The notes under the pieces are model-generated. The model did not search any database. It saw nothing but the letters and a program-made list of their open reading frames with translations, and was not told the DNA's origin. A DNA stretch of 64,000 nucleotides from Ferroplasma acidiphilum (GTDB lineage: Archaea; Thermoplasmatota; Thermoplasmata; Thermoplasmatales; Thermoplasmataceae): NCBI RefSeq assembly GCF_002078355.1, contig NZ_CP015363.1:930001-994000 (forward strand). The letters are read 5' to 3'. Positions 1-64,000 of the stretch are shown here, piece by piece. Position 1 is the stretch's first letter. The number at the start of each line of letters is the position of its first letter. A program made the position numbers and the translations under genes.

Positions 1-2205
1 ATTGTCCCTCAAATAATCCTTTATTATCACAGAGGCATTGTCATAATCAAATTTATTATTCTTTCTAGCTGCATTCAAAAAGAAATATATCTCCTTTTTA
101 ATCAGAGAAATATTATTACATCTAATTTTATTCCATCTCATACCATTCAATAGTGAACTTTCCAGTTCTACAAGTATAGTCTCATTCCAGGAGTTATAAA
201 ATATGTTGTTAGAAAAAGATAATAATGCATGCAACTTGGACCTCAATGCTATCTCAATAACATTTACGAGATATCTTAAAATATCACTATCTTTTTTAGG
301 GTCGTTGAGATATATATAGTAGGTAGAATCAAAAAGAAAATTATCCAGTTTGGCATTCGCATCATCAAGCGTAAGTACAATGTTATTTACCTTTAAGTCT
401 GATTCCACATTCGAAGATAACTTCAAGAACTTATCCATATTCATAAATGGTATAGCACCTGGAAATGACAGAAATAATATAGCCGATGAATATTTTGCCC
501 CAACTTTAGGTGCCAGTACATGCCTGAGGGAAAATTCATATATTGTGTATGGATCGATTTTTCCATTTGATATCCCGGACGTTGGTAGTCTGTTATTAAA
601 CGAGTTTGTTCCTAATCCAAATAAATTTTCAATATGCGCGGCAGTCTTTGCCGGATAGCCGCTAATCATGGACATGGATATTTTATCTGGCACTGCAGGT
701 AGGTTAATATTGTTTACATTGAGGATTATATTAATTATTTCCGATACTATTTCTTCGTTATTTTCACTTTTTGAACCTGCATTTATATCTGTTAAAATAT
801 CACTTTCAATATTGTCCCAGTTTATTTTATTATTTTCTTTACCGGCTAGTAGCAGTGGGATCAAAAATGCAGATTTAGATTTATTATTTTTCGGGAGAAA
901 ATTTTCCAGTATAGAAATATTGTCATCCAGAATATCATCCAGTTTGTTCCTTATCATGTATGCCTGTTCAGATTTAAGTGTTGTTTTGAGCTGGACATAC
1001 CTGATATAAAATGCATGCAGGCGCTCCTGTATTTTACCGGATTCTTCCATATCTATCGAATTACTGTCATAGTATGTTTCAGCTTCAACGTATTCCCTCA
1101 CACTTCTGGGAGTGCGCTTCTTGTTCTCCGGCATATCTTTGTGAAAATTTATTGAAAAAGACTCAAGATTAGCTATGTGGTCAGAGTATATTTCAGCGTT
1201 ATGCCGCATTTCATCCCGTAATGGAATATTTTCGAGATGCAGTACCTGTTTAAATTTTGTGCCGTCGGCTACGAATTTTAAAAGTATTTCTTTATTAATT
1301 GAACCTATGTTGGAGCTGGATATATCTATTTTCCTATCTGTTAATGTTATTCCGTTTTCCAGGTGAGCCTTGATGCCAATTTCCCTTGTTAGTTCATTAG
1401 CTAGAATTTTAACATCCAACGAAATTGCAGTATCTCTCACATAGTATATCGAATTCAAAGTGCTCCATAAATAAAACCCGTTATTTTTTTCTATATTTTG
1501 TATTATTATTTTCTTCAAAAACGATGAAGTGGTTATAAATGTTGTATTTGTAATGTTGATTTTCTGAATTCTAGATTTTGGAATACATGGCGCATTGTTA
1601 AAATATATATCTTTTATATTATCGTTATTATCGGAAAATATGCTTGATAGAGTATCCGCCAATCTAGAAAAACTGCTCTCAAATTGAAGATTATGTTCCA
1701 GACTCACGTCAATAGAATTAGAAATATACTGTGTTCCTTTCTCAGTTGCGAACGCTATGAAATAAACATCATCTTTTGATAATTCCAATTCTGCCATTAT
1801 AGAAGAGAACTTTTCCAATTGTGTATCAAGTTCTGATTTGTCTCGCATATATTTGTTTTCCTCATAATTAGATAACTTATTAAAATCATGGAAGAGATAT
1901 CCAAAAATTGATCGTTTTAGCTTCTTGGTAATATTTTCTATCTCCTCTTCGGGATTTTTATTTAAGTATTTGTAGTCAAATACTTTGAGAGCCATTGCTG
2001 TACCGGAAAATATATGAATTAAATAGAACATATCGCTTTTATTGGCATAGGAGTCCTTTTCGTTCCCACCTTTTGCACATTTCATAAAATCAGGATCCAT
2101 CCACAAAGGCGAAAATATTGAATTTGTAGCCCACTCCATAGCTTCAGTAAATAAACGATTCTGAAAATTGATTATATTCTCTACATTAATATTATTAGAT
2201 TTCAT
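1..2205 (-). CDS. cas10d: Cas10d/Csc3-like large subunit of a type I-D CRISPR effector (partial, 3' end beyond the left edge)
   Basis: An uninterrupted left-going frame of 735 codons runs from an ATG at 2205 off the window edge; Csc3 proteins are usually about 900-1000 residues, so the C-terminus is missing. Seen: an N-terminal HD motif (YLFHDFNKL, H106-D107), followed by an RLADTLSSIF segment as in the HD domains of Cas10-type proteins. Then comes a region (FLKKII..GFYLWSTLNSIYYV) resembling the Csc3 stretch that ends in a hydrophobic 'fpnGvvYl' strand. Known: Cas10d combines an HD nuclease with an inactive polymerase-like fold and forms the large subunit of type I-D Cascade. The ATG overlaps the stop of cas6 as ATGA, so the two are translationally coupled. 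Alternative: a diverged type III Cas10. The missing C-terminus and unseen csc1/csc2/cas3 would settle it. Confidence 0.8.
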   Translation of the reverse strand, partial: MKSNNINVENIINFQNRLFTEAMEWATNSIFSPLWMDPDFMKCAKGGNEKDSYANKSDMFYLIHIFSGTAMALKVFDYKYLNKNPEEEIENITKKLKRSIFGYLFHDFNKLSNYEENKYMRDKSELDTQLEKFSSIMAELELSKDDVYFIAFATEKGTQYISNSIDVSLEHNLQFESSFSRLADTLSSIFSDNNDNIKDIYFNNAPCIPKSRIQKINITNTTFITTSSFLKKIIIQNIEKNNGFYLWSTLNSIYYVRDTAISLDVKILANELTREIGIKAHLENGITLTDRKIDISSSNIGSINKEILLKFVADGTKFKQVLHLENIPLRDEMRHNAEIYSDHIANLESFSINFHKDMPENKKRTPRSVREYVEAETYYDSNSIDMEESGKIQERLHAFYIRYVQLKTTLKSEQAYMIRNKLDDILDDNISILENFLPKNNKSKSAFLIPLLLAGKENNKINWDNIESDILTDINAGSKSENNEEIVSEIINIILNVNNINLPAVPDKISMSMISGYPAKTAAHIENLFGLGTNSFNNRLPTSGISNGKIDPYTIYEFSLRHVLAPKVGAKYSSAILFLSFPGAIPFMNMDKFLKLSSNVESDLKVNNIVLTLDDANAKLDNFLFDSTYYIYLNDPKKDSDILRYLVNVIEIALRSKLHALLSFSNNIFYNSWNETILVELESSLLNGMRWNKIRCNNISLIKKEIYFFLNAARKNNKFDYDNASVIIKDYLRDN

Positions 2206-2921
2206 TTTACAACCTCCCAGCAACCGAGCCCAAGTGATGTTTTTGAACCTAAACCTTTGTAATACAATAATTTTAGGATGTCTGGTTGAGCTGTAATTGT
2301 GCCCGATAAATTAAACCCGGTAGAAATACTTTCCTTTTTTCCATTACTGGATATTCTAATACTTTTCTTTCGGGGGGTTAAATCTGAGAAATTTACACTT
2401 GAGCTATTTATACCAAAAAATTTACTTAACTGATTTTCAATTACCAATTTTAGATTTGGAGCTACGTTTTGTTCATCGTTTACATAAATTTTTTTTCTAA
2501 TATAATCTCTCACTAGAATCGGAGACAATGATTTAAATTTTAATTCGTCTGCATCCCCATTATAGGGCTTAATATCCTCTATACGAGATACTTCAAATAC
2601 TGTGTCTTTTATTCTTATTTTATTGTCCTGCAGAATTCCTAGACGCAGGTAATCTATTAGTTTTTCATTTAATGTTCTGAATATTATATACCCTTTGTCG
2701 ATATTAAGACCGTTATCAGCAAATAATTCTGATCTGGGAATAAATGGAGAAATTATATTACTAAATGTATATATTCCAATCTGTGAACTCCTATGCAGTG
2801 GAATGATATCTTCCTGAAAATTAAGGAGTTTTTTATATATAGAGATACCAATAAAATAATTATACTCGAATGGAATAATTTTACCATCTACCCGTTTAAT
2901 ATACAATTTTGTACTCTTCAT
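2202..2921 (-). CDS. cas6: Cas6 pre-crRNA processing endoribonuclease
   Basis: Cas6 cleaves CRISPR repeat RNA to release crRNAs. Seen: an N-terminal start typical of Cas6 (KIIPFEYNYFIGISIYKKL, first ferredoxin-like strand and helix) and a C-terminal glycine-rich loop, KGLGSKTSLGLGCWEVV, the family's G-rich signature. Length (239 aa) is normal. I chose the ATG at 2921 because it begins the conserved fold and lies about 23 bp downstream of an ATTAATATATTAAT element (2938-2951) that can serve as a TATA box for a leaderless mRNA. In-frame ATGs at 2939 and 2966 would add 6 or 15 residues and overlap the divergent gene. The stop overlaps the cas10d start (ATGA), giving a cas6-cas10d operon. Confidence 0.88.
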   Translation of the reverse strand: MKSTKLYIKRVDGKIIPFEYNYFIGISIYKKLLNFQEDIIPLHRSSQIGIYTFSNIISPFIPRSELFADNGLNIDKGYIIFRTLNEKLIDYLRLGILQDNKIRIKDTVFEVSRIEDIKPYNGDADELKFKSLSPILVRDYIRKKIYVNDEQNVAPNLKLVIENQLSKFFGINSSSVNFSDLTPRKKSIRISSNGKKESISTGFNLSGTITAQPDILKLLYYKGLGSKTSLGLGCWEVVK

Positions 2922-2937
2922 AATAAAGTTAATATCC

Positions 2938-2951
2938 ATTAATATATTAAT
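2938..2951. promoter_or_regulatory. Perfect 14-bp AT palindrome between divergent cas6 and CARF regulator
   Basis: ATTAATATATTAAT is identical on both strands and sits just upstream of the chosen cas6 start, 7 bp before the regulator start at 2958. It is placed to be a TATA element for cas6 and/or a binding site for the adjacent CARF-HTH protein. Position and symmetry are seen; the role is inferred. Confidence 0.45.
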
Positions 2952-2957
2952 CTTTGT

Positions 2958-3695
2958 ATGCAACAAGACGAAAGAATTTCTTCGCTTAATCGTGAGATAA
3001 ATTTAATAACATTTATTGGGTACCGGGAATATCTCGTACTCAATTTTATTAGAGACAACATTAAAGTAAACCCTTCAATCATATATATATTTTCATCCAA
3101 ACTTCCAGTTTTACCCAGTGAACAGTCAAATGCACAGAATGAAATTATTCTGAAAAAATTAAAAGAATATGTGAAAATGAATGGTAAAGACGTACAAATT
3201 AAAGAAAATAGAACGGACAATTTATGGGATATTAAATATTATTATAGAACTCTCAAGCGTTTGCCTGCCGAATCTAATTACATAATCAATATCAGTTCCG
3301 GCCCTGGAGTGTATTCTGCCGCTGCAATGTTATGGGCTCTTGAATCTGATAACCAGATCTCTTATAGCGTAGAATCATGGCATAACAAAACCTTGCAATC
3401 AGCTATCTTTAGGAATTTAAATATGCAATCATTTTCATTTTTCAATTTTAAAACAGATAACATGGATAGATTAATTATCACAGCATTAGAACTTGGTCAT
3501 AACACAACAATTGACATTAAAGAGTATTTATCGAAACAAAAAGGATATAAAACAACATTGAGAAATATCCAAGTTCATATACGTGAACTCTGTAATTCAG
3601 GTGTTCTTATAACAGATGGAAATAAACCGTCTACTATTTCTTTTTCAAATGAGTTTTCCAAATTGGGATATTCGTCTTCCGATTTCCGAAAATAA
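2958..3695 (+). CDS. csa3: CARF-winged helix CRISPR transcriptional regulator (Csa3-like)
   Basis: Two-domain protein of 245 aa. Residues about 14-150 fit a CARF Rossmann domain: a first strand followed by FIGYREY, and a conserved loop NISSGPGVYSAAAMLWAL (111-128) at the position where CARF proteins bind cyclic oligoadenylate. Residues about 165-240 form a winged helix-turn-helix (MDRLIITALELG..TLRNIQVHIRELCNSGVL). Known: Csa3 proteins regulate cas genes and spacer acquisition in response to cA4. It is divergent from cas6 with a short shared promoter region, so autoregulation and control of cas6-cas10d is the natural inference. No effector (HEPN or nuclease) domain is visible, so a Csx1/Csm6 RNase is unlikely. 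Confidence 0.8.
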   Translation: MQQDERISSLNREINLITFIGYREYLVLNFIRDNIKVNPSIIYIFSSKLPVLPSEQSNAQNEIILKKLKEYVKMNGKDVQIKENRTDNLWDIKYYYRTLKRLPAESNYIINISSGPGVYSAAAMLWALESDNQISYSVESWHNKTLQSAIFRNLNMQSFSFFNFKTDNMDRLIITALELGHNTTIDIKEYLSKQKGYKTTLRNIQVHIRELCNSGVLITDGNKPSTISFSNEFSKLGYSSSDFRK

Positions 3696-3815
3696 TGTAT
3701 TAAATATTAATTATAAAACCATACTTTTTAACTAATATATGCGAAATAATGAAAAACATTAAGATATTAAGTTTGTCAATAATGCATAGGATTCAGTTAA
3801 CCCAACTCACATAAT

Positions 3816-4175
3816 TTATAGCTTTTCTACATAATAATATGACTGCGGTGGCCTGTTTTTTAATTTTTTATCCTTTAATTTTTTTGCCATGCTAATTTCT
3901 ATAGCATATCCGGTACTACAATTTTCAAAATATTTGAAAAAGCTTTCTTCAGATATACCTGCATATTCTTTATATTCAGACCATAGCGTTTCTGGAGAAT
4001 CTTCTATAATTTTACCTATTTTAAAAGACACTGTAATTCTCTGAACAGGGCTGGTAGAATAAATGTATGCGTGTTTAACATTTTTCTTGAATATCTTCCT
4101 TCTGAATTCATATTTTTTCTCTCCGATCAGTATTTTGTTAACATATTCCGGTTTAATTGAAAGTAAAACTTTCAT
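3816..4175 (-). CDS. ASCH-domain protein (PUA-like fold)
   Basis: Small 119-aa protein. Seen: LLSIKPEYVNKILIGEKKYEFRR with the GxKxxExR signature of the ASCH superfamily at residues 18-25, and a C-terminal NRPPQSYYYV segment. Known: ASCH domains bind RNA or modified nucleotides, and E. coli YqfB of this superfamily hydrolyses N4-acetylcytidine. Inferred role: nucleic-acid or nucleoside binding, possibly as an amidohydrolase. It starts 23 nt inside the end of the upstream gene at 4153-5496, whose own C-terminal domain carries a similar GPPQS motif, so the two probably work together. It could equally be a regulator acting on RNA; no substrate can be read from the sequence. Confidence 0.7.
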   Translation of the reverse strand: MKVLLSIKPEYVNKILIGEKKYEFRRKIFKKNVKHAYIYSTSPVQRITVSFKIGKIIEDSPETLWSEYKEYAGISEESFFKYFENCSTGYAIEISMAKKLKDKKLKNRPPQSYYYVEKL

Positions 4176-5496
4176 CTATATCACCTATTTTTTTAATTTT
4201 TTCATATTTGACATCATCAATTTGAAGTATTGATTGTGGGGGCCCATTTAAAATGTTTTCCTTAAATAATCTTTCATATTTTACAGGATGTTTCAACTTA
4301 AAAATATGGTTAAACTTTATAATTAACCTTTTACCACTATCATCTTTTAATTCCTGTTCAGTGTAAACACTACGCTTGCCTATAATAGTGGAAATTTTTT
4401 GTGTGTCATTTTCACTGCGAATGATTTTTGCGATACCAAGATCAAAGATGGACGATTTTTTATGTGAAATATAAAATAAAAGAATATCTCCCGCATTTAT
4501 TGATGAAATATTGGAATGACTAATGTATGCTTTTTCTATAGAATTTATAGAACTTAATGGATAACCCTGCAATATTTCCATCGGTGATTGGAATAATCTT
4601 TTGTAAAACGTCCATTTAATTGGTATTATAAATTTATTAACCTTCGGTCCATCATAAAATGATGGAAAATACTTCATATTAAACTTCACAAAATCAGTAA
4701 TCTGGTTATTGTTTGCTCTCTCCGGCCTCAATGATTTGATAAATATGTGTTCACCCCCATCATTTAAACCGGCACCTGTAAATCCATATTCTTTAATTAA
4801 GTACACTAAAGAATCGTTTTCATCTACAAAATGCGTAAGGTACATACAGTTAACATTCTCTTTTATGCATTCTTCGACAGCAATTCTAATCAAAGCTTCT
4901 CCGAATTTATAACCATTCATAGTAACTATAAATGTTGAAATCTTTAATCGTCTCCTTTTCGGAATATTATTCTTTTGCAGTTTTATTTCCTCGTTCTCTA
5001 ATTTATATATCATTAAAGCGGCAATATTATGATTGGCATCATAAAATACAGAACATGGTCTCTTTTCCATTTGCCTCCTCATGAACCATTCAGTAAATTC
5101 AGGATAATTAGCTTTTAATGTATCAAATATTCTATCATTTATATCTAAATCAGCCACACTTGGTGACTTTAAACTAAAATTGTTATCACTATCCAGTTGT
5201 GGCAATAAATAATTATAAGCTTCCAGCAAAGTCAAAATATTATCTTTTAGTTCTGTATTTGTAAAATTGAATACCATATCTTGATTATTGCTTATTATAT
5301 AGTTTACGCTGTGTTCTTTGAAAAGTGTTATTAATTGGCTATATTCTCCACCATTTTCTGACCTTATAATATTATAATTTTCATCCAGTGAATTGCCATT
5401 TATGTCCAGTAATTCAAAGTCCAATTTTTTGAGCGAATTGAATAATTTTGTATATTCTCTATCTGTTAAACTTTCACAGTCAATAATTACCTTCAT
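4153..5496 (-). CDS. Three-domain protein: PIN-like N-terminus, GNAT acetyltransferase, PUA-like (ASCH/EVE) C-terminus
   Basis: 447 aa. Residues 1-100 begin MKVIIDCESLTDREY and continue to YIISNNQDMVF, resembling a diverged PIN-type fold (acidic residue after the first strand, N/D late). Residues about 125-255 are a GNAT acetyltransferase: the acetyl-CoA binding helix follows YKFGEALIRIAVEECIKE, then MYLTHF and YLIKEYGFTGAG. Residues about 280-440 look PUA-like (INAGDILLFYISH, LFKENILNGPPQSILQ). No full match to a named system is known to me. The ASCH gene overlaps its 3' end, implying coupled translation. Its position beside the CRISPR locus suggests a defence or toxin-type module, but that is inference. 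The GNAT call is firmer than the flanking domains. Confidence 0.6.
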   Translation of the reverse strand: MKVIIDCESLTDREYTKLFNSLKKLDFELLDINGNSLDENYNIIRSENGGEYSQLITLFKEHSVNYIISNNQDMVFNFTNTELKDNILTLLEAYNYLLPQLDSDNNFSLKSPSVADLDINDRIFDTLKANYPEFTEWFMRRQMEKRPCSVFYDANHNIAALMIYKLENEEIKLQKNNIPKRRRLKISTFIVTMNGYKFGEALIRIAVEECIKENVNCMYLTHFVDENDSLVYLIKEYGFTGAGLNDGGEHIFIKSLRPERANNNQITDFVKFNMKYFPSFYDGPKVNKFIIPIKWTFYKRLFQSPMEILQGYPLSSINSIEKAYISHSNISSINAGDILLFYISHKKSSIFDLGIAKIIRSENDTQKISTIIGKRSVYTEQELKDDSGKRLIIKFNHIFKLKHPVKYERLFKENILNGPPQSILQIDDVKYEKIKKIGDIDESFTFN

Positions 5497-5790
5497 CCTG
5501 GTGCCTCACAAAAATTAAAAACAATTGGGCATAGTGTGAAAATCACAGAGTGTCTGTTTGACATAATAAATATATTAATCAACAATATTTAATTCTATTG
5601 CTGTATTAATCCTAGATTTAGGGAATTCTATCCTATATTTGTATTTATTGGGATTATAAACTTTTAATTATTATCCGTCCTAATATAGCAACATGCGATT
5701 TTTATAGAAACATAATGTTCCAGGAAGAATGAAAAAAATGTCCGCTTTCTTTATTTATTAATAACAGATATATTAGTTGGAGGTGAAAAA

Positions 5791-5928
5791 ATGGGTGATA
5801 AGAAATCTAATGACCAGAGGTCAAATGTCTATAACCCAACAAGTTCAGACAATAAGGCCGCAGGCGACAATAAGTCAAATCAGATGAACCCTAACAACTC
5901 TGCTTACCGCAAATCAAGAGGGAAATAG
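5791..5928 (+). CDS. 45-aa hydrophilic small protein with internal repeat
   Basis: ATG at 5791 follows a strong ribosome site GGAGGTG with 5-nt spacing and is closed by TAG at 5926. The protein is very polar and Asn-rich, with no membrane or signal segment. Two related segments, DQRSNVYNP (residues 8-16) and DNKSNQMNP (26-34), form an internal repeat, and it ends NNSAYRKSRGK. I recall similar tiny NPNN.AY..SRG proteins annotated as conserved hypotheticals in many genomes, but no function is established. It stands alone in about 650 bp between convergent neighbours. Confidence 0.6.
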   Translation: MGDKKSNDQRSNVYNPTSSDNKAAGDNKSNQMNPNNSAYRKSRGK

Positions 5929-6192
5929 GCATACAGAGCATTGGTAAAATTTATAATATTTTTTCATTTTTATATTGGTATAATATATTGAATTTAATTA
6001 TCAATACCGCCTAAATAATAAGGGAGCATAAAGGAAAAATGTTGTTAATCAACAAAAAATGAATCATTTAACCAGATAGGGTTAAAATATAAATAGTATA
6101 TAAATAAAATGAGTTAAAATTAGAATTAAGAATGCATAAAATAGAAATACATAAGAATAGTTAATATAAATTTGTATATACATGGTGATATG

Positions 6193-6357
6193 ATGGAAAA
6201 ACTTACAGAATATGATGAAATTACAACAGAATGTTATGTAAAAAATAGGAAAAATGGTATATTTAAATTGAGGGCGTTTTGTATGGAAAATTCGCGTCCC
6301 GTCGTAATATCCGTTCCTGAACACTATAATTTTGTAATGGAGGTTAATAATGAATAA
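6193..6357 (+). CDS. Small hypothetical protein, first of a two-gene unit
   Basis: 54 aa starting MEKLTEYDEITTECYVKNRK. An ATG at 6172 opens the frame earlier, but GGTG at 6184-6187 lies 5 nt before the ATG at 6193, the same spacing as at 5791, so 6193 is preferred. The product looks like a short beta-rich polypeptide (FKLRAFCMENSRPVVISVP); no family recognised. The next gene starts inside its last codons. Confidence 0.45.
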   Translation: MEKLTEYDEITTECYVKNRKNGIFKLRAFCMENSRPVVISVPEHYNFVMEVNNE

Positions 6358-6511
6358 CGAATCGAAAAGAGAGGAGCCCAGGGATATTATTACTTTCGGG
6401 ATTAATAGGACAGCTATTCTGTATAACAAGGAACTGCTCAGTGATCCCATAAAATACGATTTCCAGTATCAATCGGACCATTTACTTTTCCAGAGAAGAA
6501 GAAAATACTAA
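6350..6511 (+). CDS. Small hypothetical protein overlapping the preceding gene
   Basis: 53 aa, ATG at 6350, TAA at 6509-6511. The start is supported by GGAGGT at 6339-6344, 5 nt upstream, and by an 8-nt overlap with the preceding frame, the usual arrangement for coupled genes. The product is basic at the C-terminus (FQRRRKY). It has no recognised domain. The two small genes probably form one transcript. Confidence 0.45.
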   Translation: MNNESKREEPRDIITFGINRTAILYNKELLSDPIKYDFQYQSDHLLFQRRRKY

Positions 6512-6610
6512 AATTTGTATAGAATATCCACATTATTAAGACTGAAGATCAATATAAAAATTTAGTAAAAAAAGAACTTAATATTGGAAATAATTTGAAG
6601 GTGGGTTAGC

Positions 6611-7432
6611 ATAACTATTATATTACACATAATTACTGAAAGTATAGTCGGATTACTTGGTATTGTAACAGGTATTGTAACGGCAGTGATGTCAGTTCAT
6701 CTACAGAATAAGAGCAAGCATAAATTTGATCATCATTTAAAACATAAGCAAAATTTTGAAGTGTTAATAGATGCAATAAGAGAAGCATCTTTAAATGTTT
6801 ATCCTTATATAAAAATAGGAAGTAAAGAAGAACCATTTGAATCATTTACAAGTCGAAATTACAGTGTGAATTGGAAATTTTGGGAAACTTACTCTATTTT
6901 CAGTTACACATCTGTAATAAATAAAGATGGAAAAGAATATGAAATTATTAGAGTAGACAAACTACTATATAATGATATTAAGAATCACTGGCCAGAATTT
7001 TATGAGAACTTAAATAAGTGGAATGAAAAAATCAAAGTTGTAGGAGTGGAATCAACCGAAATAACTAACGCAATCATTGAAAATATATACAAACAACTTG
7101 ACGAATCGAATATAAAGGCCATAAACTCACCTACAGAATATATAGACAAAAATCAAAAATCTTTACAACGTCATGCATTAGCTGTTTACAATTTTGTAAT
7201 GAACACCAACATAAATGAATGGCCCAACCTTTACTCAAATATTGGGAGTTCGGAAATAACAGAACCGGTAAAAAAAATTGCGGAGAATGTAAAGCGGGAA
7301 AAGAGTGCTGAGTTAAAAAAATTTTATGGTAATGTTAAACCGTTTTTAGATACAGCTGAGGGCCTTATAAACGACTTAAAAAAATTAATCTATGACGAAA
7401 GCATTAAAAATAATTGTGAGTATATCAAATAG
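6611..7432 (+). CDS. Membrane-anchored hypothetical protein; start codon uncertain
   Basis: The first GTG/ATG in frame is at 6686/6689, but the frame is open from 6599 and encodes a clear transmembrane helix before it (IILHIITESIVGLLGIVTGI). I therefore place the start near 6611, an ATA codon 7 nt after GGTGG; no standard start codon exists upstream in frame. After the helix come about 230 soluble, helix-rich residues with many Lys/Glu and Trp (HWPEFYENLNKW), ending in a coiled-coil-like segment. One N-terminal helix with a cytoplasmic helical domain recalls SLATT-type effectors, but I cannot assign a family. Alternative: the real start is the GTG and the helix coding is vestigial. Confidence 0.5.
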   Translation: MTIILHIITESIVGLLGIVTGIVTAVMSVHLQNKSKHKFDHHLKHKQNFEVLIDAIREASLNVYPYIKIGSKEEPFESFTSRNYSVNWKFWETYSIFSYTSVINKDGKEYEIIRVDKLLYNDIKNHWPEFYENLNKWNEKIKVVGVESTEITNAIIENIYKQLDESNIKAINSPTEYIDKNQKSLQRHALAVYNFVMNTNINEWPNLYSNIGSSEITEPVKKIAENVKREKSAELKKFYGNVKPFLDTAEGLINDLKKLIYDESIKNNCEYIK

Positions 7433-7554
7433 TTGTATAAAATTCTTGGACAGTGTACATTATTTTCTGTAAATGTAATTTAAATACATTATTATTATCA
7501 CCTCCTAAGCTAGTTCTGTAGACTATTATCTCTTATTTTTCCTTATTATATATT

Positions 7555-7851
7555 TTATTCTTTCTCATTTAACTTAATTTCAGGCTGATATTCTGTTATT
7601 ATATTTTTTGAGGGTATATATTTATAATGTTTACTGGACAATCTAAATTTTATCTTATACTTTTCAAACTTTCTCCGATAGAATAAAACTACATAGACCC
7701 AGAGAAAGGTAATCATCCAAATTCCAAAATAGGCGATAAAAAAATATTCCAAAAAATTGTTCCCTTGAGCCAGAAGATAAGAAATAGGTGCGGATAGTAC
7801 AGCTCCTGTCACTAATGCCATAACTGTTCTTTTCCTTGTGGCGTCATTCAT
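7555..7851 (-). CDS. Two-helix small membrane protein
   Basis: 98 aa. Basic N-terminus (MNDATRKR), then two hydrophobic helices (about residues 10-30 and 35-60: VMALVTGAVLSAPISYLLA; YFFIAYFGIWMITFLWVYVVLF). A positively charged tail (YRRKFEKYKIKFRLSSKHYKY) probably lies in the cytoplasm. Family not recognised. A single gene, convergent with the gene ending at 7432. Confidence 0.5.
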   Translation of the reverse strand: MNDATRKRTVMALVTGAVLSAPISYLLAQGNNFLEYFFIAYFGIWMITFLWVYVVLFYRRKFEKYKIKFRLSSKHYKYIPSKNIITEYQPEIKLNEKE

Positions 7852-8325
7852 AAAATATATAGCGTTGGATTTTATTTAAATATTCTTATACTTACAGACT
7901 TCCAACATGTCTTACCAGTTAATTTTCTAGGAAATCGTTGTAGTTTTAAATATCAATAAAGTTAAATTTTTCCCTTACGTACCATGGGCAATATTTTATC
8001 ACTATTGATAAACCAGTCTAAAAATACAAATATTTATATATAAATAGATTAAATTCTCATGGCAAAAGACGATTCAACCATTAATAATGAGCTGTTAGCA
8101 AGGCGTGATCGAATACCGTGAAATGCATGAAGCAGTATAATAAAGGAGACAATTCTAAATCATGATTCGCAGCTGATAGGGAAATACCATGAAGGAACAT
8201 AGTAAAGGCGCGTACTGACAGGATTTATAATGCTGTGTTCTGCACCAGCGCATGGTGCAATTTTTTAATATGGGTCGATTCTAGAAGAGTTTCCTCCACC
8301 CCGTAATAAGAGAATATTTATAAAC
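7852..8325. other. Intergenic stretch without intact gene
   Basis: No open frame of note. A short frame from 8059 (MAKDDSTINNELLARRDR) breaks and resumes in another frame (EYREMHEAV), so it may be a fragment of a lost small gene; too short to assign. A terminator-like hairpin lies at 8241-8259, and the promoter of the RHH/MazF pair begins near 8312. Confidence 0.4.
8241..8268 (+). terminator. Terminator-like hairpin with T-run
   Basis: TGCACCA (8241-8247) and TGGTGCA (8253-8259) form a perfect 7-bp stem with a 5-nt loop, followed immediately by ATTTTTTAA. This resembles an intrinsic terminator, although archaea often terminate on T-runs alone. No clear upstream gene is left for it to serve. 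Confidence 0.35.
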
Positions 8326-8339
8326 TATAGTATACTATA
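8326..8339. promoter_or_regulatory. Operator-like palindrome in the RHH/MazF promoter
   Basis: TATAGTATACTATA is a perfect 14-bp palindrome immediately after a TATA-like element (ATTTATAAA, about 8315-8323) and 22 bp before the antitoxin ATG. This is where a ribbon-helix-helix antitoxin would bind to repress its own operon. Symmetry and position are seen; binding is inferred. Confidence 0.55.
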
Positions 8340-8361
8340 ACTAACATATAGGGGATATGCA

Positions 8362-8583
8362 ATGGAAGATGAAATAACTACTATACAATTAAAGAAGTCT
8401 GTGGTGAATGCTCTTAAAGAAATCAAGAAGTACCCGCGCGAGACATACAATGAAATCATTCTAGACCTAATAAACGATGCCAGAGAGACTCACGAACTTA
8501 ATACATTTGTCCAGAAAGCCCAGGAATCAAAGATGAAAGAGCTATGGGAAGAAGGAGATTACAGCGGTTGGGAACATGCCTGA
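8362..8583 (+). CDS. RHH-type antitoxin of a MazF/PemK-like pair
   Basis: 73 aa. The N-terminus (ITTIQLKKSVVNALKEIKK) fits a ribbon-helix-helix DNA-binding fold with a short strand followed by two helices. The C-terminal half (ESKMKELWEEGDYSGWEHA) is acidic and likely wraps the toxin. ATG follows a purine-rich AGGGGATATGCA ribosome site. The toxin gene starts 8 nt before its stop codon. The TATAGTATACTATA palindrome upstream suggests autorepression. Confidence 0.75.
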   Translation: MEDEITTIQLKKSVVNALKEIKKYPRETYNEIILDLINDARETHELNTFVQKAQESKMKELWEEGDYSGWEHA

Positions 8584-8890
8584 ATCGGGAGATGTAATAC
8601 TCACAAGGGTAAAATTTGCAGATGGTTCTGGCTCTAAAATCAGGCCGGCTCTTGTTCTATTCGAAGAATTTGGCAATGTAGTTATTGCGGGTATTACTAC
8701 AAACTTACGAATGAAAGGAATCTATCTCTCTACCAGTGAAGGTGTTCCTCAAGATAGTGTAATAAAATTGAACTATATTTTTACCATAACAAATGATGCC
8801 ATCCTTAAAACTGTGTTTCATCTTAGCAAAGAGAAAAGGCAGCTAGTTTTGAAGGGGCTAAGGGAGAAATTGGATACGTTGGATTTGTAG
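8576..8890 (+). CDS. MazF/PemK-family endoribonuclease toxin
   Basis: 104 aa, normal for the family. Signature GDVILTRVKFADGSGSKIRPALVL at residues 5-28 carries the conserved GD and the RPALVL strand. A second conserved region is VVIAGITTNL. Known: MazF toxins are sequence-specific mRNA interferases that act in the cytoplasm and are neutralised by the antitoxin encoded just upstream. The frame appears intact. The start overlaps the antitoxin by 8 nt. Some archaeal members may be regulators rather than killers; cleavage specificity cannot be read here. Confidence 0.82.
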   Translation: MPESGDVILTRVKFADGSGSKIRPALVLFEEFGNVVIAGITTNLRMKGIYLSTSEGVPQDSVIKLNYIFTITNDAILKTVFHLSKEKRQLVLKGLREKLDTLDL

Positions 8891-9095
8891 GCTAGACTAA
8901 TTTGTAATATCTTCGTTGACTTATAAAATTTACCAACTATAATTAAGTGCATTACCTATTGTACAAATACCATCAGGAGATATAGTGTTCAGGCGCAAGA
9001 GCTAAAATTGTAACATATTTCAAAAATAATTCTATGGAACTGGGAAGGATATATTTGAACGTTATCAGATTTCGCCAGGCATAGCGAAAAGGGCA

Positions 9096-11168
9096 ATGTC
9101 AATTCCTTTAAGGATATATTTCTAACTATTGATAGTTCTACATTAAAAACAAATGATTTAATGTATCAATTCCTTTAAGGATATATTTCTAACGATACCC
9201 TAATGGGTGTATTGGACGGTTCGCAGATGTATCAATTCCTTTAAGGATATATTTCTAACTTTTGTAAATCATACAAATATACCGGATATAACAACGTATC
9301 AATTCCTTTAAGGATATATTTCTAACAAAATATAAGAAGAAACTTCAACCCTACTAATAAAGTATCAATTCCTTTAAGGATATATTTCTAACTCTTTGGT
9401 AATTTCCAGTTCAGTGTTGCCGGTTATTTGTATCAATTCCTTTAAGGATATATTTCTAACTGGTGTTTGAAGAATATATTTCTAACTGGTGTTTGAAGAA
9501 TATATATGGATAGGGAACATTGGTATCAATTCCTTTAAGGATATATTTCTAACTAACGCAGGAGTTTACGGGCTTACTGTGGATGTATTGTATCAATTCC
9601 TTTAAGGATATATTTCTAACCAGGTTCAATATCGCAAGCAAGCAATCCCGATATAGCGTATCAATTCCTTTAAGGATATATTTCTAACACATAAAGAGTT
9701 AATAAAAGAATATTGTATAAAAGAGTATCAATTCCTTTAAGGATATATTTCTAACTATGTCGGCACTTCTGTTCTTAGTATCAATATTAATGTATCAATT
9801 CCTTTAAGGATATATTTCTAACCTATATTTTCGCATGTATTCCCGTTTTTTCATTTTAGTATCAATTCCTTTAAGGATATATTTCTAACTGAAGCAAGAA
9901 AATGAAAATCTGTTTGGGAAATCAAGTATCAATTCCTTTAAGGATATATTTCTAACAACATGATTTAACATGCCTTAAAACTCAAAATAAGGTATCAATT
10001 CCTTTAAGGATATATTTCTAACAATATGGCTTTCTCCCTTGGTCCTTGCCTGGAAGCGTATCAATTCCTTTAAGGATATATTTCTAACAATTATACAGAA
10101 CGGGACAACAAACGGGGGTACTTCGTATCAATTCCTTTAAGGATATATTTCTAACCGTTTAGCGGATTGGCGGAAAATCGCTAAGTGGTGGGTATCAATT
10201 CCTTTAAGGATATATTTCTAACCTTTTCACTTTCTTAATTGGGGGATTTTCCGGGTATGTATCAATTCCTTTAAGGATATATTTCTAACCCATTGCGAGG
10301 CTTAGAATAGGGTTATTAGGCATTGTGTATCAATTCCTTTAAGGATATATTTCTAACAACCGGGAGGTGCGATCGATTTGCCAATATCCATAAGTATCAA
10401 TTCCTTTAAGGATATATTTCTAACTCCCTGTTCCACCACCGGGAAGGGTAGGATTAATTGTGTATCAATTCCTTTAAGGATATATTTCTAACTTGATAGA
10501 ATTCCCCGTGAGAAACTCATAAGCTCCTAGTATCAATTCCTTTAAGGATATATTTCTAACAAAGCTGAAGGAGGGATTGCCTCTTCGGTGTACGGGTATC
10601 AATTCCTTTAAGGATATATTTCTAACTATAAGCGCTAAATCATCATCGCATAAATGGTATTTTGTATCAATTCCTTTAAGGATATATTTCTAACCATACC
10701 TTTAACTTGCATTGCGTCTAAAACACTTTTGTATCAATTCCTTTAAGGATATATTTCTAACCTACCAGTGCCACCGGTAAGAGATGATTTGAATGTAAGT
10801 ATCAATTCCTTTAAGGATATATTTCTAACAAAATGATGAGAAGTAATATATCAAATGGAAATGTAAGTATCAATTCCTTTAAGGATATATTTCTAACAAT
10901 ACGATCGCAAATTACCAGGGCGATATAATCCCGTATCAATTCCTTTAAGGATATATTTCTAACCTGGTTGAAAGATAATGGTGCATCCTTTTTCTACATA
11001 GGTATCAATTCCTTTAAGGATATATTTCTAACTGAGTTATTGCCTGGGATGCATCCTCCCGAATCATTCGTATCAATTCCTTTAAGGATATATTTCTAAC
11101 TCGATTGGCACATAAACAACCCTTTCTTTCTGGCCTTGTATCAATTCCTTTAAGGATATATTTCTAAC
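9096..11168 (-). CRISPR. CRISPR array: 31 repeats of 31 bp, 30 spacers
   Basis: The plus-strand repeat begins GTATCAATTCC, has AAGGAT in the middle and ends ATATTTCTAAC. Thirty copies are identical; starts include 9163, 9229, 9296, 9362, 9430, 9523, 9590 and so on to 11138. The leftmost copy (9096-9126) differs at positions 1 and 3. Spacers are 35-38 nt, except one of 62 nt at 9461-9522. Read on the minus strand, the repeat ends GGAATTGATAC, close to the ATTGAAA(C/G) end that becomes the crRNA 5' handle in many archaeal type I systems. Together with the degenerate left copy and an AT-rich right flank, this indicates leftward transcription and leader-proximal spacers at the right. Cas6 at 2202-2921 is the likely processing enzyme. 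Confidence 0.98.
9461..9522. repeat. Over-long CRISPR spacer containing a 26-nt tandem duplication
   Basis: This 62-nt interval holds TGGTGTTTGAAGAATATAT twice, separated by TTCTAAC, the last seven bases of the CRISPR repeat. Removing one 26-nt unit leaves a 36-nt spacer of normal size. The simplest origin is slippage or recombination between GAATATAT in the spacer and GGATATAT in the repeat. Confidence 0.9.
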
Positions 11169-11300
11169 AAGAGAATTTAGAAGTTATATTTAAGTATATT
11201 TTTATTTAAAATATAGATTTTAAATAGCGTTAAATACAATAAAAAATTCATTTAAATACTAACAATATATAATCTCACATGATGTTATTTTAATCCCTTT
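11169..11300 (-). promoter_or_regulatory. Candidate CRISPR leader
   Basis: About 130 bp directly right of the last repeat, strongly AT-rich with no ORF. On the minus strand it holds several TATA-like runs (TATTTAAATG, CTATTTAAAATC, ACTTAAATATAAC) pointing into the array. The left flank of the array lacks this character. Leader identity is inferred from repeat orientation and composition. Confidence 0.55.
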
Positions 11301-11534
11301 TCTAAATATGTATCTATATTGGCATCAATATAGATTAAACATTCTAAATTAGTCTCATCCAAATTATCACTATAATGTTATAATAAGTTTATTTATAGAT
11401 GTTTCGTTATTAAATTAAGTTGACCGTAAGTTCCCACCTCTTAACGCATGAGACACCCAAATAGTATTTACTTCATTTTTTCTATCGTATAATTCACCTT
11501 CATTCAATTCCCTTCCAAATATAAATTGCATCGT

Positions 11535-11559
11535 TACCGATACTGTATCGGTACCGATA
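11535..11559. promoter_or_regulatory. Three alternating half-sites forming two overlapping palindromes
   Basis: TACCGATAC-T-GTATCGGTA (11535-11553) is a perfect 9-bp inverted repeat with a 1-nt centre. Its right arm is shared with a second perfect palindrome, TATCGGTACCGATA (11546-11559). Such spacing suggests cooperative binding of a dimeric regulator. No gene starts within 100 bp to the right; the rest of 11300-11704 shows no gene. Target unknown. Confidence 0.5.
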
Positions 11560-11704
11560 ATTTAAATTTTTTACAAATAATGTTTGGTTTTTCTAATTGG
11601 TGAACAGCATCTTTTTATTATAATTTTAGAGGACGCATACAGGAAATATCTATCAGACGGTACAGTCTAGAAAAGAAGAAAACCAAATTTAATGTTTGAG
11701 TATA

Positions 11705-12775
11705 TTATTTAAGTGATCTGGCCAGTTTGTTTTCAGGATCTAACTCCAGTAACCTATTAACATATAAATCAACATCCTCTTTATTATTAATTTTCTGACA
11801 ACTTTTAATTACTATTTCTAAACAGTTGATAAGATCTGCGGTGCCACAGTTTCCACGTTCACATCGTTCCGGGATTTCATCCAAATCGTATGTCAACAAT
11901 TCACCCATAACTTCTGATGCTTCTTTGTATTTCCCTAAATTGTAATAAAGGTTACAAATTCTTATCACAGGATCAAGCCTCTGCTGATCTATCTCTTTTG
12001 CGGAAGTATATATATTAATTGCATCCTCTATTTTCCCTAATTTTTCCAGGCATACAGCTTTATCAAAAAGAACGTATGCTACCACTTCTGCTTTTGCAGC
12101 ATAAATAGGGGTGGAACGTTTCTGTTCCGGCCTATAGCGAAGCAATTTAAGAGCGGTATCATATTCTTCAATTGCTTCATTGTATTTTTTGCGATCGTTG
12201 CTAGCTGCCCTCTCGACTATAGTATTACCTTTGCTATTATGGTATAGGGGATTTTTAGGATAAAGAGATATTAACGTATCATATTCTATTATAGCATAAT
12301 CGTACTCATACATGGCACGAAGGAAAAGAGCTTTATCTTCATGATATTTAGGGTTTTTAGGGTCAAAAGATATTGCTTTGTCAAATTCTTTAATGGCTTC
12401 ATTGTGTTGCCCATTAGAAAATAAAATTTGAGCTTTTACAGAATAAGCACCTGAATTTCTAGGGCCAAGAGATATTGCTTTGTCAATTGTTTTAATGGCT
12501 TCACTGGCTTTTCCTGTTTTGTCTAGAGCTACACCTTTACCAACATAATAATCAGGATTTTTAGGATTGATCGATATTGCCTTGTCATATTCTTCAATTG
12601 CTTCATTATATTGTTCATTACCAGCTAAGGAAATCGCTTTCGTGTAATGATAATCAGGGTTATCCGGATCAAGAGATATTGCTTTATTAATTTCTATAAG
12701 TGCATTATTGTATGCATTAACATCATTCAGTTGAACAGCTTTATGATAAGAGATTTCAGCTTCTACATACTTCAT
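11705..12775 (-). CDS. Tetratricopeptide-repeat protein
   Basis: 356 aa from the preferred ATG at 12775, which follows GGAGTTAAGGAA. An in-frame ATG at 12844 would add 23 residues encoded by promoter-like AT-rich DNA. At least five clean 34-residue TPRs are visible from about residue 15 to 200 (units such as YNEAIEEYDKAISINPKNPDYY, each ending in D/N-P-K/D-N-P). More diverged TPRs follow, and a Cys-bearing segment (RCERGNCG) near 315. Known: TPRs are protein-protein scaffolds. No catalytic domain is present. Partner unknown; the gene lies alone between the CRISPR leader side and transposase debris. Confidence 0.85.
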   Translation of the reverse strand: MKYVEAEISYHKAVQLNDVNAYNNALIEINKAISLDPDNPDYHYTKAISLAGNEQYNEAIEEYDKAISINPKNPDYYVGKGVALDKTGKASEAIKTIDKAISLGPRNSGAYSVKAQILFSNGQHNEAIKEFDKAISFDPKNPKYHEDKALFLRAMYEYDYAIIEYDTLISLYPKNPLYHNSKGNTIVERAASNDRKKYNEAIEEYDTALKLLRYRPEQKRSTPIYAAKAEVVAYVLFDKAVCLEKLGKIEDAINIYTSAKEIDQQRLDPVIRICNLYYNLGKYKEASEVMGELLTYDLDEIPERCERGNCGTADLINCLEIVIKSCQKINNKEDVDLYVNRLLELDPENKLARSLK

Positions 12776-13051
12776 TTCCTTAACTCCAGAATAAGTAAAA
12801 TATATATGGTTATAAATATTTCTATTGTTCCGAACTTTACTCATATGGAATCATTTACTAATCCAAAAACCTTAATTTTAGCTGTTTTTTTATATTATGA
12901 CTTTGAATTGCATTTAGTATTGCTGTTTTCCCTTAATAATTATATTTTATATTGCTTATATTTTCAATAATGTTGTTCATATTTGAAAATAGGATATAAA
13001 AAATTAATAATGGAAATTGTATCGGCTTGTAATACAGTTATTTTCAAATAA
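12776..13051. other. Intergenic stretch
   Basis: AT-rich, includes the promoter region of the TPR gene (TATATATTTTA near 12795). An open frame at 12647-12970 on the plus strand is mostly antisense to the TPR gene and has no coding character. Nothing else seen. Confidence 0.4.
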
Positions 13052-13230
13052 AAAGAACGGAATACCTGGTAACAAGAAGAAATTCCAGGAATATTTAGAT
13101 AATACAGATAGGGGGAAGTATATATCATCTACAGACAAATGGGAAACTTGAGAGACTTAACTATGCCATTAAAAGGATAAGGCAATATTTCTCCACATTT
13201 TGGATATCACACATCCGTAGCTGTTCCGGC
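13052..13230 (+). pseudogene. Fragment of a DDE (rve-type) transposase
   Basis: Two frames read as the C-terminal part of an integrase-core transposase: NGIPGNKKKFQEYLDNTDRG up to a TGA, then one frame over QTNGKLERLNYAIKRIRQYF. The latter matches the conserved NGK.ER catalytic-Glu region of IS481/IS3-like enzymes. No start and no terminal repeats are visible, so this is debris. Confidence 0.45.
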
Positions 13231-13232
13231 AT

Positions 13233-14663
13233 TTATCTATACAATGCATTTTCAATTCCGTTTAAATCCATAGCTATAATGTTTTTTTCCAGTATATCAG
13301 AATTGAAATCAAAACCTGACTTAGAAAATACAGCATAAGTAACTTTACTATTATTATATTTATTTAAAAGCCACTTTGATTTCCTTATCAATTCCTCTAT
13401 AATTTTATAACTTACTTTTTTATTTGTCCATTTACATTCAGCAAATAATATTTCATTTCTTGTATCGGAATATGCAACAATATCTATCTCTTCAACATTT
13501 TTGCCAGTGTTATTTCCAACTTTGCCCCACCATCGAGAAACAGTGGTGAAGGTTCTCCCGAGAATGCCGTCCATGATTAATTCCCTCATTAAATATTCAA
13601 ACTGTTCTCCTCCGAATTGGGAAAAATCATTTTCTATTTTTCTTGCAACTTCAGAATAATTTGAATTTTCTATTCCTGTCCTGTTAGGCAAAATATACCT
13701 GAACCAGAATTTGAGATAATTATCATTAATATAATATAATCTCTTCCTGAACTTTTCAGTTTCACCAAAAGGTATCTCATAGGATATTAATTCCAGGGAC
13801 AGCAAAATATCTATATATTTCGAAACCATACTTTTATCCATATTTGTATATGAGTTGATTTCACCCACAGTTCTATAACCGCCGGCAATAGATCTCAGGA
13901 TTAGCATATAATTCCTGGTCTCCCTTAATTCTGTTCTCAAAAGAAATTCGGCTTCATTATACAGTGTTGAATTTTTATTTATTATATTATGTAATATATT
14001 TTCATCAAAAGTTAATTTATTATCCATTTTTAATAGATATTCCGGTATACCGCCAAGAATAAAATAGATTTTACATAGATCTGTAAAATTGTAATTTATA
14101 AATTCTTTTACGTATCTGAATTTTAAAGGCTTTAATTTTATCTGGCCACTTCTTCTACCATACAGGGGTGATTTATATGACAGTACATTATTCTCCATCA
14201 TTGTTATTGAAGATCCTGAGAGGATTAACATAATATTCATGTCCTTTAATAGCAGATCATATATTTTCTGGAATACTGAAGGAATTGATTTATTCCCTTC
14301 GATTAAATATGGAAATTCATCGATCCCAATTATTAATTTCTTATTTGATACATAGTCTTTGAAGGAAATGTTATTTATCAGCATATAAAAGAATGAATAG
14401 AAATCCTTGTATACGCCGTTATTGATACTTTCATCATTCAAGAAATTTGATATGACTTTCTGAAAATCTTTTATATTTTGAATATCGCCTTCATCGGTAG
14501 AAAGGAAATATATGCCGTTCTTGCCTATGAACTGATTTATTAATTCTGTTTTGCCTACTCTTCTCCTGCCGTATATAATAAAAAGTGCACTGCCATCTCT
14601 AGAGTAATCATAACCCAGCATTTCCAGTTCCTCTTTACGATCAATAAATTTCTGTTGAGACAT
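13233..14663 (-). CDS. Archaeal AAA ATPase with C-terminal DUF234 nuclease-like domain (COG1672)
   Basis: 476 aa. Walker A GRRRVGKTEL at about residues 32-41, Walker B KLIIGIDEFPYL near 130, sensor-like LILSGSSITMM, then a winged-helix region (YTNMDKSMVSKYIDILLSLELI). The C-terminal DUF234 ends with EEIDIVAYSD..EILFAECKW, a D...ExK pattern as in PD-(D/E)XK nucleases. Known: this STAND-like family is expanded in archaea; proposed roles include DNA binding or defence, with little experimental work. It is a single gene with no operon partner. A second member of the same family is at 43130-44509. Confidence 0.85.
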   Translation of the reverse strand: MSQQKFIDRKEELEMLGYDYSRDGSALFIIYGRRRVGKTELINQFIGKNGIYFLSTDEGDIQNIKDFQKVISNFLNDESINNGVYKDFYSFFYMLINNISFKDYVSNKKLIIGIDEFPYLIEGNKSIPSVFQKIYDLLLKDMNIMLILSGSSITMMENNVLSYKSPLYGRRSGQIKLKPLKFRYVKEFINYNFTDLCKIYFILGGIPEYLLKMDNKLTFDENILHNIINKNSTLYNEAEFLLRTELRETRNYMLILRSIAGGYRTVGEINSYTNMDKSMVSKYIDILLSLELISYEIPFGETEKFRKRLYYINDNYLKFWFRYILPNRTGIENSNYSEVARKIENDFSQFGGEQFEYLMRELIMDGILGRTFTTVSRWWGKVGNNTGKNVEEIDIVAYSDTRNEILFAECKWTNKKVSYKIIEELIRKSKWLLNKYNNSKVTYAVFSKSGFDFNSDILEKNIIAMDLNGIENALYR

Positions 14664-14817
14664 AAGTATAATACTTTATACTCAACTTAAATATAATTTT
14701 TCCTATCATGTAAAATTGTGTATACTTTCTTAATAATATTCAACGGATATTTGATTGAGCCGTCAAAATTTATCCATCTAGATTTCCCTATTAAATAGTG
14801 AGACAAAATTGATGGTA

Positions 14818-14842
14818 TTTGCACAAAATTATGTACATAATC
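14818..14842. repeat. Solo terminal-repeat-like sequence of the IS256-type element
   Basis: TTTGCACAAAATTATGTACATAATC matches the outer 25 bp of the right end of the IS at 18746-20038 (TACACAAAATTATGGACACAATC) at most positions. No transposase or second end is nearby. Likely an element remnant. Confidence 0.45.
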
Positions 14843-14872
14843 AAGGTTTAGTTTTATTTTTAAAACTTTTAT

Positions 14873-15304
14873 TTATAAATCGTCTACTTTCATTACATTT
14901 ATTCCTAATTTTTTAGCTTTTGAATTTATTTCTTTATCATCTGTTAATAAGGGTAAATTCAAATTTTTGCTATAAAATACATAGGATGAATCATAAAACG
15001 TTAAACCTGTAGAGAATGAAATATGCATTATTCCAGAAATATGTTCTGGTTGTATTCTTATAACATTTATACCTGAAATTAATTTCTCTATATTGTTTAT
15101 TAGTTCTGTAATTTCTGTTTTATTTAGATTTTTTATATGATTATCATTACCTTTAACAAAAACACTGCCAAGTTCATAAAAGGTTAGGTCTAGAATAAAT
15201 GATTTGTGCATAATCTCAAGTACTATATTCTTCGAATCGATAAAGAATAAGTTAAATAACGAACTTGTGTCAACAACGAAAGTATAATCAATATTTCCTT
15301 TCAT
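14873..15304 (-). CDS. vapC: PIN-domain VapC-family ribonuclease toxin
   Basis: 143 aa. PIN features in order: VVDTSSLFNLFF with D12 near the N-terminus, E43 in FYELGSVF, and a late acidic pair in FYDSSYVFYSKNLNLPLLTDD. Known: VapC toxins cleave tRNA or rRNA using Mg2+ held by these acids. The start lies 17 nt inside the 3' end of the antitoxin gene, so they are coupled. The protein appears complete. Confidence 0.82.
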   Translation of the reverse strand: MKGNIDYTFVVDTSSLFNLFFIDSKNIVLEIMHKSFILDLTFYELGSVFVKGNDNHIKNLNKTEITELINNIEKLISGINVIRIQPEHISGIMHISFSTGLTFYDSSYVFYSKNLNLPLLTDDKEINSKAKKLGINVMKVDDL

Positions 15305-15518
15305 CCCTATCCCTCCTTAAATCTTCAAGCAATTGTTTTTTATCAACATTTTTTAATATTTCCTGTATCTTTGACAGGCTTTCTAGCCTTTCTATATTTT
15401 CCCTTTTTTCAATCTCTTTTTTTAATAATTCTCTCAGAACCTTTGATATGTTGATATTTAACTTCTTTGCCTCTGATAATGTATCTTCATCTATTCTTAT
15501 ACTTACCATCTTTGACAT
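15288..15518 (-). CDS. vapB: VapB-type ribbon-helix-helix antitoxin
   Basis: 76 aa from the ATG at 15518 (MSKMVSIRIDEDTLSEAKKL), preferred over the frame's first ATG at 15533 because it begins the RHH strand. The C-terminal half is a charged helix with many Lys/Glu, typical of toxin-wrapping tails. It precedes and overlaps vapC. The upstream DNA (15534-15575) has repeated ATATACAA-type motifs around AAAATTGTATATATAATTTT, a likely operator. Confidence 0.75.
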   Translation of the reverse strand: MSKMVSIRIDEDTLSEAKKLNINISKVLRELLKKEIEKRENIERLESLSKIQEILKNVDKKQLLEDLRRDRDERKY

Positions 15519-15533
15519 ATGATGTAGTATCAC

Positions 15534-16273
15534 TAAAATTGTATATATAATTTTGTATATAAAATCTTTTGATGAGTGTACCTACATATGTATATTTTTA
15601 CGCTTTTATTTATTTTACCATCGATTTTGGAGTCATGGGAAATCACACCTATATTTCACTATCTCGGGTTTACATTTTTAATTTTAAATTTATGATACAA
15701 TGCCTATAAAATTGTGATGAATTATGCAACACACTGCTGTATATGGATTATCTTTTATCCCGTTGTTTATTATTATATCATTGCCATTTTCAAAAAGCCG
15801 TAGAGTCTTTATCTGTCATTTCAGTATTCCTGGATGGTTTAATGTGCTTTGCTAGTACCGATGCAATATTACTGCTGGTTATGCCCTTAAGAAGATGATA
15901 TATACGAACATCGAAATAGATTCAGATTATATCGGACAATACTGAAATTACAGCAATTCATATACACTATCTGATTTTTATTGTTTAATTAATTATCTTC
16001 CCTGGTATTTTAATAATGAAGCATTGAATTATCCAGATTCATATAACATTATATTTTAATATACTTAAATTTGGCCCATATATGGTTCAATTTTTAATGA
16101 AAATGAACCACATACATTAAATCTTTATAATATTCATTTGTATGGAATAGTTATTTGACTAAAGTTTGCATTAATTAGACTATAACTATTATATTTGAAT
16201 TATTTCACAATTCCAGCACACCCATATCTAAATAATAAAAATGTTTATATTCGTATCTTCATTGAAGTAATAT
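15534..16273. other. Long non-coding stretch between vapBC and hicBA
   Basis: About 740 bp. The first 45 bp carry the vapBC promoter/operator region. On the minus strand at about 15750-15910, a readable but broken frame (HLLKGITSSNIASVLAKHIKPSR) suggests a gene remnant that I cannot assign. The rest is AT-rich without coding signal. TATA-like elements precede hicB near 16240. Confidence 0.4.
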
Positions 16274-16489
16274 ATGAAATATACTGTAGTTCTTGAAAAA
16301 GATGAAAACGGTATATATGTTGCCACAGTTCCGGCATTACCTGGATGTATATCTGAAGGGAAAACAATAGAAGAAGCTTTGATAAATATTAAAGATGCCA
16401 TTCAGGGTTATATAGAAGGTCTTATAGCTGATAAAGAGTGGATACCAAAAGATATTGAATTAATTGAAAAAGTTGAGGTTAATGCCTGA
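16274..16489 (+). CDS. hicB: HicB-family antitoxin
   Basis: 71 aa, normal for short HicB. Signature MKYTVVLEKDENGIYVATVPALPGCISEGKTIEEAL covers the HicB beta-alpha fold, with the conserved LPGC-S-G-T-EEA. No DNA-binding tail is attached. Known: HicB binds and inhibits the HicA double-stranded-RNA-binding ribonuclease. The HicA frame starts 8 nt before its stop but is broken, so this antitoxin now seems to lack a working toxin. Confidence 0.85.
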   Translation: MKYTVVLEKDENGIYVATVPALPGCISEGKTIEEALINIKDAIQGYIEGLIADKEWIPKDIELIEKVEVNA

Positions 16490-16703
16490 ACTGCCTTCAA
16501 TTTCTGGGTAGGATGTTGTTAAATCTTAAATAAAATAAGGTTTGGGTATAAACGGAACACGGTAGTTATCTCATTTTAAAAGGCAATCCGATGGAAAAAA
16601 ACTTACTATTCCAGATCATAAAAAACTGGCTACAGGTACATTAAGAGCAATAATCAGGGAAGCTGGACTAACAATTGAAGAATTCTTTAAGTTAAATAAA
16701 TAG
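16482..16703 (+). pseudogene. hicA: HicA toxin pseudogene
   Basis: Starting at the ATG at 16482, one reading frame can be followed for 73 codons to a TAG at 16701. It reads MPELPSISG-stop-DVVKS-stop-IK-stop-GLGINGTR-stop-LSHFKRQSDGKKLTIPDHKKLATGTLRAIIREAGLTIEEF. This is recognisably HicA, with the SHxxxK..DGKKLTIPDHKxLATGTL region intact. Four in-frame stops (TAG, TAA, TAA, TAG) all lie in the N-terminal half. No frameshift is needed to follow it, so decay was by point mutation. Confidence 0.85.
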
Positions 16704-17069
16704 AATTATTCCGATGATAATCATATATTATTAGATAAATAATTTTATGACCTTCTGATATTGTTAAAAAAATTTTTTCGACCAATAGAACCAAATCATG
16801 GTACGTTTTCATACAAATTATCTTTATATAATATTACATAAATATATTTATAATATTCCAATAATTATAACAATAATTTTGATATTTTGTTTTTTATACT
16901 CACTTGTCGTATTTCTGAAATGTAGCCTTTTAATATCTTTTTATTTGCTTTTTTCTTGATATCATTAAATAGTATACTATATTAATTTTACTTTTTACAT
17001 ATAAATATTCATAACTTCTATAGCTTACGCTATTGATATTCAAAAATACGTATTTTCTTTAATTATTTT

Positions 17070-18194
17070 TTAATTTATATTATTCAGAGGATCTTCAAAA
17101 TCCTTATTATTCTTCAATACGGAGTATATGATATTCAGTAATTTGTTGGAACACGCAATTAATAGCTTATTTCCTTTCATGCCATCATTCTTCTTCCTTG
17201 TGTAATATCTTTTAATTACTGGATTAAATCTAATAGCAGATACAGTTGATAAATACAGTGCATACCTTATTAACGGGTTTCCCCTTTTTGATATTTTTGA
17301 TGTAATATTATAATCCCCAGATTGTTTAACCACTGGATCCATACCTGAATAGGCCCTTAGCTTTATAATAGAATCAAACCTGTTTATGTCTCCTATAGAT
17401 GACAATATTATAGAACCTGTTATAGTCCCTATTCCTGGAATTGTCTTTATTTTGGAATCCATACTATTATACTCATCTTCTATGATATTTTTTGTTTTCA
17501 TTAACTGCTTGTTCAATAATTCCAGTGTTTCAATGTTTATATCTATGTCGTATTTGACTGCATTATTAGTATTGCTGTTTATTAAGATATTTCTTATTTC
17601 ACTGTGTTTACTGTCACTGATATATTTTATTTTATAATTATTTTCAATGATTTGATCTATGTTGCTTATTATTTCCATGAAATATTTGGAATTAACATTG
17701 GCCACCGCGGTTAATCCGGGGTATAATAGATCCATATCTACTATTAACTGGTTCTTTGCCATTGTTATTTTCCTGTTTATTCTTATGTATGTGTATACGT
17801 ATTCCTTAAGATTTGTGTAAGTATTCTCAGTATTTTTATCCATGGTAATTATATTGTTTTTACGTATGATAATATATTTTGCTATTGCTTCTGCATCTAT
17901 TTTATCTGTCTTATTCTTCCTTATCCTTGAACTCTTCAATAATTTTGTCTCCAGAGAGTTTAATATTATTGCACTGCGACTGTTTTCTATTAAATAATTG
18001 TATAAATTCACATGGTATATACTTGTTGATTCCATTCCTATTTTTATATTTCTATAATTCTTTATTATCTTTAGAAATTCACTGAAGCCATAGTTATTGT
18101 TTATCAGTATTCCCCTTTTTATTAAATTCATTTCACTGTTTATAATGCAATAATCAAACTTCTTTTTAGCTATATCTATTCCAACATATATCAT
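17070..18194 (-). CDS. IS110-family transposase (DEDD)
   Basis: 374 aa from the ATG at 18194, which has GGAGG 4 nt upstream; the frame is open from 18269 but the extra residues are not family-like. Starts MIYVGIDIAKKKFDYCII, with the first catalytic Asp in GIDIAK, then GMESTS (Glu) and KTDKIDAEAIAKY (two Asp), completing the RuvC-like DEDD set. The C-terminal Transposase_20 region begins IKTIPGIGTITGSIIL, and the SKRGNPLIRYALY segment includes the Ser nucleophile region. No internal stops, so probably active or recently so. Confidence 0.92.
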   Translation of the reverse strand: MIYVGIDIAKKKFDYCIINSEMNLIKRGILINNNYGFSEFLKIIKNYRNIKIGMESTSIYHVNLYNYLIENSRSAIILNSLETKLLKSSRIRKNKTDKIDAEAIAKYIIIRKNNIITMDKNTENTYTNLKEYVYTYIRINRKITMAKNQLIVDMDLLYPGLTAVANVNSKYFMEIISNIDQIIENNYKIKYISDSKHSEIRNILINSNTNNAVKYDIDINIETLELLNKQLMKTKNIIEDEYNSMDSKIKTIPGIGTITGSIILSSIGDINRFDSIIKLRAYSGMDPVVKQSGDYNITSKISKRGNPLIRYALYLSTVSAIRFNPVIKRYYTRKKNDGMKGNKLLIACSNKLLNIIYSVLKNNKDFEDPLNNIN

Positions 18195-18204
18195 ATAACC
18201 TCCA

Positions 18205-18397
18205 GACCAGTTCACACTCTCCCTTTCCATATTCCAACAGCCTTGCTTATTATCGGTGCATTTGCACAATATACATTATTTTTATACTTGAATATGAAAA
18301 GGGATATACATACTATATACGGTGGATTGACCCACAAAGAACTCACAGTATTCCCTGATCATTGCCATAATGGAGTTATGGATAAAATCATTATACA
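18205..18397 (-). ncRNA. Candidate bridge RNA of the IS110 element
   Basis: The 5' non-coding end of the element, upstream of the transposase, is long enough for an IS110-type bridge RNA. On the minus strand it carries small stem-loops CCATAA-CTCCA-TTATGG, GTGG-GTCAAT-CCAC and GTGC-AAAT-GCAC in series. Known: in the IS110 subgroup the bridge RNA comes from this end. I did not find an obvious guide match to the abiEi target, so this is positional inference. Confidence 0.35.
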
Positions 18398-18745
18398 AGG
18401 TACTCAGGTAACTTTTCATTATAATATACTAAATCTATTAGAGTTTTTTCTAGACAGGATACAGGTATATAAAAATCATAATATTTTAGATATTGATAAC
18501 CAAAAAACATTTCCCTTGATATCCTCCTTACAATATAATTTCTTCCTTCATATTGCATCATTCCTGTTCGTATATGTAATGGAGTTATTATCACCGGATT
18601 AGTTTCCTGTTCCCATAAATTTAGCAATGATAATGCGCTTTCAAGGCCATAGTAAAAAGGTTCATAAGACAAACCTGTGAGCATTATATCATCATTAAAG
18701 CTATAATAGCCATATCTTATTTTATGAATTTTCTTTTCTTTTGTT

Positions 18746-20038
18746 GGTTGTGTATGTAATTATGTGTAAATATAAACTCTCCTGTTACTAATGAATTTAA
18801 TCATTAAATAACAGGAAAGTATACCTCTTTTGAACACAAGGAGGTAATAAAATATGGAAAATACAGATATAAACATATCGGCTCTTGAGAATGTAGATAT
18901 AGATAGAATATTAAAGGAAGCAATAAAGGAAAGAATAGAGAAATTAATGGAAATAGAATTAAATGCATATTTAGAAGATAATCCAGGAATAAAGAATGGG
19001 AAATATAAAAGAGATTTAAAGACAAAGTATGGTGAAATAAAACAGTTAAATATCCCCAGAGACAGGGATAGCAATTTCCATACAAAGGTAATAGAGCCCT
19101 ATAGCAGGTCGATAGGTATAGAGGATCTTATAGTATCAATGTATTCCAATGGCATATCTACAAGGAGAATAGCAGGTATAATGGAGGATATTTTAGGAAA
19201 TAAATATTCTAAATCTACTATATCAAGAATAACAGATTTAACTATAGAAGAGGTTTATAAGTTTATTAACAGGCCATTAGATAAACGTTATATAGCAATA
19301 TTCCTGGATGGATTATTCTTCTATTTAAGAAGAGGGAATGTAGACAAGGAGCCAGTTATATTTGCTTTAGGAATTAAAGAAACAGGAGAATACGAAGTAT
19401 TAGGATTCTATTTAACAGTTAAAGAATCACATAATACATATAAAGATGTATTAGAAGACCTATATAATAGAGGATTAAAGGAGCCATTACTAATAGTAGC
19501 AGATGGAATAAAGAATATGGATGAGGAAGTAATGGAAATATATCCCAGATCAGAGTTCCAGCTATGTACAATACACTATGCAAGGGGATTAAAATCCAAT
19601 GTAAGGGAGAAAGATATTGATGAAATAACTATAGACGCAAATAAGATGTTTAAATGTGATAATAAAGAAGAAGCTATAATAAAGTTCAATGATTTTAAAT
19701 ATAAATGGGAGAGTAAGTATCCCAAGGTAATATACAATACTGAAAAGAATCTGGGAAAATTATTAAGATTCTATAATTATCCTTCCAGTATATGGAGATC
19801 ATTGAAATCTACCAATGCTATAGAAAGGCTAAACGGAGAGGTAAGGAGAAGGGTAAAAACAATATCATCATTCCCTGATGAGGATTCAGCAATGAAGGTA
19901 TTTTACTATAAGTCAATAGAATACAATTCAAAGCATGCATTCAGGAAAATGAACGGATACTATAAATGCAATGATGAAATAAAAGAAATGTTTCAGAAGA
20001 GGTATCCTTTATAAATACACAAAATTATGGACACAATC
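18746..20038 (+). mobile_element. IS256-family insertion sequence with target duplication
   Basis: Left end GGTTGTGTATGTAATTATGTGTA and the right end read on the other strand (GATTGTGTCCATAATTTTGTGTA) are imperfect inverted repeats of about 23 bp. CTTTTGTT occurs directly outside on both sides (18738-18745 and 20038-20045), an 8-bp target duplication as expected for IS256. The exact edge is ambiguous by 1-2 bp because of shared bases. Removing the element with one duplication copy restores the abiEi reading frame exactly. One transposase gene fills the element, so it is probably intact. Confidence 0.9.
18854..20014 (+). CDS. IS256-family (Mutator-like) DDE transposase
   Basis: 386 aa, full family length. 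AAGGAGGT precedes the ATG. Catalytic residues are visible in order: Asp in IFLDGLFFYLRR, Asp in LIVADGIKNMDEE, the CTIHYARG motif (C..H signature of the family), and Glu in STNAIERLNGEVRRR. The N-terminal helical region (ISTRRIAGIMEDILG) fits the DNA-binding part. Intact frame inside the inverted repeats at 18746-20038. Confidence 0.95.
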   Translation: MENTDINISALENVDIDRILKEAIKERIEKLMEIELNAYLEDNPGIKNGKYKRDLKTKYGEIKQLNIPRDRDSNFHTKVIEPYSRSIGIEDLIVSMYSNGISTRRIAGIMEDILGNKYSKSTISRITDLTIEEVYKFINRPLDKRYIAIFLDGLFFYLRRGNVDKEPVIFALGIKETGEYEVLGFYLTVKESHNTYKDVLEDLYNRGLKEPLLIVADGIKNMDEEVMEIYPRSEFQLCTIHYARGLKSNVREKDIDEITIDANKMFKCDNKEEAIIKFNDFKYKWESKYPKVIYNTEKNLGKLLRFYNYPSSIWRSLKSTNAIERLNGEVRRRVKTISSFPDEDSAMKVFYYKSIEYNSKHAFRKMNGYYKCNDEIKEMFQKRYPL

Positions 20039-20181
20039 TTTTGTTAAGTTGTATAGAAATATTTTGTAATAATCATCATTGGCTTTTCTATAAGATAAAA
20101 ACCTTTTAACATCATTTGCAGAAAAAATATACTTATCTTTAAAATTCTCAAAAAATTCATTTATATATTTCATAAATACAC

Positions 20182-20835
20182 CTATGTTGAATTTATAAAT
20201 TGATTTATATAATCAACCATTTTACTGTATGATGGGGGCAAGCCTGAATAGACTATAGTTTTTACAACATTTTCATCTACAGGTTTTTCCAGGGTATTAA
20301 TAAATTTTAACAACTTACTTTTAACTGTTTCAGGACGATCAACATATTTGAGTAATACATATATGTCATACAAATCCCGCATAAATTTTCTATCTCTGTA
20401 CGCTAAAATTTTTTCGTTTATGAGGCTTTCTGCTGATAAAGTTAAAACATTTAGAGTGTTCCCATCTATTAACTCATACTCCATTTCTACTGGATTTTCT
20501 GGATAATATTTATGGTTTATCTCTATTTTAACACTTATATCATTATCAGAAATATTTGAACATAAAATATTTCCAGTGTTTTTTAATTCCTTTAATTTTA
20601 GTTCATTCGATTTTATCTCTTTTTGAAATTCGGTTAAACGTTCGGGGAAATTAATAGAATAAAGATCTATATTCACCGAAAATCTATTACCTGAATAGCA
20701 TCTCCAGATAGCCATACCCCCATGAATTATTAAAGAATTGTCCACATTATATAACAAATGCATTAGTTCATCCTGTAACCTCGCAGTCTCTATTTGATCT
20801 CTCTTTTTTAATTGCTTGATGATCGGAAGTTTCAC
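20182..20835 (-). CDS. abiEii: AbiEii-like nucleotidyltransferase toxin with altered active site
   Basis: 217 aa from a GTG at 20835 (VKLPIIKQLKKRDQIE), preferred over the frame's first codon at 20886. A TATA-like TTTATATAA lies about 25 bp upstream and the homology begins there. Motif I is HGGMAIW (residues 38-44). Motif II reads RFSVNIDLY (51-59), where the family has R-x-S-x-D-[IL]-D: the first metal-binding Asp is Asn55. A later region SAESLINEKILAYRDRKFMRDLYDIYVLL is typical of AbiEii, including the K and RD. Known: AbiEii transfers nucleotides, for example to tRNA ends. With Asn55 and its antitoxin gene disrupted, it may be inactive. Confidence 0.8.
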   Translation of the reverse strand: MKLPIIKQLKKRDQIETARLQDELMHLLYNVDNSLIIHGGMAIWRCYSGNRFSVNIDLYSINFPERLTEFQKEIKSNELKLKELKNTGNILCSNISDNDISVKIEINHKYYPENPVEMEYELIDGNTLNVLTLSAESLINEKILAYRDRKFMRDLYDIYVLLKYVDRPETVKSKLLKFINTLEKPVDENVVKTIVYSGLPPSYSKMVDYINQFINST

Positions 20836-20886
20836 AGTACAATATACAAGAGTTATATAAATGTATAACTCTTGTTGTGTAACCAA

Positions 20887-21260
20887 TCTTTATTATTTTA
20901 GTATAAACATTGAGGAAAATAATTTATTCTTCATCGTGTACGATAACCCAAAAATGCCTTCTAGAATAATTACATATTAACAGAATATATAATAACAGAT
21001 AAGGAGTAGAAACAATATATAACAGAAGAGACAAGAAAACGAATAACTAAAAAAGAGCCTGCAATATTACTACAGAGTACATTGCCTGGTCAAAATGATT
21101 TTGAATCTGGTATATGGTGGCATAAATACAGGATTTGGAATACAATACCTTAAACAATATTTGACATATATGAAAAAATATCTAAAAGTACATCAATTTC
21201 CTGTATCTAAGAATTAAAGGGATAGAGGCTCTATGCCGAACATAGTAAAAAGATAACCTA
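20887..21260. other. Intergenic stretch before second vapBC
   Basis: About 370 bp with no coherent reading frame. Short coding-like pieces (AGAGACAAGAAAACGAAT..) cannot be joined. Seen as decayed DNA between toxin-antitoxin loci. Confidence 0.35.
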
Positions 21261-21290
21261 TTTATATACGTATATATTTATATACGTATG
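21261..21290 (+). promoter_or_regulatory. Direct-repeat promoter/operator of vapBC-2
   Basis: TTTATATACGTAT occurs twice, at 21261-21273 and 21277-21289, 16 bp apart; each copy contains the palindrome ATACGTAT. The second overlaps the ATG at 21288. The first can be the TATA box of a leaderless transcript and both can bind the antitoxin. Confidence 0.55.
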
Positions 21291-21566
21291 AAAAGAAAAT
21301 TAACATTATCAATAGATGAGGAGGTAATAAACAAAGCTAAATCTGCTTTGGCCTTGAAAAACATAACATTGAGTGCGTTTGTTGAGAATGATTTGAAATT
21401 ACTATTGTCCGAAGATGAACTTGATAAATCATTTAATAGCATAGGAATTAAATATAACTATACCTCACCTGATGCGATAGTTGAGAAGAGAAAAAAAATG
21501 AAAATTGTTGATACTCAAAACATTCTAGACGAAATAAGGGATGAAATGGATGAACGTTTATCTTGA
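21288..21566 (+). CDS. vapB: VapB-type antitoxin
   Basis: 92 aa. N-terminal KRKLTLSIDEEVINKAKSALALKNITLSAFVEN is a ribbon-helix-helix-like DNA-binding segment (DUF6364 type). The C-terminal part is charged and ends in ILDEIRDEMDERL, the usual toxin-binding tail. The vapC gene starts 25 nt before its stop. The start codon sits inside a TTTATATACGTAT repeat, so expression is probably autorepressed. Confidence 0.75.
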   Translation: MKRKLTLSIDEEVINKAKSALALKNITLSAFVENDLKLLLSEDELDKSFNSIGIKYNYTSPDAIVEKRKKMKIVDTQNILDEIRDEMDERLS

Positions 21567-21984
21567 TACAAGTGCATATGTTAAAAGGTACATAAACGAA
21601 GCAAATTCAGATTCTATTGATGCTTTATTTAACGATGCATACAATAATAAAATAAAGATCATTACCTCTATCTTAACGATAGGTGAAATTTCAATAGTTT
21701 TCGATAAATTATGGAGAAAGCAAATTATAGAGGAACCTATTGAAATGTTTAATAGATTTTATGATGAAGTAAGAAATTTAATAAAATTAAATGCTATTGA
21801 TTTAATAAATATTAACAGTCATATCATGATTAGATCAAGCAAAATTTGTATGGACTTGCACAAACCTTTAGCAGACGTTATACATATAGTCTCGTCTATG
21901 AATATTTCCTCAATATTTATTACTGCAGATAAAGAACAAAATTCTATAGCGTCTTCTTTAGGTGTAAAAACCAGATTTATTTGA
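21541..21984 (+). CDS. vapC: PIN-domain VapC-family ribonuclease toxin
   Basis: 147 aa. The PIN domain starts MNVYLDTSAYVKRYINE (Asp in LDTSA), has a mid-domain Glu in ILTIGEISIVF, and late acids in DLHKPLADVIHI and FITADKEQ. The more likely start may be the ATG at 21550 directly before NVYLDTSAY; the ATG at 21541 adds three residues. Overlaps its antitoxin by 26 nt. Known: Mg2+-dependent RNase acting on tRNA or rRNA. The sequence appears intact. Confidence 0.82.
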   Translation: MKWMNVYLDTSAYVKRYINEANSDSIDALFNDAYNNKIKIITSILTIGEISIVFDKLWRKQIIEEPIEMFNRFYDEVRNLIKLNAIDLININSHIMIRSSKICMDLHKPLADVIHIVSSMNISSIFITADKEQNSIASSLGVKTRFI

Positions 21985-22147
21985 ACCTGTTAATACCTGT
22001 TTTGATATTTCTACACTTTACGGTCTCTATTTTTCATATTTTTTGCACTTTCTTTAGCTATTTATGTATAATAATTAAATTTCAAACCTGTATACTTATG
22101 TTATGAACGACCAGTTTAATATGTTCATGCGATCCTCTGACTAGAAA

Positions 22148-22512
22148 TTTACAACCTATTCACATGCAAGGACGAAAAGGGATCAGGCCTCATTCCACAT
22201 TGTTTCCCTATACGGGCACAGCAGGCAGGGTTAGGTATTATACATATTCGCAACGAACATTGCCCTATCACCGAATAAGCTGCTCAAACTGTACAGGAAA
22301 AGATGGGGAATAGAGACAGACTCCAGGATGATAAGAAAAATCCTTGCAAAACCACATCCAGAATACTCAATGTAAGGCTATTGTATTTCTATCTTGCAAT
22401 ACTACTATACAATGTATGGATCATCATGAATATTATATCAAGAATCATAATAATAGAAGATAACCTCAGGATATTCATGGTCTCAATACTTATCAAAATA
22501 AAAAATCATTAA
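22148..22512 (+). pseudogene. C-terminal remnant of an IS4/ISH3-like transposase
   Basis: One frame reads FTTYSHARTKRDQASFHIV, crosses a TAG, continues to KLLKLYRKRWGIETDSRMIRKILAK, then shifts frame and goes on as TTSRILNVRLLYFYLAILLYNVWI. The YRKRWGIET motif with its Glu and the LLYFYLA.LLYN.W segment are typical of archaeal IS4-superfamily transposases. The stop and frameshift show it is dead; the N-terminal two thirds are gone. The remaining DNA to 22773 holds no gene. Confidence 0.75.
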
Positions 22513-22773
22513 GCAGATACCTATTACCTTCCCATTAAAAAGAAAAAACCTATCAGCAATGATGAATCATGGGAGATTCGCTAGCTAGTACATAAAGTAC
22601 ATAAGTATAACGTGTTTATGCTTCTCCTATACACCTTAATTAATTCAGAGTGATTCTTAACATAGGTTATTTCTCATACGGCGTTCATTATGGGCATAAT
22701 CAAGGGTTGGGAATAATATATATTGTGGTTATGCATTGTATTTCCGTTTAAAAAATGATTAGCGGGTAATATA

Positions 22774-25700
22774 ATGAAGGATAGTAAAACTCTGAATGTT
22801 AGGCTAGAAGAGACAGGCAGTATTATAGTATTGCATGGGAGTTGCCATGTTGAGGAAAAGGGTATCTCATTCTTTTTATGGTCAGAAAGCACCGGAACGA
22901 AAATAAAAGATTCTGCTATTCATCCATTTTCAGGCACTTCAAAGGTTGCTGCCAATGCAGTTAAGAAAATATGGGGCAATAAAATTAATTTGAAGAATGA
23001 AACTTTATCTGCCATTTTTCCAACTTCACTTGATCAGCCACTGGTATCAGGTGAACTATCAGGCATAGTTTCAAATGAAAACGAAAACGATACATTTTCG
23101 TATATGGAATGGCATATTAACGGAATCTCAGTAAATATAACAGATGTTTTCCTGATGCTGCTAAAGTTAAGTAATAACATTATAAATGGAATTATAATAG
23201 GAGATGATTTAAAGTTCTGGAAACTCGCCGCCAGTAGTGCATTTAACCTATTAACTCAGCAAAAGTTTATACCTTCTGCAACAGAAGAAGGGACTACTAT
23301 AAAATCCAGATGGCTTCCCATTCTGGAAACATATGAAGACCAGAGTTTAATATATGAATTATCAAAAAACATGCCCGGAGTATGCCTTGCGTTTAATCAC
23401 ATGGAGATTGACAGGGAAACAATGCTAAGGATGTTTATATCAGAGATTGTGGACAGTATTTCCAGAAGATTTGCTTACCAACCCGGGAAGCCAGTAAAAG
23501 GTTCGGTAGGTGATGCCGCCAAATGGGTAAACTCATTATCGCTGGATAATCCATTTGTTACATATGGCCGTAGCCTGGCAATGCAAAAACTTGTTTCATG
23601 GTCAGAGAAGATCAAGAGCACACTAAATTTTCCATTCAGGACATGCATGGATCTTATACCTCCGGAAAATAATGGGCAATGGTTTCTTAAATTCTTTTTG
23701 CAATCCAAAAAGGATCCGAGCCTGATGGTGCCATATGGCAAAATATGGGATAGAAAAGACTCTGAAACTATTTCCCTGATTAATAAATATACTGCATTTC
23801 CAGAAGAGTTTTTATTGCGTTCAATAGGAATTGCACAGTCAATATTTTCTCCTATCGGAAAAAATATCACCTCAAAACCGGATGGTGTATATCTCTCGGA
23901 TGAGGAGGTTTTTGATTTATTAAAGACGTACAGTAGTTCTATGGAGGAAGCTGGATTCGGTATACTGTTTCCAGAATGGTGGGGAAAGAAAGAGAACAAA
24001 CTGGGCATTAAGATCAAAGTTAAAGCTGGGGATATTAATAATTCTGTAAAATTGGGAATTAATGCACTGCTGGATTACAGCCTGGATATTGTCCTTAACG
24101 GTGAACCGGTTTCAAAAAGTGATTTAGAAAAACTAGCCAATATGAAAAGCCACTTAGTGCAGATTGGAAATAAATGGGTAGAGATAGATAATGATCAGTT
24201 AAATAAAATATTGAAACTTTTAGACAAAGGCAATAAAAAAATGTCCCTGCCGGAACTTCTAACAATGGAAAATAGCAATTCAATTCCGGTGGTTGAAATT
24301 TCAGGGGAAGGATGGGTTGGAGATATAATAAGTGGCAACGCAAAAACATTGCCTATAGACGAGCCGGAAAATTTCATTGGAAATTTAAGGGAATACCAGA
24401 AACACGGTGTTGCATGGCTAAAATTTATGACAGGCGCAGGTTTTGGATGCTGCCTTGCTGACGACATGGGTTTAGGGAAAACTATTGAAATCATTGCATT
24501 TTTGCTGGACAGACTCGAAAATAACGGATCAACATCATTGATACTATGCCCCACATCTGTTATTAGCAACTGGGAGCACGAAATCCATAAATTCGCACCT
24601 TCATTGAATGTATACATACACCATGGAAATTTAAGAAAAAAGGATGATAATTTTATAGACAATATTACAGATTATAAAATTGTATTGACATCATATTCGC
24701 TGCTCCAGAGGGACATTAAATTTTTGTCACAGGTAAACTGGGATGGAATTATAGCAGACGAAGCCCAGTACATTAAAAATTATTCCACAAAGCAGAGCAG
24801 GGCTATAAGGTCATTACAGGGCAATTTTAAAATTGCGTTAACTGGAACGCCAATAGAAAACAGGCTTCAGGATTTAAGGTCAATATTTGAATTTATAAAT
24901 CCCGGATATCTTAGCGGAGAAAAAAAATTCAGGGAAACTTTTTCTATTCCTATTGAGAGGTATGGTGATGAAAATGCAATGAATGCCTTGAATACCCTGG
25001 TAAATCCTATGATATTAAGAAGGGTAAAAACAGATAAAAGTATAATACAGGACCTGCCGGATAAGGAAGAGGTCAAGGTGTATATACCATTGACAGGGGA
25101 ACAGGCATCGTTATATGAAGCAGCTGTGAACACAATGCTTGAATCCGTAAATACGAAAAAAGGTATAGAGAGAAAAGGTGTAATACTTTCCACAATAACG
25201 AAATTAAAGCGGCTTTTAGACCATCCTTCACTGGTTTCAGGTGATCTGGACAGAAGACTCAACAGATCAGAAAAGCTGGTAAGGCTGAGGGAAATGCTTG
25301 AAGAAGCCATTGACAGCAATCAGAAAACACTGGTATTTACACAGTATACTGATGCTGGAAAGATAATAAAGGAAGAAATGCTTAAAAAACTGGGTGAAGA
25401 AGCGCTTTATCTCAATGGGAGCACCCCTATGTCTTTAAGGCAGAATATGGTAGAACGTTTTCAGGATCCTGATGGCCCTAAAATTTTTATAATTTCAGTG
25501 AAGGCTGGCGGTGCGGGAATTAACCTTACAGCAGCAACAAACGTAATACACTTTGACCGCTGGTGGAATCCATCTGTGGAAGACCAGGCAACAGATCGGG
25601 CATACAGGATAGGTCAATTAAAAAATGTCCACGTTTACAAGTTTATTTCCACAGGCACGATAGAAGAAAAAATTGATGATATAATAGAGGGGAAAAGCAT

Positions 25701-25821
25701 GTTGAGGGAGAAAATTATCGGTGCATCTGATGAATCCTGGATTACAGGATTATCCAGCACAGATCTTAAAAATGTGTTTTCACTACGCAGGGAAGTTATT
25801 GCTTCGGGGGATGAGGAATAA
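22774..25821 (+). CDS. SNF2/RapA-family DEAD-like helicase (SWI/SNF ATPase)
   Basis: 1015 aa. The N-terminal about 480 residues are an accessory domain of bacterial/archaeal SNF2 proteins that co-occur with SWIM proteins. ATPase motifs: ADDMGLGKT at about residues 562-570, DEAQ at about 662-665, LTGTPIENR, RRVKTDK; C-terminal lobe TLVFTQYTDAG, SVKAGGAGINLT, and RWWNPSVEDQATDRAYRIGQ at about 929-948. Known: a dsDNA translocase that remodels protein-DNA complexes or assists RNA polymerase recycling. The SWIM gene starts at its stop codon (TAATG), so they form a complex or pathway. ATG follows GCGGGTAATATA with a weak ribosome site. Confidence 0.95.
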   Translation: MKDSKTLNVRLEETGSIIVLHGSCHVEEKGISFFLWSESTGTKIKDSAIHPFSGTSKVAANAVKKIWGNKINLKNETLSAIFPTSLDQPLVSGELSGIVSNENENDTFSYMEWHINGISVNITDVFLMLLKLSNNIINGIIIGDDLKFWKLAASSAFNLLTQQKFIPSATEEGTTIKSRWLPILETYEDQSLIYELSKNMPGVCLAFNHMEIDRETMLRMFISEIVDSISRRFAYQPGKPVKGSVGDAAKWVNSLSLDNPFVTYGRSLAMQKLVSWSEKIKSTLNFPFRTCMDLIPPENNGQWFLKFFLQSKKDPSLMVPYGKIWDRKDSETISLINKYTAFPEEFLLRSIGIAQSIFSPIGKNITSKPDGVYLSDEEVFDLLKTYSSSMEEAGFGILFPEWWGKKENKLGIKIKVKAGDINNSVKLGINALLDYSLDIVLNGEPVSKSDLEKLANMKSHLVQIGNKWVEIDNDQLNKILKLLDKGNKKMSLPELLTMENSNSIPVVEISGEGWVGDIISGNAKTLPIDEPENFIGNLREYQKHGVAWLKFMTGAGFGCCLADDMGLGKTIEIIAFLLDRLENNGSTSLILCPTSVISNWEHEIHKFAPSLNVYIHHGNLRKKDDNFIDNITDYKIVLTSYSLLQRDIKFLSQVNWDGIIADEAQYIKNYSTKQSRAIRSLQGNFKIALTGTPIENRLQDLRSIFEFINPGYLSGEKKFRETFSIPIERYGDENAMNALNTLVNPMILRRVKTDKSIIQDLPDKEEVKVYIPLTGEQASLYEAAVNTMLESVNTKKGIERKGVILSTITKLKRLLDHPSLVSGDLDRRLNRSEKLVRLREMLEEAIDSNQKTLVFTQYTDAGKIIKEEMLKKLGEEALYLNGSTPMSLRQNMVERFQDPDGPKIFIISVKAGGAGINLTAATNVIHFDRWWNPSVEDQATDRAYRIGQLKNVHVYKFISTGTIEEKIDDIIEGKSMLREKIIGASDESWITGLSSTDLKNVFSLRREVIASGDEE

Positions 25822-26663
25822 TGGCAAGAAGAAAATATTATGATGATTATTATAGGACTGCGATAAAAACAACCGGTGGCATGAAGGTAAAATCAAAAAA
25901 AGGAGATATAGGAACTAAATGGTGGTCAAAAAGGTTTATAGCCATTTTAAATTCTTATGGCTGGGAAACCCGGCTTCAGAGAGGAAAAAGATATGCAAGG
26001 GTAGGTCAGGTTTTAAGGGTTAATATAGATTCGAATGTAGTTAGTGCTGATGTCCAGGGTTCAAGGAAAAAGCCATATAGAATAAGTATTGAATTTCCGC
26101 GACTTGGTGATAGTGCATGGGAAAAAATAGTAAAGCAGATAATATCCACAAAGGGGTTGGTTGCTGGAATGCTTGCCGGTGAAGTACCATCAGAGCTGGA
26201 AAATGCATTTAAACAGGGTGGTGCATCATTGTTCCCTCAAAGTGGAGATGAAATTAACATGAACTGCACTTGCCCGGATTATGCTATTCCCTGTAAACAC
26301 ATAGCTGCTGTATTTTATATTCTGGCAGACCGGCTTGATGATGATCCATTTTTATTATTCGAATTAAATGGAAAAAGAAAAGAAGAGCTCATTTCCGCTA
26401 TTTCAAAGAATAATGACGGGAATATACCGGAAAATAAGGAAAATAATAATGATAAATCAGTTGCTGTGGAAGAGTTAAATAATTTCTGGAAACCACCTGA
26501 TTTACATATACCGGTAGAAAATGTTAGAAAGAATACATTATCGCCGTTGAAGAAATACCCATTGCCTATGGAGTTCAATGACCCTGAAATCCAGTATATG
26601 CTTGAATTATATTATAATAGGATTAATGAAAACCTCAAAAAAATTAAAGAGGATTTGGTATAA
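25821..26663 (+). CDS. SWIM zinc-finger protein, partner of the SNF2 helicase
   Basis: 280 aa. The SWIM motif is CTCPDYAIPCKH (C149, C151, C158, H160), the CxCx(n)CxH pattern that binds zinc and probably nucleic acid. N-terminal region begins ARRKYYDDYYRTAIK and contains GTKWWSKRFIAIL, as in the conserved bacterial/archaeal SWIM family. The C-terminal part is less conserved, with an Asn/Lys/Glu-rich linker. The start shares bases with the helicase stop (TAATG), so translation is coupled. Known: the SNF2-SWIM pair is common in archaea and bacteria, but its biological role is not settled. Confidence 0.9.
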   Translation: MARRKYYDDYYRTAIKTTGGMKVKSKKGDIGTKWWSKRFIAILNSYGWETRLQRGKRYARVGQVLRVNIDSNVVSADVQGSRKKPYRISIEFPRLGDSAWEKIVKQIISTKGLVAGMLAGEVPSELENAFKQGGASLFPQSGDEINMNCTCPDYAIPCKHIAAVFYILADRLDDDPFLLFELNGKRKEELISAISKNNDGNIPENKENNNDKSVAVEELNNFWKPPDLHIPVENVRKNTLSPLKKYPLPMEFNDPEIQYMLELYYNRINENLKKIKEDLV

Positions 26664-26796
26664 TTTTATTATAACTATTATATAACTTTTTATCTGTTCA
26701 GTTATACTGAACAATAGTATTCATTGAAAATGGATACCAAGCAATATATATAGAGAAAGCTGGACATTTCAATAGAGGTACTTCCTACCTTTAATT

Positions 26797-26815
26797 TATT
26801 CACATAATTGTGTAT
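26797..26815. repeat. Partial terminal-repeat-like sequence of the IS256-type element
   Basis: TATTCACATAATTGTGTATC resembles the inner part of the element's terminal repeat (TTACACATAATTACATACAC) in the 26664-26910 gap. Similarity is partial, so this may be chance in AT-rich DNA. The rest of the gap shows no gene. Confidence 0.25.
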
Positions 26816-26910
26816 CATCTTAACAGAAATAAATATTAAAAGAATCTAAAATTTCCATTAAATTAATAAAAAAATTATTTTTAAAGCCTTAAAATATAAA
26901 ATCTATATGT

Positions 26911-27087
26911 TTAATCCTGTTTTATTGCGGCTTTGACCTTTCCGAATAATTCAGGGGTTATTTCGTTAATGTTGTGTGCATTCTTTGCATGTGCCTGTAT
27001 TACAGGTATTAATTCATCCACTGAATCTGCCTTTACGTCAAATCCGCAATCCATTCCTATATCCTTACATTTAAATTCGTAAGCCAT
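26911..27087 (-). CDS. DUF1059 small protein
   Basis: 58 aa from the ATG at 27087 (MAYEFKCKDIGMDCGFDVKA). The family signature K-C-x-D-x-G-x-D-C-x-F and the histidine-bearing HAKNAH segment are present. An upstream ATG at 27111 adds eight residues absent from the family. Known: DUF1059 proteins are short, widespread in archaea and of unknown function; the two cysteines and histidine suggest metal or redox sensitivity, which is inference. Same strand, 57 bp downstream of the HTH-10 regulator, possibly co-transcribed. Confidence 0.8.
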   Translation of the reverse strand: MAYEFKCKDIGMDCGFDVKADSVDELIPVIQAHAKNAHNINEITPELFGKVKAAIKQD

Positions 27088-27144
27088 TTCTATCAATTCA
27101 ATTATAGACAAATAGGATATAACTTAAGCATATCATATGTGTAC

Positions 27145-27747
27145 CTATATGTTATTAAATATGTATTCTTTTACTATCTTGTCAATACCTCTTTTCAGGT
27201 CTGATTGGACAGCCTTCTTGCTTATTCCAAGTTCGCTGGCCAATCCGTCCAGGTTAATCCCTCTCTGAAATTCAAAATAACCATTTTTAAATGCAATATA
27301 CAATACTTCTTTTTGCCTTAAAGTCAGCTCCTCCGGCAGTTTAGTTACACTTTCCACATAATTGTAATTAATTCCATCTATTGATTGGTCAAGAGTTTCC
27401 AGGGCCTTCTTATTTTTAAGTAAAATTTTATACTGTACTTTTAAATTTTCTAATATCTTAACCGAAGTTATTATTGAGCCTGATAAGGCAACTGCCCTGC
27501 ATATTTCGCAGCTATGTGTTTCTAACCATGTCTTATCTCTCTGATTTTCATAAATAGTGATTTTGTCATCTTTTATGCTTTCGCGGATTTTCTTATAATT
27601 TTCAATTCCCATAAGGTGATTTGTACTGCCTGCAGAAGGATTTATCTGGAATATTCTGACCTTTAAATTTAATGGTGCCAATTTTTTTAATACGTCGCAG
27701 GATGGTTTTTCCGCCGTCAGTGTTATTTCTATAAGATGCCCCTTCAT
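27145..27747 (-). CDS. HTH-10 (bacterio-opsin activator type) transcriptional regulator
   Basis: 200 aa. The C-terminal HTH_10 domain is clear: LTLRQKEVLYIAFKNGYFEFQRGINLDGLASELGISKKAVQSDLKRGIDKIV. The N-terminal 130 residues form a ligand- or metal-sensing domain with a CEIC pair (residues about 79-82) and an early HLIEITLTAEKPSC strand. Known: Bat-type regulators are archaeal activators with varied input domains. The signal is not identifiable; the Cys residues make redox or metal sensing possible. It is followed by the DUF1059 gene. Confidence 0.8.
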   Translation of the reverse strand: MKGHLIEITLTAEKPSCDVLKKLAPLNLKVRIFQINPSAGSTNHLMGIENYKKIRESIKDDKITIYENQRDKTWLETHSCEICRAVALSGSIITSVKILENLKVQYKILLKNKKALETLDQSIDGINYNYVESVTKLPEELTLRQKEVLYIAFKNGYFEFQRGINLDGLASELGISKKAVQSDLKRGIDKIVKEYIFNNI

Positions 27748-28125
27748 AGTGATTATATATAATGTTCATTTATAAATAATATCATTTATTATGAAAACAT
27801 ATTAAAACATTTTAATATTCCAGGAAAGTGCTATTCTCCGGGTTGATGGCCACTATACGTATCTATAGGTTGATAATTTTAGTATCGTAAGTTATTTGAT
27901 AATCCAGACAGATAATTTGTTAATGCTTATCTGTTTGGATATAGCAAAATAAACAATTTTAACAGTAACGGTTTTATTAGCTACCATTGCTTTATGCATA
28001 ATTACATGTTTGATAAGACTACGAAATTGTATGGAGCAGTCTTTAAATTTCTGTGCAGTTGTAATGAACAATAGTTTTCATTAGCAATGAATAGACTTAA
28101 ATATATACCATGCAATATATAAGGA
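27748..28125. other. Intergenic stretch
   Basis: About 380 bp with no coding signal. It holds the divergent promoters for the HTH-10 gene (left) and the ATPase at 28126 (CTTAAATATATACC near 28097, about 28 bp before its ATG). Confidence 0.4.
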
Positions 28126-29343
28126 ATGATTCTAAAGGAAACATTAAAGAGAGTAGTCAATTCCCAGAGGGATGATCTGAAAGCCTTTGAATATGGAACT
28201 ACTAGAGAGAAACTAGAAGATATCAATCTAGATATGCCATACGCAATAATATTATCCGGCATACGCAGATGCGGTAAAAGTACATTATTGCACCAGTATA
28301 TCAGCAATATTGATAATTATTATTACTTAAATTTTGAAGATGTCCGGCTTAATGATTTTGATAGCAACGATTTTGAAAAACTTGATAATGTCTTTAAAGA
28401 ATTGTTTAAAGAATGTAATTATTATATGTTTGACGAGATTCAAAACATTGATAAATGGGAAGTTTTTGTTAGGCAAAAATTGGACATAGCTAAAAGGTTT
28501 CTCATTACAGGCTCAAATGCATCACTATTAAGTAGAGAGCTGGGAACAAAACTTACAGGCAGGCATATCAATATGGAACTTTTTCCATTCTCATTTAAAG
28601 AGTTTTTATCTCTAGAAAATTTCGAGGCAAACATTGAATCATTCATGAAATATTTACAGGAAGGTGGATTTCCGGAATATTTGAAGTATAAAAAGGAAGA
28701 AATACTAAGAGAATTATTCATTGATATAATAGAGCGGGATATAGTTGCCAGGCATCAATTGCGCGATTCAAAACTATTAAAAAATATTGCTTTATATTTA
28801 TTGACAAACACAGGGAATGAATTTTCTTATAATAAACTCAAAAAAACTTTTAAACTGGGTTCTGTAAACACAGTAATTTCGTTTATTCATTATCTAGAAG
28901 ATTCTTATTTACTATTTACAATTCCAAAATTTGATTATTCGTTTAAAAAACAGATAATGAATCAGAAGAAGGTATATTGTATAGATAATAAGCTTATACT
29001 GGCAAACTCAGCATCATTTTCCATGGATTATGGCAGATTACTGGAAAATTCTGTATTTTTATTTATACGCAGAACTTATAAAGAGATATTCTATTATAAA
29101 GGTAATAATGAATGTGATTTCATAGTTAAAGAGAAAAATAATATAAAAATGGCAGTACAGGTAACATCTGAATTAAATGTGGATAATAAGAAACGGGAAA
29201 TTGATGGAATAATAGAAGCTGTTAAGAAGTTCAATCTTTCCACCGGTTTAATAATCACACTGGATCAGGAAGATGCCTTTGAAATAGAAAACAAAAAAAT
29301 ACTGGTAAAACCGGTATGGAAATGGATGCTGGAAATGATATAA
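28126..29343 (+). CDS. AAA_14/DUF4143 ATPase
   Basis: 405 aa. Walker A SGIRRCGKSTLL at about residues 45-56, Walker B YYMFDEIQNI near 104, then FLITGSNASLLSRELGTKLTGRH, typical of the AAA_14 family. The C-terminal DUF4143 domain contains the nuclease-like strand NECDFIVKE..AVQVTSEL. Known: these STAND-type ATPases are abundant in archaea and bacteria; a role in defence or DNA metabolism is proposed. AAGGA lies just before the ATG. Single gene. A relative with the same layout is at 38285-39628. Confidence 0.88.
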   Translation: MILKETLKRVVNSQRDDLKAFEYGTTREKLEDINLDMPYAIILSGIRRCGKSTLLHQYISNIDNYYYLNFEDVRLNDFDSNDFEKLDNVFKELFKECNYYMFDEIQNIDKWEVFVRQKLDIAKRFLITGSNASLLSRELGTKLTGRHINMELFPFSFKEFLSLENFEANIESFMKYLQEGGFPEYLKYKKEEILRELFIDIIERDIVARHQLRDSKLLKNIALYLLTNTGNEFSYNKLKKTFKLGSVNTVISFIHYLEDSYLLFTIPKFDYSFKKQIMNQKKVYCIDNKLILANSASFSMDYGRLLENSVFLFIRRTYKEIFYYKGNNECDFIVKEKNNIKMAVQVTSELNVDNKKREIDGIIEAVKKFNLSTGLIITLDQEDAFEIENKKILVKPVWKWMLEMI

Positions 29344-29867
29344 GTATGATTAACAAATTATACCGGGTAAGTGTTTGTCAATACATTTGAATATTCCCGT
29401 AGAGTACAGAGAATAGATAATATTGTGTATTCTACAGACCACCAGTCGCTGGACCTTATAATTAGTTTACAGAATAAAGTTTTAATAGTGATGTCTCTTT
29501 TTTCAATGTTGATTCAGATGGAAACTACGATTAGATTTGCCGAGACGAAAGATCTTGAATCATTGCTGAAAATAGACAGACTTGCCCACCAGGAATTTCC
29601 AGATTGGTGGGACTGTCTTGAGGCAAGTGAAATGAAAAAGCTGATAGGTAAGTCAAAGTTCAATGTGCTGGTAGCTGTTGTAGATGGAGGAATCGTTAGG
29701 TTCCTGAGAGGGTCGCTTTTGGAAAATAACAGGCTTTACGTAGATGACATATTTGTCCTTAAGGAGCTGGAGGTCAGGGCCTGGGAAAACAAATGATGAA
29801 CCTTTTCCTCGAGGAATGGAAGGGAAAGGCAGTCTCGGTAGGATTGCACACCCAAGATTTCAATCTG

Positions 29868-30000
29868 ACATACTCCCACAGCTAAAGCATGTGATGTTCT
29901 AAGGTCGTCTCCGTTCCTAACGTTGCCTCTTTAGGGATATCAGTGTTCCCTTTGTACGCATCACTGTCTACGTACAATTGATCTATGCCTTCCTCAAATA
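29868..30000 (-). ncRNA. Candidate omega RNA at the 3' end of tnpB
   Basis: Known: TnpB uses an RNA transcribed from the 3' end of its gene and the right end of the element, with the guide read from flanking DNA. The hairpin CACAGC-TAAA-GCATGTG at 29877-29893 occupies that position. The extent is estimated, not seen. Confidence 0.35.
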
Positions 30001-30931
30001 CTGGACGCAATGCTATGTTGAACGAAGCATTGGCATCAGCATGATCAACGTGCCCACAATTGGGGCACTTAAATGATTTTCCTGAACGGTTGCCTATCTG
30101 TCCACATCTGCTACATTCTTTAGATGTATTATATGGATCGACATAGACAACAGGTATTCCAAGTAGTCTGGCCTTGTATTCTATCATAGTTTTAAGCTGA
30201 TAGAATGACCAGCTATTCAGGGAATACCTGAAACTCTTGCTCGATTTTGCATTTCTTATTCCGTTTAGATATTCGAGCTTTATTCCCATTCCATTATTCT
30301 TAGCCTCCTGCACTATCTTTTTAGCTACTTTGTGATTAATATCTTTAACTATTCTGCTTTCCCTGTTCTTTATTCTCTTAGCTTTCCTGTTTTTTCCTTT
30401 CTTCTGGAGATTCTTCCTCATATTCTTATATTTCTTGTGTACATGCCCTGCCTCCTTTCCCAGTTTTATTATTTTCCCTGTTTCAGGATTGCCTGCAACA
30501 GCAATATGCCCTGTTGTGTTCCTGTCAACTCCCAGGTATCCATTGGGTTCAATTAAATTGTTATCAGGTATATTTATGGACACATATGCAAATTTATTAT
30601 CCAGTTCAATCTGGCTTATTTTATCAAAGTCATTCCTGAAATAATAGTTCAATTCTAATTTTAATGGAGTTATGGTTATTGTTCTATCCTCATGGCTACA
30701 TTTTATTCCCTGATGTGGCACTGTTAATTTTATTCTATGTACATCCTTTGCTTTCCAGTTTCTGGAGTATTTCCTGAGTATCTGATTTGAAATGGCTGAT
30801 TTTAATCCGAATTGCTTGACATCCTTAGATGTGATGGATTTTGTTTTAATGGCAAACTCTGCTATTAACCTGGCTTTGTTTAATTCTTCCGAAAAATCTT
30901 TTCCATGTTTAATTTTATAGGTCAATATCAT
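29882..30931 (-). CDS. tnpB: TnpB RNA-guided nuclease of IS200/IS605
   Basis: 349 aa from the ATG at 30931 (MILTYKIKHGKDF), which overlaps the tnpA stop as ATGA; the frame opens earlier at 31015 inside tnpA. RuvC-like catalytic residues: Asp in YLGVDRNTTGH, Glu in IKLEYLNGIRN, Asp in DHADANASFN. The zinc ribbon is CSRCGQIGNRSGKSFKCPNC. All are intact, so the nuclease is probably active. The C-terminus extends past the zinc ribbon by about 50 residues ending LGTETTLEHHML, partly overlapping the omega RNA region. Confidence 0.92.
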   Translation of the reverse strand: MILTYKIKHGKDFSEELNKARLIAEFAIKTKSITSKDVKQFGLKSAISNQILRKYSRNWKAKDVHRIKLTVPHQGIKCSHEDRTITITPLKLELNYYFRNDFDKISQIELDNKFAYVSINIPDNNLIEPNGYLGVDRNTTGHIAVAGNPETGKIIKLGKEAGHVHKKYKNMRKNLQKKGKNRKAKRIKNRESRIVKDINHKVAKKIVQEAKNNGMGIKLEYLNGIRNAKSSKSFRYSLNSWSFYQLKTMIEYKARLLGIPVVYVDPYNTSKECSRCGQIGNRSGKSFKCPNCGHVDHADANASFNIALRPVFEEGIDQLYVDSDAYKGNTDIPKEATLGTETTLEHHML

Positions 30932-31329
30932 ACTTTCTTCTGATCCTCTAGATATTTCCTGACTATTTGCTCGGATATATGGCCTACAGATTCTATATAA
31001 TAGCTTCTTGTCCATAGTGTTGGCAGCTTACGTTTCAATACAGGAAATTCCTGCCTTAGTATCCTGGAAGTGTATCCTTTGAATTGCTGAATAATATAAT
31101 GTGGGCTCAATACTGGATCTGCTTTTAAAAATATGTGTATATGGTCTGGCATAACTTCCATTTCTTTAATTTCTATCTTTAATTCCTGTGCTTTATAATT
31201 TAATAATTCCTTCAGTCTTACATCTATGCCATTTACCAATACATTCCTTCTGTATTTAGGGCACCAGATAATATGGTATCCCAGATTATATACCGATTTA
31301 TTGCTTCTTGTCCATCGTTCCGATACCAT
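30928..31329 (-). CDS. tnpA: TnpA Y1 HUH transposase of IS200/IS605
   Basis: 133 aa, full length. Starts near SVYNLGYHIIWCPKYRR, the typical N-terminus. The HUH motif is HIHIF (in MPDHIHIFLKADP). The C-terminal region LWTRSYYIESVGHISEQIVRKYLEDQ holds the catalytic Tyr. Known: cuts and joins single-stranded DNA at the element's hairpin ends. Intact frame upstream of and coupled to tnpB. Confidence 0.93.
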   Translation of the reverse strand: MVSERWTRSNKSVYNLGYHIIWCPKYRRNVLVNGIDVRLKELLNYKAQELKIEIKEMEVMPDHIHIFLKADPVLSPHYIIQQFKGYTSRILRQEFPVLKRKLPTLWTRSYYIESVGHISEQIVRKYLEDQKKV

Positions 31330-31475
31330 TATAATAATATATGATTGACAGATATATATAATTTACGCATTCATCCCACAGTTAAAACTGGCGGGCTTTC
31401 TGCTAAGGGATCGTAAAGAAGTTCGAAAAGATGGGTTTCAAGAAGAATATGAACTTTATGTACAGAAAACTATAG

Positions 31476-31797
31476 CTTCACCGATGTATTTTAAAACGTT
31501 AATAGTTGTTTTACAGGACTTTCTACACCCAATCAGAAGCCATAAATATCGGGTTATTTATAATTAATAACAATCTGAACGCATATAAATACGAAAAAAT
31601 TTCAGTTAATATTTTTTATTAATGTACATGCCAGGTAAGACGCATCAGAATAAAATATTCAATTGAATTGTTATTTTCATATGCTTAGATAATCCCGGCC
31701 AGATATTTTGATGAATCGGGGATGTAGAGACTTACCGCATATAGAAAAATTCTATCGGATATTACCATGGAATAAACTAAAAACAAATATGTGGTAA
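31476..31797. other. Intergenic stretch
   Basis: About 320 bp without a coding frame between the GNAT remnant and the membrane protein gene. No repeat or RNA structure noticed. Confidence 0.4.
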
Positions 31798-32769
31798 TTA
31801 ATCTATAATATCAAGGTTTTCTATGCGCTTTTTAGCATTCATTTTCTGTTTTGCCTTAAAGCGGTCATACTGCCTCTGTGTCATCATTGTTGCAGGTTCC
31901 CGGTCATTCTCTCTATTAATAAGTGAAATCAGGGCCATCCTGTTGCCGTTATGTGAGAGTATTTGCTTATCTACAGCAATATTTCCTTTCATGGCTACAT
32001 GTGAAAATATTAAGGGAATCAAAAGAATAACTATAAAAAGCCCTAATTCTGCCCCGATAAAATATGGAGTGAATACCGGAGCAACGTTCATGTCCACTAC
32101 ATATAAAGCAATATAAGCGTCGAATAAAAATGTAACAAGAGAGAATGCAAAGTTTACTGTTTTCCGGCCTGTTTTTAATAATTTTTTGTAGTATATTTCC
32201 AGCATTAACATGTCCAGTTCTTCATCATTTAAGGATTCCAAAGCGTGTTTATAGATGATGATTTTCCATGGTTCAGCATCAGTACTTCCGCCAAACATAA
32301 GGCCAACACCTGCTTTTGTATACACTTCGGGTGAATTTGTTCCAACCATGGACTGCAACCTTGAAGTTAAATCAGTATTGAATTCTAATCCGTCCTGTTT
32401 CTTGCCCCTGCTAAAGAGGATAAAAAGAGGAATGGACATTAGTACAAGGTCTGCAGGGATTAGCAGTAATAATGCCTCTATTGTATGGAAGGTAATAATG
32501 ACAAAAATGGATTCAAGCATTATATAGGCCATTATAAAGAAAAGACCCAGTGACCTGGCCAGCCTTTTGCCACTCATTCTTAATTTTCTTGCCGAGGTAA
32601 AGCTGATTAACGTGAATATGGCTGCAATAGCTGGAGGCAAAATAAACACCGATACTGTGTCACGGTATATTCCCGGCAAGGATAGGATCAGAAAAGTAAA
32701 AACTCCTACAAATAAGCCAGTAGCAATCAGGAACATGACATACTTAAAATTGCTGACTATTTTTGCCAT
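31798..32769 (-). CDS. Membrane protein, probable degenerate M48 peptidase homologue
   Basis: 323 aa. Four or so hydrophobic helices in the first 135 residues, a soluble segment, then two more helices near 215-265 and a basic tail (RQYDRFKAKQKMNAKKR). The soluble segment ends ALESLNDEELDMLMLEIYYKKLLKTG, which lines up with the M48/HtpX sequence L-N-x-x-E-L-x-x-V-x-x-H-E-x-x-H, but both zinc histidines are absent (LEIYYK). If the alignment is right it is a pseudo-protease. Otherwise it is an unassigned polytopic membrane protein. Single gene, divergent from the MFS transporter. Confidence 0.5.
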   Translation of the reverse strand: MAKIVSNFKYVMFLIATGLFVGVFTFLILSLPGIYRDTVSVFILPPAIAAIFTLISFTSARKLRMSGKRLARSLGLFFIMAYIMLESIFVIITFHTIEALLLLIPADLVLMSIPLFILFSRGKKQDGLEFNTDLTSRLQSMVGTNSPEVYTKAGVGLMFGGSTDAEPWKIIIYKHALESLNDEELDMLMLEIYYKKLLKTGRKTVNFAFSLVTFLFDAYIALYVVDMNVAPVFTPYFIGAELGLFIVILLIPLIFSHVAMKGNIAVDKQILSHNGNRMALISLINRENDREPATMMTQRQYDRFKAKQKMNAKKRIENLDIID

Positions 32770-33110
32770 TTACATATAAACCTTTATTTGCATATAAATT
32801 TTTTGACCGGTGGATTTTAATTGTTATGCCAGCTAAATGTATATTGTATTTGCATTCATTACATCTCCAATTAACCGTTCTATTATTTTTATATTTGCCA
32901 TTAAATTCTCAATATACAATATATCTGTATTTTTATATCCCACACTATTTTTTCAACTCATTGATATTATAAGATTTACATATACAGATGGTAAATATTA
33001 CTACATCCAGTAAAAAAATTTAAATAAATATTCACAATAATAGCTTAGAATTAAGTAATTTCTGTATTTTGAACCCTGATATGGATTCTTTAAGTGTAAA
33101 AGGTGGTTAT
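32770..33110. promoter_or_regulatory. Divergent intergenic region
   Basis: 340 bp, AT-rich, containing start-proximal elements for both flanking genes (TTTAAATAAA near 33018 for the transporter). No gene or palindrome of note. Confidence 0.35.
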
Positions 33111-34349
33111 ATGGATAATTTTAATAAACTGGATACCGGAAAGATAGGGTTTCAACAGAAGAAGTTATTTACACTGTCCTCTATGGGCATATTCCTGGAT
33201 GGCTATGATCTGTCAATAATAACAATGGCCATACTGGTTATACCTGCACAATTGGATTTCACAAAAATGGAATATATACTTGTTGATATTTCATCCTTTG
33301 TTGGAATGCTTATCGGAGCGCCTGTACTCGGATTATTATCCGACAGAATTGGAAGAAAGAAGATCTTCGGGCTGGACCTGATATTCTTCGTTGTTTTTGC
33401 CATAACAGCTGGCTTATCAAATAATTTTATTGAACTGTTTTTATCAAGGTTTTTAATGGGAATAGGCATTGGCGGCGATTATCCAATAAGTTCAACAATG
33501 ATGGCAGAGTTTTCCCCTAAGAAATCAAGGGGCAAATTATTAATTTCAATGGTAGGCATGTACTGGTTAGGTGCTTTTGTTTCGTCTTTTGTTAATTATA
33601 TATTTGTGGTTAATGCATATTTCTGGAGATATACGTTTATAATAGGCGGCCTGATAGCTATACCTGTAATATTATTAAGGTTTAAAATACCTGAATCCCC
33701 GAGGTGGCTCTTATCAAAGGAGAAAGATTATAAGAAATATAATAAGAAATCCCCGAAATTTTATACAATGCTCATATTTGTTTTGCTTGCATGGTTTGTC
33801 TTTGATGTTGCGGCATATGGATTAGGATTTTATTATCCAGTTATTTTCAGTGCACTGGGATTCAAGGATCAGTTCAGGCAAATAGCTGAGATTAGCATGT
33901 TAATATCGGTAGGTGGCATTTCAGGGTACTTAATTGCTTTGCCCTTAGCAGACAAACTTGGCAGAAGGTTTTTAATTATAGGGGGATTTTTTATTATGTC
34001 GGTGCTTTTAATTCTAGGGTCAGTAATAAAAATAACAGGATTATATGCAGTTCCATTTTATTTCCTATTTGTTCTCTTTGAGCAATGGGTAGGTGCTGTA
34101 ACATTATTCTATCCTACTGAAATATTCGACACATCAATAAGGTCAAGCGTCCAGGGGCTTGCAACATCTGTTTCAAGGGTAGGTGCAATAATGGGTATAG
34201 TTTTATTTCCTTTATTCCCAATTTTTAAATCCTTATCAATATTTGCCGCATTTTCAGTTTTAGGTTTATTTGTAGTTATATTTTTAGCACCTGAAACGAA
34301 AAATAAATCACTTGAACAGAATGTAGAGGCTTATACAGCATCTAAATAA
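33111..34349 (+). CDS. MFS transporter (sugar/organic-acid porter type)
   Basis: 412 aa from the ATG at 33111 with GGTGG upstream; the frame's earlier ATGs at 33069 and 33081 lack this. Twelve helices are expected. MFS signature GLLSDRIGRKKIFG between helices 2 and 3 and its repeat LADKLGRRFLIIGG between 8 and 9. Also SRFLMGIGIGGDYPISSTMMAEFSP and PESPRWLLSKEKDYKK, as in the sugar/phosphate/aromatic-acid H+ symporter group. Known: proton-coupled uptake. The substrate is not readable. Thiolase and acyl-CoA synthetase genes follow on the same strand but 200 bp apart, so co-regulation is only possible. Confidence 0.88.
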   Translation: MDNFNKLDTGKIGFQQKKLFTLSSMGIFLDGYDLSIITMAILVIPAQLDFTKMEYILVDISSFVGMLIGAPVLGLLSDRIGRKKIFGLDLIFFVVFAITAGLSNNFIELFLSRFLMGIGIGGDYPISSTMMAEFSPKKSRGKLLISMVGMYWLGAFVSSFVNYIFVVNAYFWRYTFIIGGLIAIPVILLRFKIPESPRWLLSKEKDYKKYNKKSPKFYTMLIFVLLAWFVFDVAAYGLGFYYPVIFSALGFKDQFRQIAEISMLISVGGISGYLIALPLADKLGRRFLIIGGFFIMSVLLILGSVIKITGLYAVPFYFLFVLFEQWVGAVTLFYPTEIFDTSIRSSVQGLATSVSRVGAIMGIVLFPLFPIFKSLSIFAAFSVLGLFVVIFLAPETKNKSLEQNVEAYTASK

Positions 34350-34558
34350 ATTTAATTTATTTTTGCAAACAGGGTAACCCCATTGTATATGAATACAGCA
34401 AAAGTGCTATTTTTTATACGTTGCTAATCAAATACCGGAATTTACAAATCGTAGGGAATAGGAAAAACCGGTAAGTTATATTGCCACTTAACATTCCAAT
34501 CCAGCATTCCTAAATGCCCAATCAAAATTTTTAAGCCATAATAGATAATAGTGCTTTT

Positions 34559-35719
34559 ATGAATAATTCAGGCAATACTGTATATATCATAGATTCAAAA
34601 AGGACGCCCATAGGCAAAAGGAATGGGAGTTTAAAAGATGTGCATCCCGTGGACCTTCTGGGCAATCTAACCAGAGATACTCTTGCAATTAATAAAATTG
34701 ACCCTCATTGGATTGATGATGTTATAACAGGCTGTGTTGACCAGGTAGGAAACCAGGGTGCAGATATTGCAAGGAATTCATGGCTGTCTGCAGGCCTTCC
34801 AGAATCAACTCCCGGTGTTACCATAGACAGGCAATGTGGATCAAGCTTGCAGGCAATTGAGTTTGCAAAAAATGGCATAATATCCGGCGATTATAATATT
34901 GCAATTGCCAGCGGTGTAGAATCTATGACCAGGATACCCATACTTAGCACTATTAAAGACGCAAACCCGGTGACTGAAAGTTTGAACCTCAGGTATAAAA
35001 TGAATAATGAATGGTTCAGCCAGGCATACGGTGCAGAACTTATAGCAGAGAAATATGGAATATTAAGGGAGGATATGGATTTTCTTGGTTATACAAGCCA
35101 TATGAGGGCATCGCAATCAAGGAATGTATTTCAACACGAGATTCTTCCTGTAAAAAATAACGGGAATACCATACTTGAAAAAGATGAAGGAATAAGGGAT
35201 AGTCCGGATTTAAAGAAGATGAACCAATTGCCTCCTGCCTTCCCAAACTTGAAATTAGTCACAGCTGGTAATTCAAGCCAGATATCTGACGGGGCAAGCA
35301 TTGCAATTCTTGCATCTGAAGATGCTGTAGAAGAGTATAATTTAAAGCCGGTCGCAAAAATCGTATCCACTGCTGCAGTTGGCGTAAATCCAGTTACGAT
35401 GCTAACCGGCCCGATACCGGTAACAAAGAAGGTTCTGGACCGTGCAGGGATGAAAATTGAAGACATTGACGTTTTTGAAGTTAATGAGGCATTTGCATCT
35501 GTGGTGCTTGCATGGGAGAAGGAATTAAATGTGCCACATGAAAAGGTAAATGTTAAAGGAGGTGCTGTAGCACTGGGCCATCCATTAGGTGCAACCGGTA
35601 CAAGAATAGTTTCAACAATGGTGAATATTTTAAATACAAGAAAATTACACTATGGATTAATAGCAATATGTGAAGGCGGGGGCATGGCTAATGGCGCTAT
35701 AATAGAGAGGGTAGAATAG
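34559..35719 (+). CDS. Thiolase (acetyl-CoA C-acyltransferase)
   Basis: 386 aa, full length for the dimeric degradative/biosynthetic thiolase group. Nucleophile Cys93 in DRQCGSSLQA; NEAFA Asn/Glu motif; catalytic His in GHPLGATGTR; second Cys in CEGGGMANG. All four catalytic elements are present, unlike many archaeal SCPx-type thiolases that lack the second Cys. Reaction: acyl-CoA + acetyl-CoA to 3-ketoacyl-CoA or the reverse, as in beta-oxidation. Followed 190 bp later by an acyl-CoA synthetase on the same strand, which supports fatty-acid breakdown. Confidence 0.92.
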   Translation: MNNSGNTVYIIDSKRTPIGKRNGSLKDVHPVDLLGNLTRDTLAINKIDPHWIDDVITGCVDQVGNQGADIARNSWLSAGLPESTPGVTIDRQCGSSLQAIEFAKNGIISGDYNIAIASGVESMTRIPILSTIKDANPVTESLNLRYKMNNEWFSQAYGAELIAEKYGILREDMDFLGYTSHMRASQSRNVFQHEILPVKNNGNTILEKDEGIRDSPDLKKMNQLPPAFPNLKLVTAGNSSQISDGASIAILASEDAVEEYNLKPVAKIVSTAAVGVNPVTMLTGPIPVTKKVLDRAGMKIEDIDVFEVNEAFASVVLAWEKELNVPHEKVNVKGGAVALGHPLGATGTRIVSTMVNILNTRKLHYGLIAICEGGGMANGAIIERVE

Positions 35720-35905
35720 AGAAATTGTTTCCTATAAACTTCTCTTTTTAAATAGTTGAGAGGTGCTTAAATGGAGCTATGTATAGTTAATTGCAATAAT
35801 AACTTTGTAAAGCATTAATATTATATGATTCAAAAGTATGTTCCCATTCACTGTCGGCGATAGTACTGTTAGATAAGATTATATAATGGTATGGATTAAA
35901 TATTT

Positions 35906-37588
35906 ATGGAAATAGACAGAAAAGAAAAAACAAATTCCATACCTGACGAATTCTTTAACATAACCGAAGATAACATTAAAAAACTTAGAAATAGGCATAA
36001 CAAAATAAGAAGGTGGGTAATAGCTGATTTTTTAAAACGGAATGCCTGTAGATATCCGGAAAAGGCCGCCCTGATTTTTAACCATCCGGGAAAGGGAGAA
36101 ATTAAATTAACGTATCCTGAACTTGAAGCGAACTCCAACAGGGCAGCAAACGCATTTCTAAACTTAGGAATTCAAAAATACGACAGAATTGCGATCCTGG
36201 CTCATAATACCCTTCATCATGTCTTAACAATATTCGGGGCTGCCAAAGCGGGTGGAATCTATTTAGCTCTTAATTATCTCATGTCTGGAAAGGACCTGGC
36301 TTATTGCATAAACCATTCCGAGGCAAAAGTGCTCATTGTAGAAGATTCATTATATGATAAAATAAAAGGCGTTTTAGGCGATCTGAAAACTGTTAAAACA
36401 TTTATATGGTCAAACCAGGGTTTAAACGATCCACCGCCGGACAATAAGTGGCTGAATTTTGATGAATTGCATGAAACTTTTTCTTCTGAAGAGCCAGATA
36501 TTATCTTAAATATTGAGGATCCGGTAACATTCACCTACACAAGTGGAACCGAGGCATTGCCTAAGGCCGTTGTTCTGTCCAACGAATCACTCATTTCAGA
36601 GTATGTTGGTGCCATTATTGACGGCAAATACAACTCCGATGACATAAACCTTAATCCAATGCCTATTTTTCATGTTGCCCAACGGGATGTTTTTGTAATG
36701 CCCATATTTTATATTGGCGGAACAAACATAATGTTAACAAACCCGAATCCAGAGAACATTTTATGGTATGTAGATAGGTATAAGCCCACAATACTTTTCC
36801 TTGCCCCCACAGTTTGGATTAGCCTGCTGAGATATCCTGATTTTGACAAATATGATTTCAGTTCCCTTACAAAGTGCTACTATGGAGCTTCAATATTTCC
36901 AGAAGAACCACTTAAAGAATTGATGAAAAAGCTTCCTCAGGCCAGGTTTTACAATTACTATGGCCAGACGGAGCTGGCTCCGTACCATACAGTGGCAAAT
37001 CATGAAGATATTTTAAGATTGCCCAAAACTGCAGGAAGAAGTGGCCTGAACATGCAAACAAGAATTGAAGATGCCAATCATAATGAGATAATTGAGCCAG
37101 GCATTCCAGGAGAGGTCACGGGAAGGGGAGCCCATGTTATGCTAATGTATTTTAAAGACCCGGAAAAGACGGAAGAGACGTTTAAGCATGGATGGTTCCA
37201 CACCGGAGATATTGGATTCATGGGCAACGATAGATATCTTGAGATAGCTGATAGGAAGAAAGATATGATTAAAACCGGGGGAGAAAATGTCTCTAGCAGG
37301 GAAGTTGAAGAGGCAATATTTAAACATCCGGACATCTCGGAAGTTACCGTTATAGGTTTGCCACACAGGAGATGGGTAGAAGCCGTCACAGCTATAGTGG
37401 TACCCAAACCTGAAAGAACTATAAACCCGGATGAAGTAATAGAATTATGTAGAAAAGAGCTCTCACCTTTCAAGGTTCCTAAGGCTGTGATAGTTATCAA
37501 GCCGGATGAACTCCCAAAATCGCCATCTGGAAAAATATTGAAGAGGGATTTGCGGAATACATTTGCCAATTACTATGAAACAAAATAA
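35906..37588 (+). CDS. Acyl-CoA synthetase (AMP-forming)
   Basis: 560 aa. The P-loop-like A3 motif is TYTSGTEALPKAVV (residues about 210-223; the usual TTG is TEA). A5 is YNYYGQTELAP, A7 GWFHTGDIGF, A8 ADRKKDMIKTGGENVSSREVE, and A10 PKSPSGKILKRDLR with the catalytic Lys. Known: activates a carboxylic acid to acyl-AMP and then acyl-CoA. The thiolase just upstream makes a role in fatty or branched-chain acid breakdown likely. Chain length cannot be told. The A3 change is moderate and should be tolerated. Confidence 0.9.
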   Translation: MEIDRKEKTNSIPDEFFNITEDNIKKLRNRHNKIRRWVIADFLKRNACRYPEKAALIFNHPGKGEIKLTYPELEANSNRAANAFLNLGIQKYDRIAILAHNTLHHVLTIFGAAKAGGIYLALNYLMSGKDLAYCINHSEAKVLIVEDSLYDKIKGVLGDLKTVKTFIWSNQGLNDPPPDNKWLNFDELHETFSSEEPDIILNIEDPVTFTYTSGTEALPKAVVLSNESLISEYVGAIIDGKYNSDDINLNPMPIFHVAQRDVFVMPIFYIGGTNIMLTNPNPENILWYVDRYKPTILFLAPTVWISLLRYPDFDKYDFSSLTKCYYGASIFPEEPLKELMKKLPQARFYNYYGQTELAPYHTVANHEDILRLPKTAGRSGLNMQTRIEDANHNEIIEPGIPGEVTGRGAHVMLMYFKDPEKTEETFKHGWFHTGDIGFMGNDRYLEIADRKKDMIKTGGENVSSREVEEAIFKHPDISEVTVIGLPHRRWVEAVTAIVVPKPERTINPDEVIELCRKELSPFKVPKAVIVIKPDELPKSPSGKILKRDLRNTFANYYETK

Positions 37589-37734
37589 TAATAGAGGTAA
37601 CAATCCAGTGTTTTACAAATTCATACTTTAAGGATTTTCATATTTTTAGTGTTTCAAAAAATCCATCTTAATTTCATAGACATTAAAAGGATAGAAGATA
37701 ACTATCATGGAAGATTATTTAGGTCATAAATTGC

Positions 37735-37765
37735 ATATACAATTTTGTATATAAAATATTTTGAT
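37735..37765. repeat. Copy of the vapBC-1 promoter segment
   Basis: This 31-bp piece around AATTTTGTATATAAAAT matches 15543-15573, the region upstream of vapB at 15518, at 29 of 31 positions. No antitoxin gene follows here. It is likely a relic of a moved or deleted locus. Confidence 0.5.
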
Positions 37766-37786
37766 AATTCCATTTTATCATACCTT

Positions 37787-37815
37787 TATATTTACACAAA
37801 ATTATGAACATAAAC
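37787..37815. repeat. Solo terminal-repeat-like sequence of the IS256-type element
   Basis: TATATTTACACAAAATTATGAACAT matches the left end of the IS at 18746-20038 read on the other strand (TATATTTACACATAATTACATAC) at nearly all positions. No transposase is nearby. Confidence 0.5.
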
Positions 37816-37864
37816 ATTCTTTCATCACTCGATAAACAGAATTTTAAATATTTTCACGATCCAG

Positions 37865-38171
37865 TCGCAAGGAAGCCCATGGCTTTAGCCGTGAGAAGAA
37901 TTGCGAGAGATTTATATAATATTATCCTATTATATTTATAATAAAAACCTCCTGACTCGCATGGATTGTGTCTAAGGTTGCCTGAGGGTTCCGGTGGCAA
38001 CACCGAAGGATGTATAACATACGCCTCTGCCTGACTGGCGAGGGTAATGCCATCATTTGAAAGGACTGGTAAGGGTTGTTCCCTGAAGTCAACCTGCCTA
38101 TTGTGCTCCGTTCCCGCAAGGGGTTGCCATGCCAACAAATCTGGAAGTGCAAGCCCACTGCTTTAGTGGGT
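37865..38171 (+). mobile_element. IS605-type end remnant / stand-alone omega-RNA-like segment
   Basis: About 300 bp of higher GC than its surroundings. At the left, TCGCAA (37865-37870) pairs with TTGCGA (37901-37906) around an inner stem CCATGGC-TTTA-GCCGTG. At the right, CCCACT-GCTTT-AGTGGG (38154-38170) is followed by TAGTTGAC, the form of hairpin that ends archaeal TnpB/omega RNA regions. No tnpA or tnpB frame is present between; a plus-strand frame reads only short TnpB-tail-like peptides with stops. Interpreted as a deletion derivative or MITE-like copy. Confidence 0.5.
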
Positions 38172-38284
38172 AGTTGACTATTATATAGCCCCTGAATGGA
38201 TATATATTCCTATCTGGAGACTACATATTATTTGTCACAGTTGACATAATATTAATATAAAAGTATGTCTTATATGACACATAG

Positions 38285-39628
38285 ATGAAAACACAGGAAG
38301 AGTTAATAAGTATTTTATCGAATTATAACTTCTGGAATAAAGATATTGATACCGGAGTTCCTAGGGATAATTATGTTAATAATATTTTAAGATTTTTAAT
38401 AGATATAAATATAGTAACAGAAACAGGAATCAGGCGATCAGGAAAATCTTATATAGCCAGGCAGGTAGTTAATCGCTGGATAAGATCACATAATAAATTT
38501 GATACCTTAATTATCAATTTAGACGATGAAAGATTTATTGATGCTGATTACAATTTGTTGTTAGATATATATGATGCATATTCAAATTTGGTTAAAAAAA
38601 GTGATAATATACTGATTGTACTGGACGAGGCACAGGAAATCGAGAGATGGGAGCGATTCGTTAGGGGATTAAGCGAGAAGGGTGTAAAATTCCTTATTAC
38701 CGGTTCATCATCAAAATTGTTAAGTTCTGAATTTTCTACCCTATTATCCGGTAGAAGTATTAATATCAACATCATGCCCCTTTCGTTTACCGAGTTTTTA
38801 TCGTTTAATAATATTAAAATTTCAGAGCAAAATGCGATTCTGTTCAATATGGAGAAAATTGCAAAATTGCTTGAAGAGTATATAAAATATGGCGGGATGC
38901 CAGCGGCAGTTCTGCATAAAGACATAAAAGAGGATTTAATAATAAGTTATTTTGACACTATAATTATCCGTGATATAATTGAGAGGTATAATGTATCCAA
39001 TGAACACAATTTAAGATATTTGATTATGTATTATTTAACAAATATCTCATCTACAATCACATATAACCGGATATCCAGTTCTACGAAAAATAATAACAGA
39101 GCCATACCTGTAAAATCTGTGCAACGATATTCTAATTATATTGAATCTACGAATATAATTTCATTTTTAGATATGTTTTCATACTCATTGAAGGAAAAAG
39201 AAAATAGCCCGAGAAAAATATTTTCTGTTGATAATAGTTTTCCTTATATAATAGGGTTTAATTTCAGCGAAAATAAGGGGCATTTTATTGAAAATATAGT
39301 ATTTCAGGAGCTTTTAAGAAATAAATACCTGTTAAATTTTGATTTATATTATTATAAAAATGGTTATGAAACCGATTTTGTGATTAAATTAAAAGCATTT
39401 ATAATTCCATTTCAGGTAACGTATAAACTCAATGAAGGTAATATTCAAAGAGAGATAAAAGGCATAACAAACTTTTGCAAGAATTTCAATTTAAATAGTG
39501 GTGTTATTATAAATTATAATGTGGAAAAGGTTGAAACCGTTGACGGCATTCAAATTCAATATGTTAAATTATTGAACTTTCTACTAAATTCAAATACTTA
39601 CTTGCTGGACTTATTTCATAATAAGTGA
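38285..39628 (+). CDS. AAA_14/DUF4143 ATPase
   Basis: 447 aa. Walker A TGIRRSGKSYIARQ at about residues 47-60, Walker B ILIVLDEAQEI near 117, FLITGSSSKLLSSEFSTLLSGRS. The DUF4143 tail has ETDFVIKLKAFIIPFQVTYKL, the nuclease-like core. Same family as 28126-29343 but longer and clearly diverged. Starts at an ATG just after a TATA-like TTAATATAAAAG about 30 bp upstream, consistent with a near-leaderless transcript. Function unproven; the family is linked to defence islands and mobile DNA, and it stands next to an IS605 remnant. Confidence 0.87.
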   Translation: MKTQEELISILSNYNFWNKDIDTGVPRDNYVNNILRFLIDINIVTETGIRRSGKSYIARQVVNRWIRSHNKFDTLIINLDDERFIDADYNLLLDIYDAYSNLVKKSDNILIVLDEAQEIERWERFVRGLSEKGVKFLITGSSSKLLSSEFSTLLSGRSININIMPLSFTEFLSFNNIKISEQNAILFNMEKIAKLLEEYIKYGGMPAAVLHKDIKEDLIISYFDTIIIRDIIERYNVSNEHNLRYLIMYYLTNISSTITYNRISSSTKNNNRAIPVKSVQRYSNYIESTNIISFLDMFSYSLKEKENSPRKIFSVDNSFPYIIGFNFSENKGHFIENIVFQELLRNKYLLNFDLYYYKNGYETDFVIKLKAFIIPFQVTYKLNEGNIQREIKGITNFCKNFNLNSGVIINYNVEKVETVDGIQIQYVKLLNFLLNSNTYLLDLFHNK

Positions 39629-39751
39629 GATATAAATGAGTTGATGGAGTTTATTTTATACATTTTGAGCTGCACAGATTAAATCTGCCCTTTAAGTGGG
39701 CATTTATTTGGAAATGTAAAAATGCGTTATTATTCATTTCCTAGCCTTTCA

Positions 39752-40138
39752 TTACTTGTCTACACTATTAATTGTCCTCTTAATACCAAGCATGACGGCA
39801 TAATTGCTTATTATTCCAATTGCCAGTAACATATGCAAATATGGAATATATGTTGAGTAGAAGCTATTTGTTTTAAGTATGATAAATCCTGACCCGATTA
39901 TACCGGTTATAACTATCAACAAAATATTAACTATTGCAAGATGGGCAAGCCTTGTTATATTTTTAGTGTACATATAAGATAAAATTGACATGATAAAGAG
40001 AAGTATACCCAGTGATACATGTAAAATTAAAATTTCAGAATGTACGGGGTTTGCAATCTGTGAGAGATAAAATCCAACCATAATTTGTACGAGAGTAATA
40101 CCGGAAGTAGCCCATAAAACGCGTTCGATTTTGTCCAA
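39752..40138 (-). CDS. Four-helix membrane protein
   Basis: 128 aa with four predicted helices (starting about residues 11, 41, 66 and 100). Histidines occur near helix ends (ILHVSLGILLF, RLAHLAIVNILL, YLHMLLAIGII), a pattern seen in small b-type cytochrome or COX15-like heme proteins. This suggests heme binding but is not proof. No neighbour on the same strand. Confidence 0.55.
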   Translation of the reverse strand: MDKIERVLWATSGITLVQIMVGFYLSQIANPVHSEILILHVSLGILLFIMSILSYMYTKNITRLAHLAIVNILLIVITGIIGSGFIILKTNSFYSTYIPYLHMLLAIGIISNYAVMLGIKRTINSVDK

Positions 40139-40544
40139 ACTTCATTACCAGTGTCCATATCTGATCAGGATAATTAAATGTATACTTTATCCAGAATTCT
40201 AGCAACTATGTTTTATGCTTGTATACATTTTGCAGCAGGCCAGAATAATGTTTGGCAATGTAATTTTTTTTTATTGAAATACATAAAAGGAAAGCCCTCA
40301 ATATAAAGCAAATGTAATAGGGAGCATTCAAATGCTAAGATCCACACTTGCTAAAGGAGTTGCAATAATAACAGTATCGAAATTTTGTAAATGGTACATT
40401 ATATTGAATTGAACCAGGAATATGCGATTCGCCTCAATATGATGGAAATATGCACCGGTTCCAATTTATTCTAAAAAATTATATTTGTTGTATTATTTTT
40501 AAAAGAATTTATATAATCTATTCGAACTATATTTTATATCCATT
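40139..40544. other. Intergenic stretch
   Basis: About 400 bp. A short frame after a GGGAGCATTCAA site at 40320 (MLRSTLAKGVAIITVSKFCKW) ends quickly and may be a remnant. No other signal. Confidence 0.35.
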
Positions 40545-41822
40545 TTATCCTATGCATTCCTTGAATATTTCAGTTAATTCTTTTTTATCAAGCATTTTCG
40601 GAGATAATGATATTAACCTTTGCTGCTTCAAAGTACCGTTAACCAGATCCTCTACGTTTTTATCTGAAAATCCTATATCACTTAAATTAGTAGGTATTTT
40701 CAACGCTTTTAACAATTTTATATAGTATTCAAACAATGCATCACCTGTATCACCTGATTCAATTCCAAGGATACTGGATATATCTTTAAATCTATCACTA
40801 TATTTCGATAAATATCTGAATACATATGCAGCAGGAATAGCTGTACCAATTCCATGCGGTACAATAGGATAACCAAAATCATAATCATCCGGATGCCATT
40901 CTTTGATCATACCCGCAATAGGGTATCCCATTGCATGAGGTATGTGTACACCAACATGTCCAAATCCCATGCCAGCTATGCTTGACCCTAACATCATATA
41001 ATATCTGGCTTCAGAGTCATATGGATCGGAATAAGCTCTTTTCATGTAAGTATGTACCCACTTTATTGCTTCCTTTGCAAATAAATCTCCTATGGGTGTA
41101 TTTCCAGTATATACCGGTCTATCTCCTGGATTTACTTTTTGCCTTCCTGTATAGGGTATTGCAGTATATGATTCAATCGCATGATTCAATACATCCAATC
41201 CGGAAGAAGCGGTTACACTCTGTGGGAGTGAATAGGTATTAACCGGGTCTATTATTGCAATGGTAGGTCGTAGGTATGGATTGCTTATGCCTGTTTTTAC
41301 CTTTATTTTAGTAACATCAAATATTGCCACATTTGTGGTTTCACTTCCTGTCCCTGCTGTTGTCGGTATTGCTATGTGCGGTTTCAATGGACCAGGTGGA
41401 GAAATTCCTTTCCCTATAGGTTTGTTAATATAATCTTCTAAATTGCCTTTATATGTATATAATAAATCCATTATCTTTGCGGTATCAATCGTAGACCCAC
41501 CACCTAAGGATATGAACCCATCAATTTTTTCGTCCTTTATTTTTTTATATGTATCTAACCATGCAGTGTCCTCGGGCTCTACCCTTATTTCATCTATTAT
41601 TTTATAATTAATATTATTTTCATTGAGAGAATTTATTAAAGTTTCCATTTGTCTTGATTCACTCAATTTTTTTCCTGCAAAGACCATTGCATTTTTAATG
41701 TTAAGTGATTTTGCCTCATAACCCGTTTCCTTTGTAGAATTTACCCCGAATTTTATTCTAGGTACATTGATTACAAAAATGGAATCATTATATTCAGTTA
41801 TAGATGTATGTATCGGATCCAT
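40545..41822 (-). CDS. Iron-containing alcohol dehydrogenase, hydroxyacid-oxoacid transhydrogenase type
   Basis: 425 aa. N-terminal nucleotide-binding region with ISLGGGSTIDTAKIMDLLYTY, then IPTTAGTGSETTNVAIF, the Fe-ADH signature. Metal-site residues lie in DVLNHAIESYTA, GHVGVHIPHAMGYPIAG and VPHGIGTAIPAA. The GYPI..Y.FGYPIVPHG form matches the ADHFE1/HOT branch, which reduces 2-oxoglutarate with 4-hydroxybutyrate as hydrogen donor. Starts 5 nt after the lactonase gene stop, so they form an operon, plausibly handling a lactone and its hydroxyacid. Confidence 0.85.
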   Translation of the reverse strand: MDPIHTSITEYNDSIFVINVPRIKFGVNSTKETGYEAKSLNIKNAMVFAGKKLSESRQMETLINSLNENNINYKIIDEIRVEPEDTAWLDTYKKIKDEKIDGFISLGGGSTIDTAKIMDLLYTYKGNLEDYINKPIGKGISPPGPLKPHIAIPTTAGTGSETTNVAIFDVTKIKVKTGISNPYLRPTIAIIDPVNTYSLPQSVTASSGLDVLNHAIESYTAIPYTGRQKVNPGDRPVYTGNTPIGDLFAKEAIKWVHTYMKRAYSDPYDSEARYYMMLGSSIAGMGFGHVGVHIPHAMGYPIAGMIKEWHPDDYDFGYPIVPHGIGTAIPAAYVFRYLSKYSDRFKDISSILGIESGDTGDALFEYYIKLLKALKIPTNLSDIGFSDKNVEDLVNGTLKQQRLISLSPKMLDKKELTEIFKECIG

Positions 41823-41827
41823 TTATA

Positions 41828-42637
41828 TCACTCCAGATAATTTGGTGCCCTGGGGTATTTGTTCCAGAGATCCGGATCATGGCCTATTACCATATTGGTG
41901 CCTGTTTTGCCTTTCAATTTTAATTTACCCATATAATCCTGCCATTCATTTGCATTTGATAATAACCATCCCTTTGATTCAGTATTATATTCCTCCGGTA
42001 AATGAAGATAATCACCGGTGAAAATATATTTTTTGTTTTTTGTTTTTACATTTAATACCTGATGGCCCCTTGTATGTCCTCCGGTAAATTCAGCTTCTAC
42101 GCCGTCCATAATTTCAAATTTTTCATCGTTGATAGGGAACCAGTTCGCGTTCCTGAGTGGATCCAAATCAGATATATCATAAGCTCCGCCTTTCCCCTGC
42201 CATAATAATGATAATGCTGATTCAAGTTCCGTTTTCTGTACTATTATAGGTGTTTTTAAATCTTTAAATATTCCAGCCTGGCCTATATGATCAAGATGTA
42301 GGTGAGAAATAACAACAAATGAAATATCCGCAGGTTTGACATTAATTTTTTTGAGCTGGTTTTCAAGCTTATTTTCATCGGATATCCTCGTTATCGGAAA
42401 AGCTTCCATAAGTCCTTTTTCGTGTGTTTTCATTGCTTCAGGAGATATTCCAGTATCAAATAAAATATAACCATCCTTATGCTGTATCAACGCTCCGGAA
42501 ACAGGTATTTCTATCCACTTCTTTTCAGGGTTTCTGTTAGAATATGTCATGGCCCCTCCTGCTGCACCGGGTAGAAACCAGCCACAGTCTCCGCCAAGCC
42601 ATCCATAATCCAGAAGATAAATTTTTTCTGCATACAT
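41828..42637 (-). CDS. Metallo-beta-lactamase-fold lactonase
   Basis: 269 aa. The metal motif is SHLHLDHIG (HxHxDH), with later ligands in GGHTRGH, FTGDYLH and IGHDPDL. GALIQHKDGYILFDTGIS is the typical start of AHL-lactonase (AiiA/AttM) type enzymes. Known: these open gamma-lactones such as acyl-homoserine lactone or gamma-butyrolactone. The downstream HOT-type dehydrogenase, 5 nt away, would oxidise the resulting 4-hydroxyacid, so gamma-butyrolactone or 4-hydroxybutyrate use is a coherent guess. AttM-AttL in Agrobacterium is a comparable pair. Confidence 0.85.
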   Translation of the reverse strand: MYAEKIYLLDYGWLGGDCGWFLPGAAGGAMTYSNRNPEKKWIEIPVSGALIQHKDGYILFDTGISPEAMKTHEKGLMEAFPITRISDENKLENQLKKINVKPADISFVVISHLHLDHIGQAGIFKDLKTPIIVQKTELESALSLLWQGKGGAYDISDLDPLRNANWFPINDEKFEIMDGVEAEFTGGHTRGHQVLNVKTKNKKYIFTGDYLHLPEEYNTESKGWLLSNANEWQDYMGKLKLKGKTGTNMVIGHDPDLWNKYPRAPNYLE

Positions 42638-43129
42638 ATTTGATTACACCATTAGTTAATACTTAAAGATATCTGGTGAAACATAATATATTTATTAGGT
42701 TGATGAGAAAAATAATACCAATTCATAATTAAATACTATAATTCTTATCCTAATAATAGGATTAATAGATGGTGGAACAGATCTGCTGTAATATTAAAAT
42801 TCTGACAAAACCTGAGATGTATAGTCTTTCCAGGTAGAAACACAGGTAATTCAGCAAGATACCTGGATAAGAGTGGGCTACTCGATGTATTGAATAGGTT
42901 ATATCTTAAATTCATTAGTATAAAAAATATAGAATGATTTCTCTTCAAAAATCATCATTAAAGATTGCTTTGCCAGTAATAGTAAATATCAACAGTTGAT
43001 AAATTACCAGACGAATATATACAAACATCTAGATAGAGGATTATTATACAGCGTCATTTTGAAATTACAACAATTGAACTGCTCTATTGGAATGTAAAAC
43101 TTTTAATACACTTTTACATTATTCAAAGT
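42638..43129. other. Intergenic stretch with possible remnant
   Basis: About 490 bp. Short plus-strand pieces from 42765 (ILTKPEMYSLSR; YLDKSGLLDVLNRLYLK) look like a decayed coding sequence in different frames but cannot be named. A TATA-like element precedes the ATPase at 43130. Confidence 0.35.
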
Positions 43130-44509
43130 ATGATACCTGAAAGAATGTTTGTTGATAGAATAAATGAATTAAATAATTTAGAAGATTTGAACAATGAAAA
43201 TAGAGCCCAATTGATCCTGATATATGGTAGGAGGAGAATTGGAAAAACTACGTTAATGTATGAATTTTTAAAAAATAAGGACAACTCTCTATTTTTTATA
43301 GCTGATGCAAGTGAAAACATTCTGGATACATTTTCTGATATAGCATCTGAAAAGTTCAATAATGTTAGATTTCAAAACTGGGATAATTTTTTTGATTTCC
43401 TCTATTCTATATCGAAAAATAATAGATTTATTGTAGTAATAGACGAATTTCAGTACCTAACATCTGTTTTGAAATCATGGCCAACAATATTGCAAAGGCA
43501 TTGGGAAAAATTAAAAACAACAAAAATATTCCTGATTCTTTCAGGTTCCCTGATATCTTCAATATACAGAATTGCAATAGGATACGGAACTGCACTATAT
43601 GGCAGAAAAACTGCTGAAATGAATATAAAGCCATTAAATTTCATTGAGTCCCGTAATTTTTTTAAAACAGATATAAATAATCTTGCTAGAATATATATGG
43701 TTCTGGGTGGTGTTCCAAGGTATCTTGAGGAATTCGATTCTGGAAATATTTATAATAACATAAAGAAGAAAATTCTTAATAAAAACTCATATTTGTATAA
43801 TGAACCAATAAATTTATTACATGAGGAATTTAAAGATTTAACATCTTATTTTGCAGTTCTGGATACAATAGGTTCAGGTGCAACCACTTTTAATGAAATA
43901 TCGTCAAAATCCAGGATAACACAGAATAAACTATCCAAGGTTCTGGACGTATTAATAAGGGCAGAGTTAATAGCAAGAGAGGATTCAATAATCAAAAGTA
44001 ATGTCAGGAATAAACATATTTACTATATTAAGGATAATCTTTTTAACTTCTGGTTTAAATTTGTTTATCCGTTTCGAAGTTTGCTGGAAATGAATAATGA
44101 AGAAGTAGTTATTTCTAAAATTAAAAATGAAATAAGTACGTTATTCGGACATAGGTTTGAGTTTCTAGCTCGAGATTTATTATTGCATAATCAAGATAAA
44201 TTGCCATTTGCCATATCTTATATAGGGAGATCCTGGGGGAAACTTAAAAATAAGGTAGGCAGCAATTCTAATTATGAATTTGATGTGGTAATACAGGACT
44301 CTCAAAAATACCATACCGGAATATTTGAAGTAAAATATAAAGAATTGAGCTATGGAGATGCGTATAAAATAATACAGAATATGCAAGAAATATATAACAA
44401 TATAAGTGTGAATAGCCATCCTGTATTCGGCATCATTGCAAAGAATATAGAAAACAAAGAACTTCTCAGGAAAAATGGTTATTATGTATTTGATCTGGAT
44501 GATTTATAA
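43130..44509 (+). CDS. Archaeal AAA ATPase with DUF234 domain (COG1672)
   Basis: 459 aa. Walker A YGRRRIGKTTLMYEF at about residues 32-46, Walker B FIVVIDEFQYL near 105, sensor ILSGSLISSIYRIA. After a winged helix (SRITQNKLSKVLDVLIRAELI), the DUF234 tail has NYEFDVVIQD..GIFEVKYKEL, a D...ExK nuclease-like core. It is close in layout to the protein at 13233-14663. The role is unproven; the family is expanded in archaea. Confidence 0.87.
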   Translation: MIPERMFVDRINELNNLEDLNNENRAQLILIYGRRRIGKTTLMYEFLKNKDNSLFFIADASENILDTFSDIASEKFNNVRFQNWDNFFDFLYSISKNNRFIVVIDEFQYLTSVLKSWPTILQRHWEKLKTTKIFLILSGSLISSIYRIAIGYGTALYGRKTAEMNIKPLNFIESRNFFKTDINNLARIYMVLGGVPRYLEEFDSGNIYNNIKKKILNKNSYLYNEPINLLHEEFKDLTSYFAVLDTIGSGATTFNEISSKSRITQNKLSKVLDVLIRAELIAREDSIIKSNVRNKHIYYIKDNLFNFWFKFVYPFRSLLEMNNEEVVISKIKNEISTLFGHRFEFLARDLLLHNQDKLPFAISYIGRSWGKLKNKVGSNSNYEFDVVIQDSQKYHTGIFEVKYKELSYGDAYKIIQNMQEIYNNISVNSHPVFGIIAKNIENKELLRKNGYYVFDLDDL

Positions 44510-44729
44510 TGCCAAATTTATTTATGAGTTTTAATTTTAAGATTGCTCAATACTGTTAAATGCCAACAATGAAAACATAATAAGAATAATGTATCCAAAG
44601 GCCTAGGCACATTGAGGGCATACCGTATTTTTTAGAAGTCCCACCAATTCAGATGCAGTATCTGTGATGTTATCATCCCCTACAATTATAGTAGAAATAT
44701 TAATATAAAAAATTTATATAATTATATGA
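44510..44729 (-). other. Gap with short coding-like remnant
   Basis: On the minus strand 44690-44604 reads TIIVGDDNITDTASELVGLLKNTVCPQC to a stop: coding-like, but with no start. Possibly the tail of a lost gene. Confidence 0.25.
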
Positions 44730-45398
44730 ATGTATGATCCGGAGAGAATTAAAGGCAATGTTAAAGAAAAACGGGAAAAAAATAAAAAGATAGCCGTTAA
44801 ACTCTTTATATCTGCTATTTTAATTTATATTGTAATGTTTTCAGTTGAGGCTATTATTTCTAAAAATCTAATAATCAATTATGCATTAATTCTTATATTA
44901 ATAGGTTTTTCAATAGTAATTATAACCTCTGTTAAATTAATAAATAAAATTAATATAAAACTTAATAAAAAAATAGAAAATCGTAGCAACATAAAATTAA
45001 TCGAGGCTTTTGTATTATTATCAATAATTATTAGTTTTTCAGTTTATTATTTATTAAGTAAAAACAATATAACACTTTATATTTTAGTGGCTCTTTTACT
45101 CATTTGTTCAATAATAATATCTAGAATGATGAATATATTTTATAAACTTCTTAATTCAGGGATAATATCAATAAATACTAACTTTAATAAAAATATAAAA
45201 TATTCTACATTAGTGGATGTTGGTGGTATATTACTAATACTTGCTATTGCGGATATTATAATATTATTAATATCTGAAATGAGTAGATTCCTGAATTTAT
45301 TTTCCATATCAATAATAACAATATTTTCTGCAATAATTGTTTTATTAGCATTTTATATTTATAAATCTTATAATTATAAATTATTCAAAATCAATTAA
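44730..45398 (+). CDS. Six-helix integral membrane protein, unknown family
   Basis: 222 aa. A charged N-terminal 24 residues (MYDPERIKGNVKEKREKNKK) is followed by about six hydrophobic helices in three pairs. Ile, Leu, Asn and Ser dominate and there are no conserved charged residues in the helices. A strongly AT-rich codon choice sets it off from neighbouring metabolic genes. No family recognised. TATA-like AATTTATATAATTATATG overlaps the start, consistent with a leaderless transcript. Confidence 0.55.
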   Translation: MYDPERIKGNVKEKREKNKKIAVKLFISAILIYIVMFSVEAIISKNLIINYALILILIGFSIVIITSVKLINKINIKLNKKIENRSNIKLIEAFVLLSIIISFSVYYLLSKNNITLYILVALLLICSIIISRMMNIFYKLLNSGIISINTNFNKNIKYSTLVDVGGILLILAIADIIILLISEMSRFLNLFSISIITIFSAIIVLLAFYIYKSYNYKLFKIN

Positions 45399-45494
45399 AT
45401 TATATTTAAATTGAAATCCATTTATAAATAATACTCCTTTAGGGATACATACTATTAGTTTTCTGAATGTTGAAATTAAATATATTTAAAACAT

Positions 45495-46529
45495 TTATGC
45501 TTTTACTGAGTGCTTTATTCTGTCGACAAATACATATGTATTAATTAAAGCGTACACCCATAATATCATTAAAACTATCCAGATGAAAATAAATATATCG
45601 CCTAAGAATGGAATTTTTAAAGCGCTTTCAAGTTTTATTGTGGAGGTTGCAAACAAACCTAAAGGAAATCCATATGCCCATACTGACAAATATCCGAATG
45701 TTGTTTTCCTGAATACCAATATGAAAACTACAATGAAATTCCAGACTTCAAATCCATATAACAATATCGAAATAAATTCTACAGTTCCGAAATTTAAGGT
45801 GATATCTCCTATTACTTTGCCAAATGACATTATTGATAACAGATTAATTATTATTAAACTTGAAACACCTACAGGAAGCATTGCTGTTGGCAAGGTGGAA
45901 TCTGCTTTATTCGAAACGTGGCCCGATAATGCAATAGAACCTATAAATATATACAGGAAAAAGAATATGCCCAGGCCCATTAATACAAGGAAATAAATGG
46001 TTTCTGCTATATCTCCATGGTAATAGCCCATTAAGGGTGTTGCCAGGAAAATACTTGTACCGATAGATAGTGGGGGTATTATTATAGCATAATTTATCTC
46101 ATTTTTGTCTATTTCCTTTGTATATAATCTATAACCAAGTAATATTCCTAGAACCAGTGCAAGGAAATAGCTGAAAAAGTAATTATATAAAGATACTTCT
46201 GCTAAAAGTTTTGACATTCCTATTAAATCTATTAATATATGGTCCATTATGAACAATATAATGGGAATTAAGGCTATGAAACTTAATCTCGTTAAGTTAT
46301 TCCAGTGTAAATATTTTTTATCATGTATTGTAAGCCCCCTTATAGCCCAGAGAATAAATATTACAATAAACATTATAATTCCAAGCCCAAAGAACACCTC
46401 TCCTGTATATTTTAAGTCAATATTCACTAAATACTTTGATACTAAAAAGAAAACCTGGGAAACTGCAAGTGTTGCTATTACCATACCGAACCATTCTGAA
46501 CCGAAAATGTAAAGAATTTTGTTTTTCAT
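45495..46529 (-). CDS. TDT/SLAC1-family anion or C4-dicarboxylate carrier (TehA-like)
   Basis: 344 aa with about ten helices. Starts with FGSEWFGMVIATLAV, like the F-x-P-x-W-F/G first helix of the family. PTAMLPVGVSSLIII, the VFRKTTFGYLSVWAYGFPLGLFATSTIKL segment and alternating small-residue helices match TehA/SLAC1/Mae1 proteins. Known: passive or proton-coupled transport of anions such as malate, tellurite or sulphite. Divergent from a TetR gene with two palindromes between them, so it is probably the regulated target and may export a toxic anion. Confidence 0.75.
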   Translation of the reverse strand: MKNKILYIFGSEWFGMVIATLAVSQVFFLVSKYLVNIDLKYTGEVFFGLGIIMFIVIFILWAIRGLTIHDKKYLHWNNLTRLSFIALIPIILFIMDHILIDLIGMSKLLAEVSLYNYFFSYFLALVLGILLGYRLYTKEIDKNEINYAIIIPPLSIGTSIFLATPLMGYYHGDIAETIYFLVLMGLGIFFFLYIFIGSIALSGHVSNKADSTLPTAMLPVGVSSLIIINLLSIMSFGKVIGDITLNFGTVEFISILLYGFEVWNFIVVFILVFRKTTFGYLSVWAYGFPLGLFATSTIKLESALKIPFLGDIFIFIWIVLMILWVYALINTYVFVDRIKHSVKA

Positions 46530-46539
46530 CTTACTCTAT

Positions 46540-46586
46540 TGACTATATAGTCAGTAATTATATAAGTATTTTGACTAACTGGTCAA
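46540..46586. promoter_or_regulatory. Two TetR-type operators in a divergent promoter
   Basis: TGACTATATAGTCA (46540-46553) is a perfect 14-bp palindrome. TTGACTAACTGGTCAA (46571-46586) is a second dyad with the same TTGAC..GTCAA arms. Centres are 32 bp apart, about three helical turns. They lie between the carrier start at 46529 and the TetR start at 46619, so the regulator can repress both. Confidence 0.75.
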
Positions 46587-46618
46587 ATATTATTTATATA
46601 AATAAAGAATAACTGGGT

Positions 46619-47158
46619 ATGAAAGAATTAAAGAAAGATTTAATTCTGAAATCGGCAATTAAAAATTTTTCAATCAACGGCTATGAAGCATCTATGGATG
46701 AAATAGCAAGTGATGCAAAAGTTAGCAAGGGTTTACTTTTTTTCTATTATAGAAGCAAGGAAAATTTAATAATTGACGCTGCTATAAAATCAGTTCCATT
46801 AGATGTGCTTAATTACATAAAAGCAAAAGAATACAGTGATATCCATTCTATATTATATGACCTGGGTACAAGATTTTTAGATTCATATGGAAATCAGGAC
46901 CTCAGAAATCTTTTTCTGTATACAATAAGCAATAAAAATAAGTATCCTGAAATAAAGGAAAAACTTAAGGAGCTATGTTTTACAAACTTCGATGAAATTT
47001 TCAGTAAAATCAAAAATATATCTAATCTTGATTTTTCATTAGCTAAGAAAAGGTCTTTTTTCGGTTCACTTCTATGCTATCTTATATGGTGGAATGACAA
47101 TGAGCAGAATATAGAAAATTATGTAGAAGACCTTGTAAACGGATTTCTGAATAAATAA
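46619..47158 (+). CDS. TetR/AcrR-family repressor
   Basis: 179 aa. The N-terminal helix-turn-helix is KDLILKSAIKNFSINGYEASMDEIASDAKVSKGLLFFYYRSKENLI, a complete TetR_N domain. The helical C-terminal ligand-binding part contains several aromatic residues (CYLIWWND). Known: ligand binding releases the repressor from DNA. Two TTGAC/GTCAA palindromes upstream are its likely sites and the divergent TDT/SLAC1-type carrier its likely target, so it may sense the carrier's substrate. Confidence 0.88.
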   Translation: MKELKKDLILKSAIKNFSINGYEASMDEIASDAKVSKGLLFFYYRSKENLIIDAAIKSVPLDVLNYIKAKEYSDIHSILYDLGTRFLDSYGNQDLRNLFLYTISNKNKYPEIKEKLKELCFTNFDEIFSKIKNISNLDFSLAKKRSFFGSLLCYLIWWNDNEQNIENYVEDLVNGFLNK

Positions 47159-47240
47159 ATATTTTAGTTGTATATTTATTACACAACTATCCTCTATATT
47201 ATACGTATAGTATAATGGATATAAACCTATGACCACGCTT

Positions 47241-47891
47241 TTATTTTCGGCCCACTTTTAATATTAGTTCTATCAAAGAATCGACCTGCTTAAAGAATAC
47301 TTTTTCCATTTCCAATTCTTGCATTATACCTTCTAAACCACTATAGGACGGTGTATAATAAGGATATATATCCGTAGCATACCAGTAATCAAAAGTTTTG
47401 TCAATCATAGAAGGCCTATTCTTATTTTTTGCCACGCCTATAATTGTTTTAATTAAAGATAGCTGTCTATCTATGATAATATCTATATCATCGTTAGAAT
47501 TTGCAGAATGAAACATAATCCATCTTTTTATATTTTTTAAAATATGTGAATCACTAATATTATTTGAATGAATTTTGGCGATTTCTACACTAAACCTGAT
47601 ATCACTTGAAAATGTTAAATAAACAATGTTATTATCGACTAAATACTCTGAGAGAGATGCCAATGCAGTTCTTTTATTACCATCAATAAATGGATGGCAC
47701 CGGATAATTCTCATAAACAAGACTGCTGCTTTGTCATATATAGTAGGATAAATATCGCTATTGTTAAAATTATCATTCATTCGGTAAACAATACTTTTTA
47801 TTGCGTTAATATTAAGATAATTAGAATCTATAGAATAATGCTTAGCAATCTTCTCATGTATCTCTATAATATTTTTGTATGTAAATTTCAT
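47241..47891 (-). CDS. doc: Doc/Fic-family toxin
   Basis: 216 aa. Catalytic motif HPFIDGNKRTAL at residues 66-77: His66 and N-K-R as in Doc, where Lys replaces the second Gly of Fic. Known: Doc proteins phosphorylate EF-Tu/EF1A, arresting translation. The Fic fold covers about residues 1-125. The extra C-terminal 90 residues (WYATDIYPYYTPSYSGLEGI..) are unusual for Doc, which is about 125 aa, and have no recognised domain. The start lies 8 nt after a 34-codon gene that is probably the antitoxin. Confidence 0.8.
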   Translation of the reverse strand: MKFTYKNIIEIHEKIAKHYSIDSNYLNINAIKSIVYRMNDNFNNSDIYPTIYDKAAVLFMRIIRCHPFIDGNKRTALASLSEYLVDNNIVYLTFSSDIRFSVEIAKIHSNNISDSHILKNIKRWIMFHSANSNDDIDIIIDRQLSLIKTIIGVAKNKNRPSMIDKTFDYWYATDIYPYYTPSYSGLEGIMQELEMEKVFFKQVDSLIELILKVGRK

Positions 47892-47899
47892 TTAAAAAA

Positions 47900-48004
47900 T
47901 TATAATTTTGAAAGTCTATCCATAACTGACTTATACATCGGGTTTTCATTCAGCATTAAATCCATGTATTTATCCACCATTTCCTTTGTTATTTTAGTTT
48001 CCAT
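47900..48004 (-). CDS. 34-aa candidate antitoxin for Doc
   Basis: ATG at 48004, TAA at 47900-47902. Sequence starts METKITKEMVDKYMDLMLNE and ends KSVMDRLSKL: helical, Met-rich and charged. The next ATG in the transcript is Doc at 47891, 8 nt later, so the two are coupled. Its length and place match the Fic-inhibiting helical part of Phd-type antitoxins without the DNA-binding domain. No known family name; assignment rests on position. Confidence 0.5.
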   Translation of the reverse strand: METKITKEMVDKYMDLMLNENPMYKSVMDRLSKL

Positions 48005-48292
48005 ATTTTTCACTATAAACTCTTATAACTTTTATATTTAAATATATTTCTATTGCCATTAAACGACAAATCGGTTATAATGAAACATATTATTTATAAA
48101 TACATAAAATTTGGGGAGCAATCAAATTAATTTATTCCAGAAATAAATATATAAACAGATCAATTCAGTTACCAATGATGCGCGTGTGCCAGTGTTTTCT
48201 ACGTACTGGATGTTACCTTACAATTAAGGAAAGAGGAGCTATGCATATATCATCGTAAAATAGATTTAAATATAGAAGATCGTTATGTTATT

Positions 48293-50203
48293 ATGCGTTT
48301 ATACCAAAATTCCGCACAGGAACTTATAAATGATTTAAATTACAATAAACTTTCTGATAAACTTAAACAATCTTTTGTTGCTTATTACGGTCATAATCCC
48401 TCACAGGGAGAATACAATGCATGGAATAATTCGTTTCAATTTATTAAAAATGAATTACAGGAAAATAAATTGTATAATATCTACGTGGTTATAGAATATG
48501 AGTTGCCATATAGCGCAAGAAGGATAGATGTTATTTTAATGGGACATGGAACAGAAAATTTTAAAAATATAATTATCGTGGAACTGAAGCAATGGTCTTC
48601 GGCAAAGTTATCGGAAATTGAGGGAAATGTCATTACTTATGTCGGGCACCAGGAACGTGAGGTACCGCACCCATCCGAACAGGTGGCTGGATACTATTAT
48701 TATATGAAAGATTTTATGGAAATTTTTAACAGGGATGATTATGGGTTATACGGATGTTCATATTGTCATAATTATTCTCAAACAGATAAGACCCTGCTGG
48801 ATGTATCATTTAACAATGTATTGTCAAAATTTCCATTATTCACAAGGGATGATTTCAAAAAATTTGGAGATTATCTTAAAGATAAACTATCAAATGGAAA
48901 TGGATTAGATGTTTATAATGATTTCATAACAGGCGATATAAAACCATCAAAGAAGCTGATAGATTACACATCAGATATATTGAGAAATCAGAAGGTATTT
49001 TCATTGATAGATGACCAGATACTTGCAAACAACACAATAATAGACAGGGCAAAAAAAGCAGCAACGTTCAAACATAAATCTGTTATTATTGTTGAGGGTG
49101 GGCCCGGGACAGGTAAATCGGTGATTGCATTAAATGCCATGGCAGAGCTTCTTTCGAAAGGCTTTAAAGTTTACCATGCAACAGGGTCAAAAGCCTTTAC
49201 TTCATCATTGCAGAAAATAGTAGGATCAGGAGATATGAGAAGTGTAAAAAACTTTTTTTTGTATTTTAATTCAGTTTCACACGCTATAACGAATGAAATA
49301 GACGTCTTAATAGCAGATGAAGCCCATAGAATAAGAAAATCCAGTAACAACAGGTATACTAGACCTGAGAGGAGGAGTACTTTGCCGCAGATAGAAGAAC
49401 TGATTAATTCAGCAAAGGTATCTGTATTTTTTATAGATGAACACCAGCTGGTACGACCGGAAGAGATAGGGAGTATTAAGCTTATAACAGAAGCAGCAAA
49501 AAAGTTCGGGGCAAAAGTGTATAATTTCCAGCTAAAAACGCAGTTCAGGTGCAGTGGGTCTGATGGCTATTTAAACTGGATTGATTCCTTATTAAATATA
49601 AATGATACTGGTAACGAATTCCTGTCTAAAAACGAAAAAATGGAATTTAAAATTGTTGATGACCCACAAATTTTAAGGGATGAAATGAACCTGCGTAATT
49701 CTAAAAATACAAATTCGGCAAGAATGGTCGCGGGCTTCTGCTGGCCATGGAGCAACCCTAACGAAAATGGAACTCTGGTAGATGATATAGTTATAGGGGA
49801 CTTTAAGGCTACCTGGGAATTGAAAGATTTTGCTAAAATCAAATTCACAAAAAAACCTGAAACACCGGCGTGGAATCTCTGGCCAATTGATCCGTCATGC
49901 TCTAACCAGGTGGGGAGCATATATACCATACAGGGTTTTGAATTTGATTATATATTTCTCATATGGGGAAATGACCTGGTTTATGATTATTCTATAAATG
50001 ATTGGGTAGGAAAGCCTGAAAATTCAAAAGACCCTGTAATAAGAAAAGGAAAAGAAAAGTTTACAGAACATGTCAAAAATATATACAGAATCTTATTAAC
50101 CAGGGCAAGATATGGCGTTTATGTATATTTTGTAGATGCCGATACACGGAAATTTGTGGAATCAAGAATAGAAATGTACATGGTAAAAAACAGTAAAATT
50201 TGA
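48293..50203 (+). CDS. DUF2075-family helicase with N-terminal nuclease-like domain
   Basis: 636 aa. The N-terminal 120 residues contain ARRIDVILMG..NIIIVELKQW, a D...ExK core of the PD-(D/E)XK fold. The central part has Walker A VEGGPGTGKSVIALN at about residues 267-281, Walker B LIADEAHRIRK near 342, FFIDEHQLVRPEEIGS, then QFRCSGSDGYLNWI and a late IYTIQGFEFDYIFLIW and ILLTRARYGVYVY, helicase motifs of the superfamily 1/Schlafen group 3-like DUF2075 family. Known: associated with defence and mobile elements; biochemical role poorly known. Intact single gene. Confidence 0.85.
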   Translation: MRLYQNSAQELINDLNYNKLSDKLKQSFVAYYGHNPSQGEYNAWNNSFQFIKNELQENKLYNIYVVIEYELPYSARRIDVILMGHGTENFKNIIIVELKQWSSAKLSEIEGNVITYVGHQEREVPHPSEQVAGYYYYMKDFMEIFNRDDYGLYGCSYCHNYSQTDKTLLDVSFNNVLSKFPLFTRDDFKKFGDYLKDKLSNGNGLDVYNDFITGDIKPSKKLIDYTSDILRNQKVFSLIDDQILANNTIIDRAKKAATFKHKSVIIVEGGPGTGKSVIALNAMAELLSKGFKVYHATGSKAFTSSLQKIVGSGDMRSVKNFFLYFNSVSHAITNEIDVLIADEAHRIRKSSNNRYTRPERRSTLPQIEELINSAKVSVFFIDEHQLVRPEEIGSIKLITEAAKKFGAKVYNFQLKTQFRCSGSDGYLNWIDSLLNINDTGNEFLSKNEKMEFKIVDDPQILRDEMNLRNSKNTNSARMVAGFCWPWSNPNENGTLVDDIVIGDFKATWELKDFAKIKFTKKPETPAWNLWPIDPSCSNQVGSIYTIQGFEFDYIFLIWGNDLVYDYSINDWVGKPENSKDPVIRKGKEKFTEHVKNIYRILLTRARYGVYVYFVDADTRKFVESRIEMYMVKNSKI

Positions 50204-50367
50204 ACTCTTGGACAAATATTATACTCAATATCAAGCTAATTTTGATATGGTAATACAGGAAAATTTCAAACCATACAGTAAATCAAAAATTTAATGAGAA
50301 TAGTTATAGATTCCCCATTTTGCTTTATAGAGCAATTCTCAGGTTAATATATACTGATAGTGTATAA

Positions 50368-50742
50368 TTATCGGTCATATAATTTTTTCAGTTCAACATC
50401 AAATGTTATGAGCTGTTTCTTAATCCTTTTACTAATGTTTAATATTATCATATCATTAAAATCATCATAGCTTTTTATATTACTTTTTATTGAAAAAAAT
50501 ACATCATCCTTTTGTGTTGGTATAATATTGACCTTTTCATCATTTATCAACTCCTTTGTTATAGCAACAGGTAAAGAATGCTTAATGAGGAAATAATTGA
50601 ATTCAATAACAGATATCATAGGTACATATGCCTTATCGATTTTTTTCCACAATTCTAGAGCTTTTTTATGGTTAATATCATTCTCTATTATTATTGCAAT
50701 AATAACATTTGTATCAAAGACTGCTTCTTCCAATTTCATCAC
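50368..50742 (-). CDS. vapC: PIN-domain VapC-family toxin
   Basis: 124 aa. Catalytic acids: Asp10 in AVFDTNVIIAII, Glu in MISVIEFNYFL, Asp pair in SYDDFNDMIILN, and late Asp in LITFDVELKKLY. All canonical PIN positions are filled, so RNase activity is expected. Starts 29 nt inside the AbrB-type antitoxin gene. Confidence 0.85.
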   Translation of the reverse strand: MMKLEEAVFDTNVIIAIIIENDINHKKALELWKKIDKAYVPMISVIEFNYFLIKHSLPVAITKELINDEKVNIIPTQKDDVFFSIKSNIKSYDDFNDMIILNISKRIKKQLITFDVELKKLYDR

Positions 50743-50956
50743 CTGCTTCCCTTATTACCTTTTCTACGTATTCAGCATCTATATTTTTATCTAATTTAAT
50801 GGATATCTTTGTAATGTCACCTTTCGGTTTTTCCATTATAATTCTATCTTTATCTATATAAACAAGGATTCTATCACCGATTTTTATTCCCAATTTATCT
50901 CTAATATCAGCAGGTATTGTAGTCTGGTAATTTCTTGTGATTTTTACTTCTTCCAT
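50714..50956 (-). CDS. vapB: AbrB/SpoVT-type VapB antitoxin
   Basis: 80 aa. EEVKITRNYQTTIPADIRDKLGIKIGDRILVYID is a complete swapped-hairpin AbrB DNA-binding domain, and the C-terminal 30 residues should bind the PIN toxin. Precedes and overlaps vapC by 29 nt. Likely autoregulatory. This third VapBC pair uses a different antitoxin class from the two RHH-type pairs at 15 and 21 kb. Confidence 0.85.
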   Translation of the reverse strand: MEEVKITRNYQTTIPADIRDKLGIKIGDRILVYIDKDRIIMEKPKGDITKISIKLDKNIDAEYVEKVIREAGDEIGRSSL

Positions 50957-51240
50957 AATTACTATATTAGTTTACTAGATAATTAAATTTTTGTTTTAAA
51001 TAATTTGTATAAATTACTCTTTTGGGTTTATCTCAATCTGGATAAATTCCATATCTTATCTATTTCCTGATTAAAATATTCAGAACTATGTTTTTATTAT
51101 ATTATTTACACAGATATTTATTTTATTTGCTCGTTTTAATGTATCCTCACTTTAATAAATTTACTTCCCGGGATTATAAAACTGTTAAAAAGTATTAATA
51201 TAATAATAAATTAAAAGATAATACCGAATAATTTATTCCC

Positions 51241-52431
51241 TCACAATTTAGTCGTTTCCTTTGCTCCACTTGCCCTGACTTTAAGAAATGGTGCCAGTAT
51301 CATGGCTACCACTTCTATAGCCAGTACCACTGAAACTCCGACTGCTATTGTAGCAAGGCTTCCAAATTCCGGCCCCAGGAATACAGGTATGAAAGCCACA
51401 CCTAAATTCGTAAACACGCTATACATAGATGTTGCAAATCCTGCCTGCGCCGGATCAGTAACATAGCGAGTGGTTAAAGTCATAGCCATGGACCAGTAAG
51501 CGTTTCCGAAGATTCCGAAGAAGAAATATCCGGCTCCAATCAATATTACAATCGTGGAATAGGACAGGCTCAATGTCATCACAGCGGTAAATATGAACAT
51601 CAATACACCGGTAGTAATCAGTCCGGTACGGATTCTATTGTACTTCTCGAATACTGGAGGCAGTATTAATGCACCCAGGGCAGAACCCAGGAAAGCAAGG
51701 CCACCAAGAAGGCCTCCGTAGGCAAGTGCCTGGGCTGTAGCCATATGGTGCAGCAACAGGACTGTAGAACCCAGTGACCCGAACATTACAGACATGGCTG
51801 ATATTGCAAGGCCTATATACCAGTTTTTAACCATTCCTATCCTGAAAGCTCCTCTCAATGACCTCCCCTTATAAGATGTTGGATAGCCACGTATTCCAGG
51901 TACAAGCCATATAACGGCTATTATAGCGAGGATAACTGGAATCCACATAGCGCCCTTGAGTCCCAGTGCAGTAAAAATATCTGGCCCGAAGAAAGACCCG
52001 AATGCCATACCGAGGAAAAGCATGCCTACACTGATACCTATTACCGTGTGTGACCTGTCATGGAAAAGTGAATCTGCAACACTTCCTACAGGAGCCATAG
52101 CCAGCGGGTAAGCTGCTGCTGCTATTATCCCGGTTACCAGGAAAGATAAATAATCCGGTGACAATGCTCTCCCGATTAAGCCTATTATGGACAATCCTGC
52201 AGCAGTGTAAAGGGAACTTTTAACTGTGAATTTAGCTGATAACCATCCGGCAAGCAACCCCAGTACAACCATAGTATAACCATAGGTTGAAACTAAAAGG
52301 AGTATAGAACTTAAACCTACGTTGAATGAACTGCTAAGTTCCGGTACCAGTGGTGCAAGTATAAACCACCCAAATCCTATTGTAAATAATAGGAACCAGT
52401 ATGATAAAAGTTTAAACCATTTTTCATCCAT
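51241..52431 (-). CDS. MFS transporter
   Basis: 396 aa with 12 predicted helices. Its coding DNA is richer in GC than the surrounding genes. FGWFILAPLVPELSSSFNVGLSS in helix 1 and GLLAGWLSAKFTVKSS after helix 2 follow the nitrate/cyanate-type MFS layout; the A-motif is weak. Gly/Ala-rich helices (GIIAAAAYPLAMAPVGSVAD). Substrate unknown. Single gene. Confidence 0.85.
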   Translation of the reverse strand: MDEKWFKLLSYWFLLFTIGFGWFILAPLVPELSSSFNVGLSSILLLVSTYGYTMVVLGLLAGWLSAKFTVKSSLYTAAGLSIIGLIGRALSPDYLSFLVTGIIAAAAYPLAMAPVGSVADSLFHDRSHTVIGISVGMLFLGMAFGSFFGPDIFTALGLKGAMWIPVILAIIAVIWLVPGIRGYPTSYKGRSLRGAFRIGMVKNWYIGLAISAMSVMFGSLGSTVLLLHHMATAQALAYGGLLGGLAFLGSALGALILPPVFEKYNRIRTGLITTGVLMFIFTAVMTLSLSYSTIVILIGAGYFFFGIFGNAYWSMAMTLTTRYVTDPAQAGFATSMYSVFTNLGVAFIPVFLGPEFGSLATIAVGVSVVLAIEVVAMILAPFLKVRASGAKETTKL

Positions 52432-52622
52432 GTAAGGGAATAATTACTCTATATAAATGTTTAAGTATATCATCCGTTCCTCTGGAAGTACGGAGATATA
52501 TTAATCTTCAGGCATATTTTACACTGGTATCAGGGGTTTTGTATATCAAGGTTAAAATTATATGAAATAGACATTATATTCAGATTCCAATTTAACCTGC
52601 GGACAAATAAAGATCAATACAT

Positions 52623-53114
52623 TCATTCCTGTCCAGGAGCTTCTGGACTATTTTTCGCCTGAGTAGAACTTATTTCCTTGAGTGTCTTAATTGCGAAGTC
52701 TATGTGGCTTTTCGGATCCATCTGGGAGTTATGTATGCCCCTGATAATGCCTTCCTTATCAATAATATATGTTATCCTAGCCGGGATTATGAAACCCTTA
52801 GCATCATATGCTTCCCTTATGCTTTTATTCTTATCGCTTAACAGGGTAAACTGCAATTTATGATGGTCTTTAAAAGATTTTTGCTTCTCTTCGCTATCTG
52901 AACTCACACCAAGCACAATTGCCCCCAATGGCTTAATTGCATCCCAGTTGTCCCTGAAACATTTTGCCTCAGCAGTACATCCTGGAGTCTCGGCTTTTGG
53001 ATAAAAATATAATACAACAGATGATTTCCCCTTGAAATCTGCGAGAGAAACTATTTTCCCCAACTCGTCATTCGCTTTGAAATCCGGTGCCTTATCTCCA
53101 TTTTTGAGTGCCAT
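52623..53114 (-). CDS. bcp: Peroxiredoxin (Bcp/PrxQ type)
   Basis: 163 aa. The peroxidatic Cys46 lies in PKAETPGCTAEAKCFRD with a second Cys at 52, six residues on, against the usual five in PrxQ. GVSSDSEEKQKSF and FTLLSDKNKSIREAY follow the family. Reduces H2O2 and organic hydroperoxides with thioredoxin-like donors. The C-terminal 15 residues (TQAKNSPEAPGQE) are a disordered tail. Single gene. Confidence 0.92.
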   Translation of the reverse strand: MALKNGDKAPDFKANDELGKIVSLADFKGKSSVVLYFYPKAETPGCTAEAKCFRDNWDAIKPLGAIVLGVSSDSEEKQKSFKDHHKLQFTLLSDKNKSIREAYDAKGFIIPARITYIIDKEGIIRGIHNSQMDPKSHIDFAIKTLKEISSTQAKNSPEAPGQE

Positions 53115-53483
53115 GTCATACCATGTGTATATACGATTTAAGGTTATGCTTCATTAAAAATTGTACGGAAGTTGATGTTATTAAATGTCCGTTTAACAGC
53201 AATACTGGTAATAATAAAAGCCCTTTGCCAACTCCAGCTTCAGTAGATAGTTCATCTCTGTTCACACACTCTTCATTGGCCAATAATTAAGTCTCCAAAC
53301 CGGTATACACTGTAATTATAATAAAAAATTGAAAACCCTATCCGGGTAGTTTATTGAAATATCCGTGGAAAACATATTACTTTATAAACTTTATAAATAA
53401 TTAAATTTATTATATTATAAAGTATAAAATATTATGTGCTTATTGATTTCAAATATGGCAAATTCCCTCGAGGAGGTGATAGA
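53115..53483. other. Intergenic stretch
   Basis: About 370 bp. A 60-codon plus-strand frame from 53108 and its reverse both look unlike real proteins. The TATA-rich DNA after 53380 is the promoter region of the MFS gene. Confidence 0.35.
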
Positions 53484-54710
53484 ATGCAAAAGAATTTTTT
53501 CTACCTCATTTTATCAACTTTGATTGCAAACATTGCCTCCAGCATACTATATATTGGAATAACCTGGTATGTTCTAATATCTGTGAACGGTGAAATATTA
53601 TACGGCTCCATTGTTTTAATCGCTACCATCACAGGTTTTGCAATATCAAATTTTATTGGGAAAATCATAGACAGATACAATAAAAAGAAAATTTTCATTC
53701 AATTGCATCTCATTGTTTCACTGTTATTTCTCCTCATATTTTTATTATTGATTAGAAATATTGCGTTGAGCATTACAACACTTTTCATTATATATATGAT
53801 AATATCAGTATATTCGATGTTTTACTGGAATGTAATATTATCAATAACACAGCAAATATTTAGTATAAAGGAATATAAGTCCATAAACAGCAAAATGGAA
53901 ATTATCGGGCAAATATCCTCTGTATTTTCCATAATAGCAGGATTTATAATTTATTCAGTAAATTTTTTATTTATAATGATTGCATGTTCCATTGCCTTTG
54001 CAATAAGTGCTATGACGTTCAAAAAAATTAAGATTATTGAGGCTGAAAAAAATAATATAAGCAAGTCAACTTTCAGTGGATTCACTTATCTTAAGAATAA
54101 TAAATATCTATTCTTTCTCTTATTTGCTTTATATACTCCATTTATAGCAATTATTATAGGGAATTTTACACAACCGGCTTTTATCGTTAACGCATTAAAT
54201 GGAACCCCGGTTATAATAGGTGCAATGGAAAGTATCTACGCGATATCAGCCGTTATTACATCATTGCTCATACCAAAAATGAATGAAAAAAATGAGTTTA
54301 TATTGATAGTTATTTCTATGATTGTATTTTCAGTGGGAACAATAGCAATGGGTTTAATTAAAATTGTTATAATATTTCTGGGCCTTGAAGCAATACAGGG
54401 ATATGGAAACCCGGCAATCCGCATAATAAGAAAGACAATAATGATGAAAACTATACCTAAAAAATTTATAGGCCGTGTGTATGGTTCTCTGGAAACAATT
54501 TCATATATTGCCAGGATATCCTTTCTTGCAATTTACATATTAATAATAAAATACACAGGGTCTGGAATTTTAATCGCAATACAGGGCATTTTTGTACTGA
54601 CTTTTGTTTTTGTTGTAATATATTCCCTCAGGAAAATGCAGATTAAAGCACAACCGGATAAAAATCCAAAAAGGTTCTATTTGTCTGGATATTATCAAAA
54701 ACATAGATGA
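53484..54710 (+). CDS. MFS transporter (drug-efflux-like, MefA/EntS group)
   Basis: 408 aa from the ATG at 53484, which follows GAGGAGGTGATAG, the best ribosome site in this region; the frame opens at 53436. Helix 1 is FYLILSTLIANIASSILYIGI, and the A-motif is FIGKIIDRYNKKKIF. GFTYLKNNKYLFFLLFALYTPF begins the second half, as in MFS_3/EntS-type exporters. Likely exports a small molecule; the substrate is unknown. Single gene. Confidence 0.85.
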   Translation: MQKNFFYLILSTLIANIASSILYIGITWYVLISVNGEILYGSIVLIATITGFAISNFIGKIIDRYNKKKIFIQLHLIVSLLFLLIFLLLIRNIALSITTLFIIYMIISVYSMFYWNVILSITQQIFSIKEYKSINSKMEIIGQISSVFSIIAGFIIYSVNFLFIMIACSIAFAISAMTFKKIKIIEAEKNNISKSTFSGFTYLKNNKYLFFLLFALYTPFIAIIIGNFTQPAFIVNALNGTPVIIGAMESIYAISAVITSLLIPKMNEKNEFILIVISMIVFSVGTIAMGLIKIVIIFLGLEAIQGYGNPAIRIIRKTIMMKTIPKKFIGRVYGSLETISYIARISFLAIYILIIKYTGSGILIAIQGIFVLTFVFVVIYSLRKMQIKAQPDKNPKRFYLSGYYQKHR

Positions 54711-54740
54711 ACTCCGGTGTATTATGTTTTCATAGCCAGT

Positions 54741-55442
54741 TCAGGACATTTCGTTATATGTACTCTGATTAGGGTTCTGGTTATTTTCAGAAGGCTTTGC
54801 TTCACCGGGAAGTTTTGCAAATGCTACTATAAGGCGCACTATTCCGCGCAATATCGGGACGATGCCTATAAATATAATAATTCGAACTATGTCAAGAAGC
54901 ATTGCATTGTTAGGTATATCACTATAGAAAATGAAAATAGCAATTGATGTAATAGTACTAATTGTACCGGTAAGCAGGAACAATGATGCAGTATGAAATT
55001 CATCACTTCCAATTAATTTTCCCACTCTATTATATGCAATATATTGGAAAATTATAGAAACGATGCCTGGCACCAGAAACAGAAAGAGAACGAGTAAAAG
55101 TAAAGTGAGAAATGAAGTATTTATTACAGATATGCTATTTGCACCTGTTGCAGAGCTTACACCCGGCACATATACCAGGACTAATAAGCCCGTAGATGCA
55201 ACTGCTAGTATAGCTCCTGAAATCAGGCTGTATAGCATATACTTAAACGGCGTCTGATTGCTATAATAGTTAGATATAGATTTACCTGCAAGGAAAAGTA
55301 AAATTAACCCTGCAATTGAGATTATAAACCCCAATTCTTTGAATATAAGAAATACAGGAACACCAGCAAATTCTAGAATTACCCCCATAATTCCATATGT
55401 ACGTGCCTGTTTGAGTTCCTGACTCTTTTGAGCGTTATTCAT
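54741..55442 (-). CDS. DUF996 membrane protein, copy 1
   Basis: 233 aa with about six helices. The N-terminal QELKQARTYGIMGVILEFAG and the KSISNYYSNQTPFKYMLYSLISG loop are the family's conserved parts. The C-terminal tail is cytoplasmic (AKLPGEAKPSENNQNPNQ). Known: DUF996 is a common archaeal membrane family of unknown function. A paralogue lies 235 bp upstream on the same strand, sharing near-identical DNA over the central loop, so they are a recent tandem duplication. Confidence 0.8.
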   Translation of the reverse strand: MNNAQKSQELKQARTYGIMGVILEFAGVPVFLIFKELGFIISIAGLILLFLAGKSISNYYSNQTPFKYMLYSLISGAILAVASTGLLVLVYVPGVSSATGANSISVINTSFLTLLLLVLFLFLVPGIVSIIFQYIAYNRVGKLIGSDEFHTASLFLLTGTISTITSIAIFIFYSDIPNNAMLLDIVRIIIFIGIVPILRGIVRLIVAFAKLPGEAKPSENNQNPNQSTYNEMS

Positions 55443-55676
55443 ATATTATAGATACTTGTAAATATTAAAAACTTTTGTTTTAAAATCATCTCTAATCCTT
55501 TTAATAGTTTTATAACGAATTTAAGTTACAGAATATCATATTATTAGGATGGAATTCAAAAGGCAAATATTAACAGGATAATATTTAGATTCACAAATGG
55601 ATCGATAAAATATGGAGATGCAAAACATGGTGTTATAAAATAAATGAAATGATGTTTTTCCGTTTCTATAGCCGGT

Positions 55677-56351
55677 TTAGAATATTTCTTTGTTAGTATC
55701 CTGATTAAAAGTTTGATCATTTAAAGCAGGCTTTGCTTCGCCCGGAAGTTTCGCAAATGCTATTATGAGAAATATTATTCCAATGAACATCAGGATAACG
55801 CCTATAACTATAATAGCTAGAATTATACCAATAAGTAGTAGCAATGCCGCGGTATGAAACTCATGTATTCCAGTTAATTTCCCTACACTGTCGTATGCCA
55901 TATATTGAAAAATTATAGAAACGAAGCTTGGCACCAGTACCAGAACTACTATAAGCAAGAATATAGAAATTAGTGACATATAAAAAGTAGATGTGCTACC
56001 GGTACTTGATGCAGAGTTAAATATGGGTATGAGTAACAGAAATAATGATATTCCTGCTACAACTGCTAATATGATGCCGGAAATTAGGCTGTATAGCATA
56101 TACTTAAACGGCGTCTGATTGCTATAATTGTTAGATATAGATTTAACTGCAAGGAAAAGTAAAATTAATCCGATAATTGAGATGATGAGGCCCAATCCAT
56201 GAAATATAATATCTGCTGGACCACCAATAAATTCTAGGATTATCCCCATAATTCCATATGTACGCGCCGATTCCAGTTCCTGAATCTTTTGTGTATTCGT
56301 ATTTATGGTATGATAATGGTTATTATAAATTATTGTTCTAAAATTACCCAT
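55677..56351 (-). CDS. DUF996 membrane protein, copy 2
   Basis: 224 aa with about six helices, same family as copy 1. IQELESARTYGIMGIILEFIGG, AVKSISNNYSNQTPFKYMLYSLISG and AFAKLPGEAKPALNDQ all align. The start is uncertain: the ATG at 56351 adds about 15 residues (MGNFRTIIYNNHYHT) absent from copy 1 and overlapping a TATA-like TTTATAATAA. No ATG/GTG/TTG lies at the equivalent of copy 1's start. Diverges from the short gene at 56383 with 31 bp between. Confidence 0.78.
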   Translation of the reverse strand: MGNFRTIIYNNHYHTINTNTQKIQELESARTYGIMGIILEFIGGPADIIFHGLGLIISIIGLILLFLAVKSISNNYSNQTPFKYMLYSLISGIILAVVAGISLFLLLIPIFNSASSTGSTSTFYMSLISIFLLIVVLVLVPSFVSIIFQYMAYDSVGKLTGIHEFHTAALLLLIGIILAIIVIGVILMFIGIIFLIIAFAKLPGEAKPALNDQTFNQDTNKEIF

Positions 56352-56382
56352 ATTTTAAATAATATTAAAATTATAATGATTT

Positions 56383-56739
56383 ATGATAGAGGACTTATAT
56401 AAAAAATGGGAACATAATAAATTATCTGATAGTGATTTTCAGGATGATTTATCCGGATTTGGAGATTTTATAACAAAACTATATGATGATTTAAAAATTG
56501 ATTTAATCGCTGATTTAACTCCATACAAAGCGTATTTTAACATTTTAAAAGTGAATGGCTTTGTAAATTCTATACTGGATAAAAGACCTGACCTGATTTC
56601 CACCATATCTTCCTGGTTTGAGAGGGAAAAGGGCGATATAGAACGGATAGCAAAGAAAATTGGGGTGTTATACTTTAGCATATCAATGAGCATCCCGGGA
56701 GGGATAGGTATATCAATGACTTTTCAGCCAAATATGTGA
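56383..56739 (+). CDS. Hypothetical helical protein
   Basis: 118 aa, soluble, mostly helical (MIEDLYKKWEHNKLSDSDF..), ending in a more hydrophobic Gly/Ser segment (YFSISMSIPGGIGISMTF). No recognised domain. ATG is near-leaderless with ATTATAATG just upstream. Stands between DUF996 and an MFS gene. Confidence 0.55.
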   Translation: MIEDLYKKWEHNKLSDSDFQDDLSGFGDFITKLYDDLKIDLIADLTPYKAYFNILKVNGFVNSILDKRPDLISTISSWFEREKGDIERIAKKIGVLYFSISMSIPGGIGISMTFQPNM

Positions 56740-56880
56740 AATCTGTATACAATTAGTTTTTATCAGTTTATATGAACGATTTCATTCAGTATGCCGATTC
56801 CATATACCTTGTTAGAAAAGGATCAAGAATTTCTATTCGCAGATATATTAAAATATTTCCATATATTGAGCTATAAATAA

Positions 56881-58137
56881 ATGGATAATAAAAAACTTAT
56901 CGCATTCCGGTCACTTATAATTGCTGCGGGCGCAACTGTGGCAGCATCCTTTGTCGGTGTATATGGCGTTATGATCGGAGCAACAGCAGCAGAAATGGGA
57001 TGGCTGCAATCTTCATCAAATTCATTAAGCAATTTAGGGCAGATTCTCTGGGGAAGGATAAGTGACAGGGTTGGCAAAAGAAAGCCATTTCTTGTGAGTG
57101 GAAGTGTTATTCTTGCGGTTCTATGGTTTTTGCTTCCTTACTCCAGAACTCCGGTTAATTTAATAGTCCTGTATTCCCTGATATCAATATTTTCTGCAAT
57201 GATAACGGTTAACTGGTATTCATTTATCGCGGATAATATTATATCAGAACGTGGGAGGTTTTTAACACTCATAAACGATATAGCTTCTGCCGGTACAATT
57301 GTGTCCTTAATAGCAATGGTTTTCATCCTGGCTAAATATCCTGATGATGTTGTAATACCCTTCAGTACCGCTGCAGCCTCATATGTTATCTCTGCAGTTA
57401 CTGTGTTTAAATTCAAGGAATCCAGAAGCAAGAGTGTTATGACACGAAATTTATACAAAACCTTGAAAAATTTAAAAAATAACAATGCGTTTTATAAATA
57501 CTTCAGGGCTACAAATATTCAATCATTTTTCTGGTCAATGGCATGGCCCATGTTTCCAATAACAATAGTTTCAATAATGCATTTTTCACTGGAAATTGTT
57601 GCAGTGTTGACTATATCATCAACATTAACCATGTTACTAACACAGTATATTATCGGGAAATTTATAGATAAGGTTAATCGCGTGCCAATTATATTTTTAA
57701 ACAGGATAATGCTGAGCGGAATCCCATTAATGTATGCATTTTTTAATATTCTGCCATTATTTATATTGCTGGAAATTTATAGTGGCTTTATCGGTTCAAT
57801 TCAAAATACGGTTACAACATCATATACTCTGGATATTGTGCCACAGAATAACAAGGCTGAATATATATCAATATTAAACGGGTTCAATGGAATGGTTTAT
57901 TTCTTCGGAGCACTTACTGGCGGTTATGTTTTAACTTTATTTTTGTCTGTAGAACCTTTAAAGATTGCACTGCTGCTGTCCTATTTAATAGTCTTTGCAG
58001 GAAGATTTCTGTCATCTTTCCTATTCAGGGGATTGATTGAAGAAAATTCAGGAGGCAGGAATAATAGCGTATTATCAATATTATTTAAGCCAAAGGGGGC
58101 TGGTTCTCCATCAGGTGCAGTAATACACCCGAGGTAA
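56881..58137 (+). CDS. MFS transporter
   Basis: 418 aa. Helix 1 includes GVYGVMIGATAAEMGWLQSSSNSLSNLGQILWGRISDRVGKRKPFLVSG, with a clean A-motif GRISDRVGKRKPF. Twelve helices expected; the C-terminal tail (FKPKGAGSPSGAVIHPR) is cytoplasmic. Substrate not readable. Third MFS gene within 7 kb, each of a different subgroup. Confidence 0.85.
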   Translation: MDNKKLIAFRSLIIAAGATVAASFVGVYGVMIGATAAEMGWLQSSSNSLSNLGQILWGRISDRVGKRKPFLVSGSVILAVLWFLLPYSRTPVNLIVLYSLISIFSAMITVNWYSFIADNIISERGRFLTLINDIASAGTIVSLIAMVFILAKYPDDVVIPFSTAAASYVISAVTVFKFKESRSKSVMTRNLYKTLKNLKNNNAFYKYFRATNIQSFFWSMAWPMFPITIVSIMHFSLEIVAVLTISSTLTMLLTQYIIGKFIDKVNRVPIIFLNRIMLSGIPLMYAFFNILPLFILLEIYSGFIGSIQNTVTTSYTLDIVPQNNKAEYISILNGFNGMVYFFGALTGGYVLTLFLSVEPLKIALLLSYLIVFAGRFLSSFLFRGLIEENSGGRNNSVLSILFKPKGAGSPSGAVIHPR

Positions 58138-58349
58138 TTAGAAATAAATGTTTATTGCGGGTTAATCAATTGACAACAGTAAATACCAGATGTGACCAAT
58201 AAAGATAATGGCCAGCACTCATTCTGATATTCTCCCGTGAATTCATATTGCCTTTCTTATCTTTTTATCTGCAAAGGAATCACCAGGTACAACTTCCATG
58301 ATTTGTTTTCGTCTCCATGCAATGGTTCTCTCGATTCCATTTATTAAGG

Positions 58350-58853
58350 TTATAAATTATCCATATTAATATTTGAATTGCTTAAATCCTGGTAATCGGC
58401 ATGGAAATACGTTGGCTCCAGTGTTGCGTCCTGTATAGTTATGTTTCCGCTTATTACGCCAGTAATCGATGTAATTGGAGTTAATATTCCATCAACAGCA
58501 GTATCTAACACAGAGAAACCCAGGGAATTCGACCACAGATTAAGTCCTGTAAGATTTCCGGATGTTGCGGTTATATTGACTTTCCCATTTGATGCAGTTA
58601 TATGTATAAGCGACAGGGATGTGAGGTTGGCACTTACTGCTGTTATGTGGTATGTACCATTTAATAAACAAGGTGTAATAACACCATCGTGCAATGTTAT
58701 ACTTGTAATATTCATATATGCTGGCTGGGATCCAGAATTTGAGGCTGAATACTGATTGCCTGGTATACTGGTACTGTATGGTACAAAAATAATGGATGAT
58801 AATAGAATAACTGCCACAATTGGCACAACTATTAGATATTTTTTATTTACCAT
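58350..58853 (-). CDS. Exported beta-rich protein, last gene of the acyl-CoA ligase operon
   Basis: 167 aa from the ATG at 58853, 4 nt after GGAG; an ATG at 58862 adds three residues. N-terminal VNKKYLIVVPIVAVILLSSIIFVPY is a signal anchor. The rest is Ser/Thr/Asn-rich with repeated beta-like units (SITLHDGVITPC, LIHITASNGKVNITATSGNLTG, ITSITGVISGNITIQDATLEP) and many N-x-S/T sites. A single Cys in ITPC matches the position of ITSPC in the first gene of the operon, suggesting paralogy. The start lies inside the end of the ligase gene (58843). Probably cell-surface; function unknown. Confidence 0.65.
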   Translation of the reverse strand: MVNKKYLIVVPIVAVILLSSIIFVPYSTSIPGNQYSASNSGSQPAYMNITSITLHDGVITPCLLNGTYHITAVSANLTSLSLIHITASNGKVNITATSGNLTGLNLWSNSLGFSVLDTAVDGILTPITSITGVISGNITIQDATLEPTYFHADYQDLSNSNINMDNL

Positions 58854-60534
58854 TATCTCCACCGCGCAAAGCTTTCTTGTCTACTTTGCCAACAAGGGTC
58901 AATGGAAGTTCATCCCTGAACTCTATTATTTTCGGTACTTTATAAACCGCTAACCTTTCTTTGCAGAAATTTATTATCTCAACATCCGTGAGTGAACTGT
59001 CCTTCTTTACAATAAATGCCTTTACTGTTTCACCGCGATGTGCATCTTTTACCCCTATAACAGCACACTCAGAAACTTTCGGGTTTTCATATATAACTTC
59101 CTCGATCTCACGCGGGTATATGTTATAGCCGCCTGCTATAATTAAATCCTTTTCACGGTCGACGATATATACGTAACCATCTTCATCCATCTTTGCAATA
59201 TCACCGGTATGCAGCCACCCATCTACCAGCGTTTTTGCATTTTCATCAGGCCTGTTCCAGTATCCTTTCATAACCTGCGGGCCTTTAATGAGAAGTTCTC
59301 CAGGTTCATTAAGAGGCATTTCAGTTACTCCATCCTCTGTTGAAACAATTTTTTCATATGTATTGGACACAGGCAAGCCGACAGAGCCAAATCTCCTGTA
59401 TTTTTCCCTCTCATCCTCAACCAGGGGTGTAACATTTGCAACAGGAGAGCATTCACTTAACCCATAGCCCTCTACGAGAATTGCGCCGGTCATTGATTCA
59501 AAATTCTTCTGCAGTTCCACAGGCAATGGAGATGCTCCTGAAATACATATTTTTACATTGTCAATATGGTATTTTTTAACATCCTTATATGTAATTATTC
59601 CATGGTAAAGTGTTGGTATTCCTGGAAATGCTACGGGCTTTTTCTTATCTATTATTTTTAATGCCGTCTTAATATCCCTTGGATCCGGTATAAGGATAAT
59701 TTTAGAGCCCTGCAGCAATGGTGTCAACATTGCCGTCATCATGCCGTATACATGGAAAAATGGTATTGATGATAGATAGGAAATATTTTTCTTATACTCT
59801 TCAGGCATGTATTCGATTATCTGATATGCATTTGAAATTAAGTTTTTATGTGTAAGTATTGCAGCCTTTGGCATTCCAGTGGTGCCCCCAGTATACTGCA
59901 GCAGGGCAGGATCATTTTCAGGGTCAATATCGGCTTCCTTTGATACGAATCGGGATTTTTTAGGTACCTTGCATAAATATATATTGTCGGCTACAGGTAT
60001 CTTCTTATGTTCTTTTTTAATCAATGTATAGAGCTGTGATACAACAGGTGGCAGGTAATATTGAACCTTCACAACAAGAATTCTTTTCAATTTGGCCGGA
60101 TATAATGGCAATGCCTTATCTATAAAATCATCCATTACTATAAGTGTATTTGCCCCTGAATCCTTTATTTCAAATTCCAGTTCCCGTATTGTATACAATG
60201 GGTTTACCTGTACAATAACAGCACCAAGTTTAACAATCGCAAAGAAATATGTTATGTACTGCGGTATGTTAGGCAGCATAACTGCAATTCTGTCACCTTT
60301 GGTGATGCCTAACTCCCCCAACCTTACAGAAATAGAATCAATTTTTTCTTTCAGGCTACTGTAGGTTATTTTTTTGCCCATGAAATCTATTGCAATATTA
60401 TCTTTATTTTTTTCAACTGAGTCGGAGAATGCTCTGTATATGCTAATATCCGGTATTTCAATGGTTCTCCTTACCCACGGAGGGTAGCTTTTCTGTAAAG
60501 CTTCATCAAGGCTGTTAACCTTTACTTCAATCAT
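58843..60534 (-). CDS. Long-chain fatty-acid-CoA ligase (FadD-like)
   Basis: 563 aa, full length. A3 is LLQYTGGTTGMPKAAILTH; A5 LVEGYGLSECSP; A7 DGWLHTGDIAKMDEDGYVYIVDREKDLIIAGGYNIYPREIEE spans A7-A8; A10 LPLTLVGKVDKKALR with the catalytic Lys. Activates fatty acids to acyl-CoA via acyl-AMP. ATG overlaps the stop of the upstream exported protein (ATGA at 60531-60534), and the downstream exported protein starts within its last codons. Such tight packing with two surface proteins is unusual for a fadD and suggests a linked role, for example acylation or lipid uptake. Confidence 0.92.
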   Translation of the reverse strand: MIEVKVNSLDEALQKSYPPWVRRTIEIPDISIYRAFSDSVEKNKDNIAIDFMGKKITYSSLKEKIDSISVRLGELGITKGDRIAVMLPNIPQYITYFFAIVKLGAVIVQVNPLYTIRELEFEIKDSGANTLIVMDDFIDKALPLYPAKLKRILVVKVQYYLPPVVSQLYTLIKKEHKKIPVADNIYLCKVPKKSRFVSKEADIDPENDPALLQYTGGTTGMPKAAILTHKNLISNAYQIIEYMPEEYKKNISYLSSIPFFHVYGMMTAMLTPLLQGSKIILIPDPRDIKTALKIIDKKKPVAFPGIPTLYHGIITYKDVKKYHIDNVKICISGASPLPVELQKNFESMTGAILVEGYGLSECSPVANVTPLVEDEREKYRRFGSVGLPVSNTYEKIVSTEDGVTEMPLNEPGELLIKGPQVMKGYWNRPDENAKTLVDGWLHTGDIAKMDEDGYVYIVDREKDLIIAGGYNIYPREIEEVIYENPKVSECAVIGVKDAHRGETVKAFIVKKDSSLTDVEIINFCKERLAVYKVPKIIEFRDELPLTLVGKVDKKALRGGDNGK

Positions 60535-61103
60535 TTTATCACCATTCTAATATCTGCCATGACCGTGTGGGCCGCCAGGAATGAAAAGCCAAGGTTTAGA
60601 TTGTTCATACTGAAAGACCCTGCCTTCTGGTATGATGCATTTATAGTCACATTTGTCTGGGTTATCTGGTTAGCTGTTATTGTGAAATGGGGATTTTCAG
60701 ATATAGTTAGATTCACGTATGATGTGTTTGTGGCATATATATGGTATGCATATAAAGTAACATTGGTACCTACCGCACAGGGTGAAGTGATTGTTGTAGA
60801 TGTTGTGGAATTTATGTATTTTGTAAGTACCATACTGGAAATAACGACTTTGCTCATAGTAACTTTATATTCAGTAACACCACTGACGTTGATAGTTTGT
60901 ATCTCCGGGTTAGTTAAGGTCATTTTAGATGCTTTAATAGAGAAATCGGTTAAGCTTATAGACTTTGCGGTTACTGTTCCTGATGTTACCGCTGCATATG
61001 AAACACCGGAAACTATGCTAATTGCAGCTAAAGCAATTGCAATAGTAATTAATTTATTCCTCCTTGCGTGGATATTTTTTGTATTGTCAATAAATCTTGA
61101 TAT
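60531..61103 (-). CDS. Exported Thr/Ser-rich protein, first gene of the acyl-CoA ligase operon; non-standard start
   Basis: 190 aa if read from an ATA at 61103. The first ATG in frame (60923) would leave out a clear signal peptide that the open frame encodes (RRNKLITIAIALAAISIVSGVSYA, with a likely AxA cleavage site). GGTG lies 6 nt before the ATA, and the frame is blocked just upstream by TAA, so no standard start fits. The mature part is beta-rich (TVTAKSISLTDFSIKASKMTL, TTITSPCAVGTNVTLYAYHI) with many N-x-S/T sites and one Cys. It overlaps the ligase ATG by 4 nt. Related in style to the third gene; function unknown. Confidence 0.6.
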   Translation of the reverse strand: MSRFIDNTKNIHARRNKLITIAIALAAISIVSGVSYAAVTSGTVTAKSISLTDFSIKASKMTLTNPEIQTINVSGVTEYKVTMSKVVISSMVLTKYINSTTSTTITSPCAVGTNVTLYAYHIYATNTSYVNLTISENPHFTITANQITQTNVTINASYQKAGSFSMNNLNLGFSFLAAHTVMADIRMVIK

Positions 61104-61243
61104 TTATATCACCTTTTACAGTAAATTATTATTAGTGACTTATATAAACATGACTGCAGGGAAGTTATAACTCTTAATTAGTGTTTAGAAAGCTCTATTT
61201 CTCTATAATAACATTAATTAACCATATGCATTTATATTTACTT

Positions 61244-62569
61244 ATGGAAGAAGGAAGTGGGCATATAGAAGTAAAGAAAATAAAGGGGAAGCTGTATGCG
61301 TATTACACGGTAAATAAATGGGACAAAAGAACAAAAAAGGAAATTAAAAAAAGCAAGTATATGGGAAGAGTAAAAGATGATAGGATAATACAGAAAGATT
61401 TTGTATTGCCAGAAAAATCTCTGCAATATGGTGATATTGCATTATTAATGGGTCTAAATAAGGATTTAGTCATTAAAATACTAAGAGGTTTCACAAAATA
61501 TAAAAGGGAAATTATTGTCCTTGCTTTTATAATTTCATTATATGGCTCACCATTAGCATTTTCTAAATATTACTATAAAAGAACATTTTTATCATATATA
61601 TGGCCAAGAATCAGGCTCAATGAGGAAAATATCCCGGGCATTTTAAAAGAGCTTTCCAGTGAACGGAATTTGTATGAAAGCATGAATACAATAGAGGAAA
61701 ACATGTTATTGATGCATATAGAAATATCCATAAATGTACAAACCCTGAATAAAAATAACGCAAGCCCGGTAATAATAGATATATTGATTGATGCTTTGAC
61801 CTTAAAAGTAATAAATGTTAAGCATATGGCCGGAGTTAATGATTCTGTTGGCCAATTTATAGATCTTTGTGACCGCATTGCAAATAATAACGGCGTAATA
61901 ATTCCTGAGGGCAAGTATTATAATAAAAAAAATCTAAAAATTTTGATGGATGGCAAAAGAAATTTTATAATGGAAATAGATGAAATTCAGTTGCCAAAAA
62001 TTAAGGAAATGTTAAAGATAGATAAGTTATTGCTAAAACGGGAATATAATGAATTGTTAAAACATGATTTATATTATACGAAATACAGTTCCGGGAATAT
62101 ATTTTATTACTTTTTTTACGATAAGATTCTGAATGGAAGGGAAATTATTGAGGCAAACGCAAATGTAAAAATTGTACTGTCAAATCTGGATATAAATCAG
62201 AATCTGATCTATCAGGCCATAAACATAAGAAATTTTCTCTATAAAAAATTACTATATTCCAGATACAGGATATACAATGACAGTTTTTACTTAAAAAATA
62301 ATATGTCCGTGGATGGCTATCTCATACTCAATTCAATAGCCCTGGAAATGTATTTACTATTGTACAGATATTCTGACTTTATTTATCCATACAGGAGCAA
62401 ATATATAGATACTCTGCTACTTGAACTGTCCGGAGTGGATTTGTTTTTAATTAAGAATAAGTTATACTTGCCTAAAATTACCAAAAATATTGATAAGAAA
62501 TTAAATTCCATTAATAAAGACATAAACATAAAAGATTTTGAATCCTTGATGCTTTACAGAAAAATGTAA
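61244..62569 (+). CDS. Transposase-derived protein (IS1634/IS4-like) without a visible DDE triad
   Basis: 441 aa from the ATG at 61244; the frame opens at 61181 with promoter-like residues. The N-terminal region (HIEVKKIKGKLYAYYTVNKW, KKSKYMGRVKDDRII) is the beta-rich start of archaeal IS1634-type transposases, followed by a GLNKDLVIKILRGF HTH-like segment. Where active enzymes have Asp in a D-x-T strand, it has VIIDILIDALTLKVINV. The second Asp region (usually P-D-R-G-F-Y-S-x-x-N-L) reads PEGKYYNKKNLKILM. Later catalytic Glu region not recognisable. Frame intact, no inverted repeats seen. A host-adapted protein is likely. Confidence 0.6.
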   Translation: MEEGSGHIEVKKIKGKLYAYYTVNKWDKRTKKEIKKSKYMGRVKDDRIIQKDFVLPEKSLQYGDIALLMGLNKDLVIKILRGFTKYKREIIVLAFIISLYGSPLAFSKYYYKRTFLSYIWPRIRLNEENIPGILKELSSERNLYESMNTIEENMLLMHIEISINVQTLNKNNASPVIIDILIDALTLKVINVKHMAGVNDSVGQFIDLCDRIANNNGVIIPEGKYYNKKNLKILMDGKRNFIMEIDEIQLPKIKEMLKIDKLLLKREYNELLKHDLYYTKYSSGNIFYYFFYDKILNGREIIEANANVKIVLSNLDINQNLIYQAINIRNFLYKKLLYSRYRIYNDSFYLKNNMSVDGYLILNSIALEMYLLLYRYSDFIYPYRSKYIDTLLLELSGVDLFLIKNKLYLPKITKNIDKKLNSINKDINIKDFESLMLYRKM

Positions 62570-62812
62570 TTCAGTGTAACAATGCAGAATATGCTTTAAA
62601 GGCTAACTACATTTCAGCTGGAAATGTCAAGAAGTTCACACCTAATTTTTTTATTTAAGCTATATATTAAGGAAATATTCCAGAAACATCGAAATATGAG
62701 CAGAACTAGCATGAATTTTTCTATATTATCAATATAATTTATCGGGGTAAATGCGTGTAAGAGCTGCAAGAGTACAGGTAAAATTTAATAGATATACAGA
62801 TATTAATATCAG

Positions 62813-64000
62813 ATGAATGTTGATGATTTGTTTATTTATGATTTAAAATATGGAAAACTCAATGGCCAGTTAATTAATAATGAATTTTATGCCATAGGCG
62901 ATGTGTATATGAACGAAGATTTGCCGGCCATACTTGAAAGGCTTGAGGATTATGGGTATGTAACTGAACAGGGCTCAGTATTCGATTTAAAATGCAAGTA
63001 CTGTGGCGGGGACAACTTTATGGTAGTCCCGTTTTCTGAATCTGGTAATATTGCCATGGATATAGATAAATCTCCACCTGACCCGGATAATTTAAAAGAA
63101 GTTTACATATGCAGGGACTGCAGAAAAATTAATATTCCGGATGGTAAATGGAATAAATATAAAAAGTACTTAATAAAGGATATGGTAAACAACGTGGCGG
63201 ATGCACTGCATGAATTTATAAAAATACTTGATGAAAATAAATTAACATACGAAATACCTTCCATGATAACATGTAAATCCAGAAGTCATATTTTCAGTGT
63301 AAAAATAACGGTAGATTATGATTACTTTATTGATATATATTCACATGCTGATTTCAGGGAAGTACTGGAAAATACAGAGTTATTCAAATCTGAATTTCCT
63401 TCCAGAAAAATGGCTATTTTTAATATATCTGATAAATTTACAGATACGGGTACAGGCAGCGAAATTGAATATTACAGTGCGACCAGCAAGGACGACCTTG
63501 TCCTGAAATTGAGACAGTATGTAAATAAAATTTTAACTTCTAAAGAGTACAGGTTTGGCATAGATGAATTTGACAATATTTTGTTATACGGGCTGGAAGA
63601 AAATAATGTATACGGCATAGAGACATTTTCATCCGGGAACACTTTGTATTTCCTTTCTAAATTCCTGATGCAGGGGGCATTGCACGGCCAGAACGGACTC
63701 TATATAACCACAAGATATTCTCCGGATTACATATTAAAAATTGCGGATAGTTTTGGCATGAATATAAGGCAGCTGGTAAACGACAAAAAAATATTCATAT
63801 TCGACGGTAACTCCTCTCTGGAGAAATTCCAGCACAGTGAATCAGACATATGGAAGATTAGAGACCATATATCCAAGGTTATTGCGGAAATTGGCAAATA
63901 TATTACAAAATATAATATAAAAAGGCTGGTTATAGACTCAATAGAGCCACTTGAAATTAACCCGGGTGAGGATAGTATAAGATATCTTTTCAACGAACTG
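62813..64000 (+). CDS. KaiC-like RecA-superfamily protein with zinc ribbon and degenerate P-loop (partial)
   Basis: 396 codons from the ATG at 62813 to the window edge, no stop, so the C-terminus is missing. N-terminal region with CKYCGG..CRDCRK zinc ribbon at about residues 62-105. From about residue 245 a KaiC-like core: RFGIDEFDNILLYGLEEN, QNGLYITTRYSPDYILKIADSFGM and KRLVIDSIEPLE (Walker B). At the Walker A position it has ETFSSGNTLYFLSKFLMQGA, where G-x-G-K-T would be expected: no Lys. ATP binding is therefore doubtful. Known: KaiC-like proteins act in archaeal signalling; a dead copy may be a regulatory partner. Confidence 0.6.
   Translation, partial: MNVDDLFIYDLKYGKLNGQLINNEFYAIGDVYMNEDLPAILERLEDYGYVTEQGSVFDLKCKYCGGDNFMVVPFSESGNIAMDIDKSPPDPDNLKEVYICRDCRKINIPDGKWNKYKKYLIKDMVNNVADALHEFIKILDENKLTYEIPSMITCKSRSHIFSVKITVDYDYFIDIYSHADFREVLENTELFKSEFPSRKMAIFNISDKFTDTGTGSEIEYYSATSKDDLVLKLRQYVNKILTSKEYRFGIDEFDNILLYGLEENNVYGIETFSSGNTLYFLSKFLMQGALHGQNGLYITTRYSPDYILKIADSFGMNIRQLVNDKKIFIFDGNSSLEKFQHSESDIWKIRDHISKVIAEIGKYITKYNIKRLVIDSIEPLEINPGEDSIRYLFNEL

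Follow-up and report, generated by a model that had tools for sequence, protein, structure and literature searches.

Within the 64,000-nucleotide stretch of the Ferroplasma acidiphilum genome that was analysed (the window), three overlapping genes lie on the minus strand and encode, in order of transcription, a small exported or membrane-anchored protein A (P0001, 190 aa, 60531..61103, with an apparent AUA start at 61103-61101), an acyl-CoA ligase of the long-chain type (P0002, 563 aa, 58843..60534), assigned from Pfam, NCBIfam and sequence motifs, and a second small protein B (P0003, 58350..58853, 167 aa from the ATG at 58853, with a GTG at 58862 as an alternative start), whose gene is recognized by its open reading frame, its constraint and a hydrophobic segment. 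The stop codon of gene A and the start codon of the ligase gene share the four nucleotides ATGA (60531-60534), and the ligase stop and the ATG of B overlap by 11 nucleotides (58843-58853), which bears out the overlapping arrangement described in an earlier note on this DNA. A ribosome-binding site GGTGAT of the ligase is located within the 3' end of gene A (60538..60543, minus strand), suggestive of translational coupling, and a GGTGG at 58863, within the ligase gene, constitutes the ribosome-binding-type sequence of B. Gene A is preceded on the same strand by its own GGTGAT (61108..61113), four bases upstream of the ATA, and by a TATA-like element TTTATATAAG (61139..61148), which may act as an archaeal promoter. 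A divergent gene on the plus strand (P0004, 61244..62569, with a further upstream GTG in its open reading frame at 61181), which we read from its sequence as transposase-like and which is named by no library, flanks the block in six genomes. In Ferroplasma acidarmanus (Fer1), all three genes are collinear in the same order, and in a genome of a different genus (G271) the order transposase-like gene, A and ligase is kept, with a GGTGAT overlapping the stop codon of A just before the ligase ATG (L095). The placement of a ligase gene between two exported-protein genes, regarded earlier as an uncommon layout, is thus real, and its A-ligase link extends to a second genus.

The proposed 5' end of gene A at 61103 holds only if an ATA codon is read as the start, as its frame contains no ATG, GTG or TTG before codon 61, the first one being found at 60923. 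P0011, the homologue of A in G271 (57% identical), carries an ATG in the alignment column of this ATA, and together with the GGTGAT at its four-base spacing this makes a start at AUA very probable. Elsewhere in the window, GGTGAT is found 3-4 nucleotides before an ATG at 53484, 60534 and 4175 and before a TTG at 50733. The first 45 codons of A exhibit one difference between this genome and Fer1, which is synonymous. Protein A hence seems to initiate at a rare AUA codon, and if this is true, annotation from the first ATG drops the entire signal segment and masks the export of A.

Both A and B contain one N-terminal hydrophobic segment, with best 19-residue mean hydropathies of 2.16 (A, next best 1.41) and 2.89 (B, next best 1.28), and in both, as judged from sequences and hydropathy windows, a positive n-region is followed by a hydrophobic segment of at least 15 residues, in agreement with the N-terminal signal or anchor proposed for the two proteins. 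Outside this segment, Thr, Ser and Asn together account for 37% of A and 36% of B, so the claimed richness in these residues is confirmed as well. As to the claimed abundance of N-glycosylation sites, A has seven as compared to a shuffle mean of 3.7 (at least seven in 200 of 5000 shuffles), six of them at the same positions in P0011; the six sites of B (shuffle mean 3.6, reached in 578 of 5000 shuffles) show no clear excess. Comparison with Fer1 revealed that 14 of the 20 changed codons in A and 17 of the 29 in B are synonymous, against 26% expected (P 4e-5 and 2.5e-4, respectively), and this purifying selection between two species marks both A and B as genuine genes. A kinship between A and B was considered and rejected, given no detectable homology (BLASTP E 0.84, profile E 0.13). 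AlphaFold2 models of A and B are unusable (mean pLDDT 32.3 and 33.6), and a sequence search of solved structures gave no credible match (lowest E values 0.24 and 0.025, respectively). Among PHROGs, P0011 weakly matches one family of unknown function (E 0.015). No relative of A was found with P0001 in viral_contigs or plasmids, with P0011 in phages or plasmids or with profile A7 in viral_contigs, and none of B with P0003 in viral_contigs or plasmids.

Beyond the N-terminal segment, A and B of this genome contain one Cys each, Cys109 and Cys62, respectively, which would suit a scheme whereby acyl-CoA made by the ligase feeds covalent lipidation of A and B at Cys. However, neither residue follows the N-terminal segment, and the alignments reveal that Cys109 is missing in P0011 and Cys62 in Fer1. 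The common Cys motif (T-x-P-C or T-P-C) described in the earlier note, and the surface-protein lipidation that it envisaged, are thus not sustained at this residue; since neither Cys is conserved, lipidation through Cys is contradicted and hardly credible.

The ligase matches Pfam AMP-binding (E 1.4e-85, 287.8 bits against a cut-off of 29.9) and AMP-binding_C (E 5.9e-19, 69.2 bits against 24.5), and contains all the adenylate-forming motifs that were looked for, namely the P-loop at 215, GYGLSE at 356, GDI at 444, KDLIIAGGYNI at 462 and the C-terminal GK at 549. In domains, motifs and length it resembles the FadD-type long-chain-fatty-acid--CoA ligases of the adenylate-forming superfamily, but it differs from them in that it remains under the curated cut-offs of the FadD models and that its gene sits between two exported-protein genes. 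Motifs and models suggest that, in the cytoplasm, it converts fatty (or other carboxylic) acids to their CoA esters, presumably for beta-oxidation. The closest solved structures include feruloyl-CoA and 4-coumarate-CoA ligases and malonyl-CoA synthetase, besides fatty-acid ligases, and the presence of 10 AMP-binding matches in this genome means that substrate roles may be divided, both in line with an enzyme acting on aromatic or short organic acids that freely enter the cell at pH 1-2, in which case the operon would serve their use or detoxification instead of lipid use. Such a specificity appears rather unlikely, as the nine best NCBIfam models are all long-chain fatty acid--CoA ligases (best E 1.6e-151), though the score is below the curated cut-off of all NCBIfam models shown (505.2 vs 1116, 498.9 vs 766 and, closest, 447.4 vs 476 bits). 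Thermoplasmatales from acid mine drainage are reported to have a complete series of homologues of the fatty-acid oxidation genes of E. coli, and the same report mentions lipids from lysed cells as a potential source of carbon (PMC3750248).

Of 117 genomes of the order, three carry an intact A and one a decayed A, and B is intact in two, which are closely related. The ligase was detected at E<=1e-80 in 29 of the 61 genomes searched (this genome counted), whereas in the 60 relatives the best match to A reached only E 9e-4, with internal stops, and that to B 0.002. At the 12 of 30 returned ligase loci whose 1.5-kb flanks were read, neither A nor B was found intact beside the ligase, and an intact ligase is accompanied by a relic of A in G004, by a decayed, broken A in G341 and by no A that could be found in G025. 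The ligase is thus largely conserved alone, which was the outcome named beforehand as speaking against a coupling with the exported proteins. Moreover, Fer1 has intact A and B genes but a ligase frame disrupted close to its start by two apparent frameshifts, the opposite of what tight coupling predicts. All these observations favour a view in which the ligase acts alone and A and B, as surface proteins specific to the lineage (envelope glycoproteins, for instance), are on its transcript for historical reasons, as does the finding that B is known from two closely related genomes only. Against it, the pairing of A and ligase spans two genera, with the GGTGAT before the ligase lying inside A here and on the stop codon of A in G271; all three intact A genes found precede a ligase gene (the broken one in Fer1 included), and the genomes searched contained no intact A that lacked a neighbouring ligase. 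We regard this absence of a functional link as a real possibility that falls somewhat short of an even chance; should it apply, the locus is a warning against inferring function from a lineage-specific operon.

The relic in G004 was assessed at the DNA level, where the score for A was reached by 35 and 4 of 500 shuffles under two scoring schemes and, in a narrower test, by 3 of 2000 shuffles (by none of 2000 when the ribosome-binding site was left out). On this narrower test the stretch was accepted as a probable relic of A. An overlapping part of it matches the promoter side of A about equally (1 of 2000), and the choice between the two alignments is a judgement. For B, a single tblastn match (E 0.006 in 20 kb) occurs at the expected place, in part where B and the end of the ligase overlap, and receives no support from the DNA shuffles (320 and 368 of 500 under the two scoring schemes).

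Taken together, the best reading of the locus is that an ordinary fatty-acyl-CoA ligase is expressed along with membrane-anchored surface proteins that are dispensable and lineage-restricted. That A and B assist this ligase in a fatty-acid operon is the fuller explanation we tentatively prefer, with somewhat less than even confidence. It draws support from the gene overlaps with internal ribosome-binding-type sequences, the collinearity in Fer1, the A-ligase pairing in G271, the alignment of the ATA of A with the ATG of P0011, the near-identity of the first 45 codons of A in two species, the ligase motifs and NCBIfam models, the position of all three intact A genes ahead of a ligase gene and the reported fatty-acid oxidation homologues (PMC3750248), and is weakened by the rarity of A and B among the 117 genomes, the ligase-only relatives and the broken ligase of Fer1. 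Transcription from the TATA-like box upstream of A would give a single message on which translation is coupled, and the AUA start, suggested by alignment, would keep the yield of A low relative to that of the ligase. A and B would be exported and remain anchored by the N-terminal hydrophobic segment, exposing a Thr/Ser/Asn-rich and, judging from sequence, probably beta-rich outer part. As a guess, they could help in collecting or relaying hydrophobic acids, with lysed cells as one possible source, and the ligase might then trap these acids as CoA esters (vectorial acylation). As sister lineages keep the ligase without them, A and B would be optional helpers, and because relatives lose them and keep the ligase, their role in lipid handling is only a guess; nothing in either sequence speaks directly for lipid binding, and help with fatty-acid uptake is a plausible guess. 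A more ambitious version is quite improbable. In it, A and B would be orphan, membrane-anchored, probably glycosylated beta proteins that at very low pH capture fatty acids or hydrocarbons and deliver them to the FadD-type ligase translated from the shared message; A, kept low by AUA, would represent a candidate family of archaeal surface receptors for fatty acids, found so far in two genera. If A and B do feed the ligase, the operon offers a genetic handle on fatty-acid uptake by archaea, whose ether lipids contain no fatty acids.

A link to lipids was also sought through DUF6230 (PF19741), an exported actinobacterial family that includes a Streptomyces protein called cholesterol esterase. 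With A as a distant archaeal relative of this family, and B related to the beta domain that is encoded adjacent to it, the operon would represent a lipid-ester or hydrocarbon surface system. Members resemble A in length (about 190-200 aa) and in their N-terminal hydrophobic segment, P0001 and its Fer1 copy (P0005) match PF19741 weakly, C-terminus to C-terminus, at E 0.0034 and 0.0081, and a frame near one DUF6230 gene (L084) resembles acyl-CoA dehydrogenase by eye. However, the corresponding 18.1 and 16.9 bits are below the Pfam cut-off of 27.5, P0011 has no match at E up to 10 (a range in which HMMER filters drop most matches above 0.1), and nothing exceeds the cut-off in 292 genomes of the phylum. 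The profile-profile E of 0.055, obtained with two rows, rises to 0.33 with a different alignment once P0011 is added, and the scores are reached by 52, 130 and 971 of 5000 shuffles for P0001, P0005 and P0011, respectively. In the four DUF6230 loci fetched, no acyl-CoA ligase was seen among the frames listed, which are without library annotation. On the Pfam cut-off, the phylum search, the profile-profile comparison and the shuffles with P0011 included, membership of A in DUF6230 was rejected, as was the relation of B to the beta domain beside DUF6230 in Embleya, which does not rise above shuffles (score reached in 590 and 1352 of 5000 for the two copies of B); the lipid-ester reading as a whole is very improbable.

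By description, not by sequence, A and B can be likened to P21 and P16 of Geobacillus, small exported proteins with an N-terminal signal whose expression is tied to hydrocarbon use. In the passages of PMC2676291, this alkane-induced, membrane-anchored pair resembles the Streptomyces cholesterol esterase at the N-terminus, which was counted for the DUF6230 kinship, but its whole-length similarity to the esterase is negligible and it is not induced by palmitic acid, both of which were counted against it. P21 and P16 further differ from A and B in being bacterial, and these passages mention no ligase operon (PMC2676291).

Several weak matches were set aside. In the 61-genome search, the four of six non-self matches to A (L010, L011, L012 and L015) and the three of 24 matches to B (L018, L022 and L024) that were inspected contain no relative. 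In other searches, a match to B in G168 (E 5.7e-6) is antisense to another gene and contains stops, and one in G023 has an E of 0.0042. A further search with A yielded six matches at E 0.003-0.01, of which three were inspected. L110 (G168) and L112 (G407) are stretches of long frames (824 and 643 aa, respectively). A search with P0011 in L112 gives a 137-residue stretch, 28% identical (E 1.3e-6 within 3.2 kb, composition correction off), which we take as a general likeness among exported beta domains. The third, L111 (G035), falls within a 194-aa frame of an exported protein that shares 21% identity with A (E 3.4e-4 within 3.3 kb, composition correction off) and is perhaps a remote relative.

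Three genes on the minus strand of the 1.83 Mb single-contig genome of F. acidiphilum constitute a real operon, small and lineage-restricted, in which the gene for exported protein A (60531-61103) is followed by an acyl-CoA ligase gene (58843-60534) and by the gene for a second exported protein, B (58350-58853), with overlaps of 4 nt between A and the ligase and 11 nt between the ligase and B. Gene A is preceded by a TATA-like box (61148-61139, minus strand) and a GGTGAT ribosome-binding site (61113-61108, minus strand), and the GGTGAT ribosome-binding site of the ligase (60543-60538, minus strand) lies within A. A and B alike carry a single hydrophobic segment, at the N-terminus, and neither gave a match above cut-off in any library scanned. 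The ligase contains both AMP-binding domains and all adenylate-forming motifs searched for, and the nine NCBIfam models that it matches best all describe long-chain-fatty-acid--CoA ligases, with scores below their curated cut-offs. In this anatomy, the three overlapping genes and two exported proteins described in the earlier note are retained, but not its shared Cys motif, and the corrections include the start of A, read here as ATA. A 203-aa open frame antisense to gene A (60559-61170, plus strand), open also in Ferroplasma acidarmanus Fer1, was taken as a by-product, since in G271, which belongs to a different genus of the same family, the sole antisense frame listed at this place has 62 aa.

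The first ATG, GTG or TTG of gene A is codon 61, and with a start at this position the signal segment of A would be lost. ATA is the first codon past the in-frame stop of the A frame and lies 4 bases 3' of GGTGAT. In the window, which spans bases 930001-994000 of the genome, a scan for frames of at least 100 codons that begin 3-7 bases after a GGTGAT gave 26 placements, whose usual starts are three ATG and one TTG at a spacing of 3-4, with gene A as the sole ATA. The ATA is identical in Fer1, and P0011, the homologue from G271 with 57% identity to A, has ATG in the very same alignment column. Between F. acidiphilum and Fer1, 14 of the 20 changed codons of A are synonymous, when 26% is expected (P 4e-5), as are 17 of 29 in B (P 2.5e-4), and the first 45 codons of A show one synonymous and zero amino-acid changes; dN/dS amounts to 0.13 in A and 0.23 in B, and the ligase, taken over the part past its frameshifted stretch, has 0.05. 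A has thus remained under protein-level selection, signal segment included, with the ATA in place. Translation of A from AUA is the simplest reading and is probable.

A single relative of A was found in the genome collection, 97% identical and from Fer1 (NC_021592.1). Profile searches of 117 genomes of the order recovered intact A in F. acidiphilum, Fer1 and G271, with a decayed copy in G341, and B in F. acidiphilum and Fer1; the G271 contig stops within the ligase, and any B there would lie outside the available sequence. A match to A in G001 (E 0.0014), weak and containing stops, and a weak match to B in G023 (E 0.0042) were dropped, and weak matches were all that a sample of 389 genomes from the phylum contributed for either protein. 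An exported 194-aa frame of G035 (locus L111, 1300-1884, minus strand), adjoining ABC-transporter-like genes and 21% identical to A, may be a remote relative.

The block is flanked divergently by P0004 (61244-62569, plus strand; also in loci L090, L096, L074 and L042), a gene transposase-like by reading of its sequence, whose place beside the operon is kept in six genomes: F. acidiphilum, Fer1, G004 (interrupted), G271, G341 and G025 (decayed). A is intact in three of these six, with the ligase gene next each time. In G341, A contains stops, and a gene labelled by eye as TnpB-like (L096, 8490-9710, plus strand) separates this relic from the ligase; in G004, a short relic of the conserved C-terminus of A (FSMNDLNTS for FSMNNLNLG; 3 of 2000 shuffles) stands 89 bases 5' of the ligase, perhaps along with a short relic of B; and in G025, A was not found. 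The ligase is intact in all three. A tree of 21 ligases places F. acidiphilum and G004 as sisters (100/99), with the wider Ferroplasma-type branching order not settled by it. The presence of A in G271 suggests that the common ancestor of these two lineages had it, in which case G004 lost it after the split. Distant ligase orthologues have different neighbours, as read from the flanks at 12 of 30 returned loci. In Fer1, the ligase (L085, ~6.6-6.8 kb; alignment A3, columns 108-218) is disturbed by two single-base indels, a loss followed some 110 bases later by a gain, and the main frame contains stops in the stretch between them; this may reflect a sequencing error or a genuine break. Both exported-protein genes of Fer1 are intact.

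Activation of fatty acids for beta-oxidation is the most likely role of the ligase. For acid-mine Thermoplasmatales, PMC3750248 reports homologues of the complete E. coli set of fatty-acid oxidation genes and names lipids from lysed cells as a possible carbon source. A and B would be placed on the external face of the membrane, where, as a guess from co-expression, they might collect the substrate of the ligase. Such coupling is favoured by the gene overlaps, by the placing of the ligase ribosome-binding site within A or at its end in each of the two genera and by the finding of intact A only in front of a ligase gene; against it, sister lineages have lost A and B with retention of the ligase, and Fer1 presents the reverse. 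In the genome context proposed as a check on this layout, the order A-ligase recurs in G271, but G004, G341 and G025 keep the ligase without intact A. The tie of an ordinary enzyme to orphan exported proteins in this operon is unusual but insecure.

The Cys motif held to be shared by the two exported proteins is not conserved, as Cys109 of A is missing from P0011 and Cys62 of B from Fer1, and hence lipidation at Cys is unsupported and the earlier idea of surface-protein lipidation falls. Of the many N-glycosylation sites attributed to both proteins, A has seven sequons, six of them position-matched in P0011, and the six of B are within chance (578 of 5000 shuffles); P0011 has nine, and at least nine were reached in 18 of 5000 shuffles. 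Glycosylation of A is plausible, because archaeal N-glycosylation genes are reported for relatives of the Ferroplasma group in PMC3750248.

DUF6230 is the single Pfam lead for A (E 0.0034). Four actinobacterial members were retrieved and confirmed as belonging to this family. The profile-profile score of A worsened once P0011 was added; P0011 has no DUF6230 match, none of the 292 phylum genomes searched yielded a sequence above the family cut-off, and shuffles reached the score in 52 of 5000 cases for A (P0001), 130 of 5000 for its Fer1 copy (P0005) and 971 of 5000 for P0011. Membership was rejected on these grounds, and the link is retained as a low-probability idea, because the alkane-induced Geobacillus P21/P16 with esterase-like N-termini would fit a hydrophobic-substrate role. 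According to PMC2676291, P21/P16 are induced by alkanes, and palmitic acid does not induce them; their N-termini resemble Streptomyces cholesterol esterase, with negligible whole-length similarity to the esterase. Structure prediction was usable for neither A nor B, probably because homologues are few, and literature searches on DUF6230/DUF6114, Streptomyces lavendulae cholesterol esterase, G. thermoleovorans B23 proteins and Ferroplasma/Thermoplasmatales fatty-acid genes found no description of the operon.

The sole library match of P0004 is a marginal one to Eaf7. Since same-genus genomes have 0-3 matches to it each, a domesticated transposase is suggested, possibly acting as a local regulator. 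Elsewhere in the window, a second acyl-CoA cluster is found, in which a thiolase gene adjoins another AMP-binding ligase gene (34559-37588, plus strand). At 54741-56351 (minus strand) lie two adjacent, similar membrane-protein genes, the second of which, the only one scanned, matches DUF996; in Fer1, the frame listing shows one copy of this pair, and the positions of the matches are shifted.
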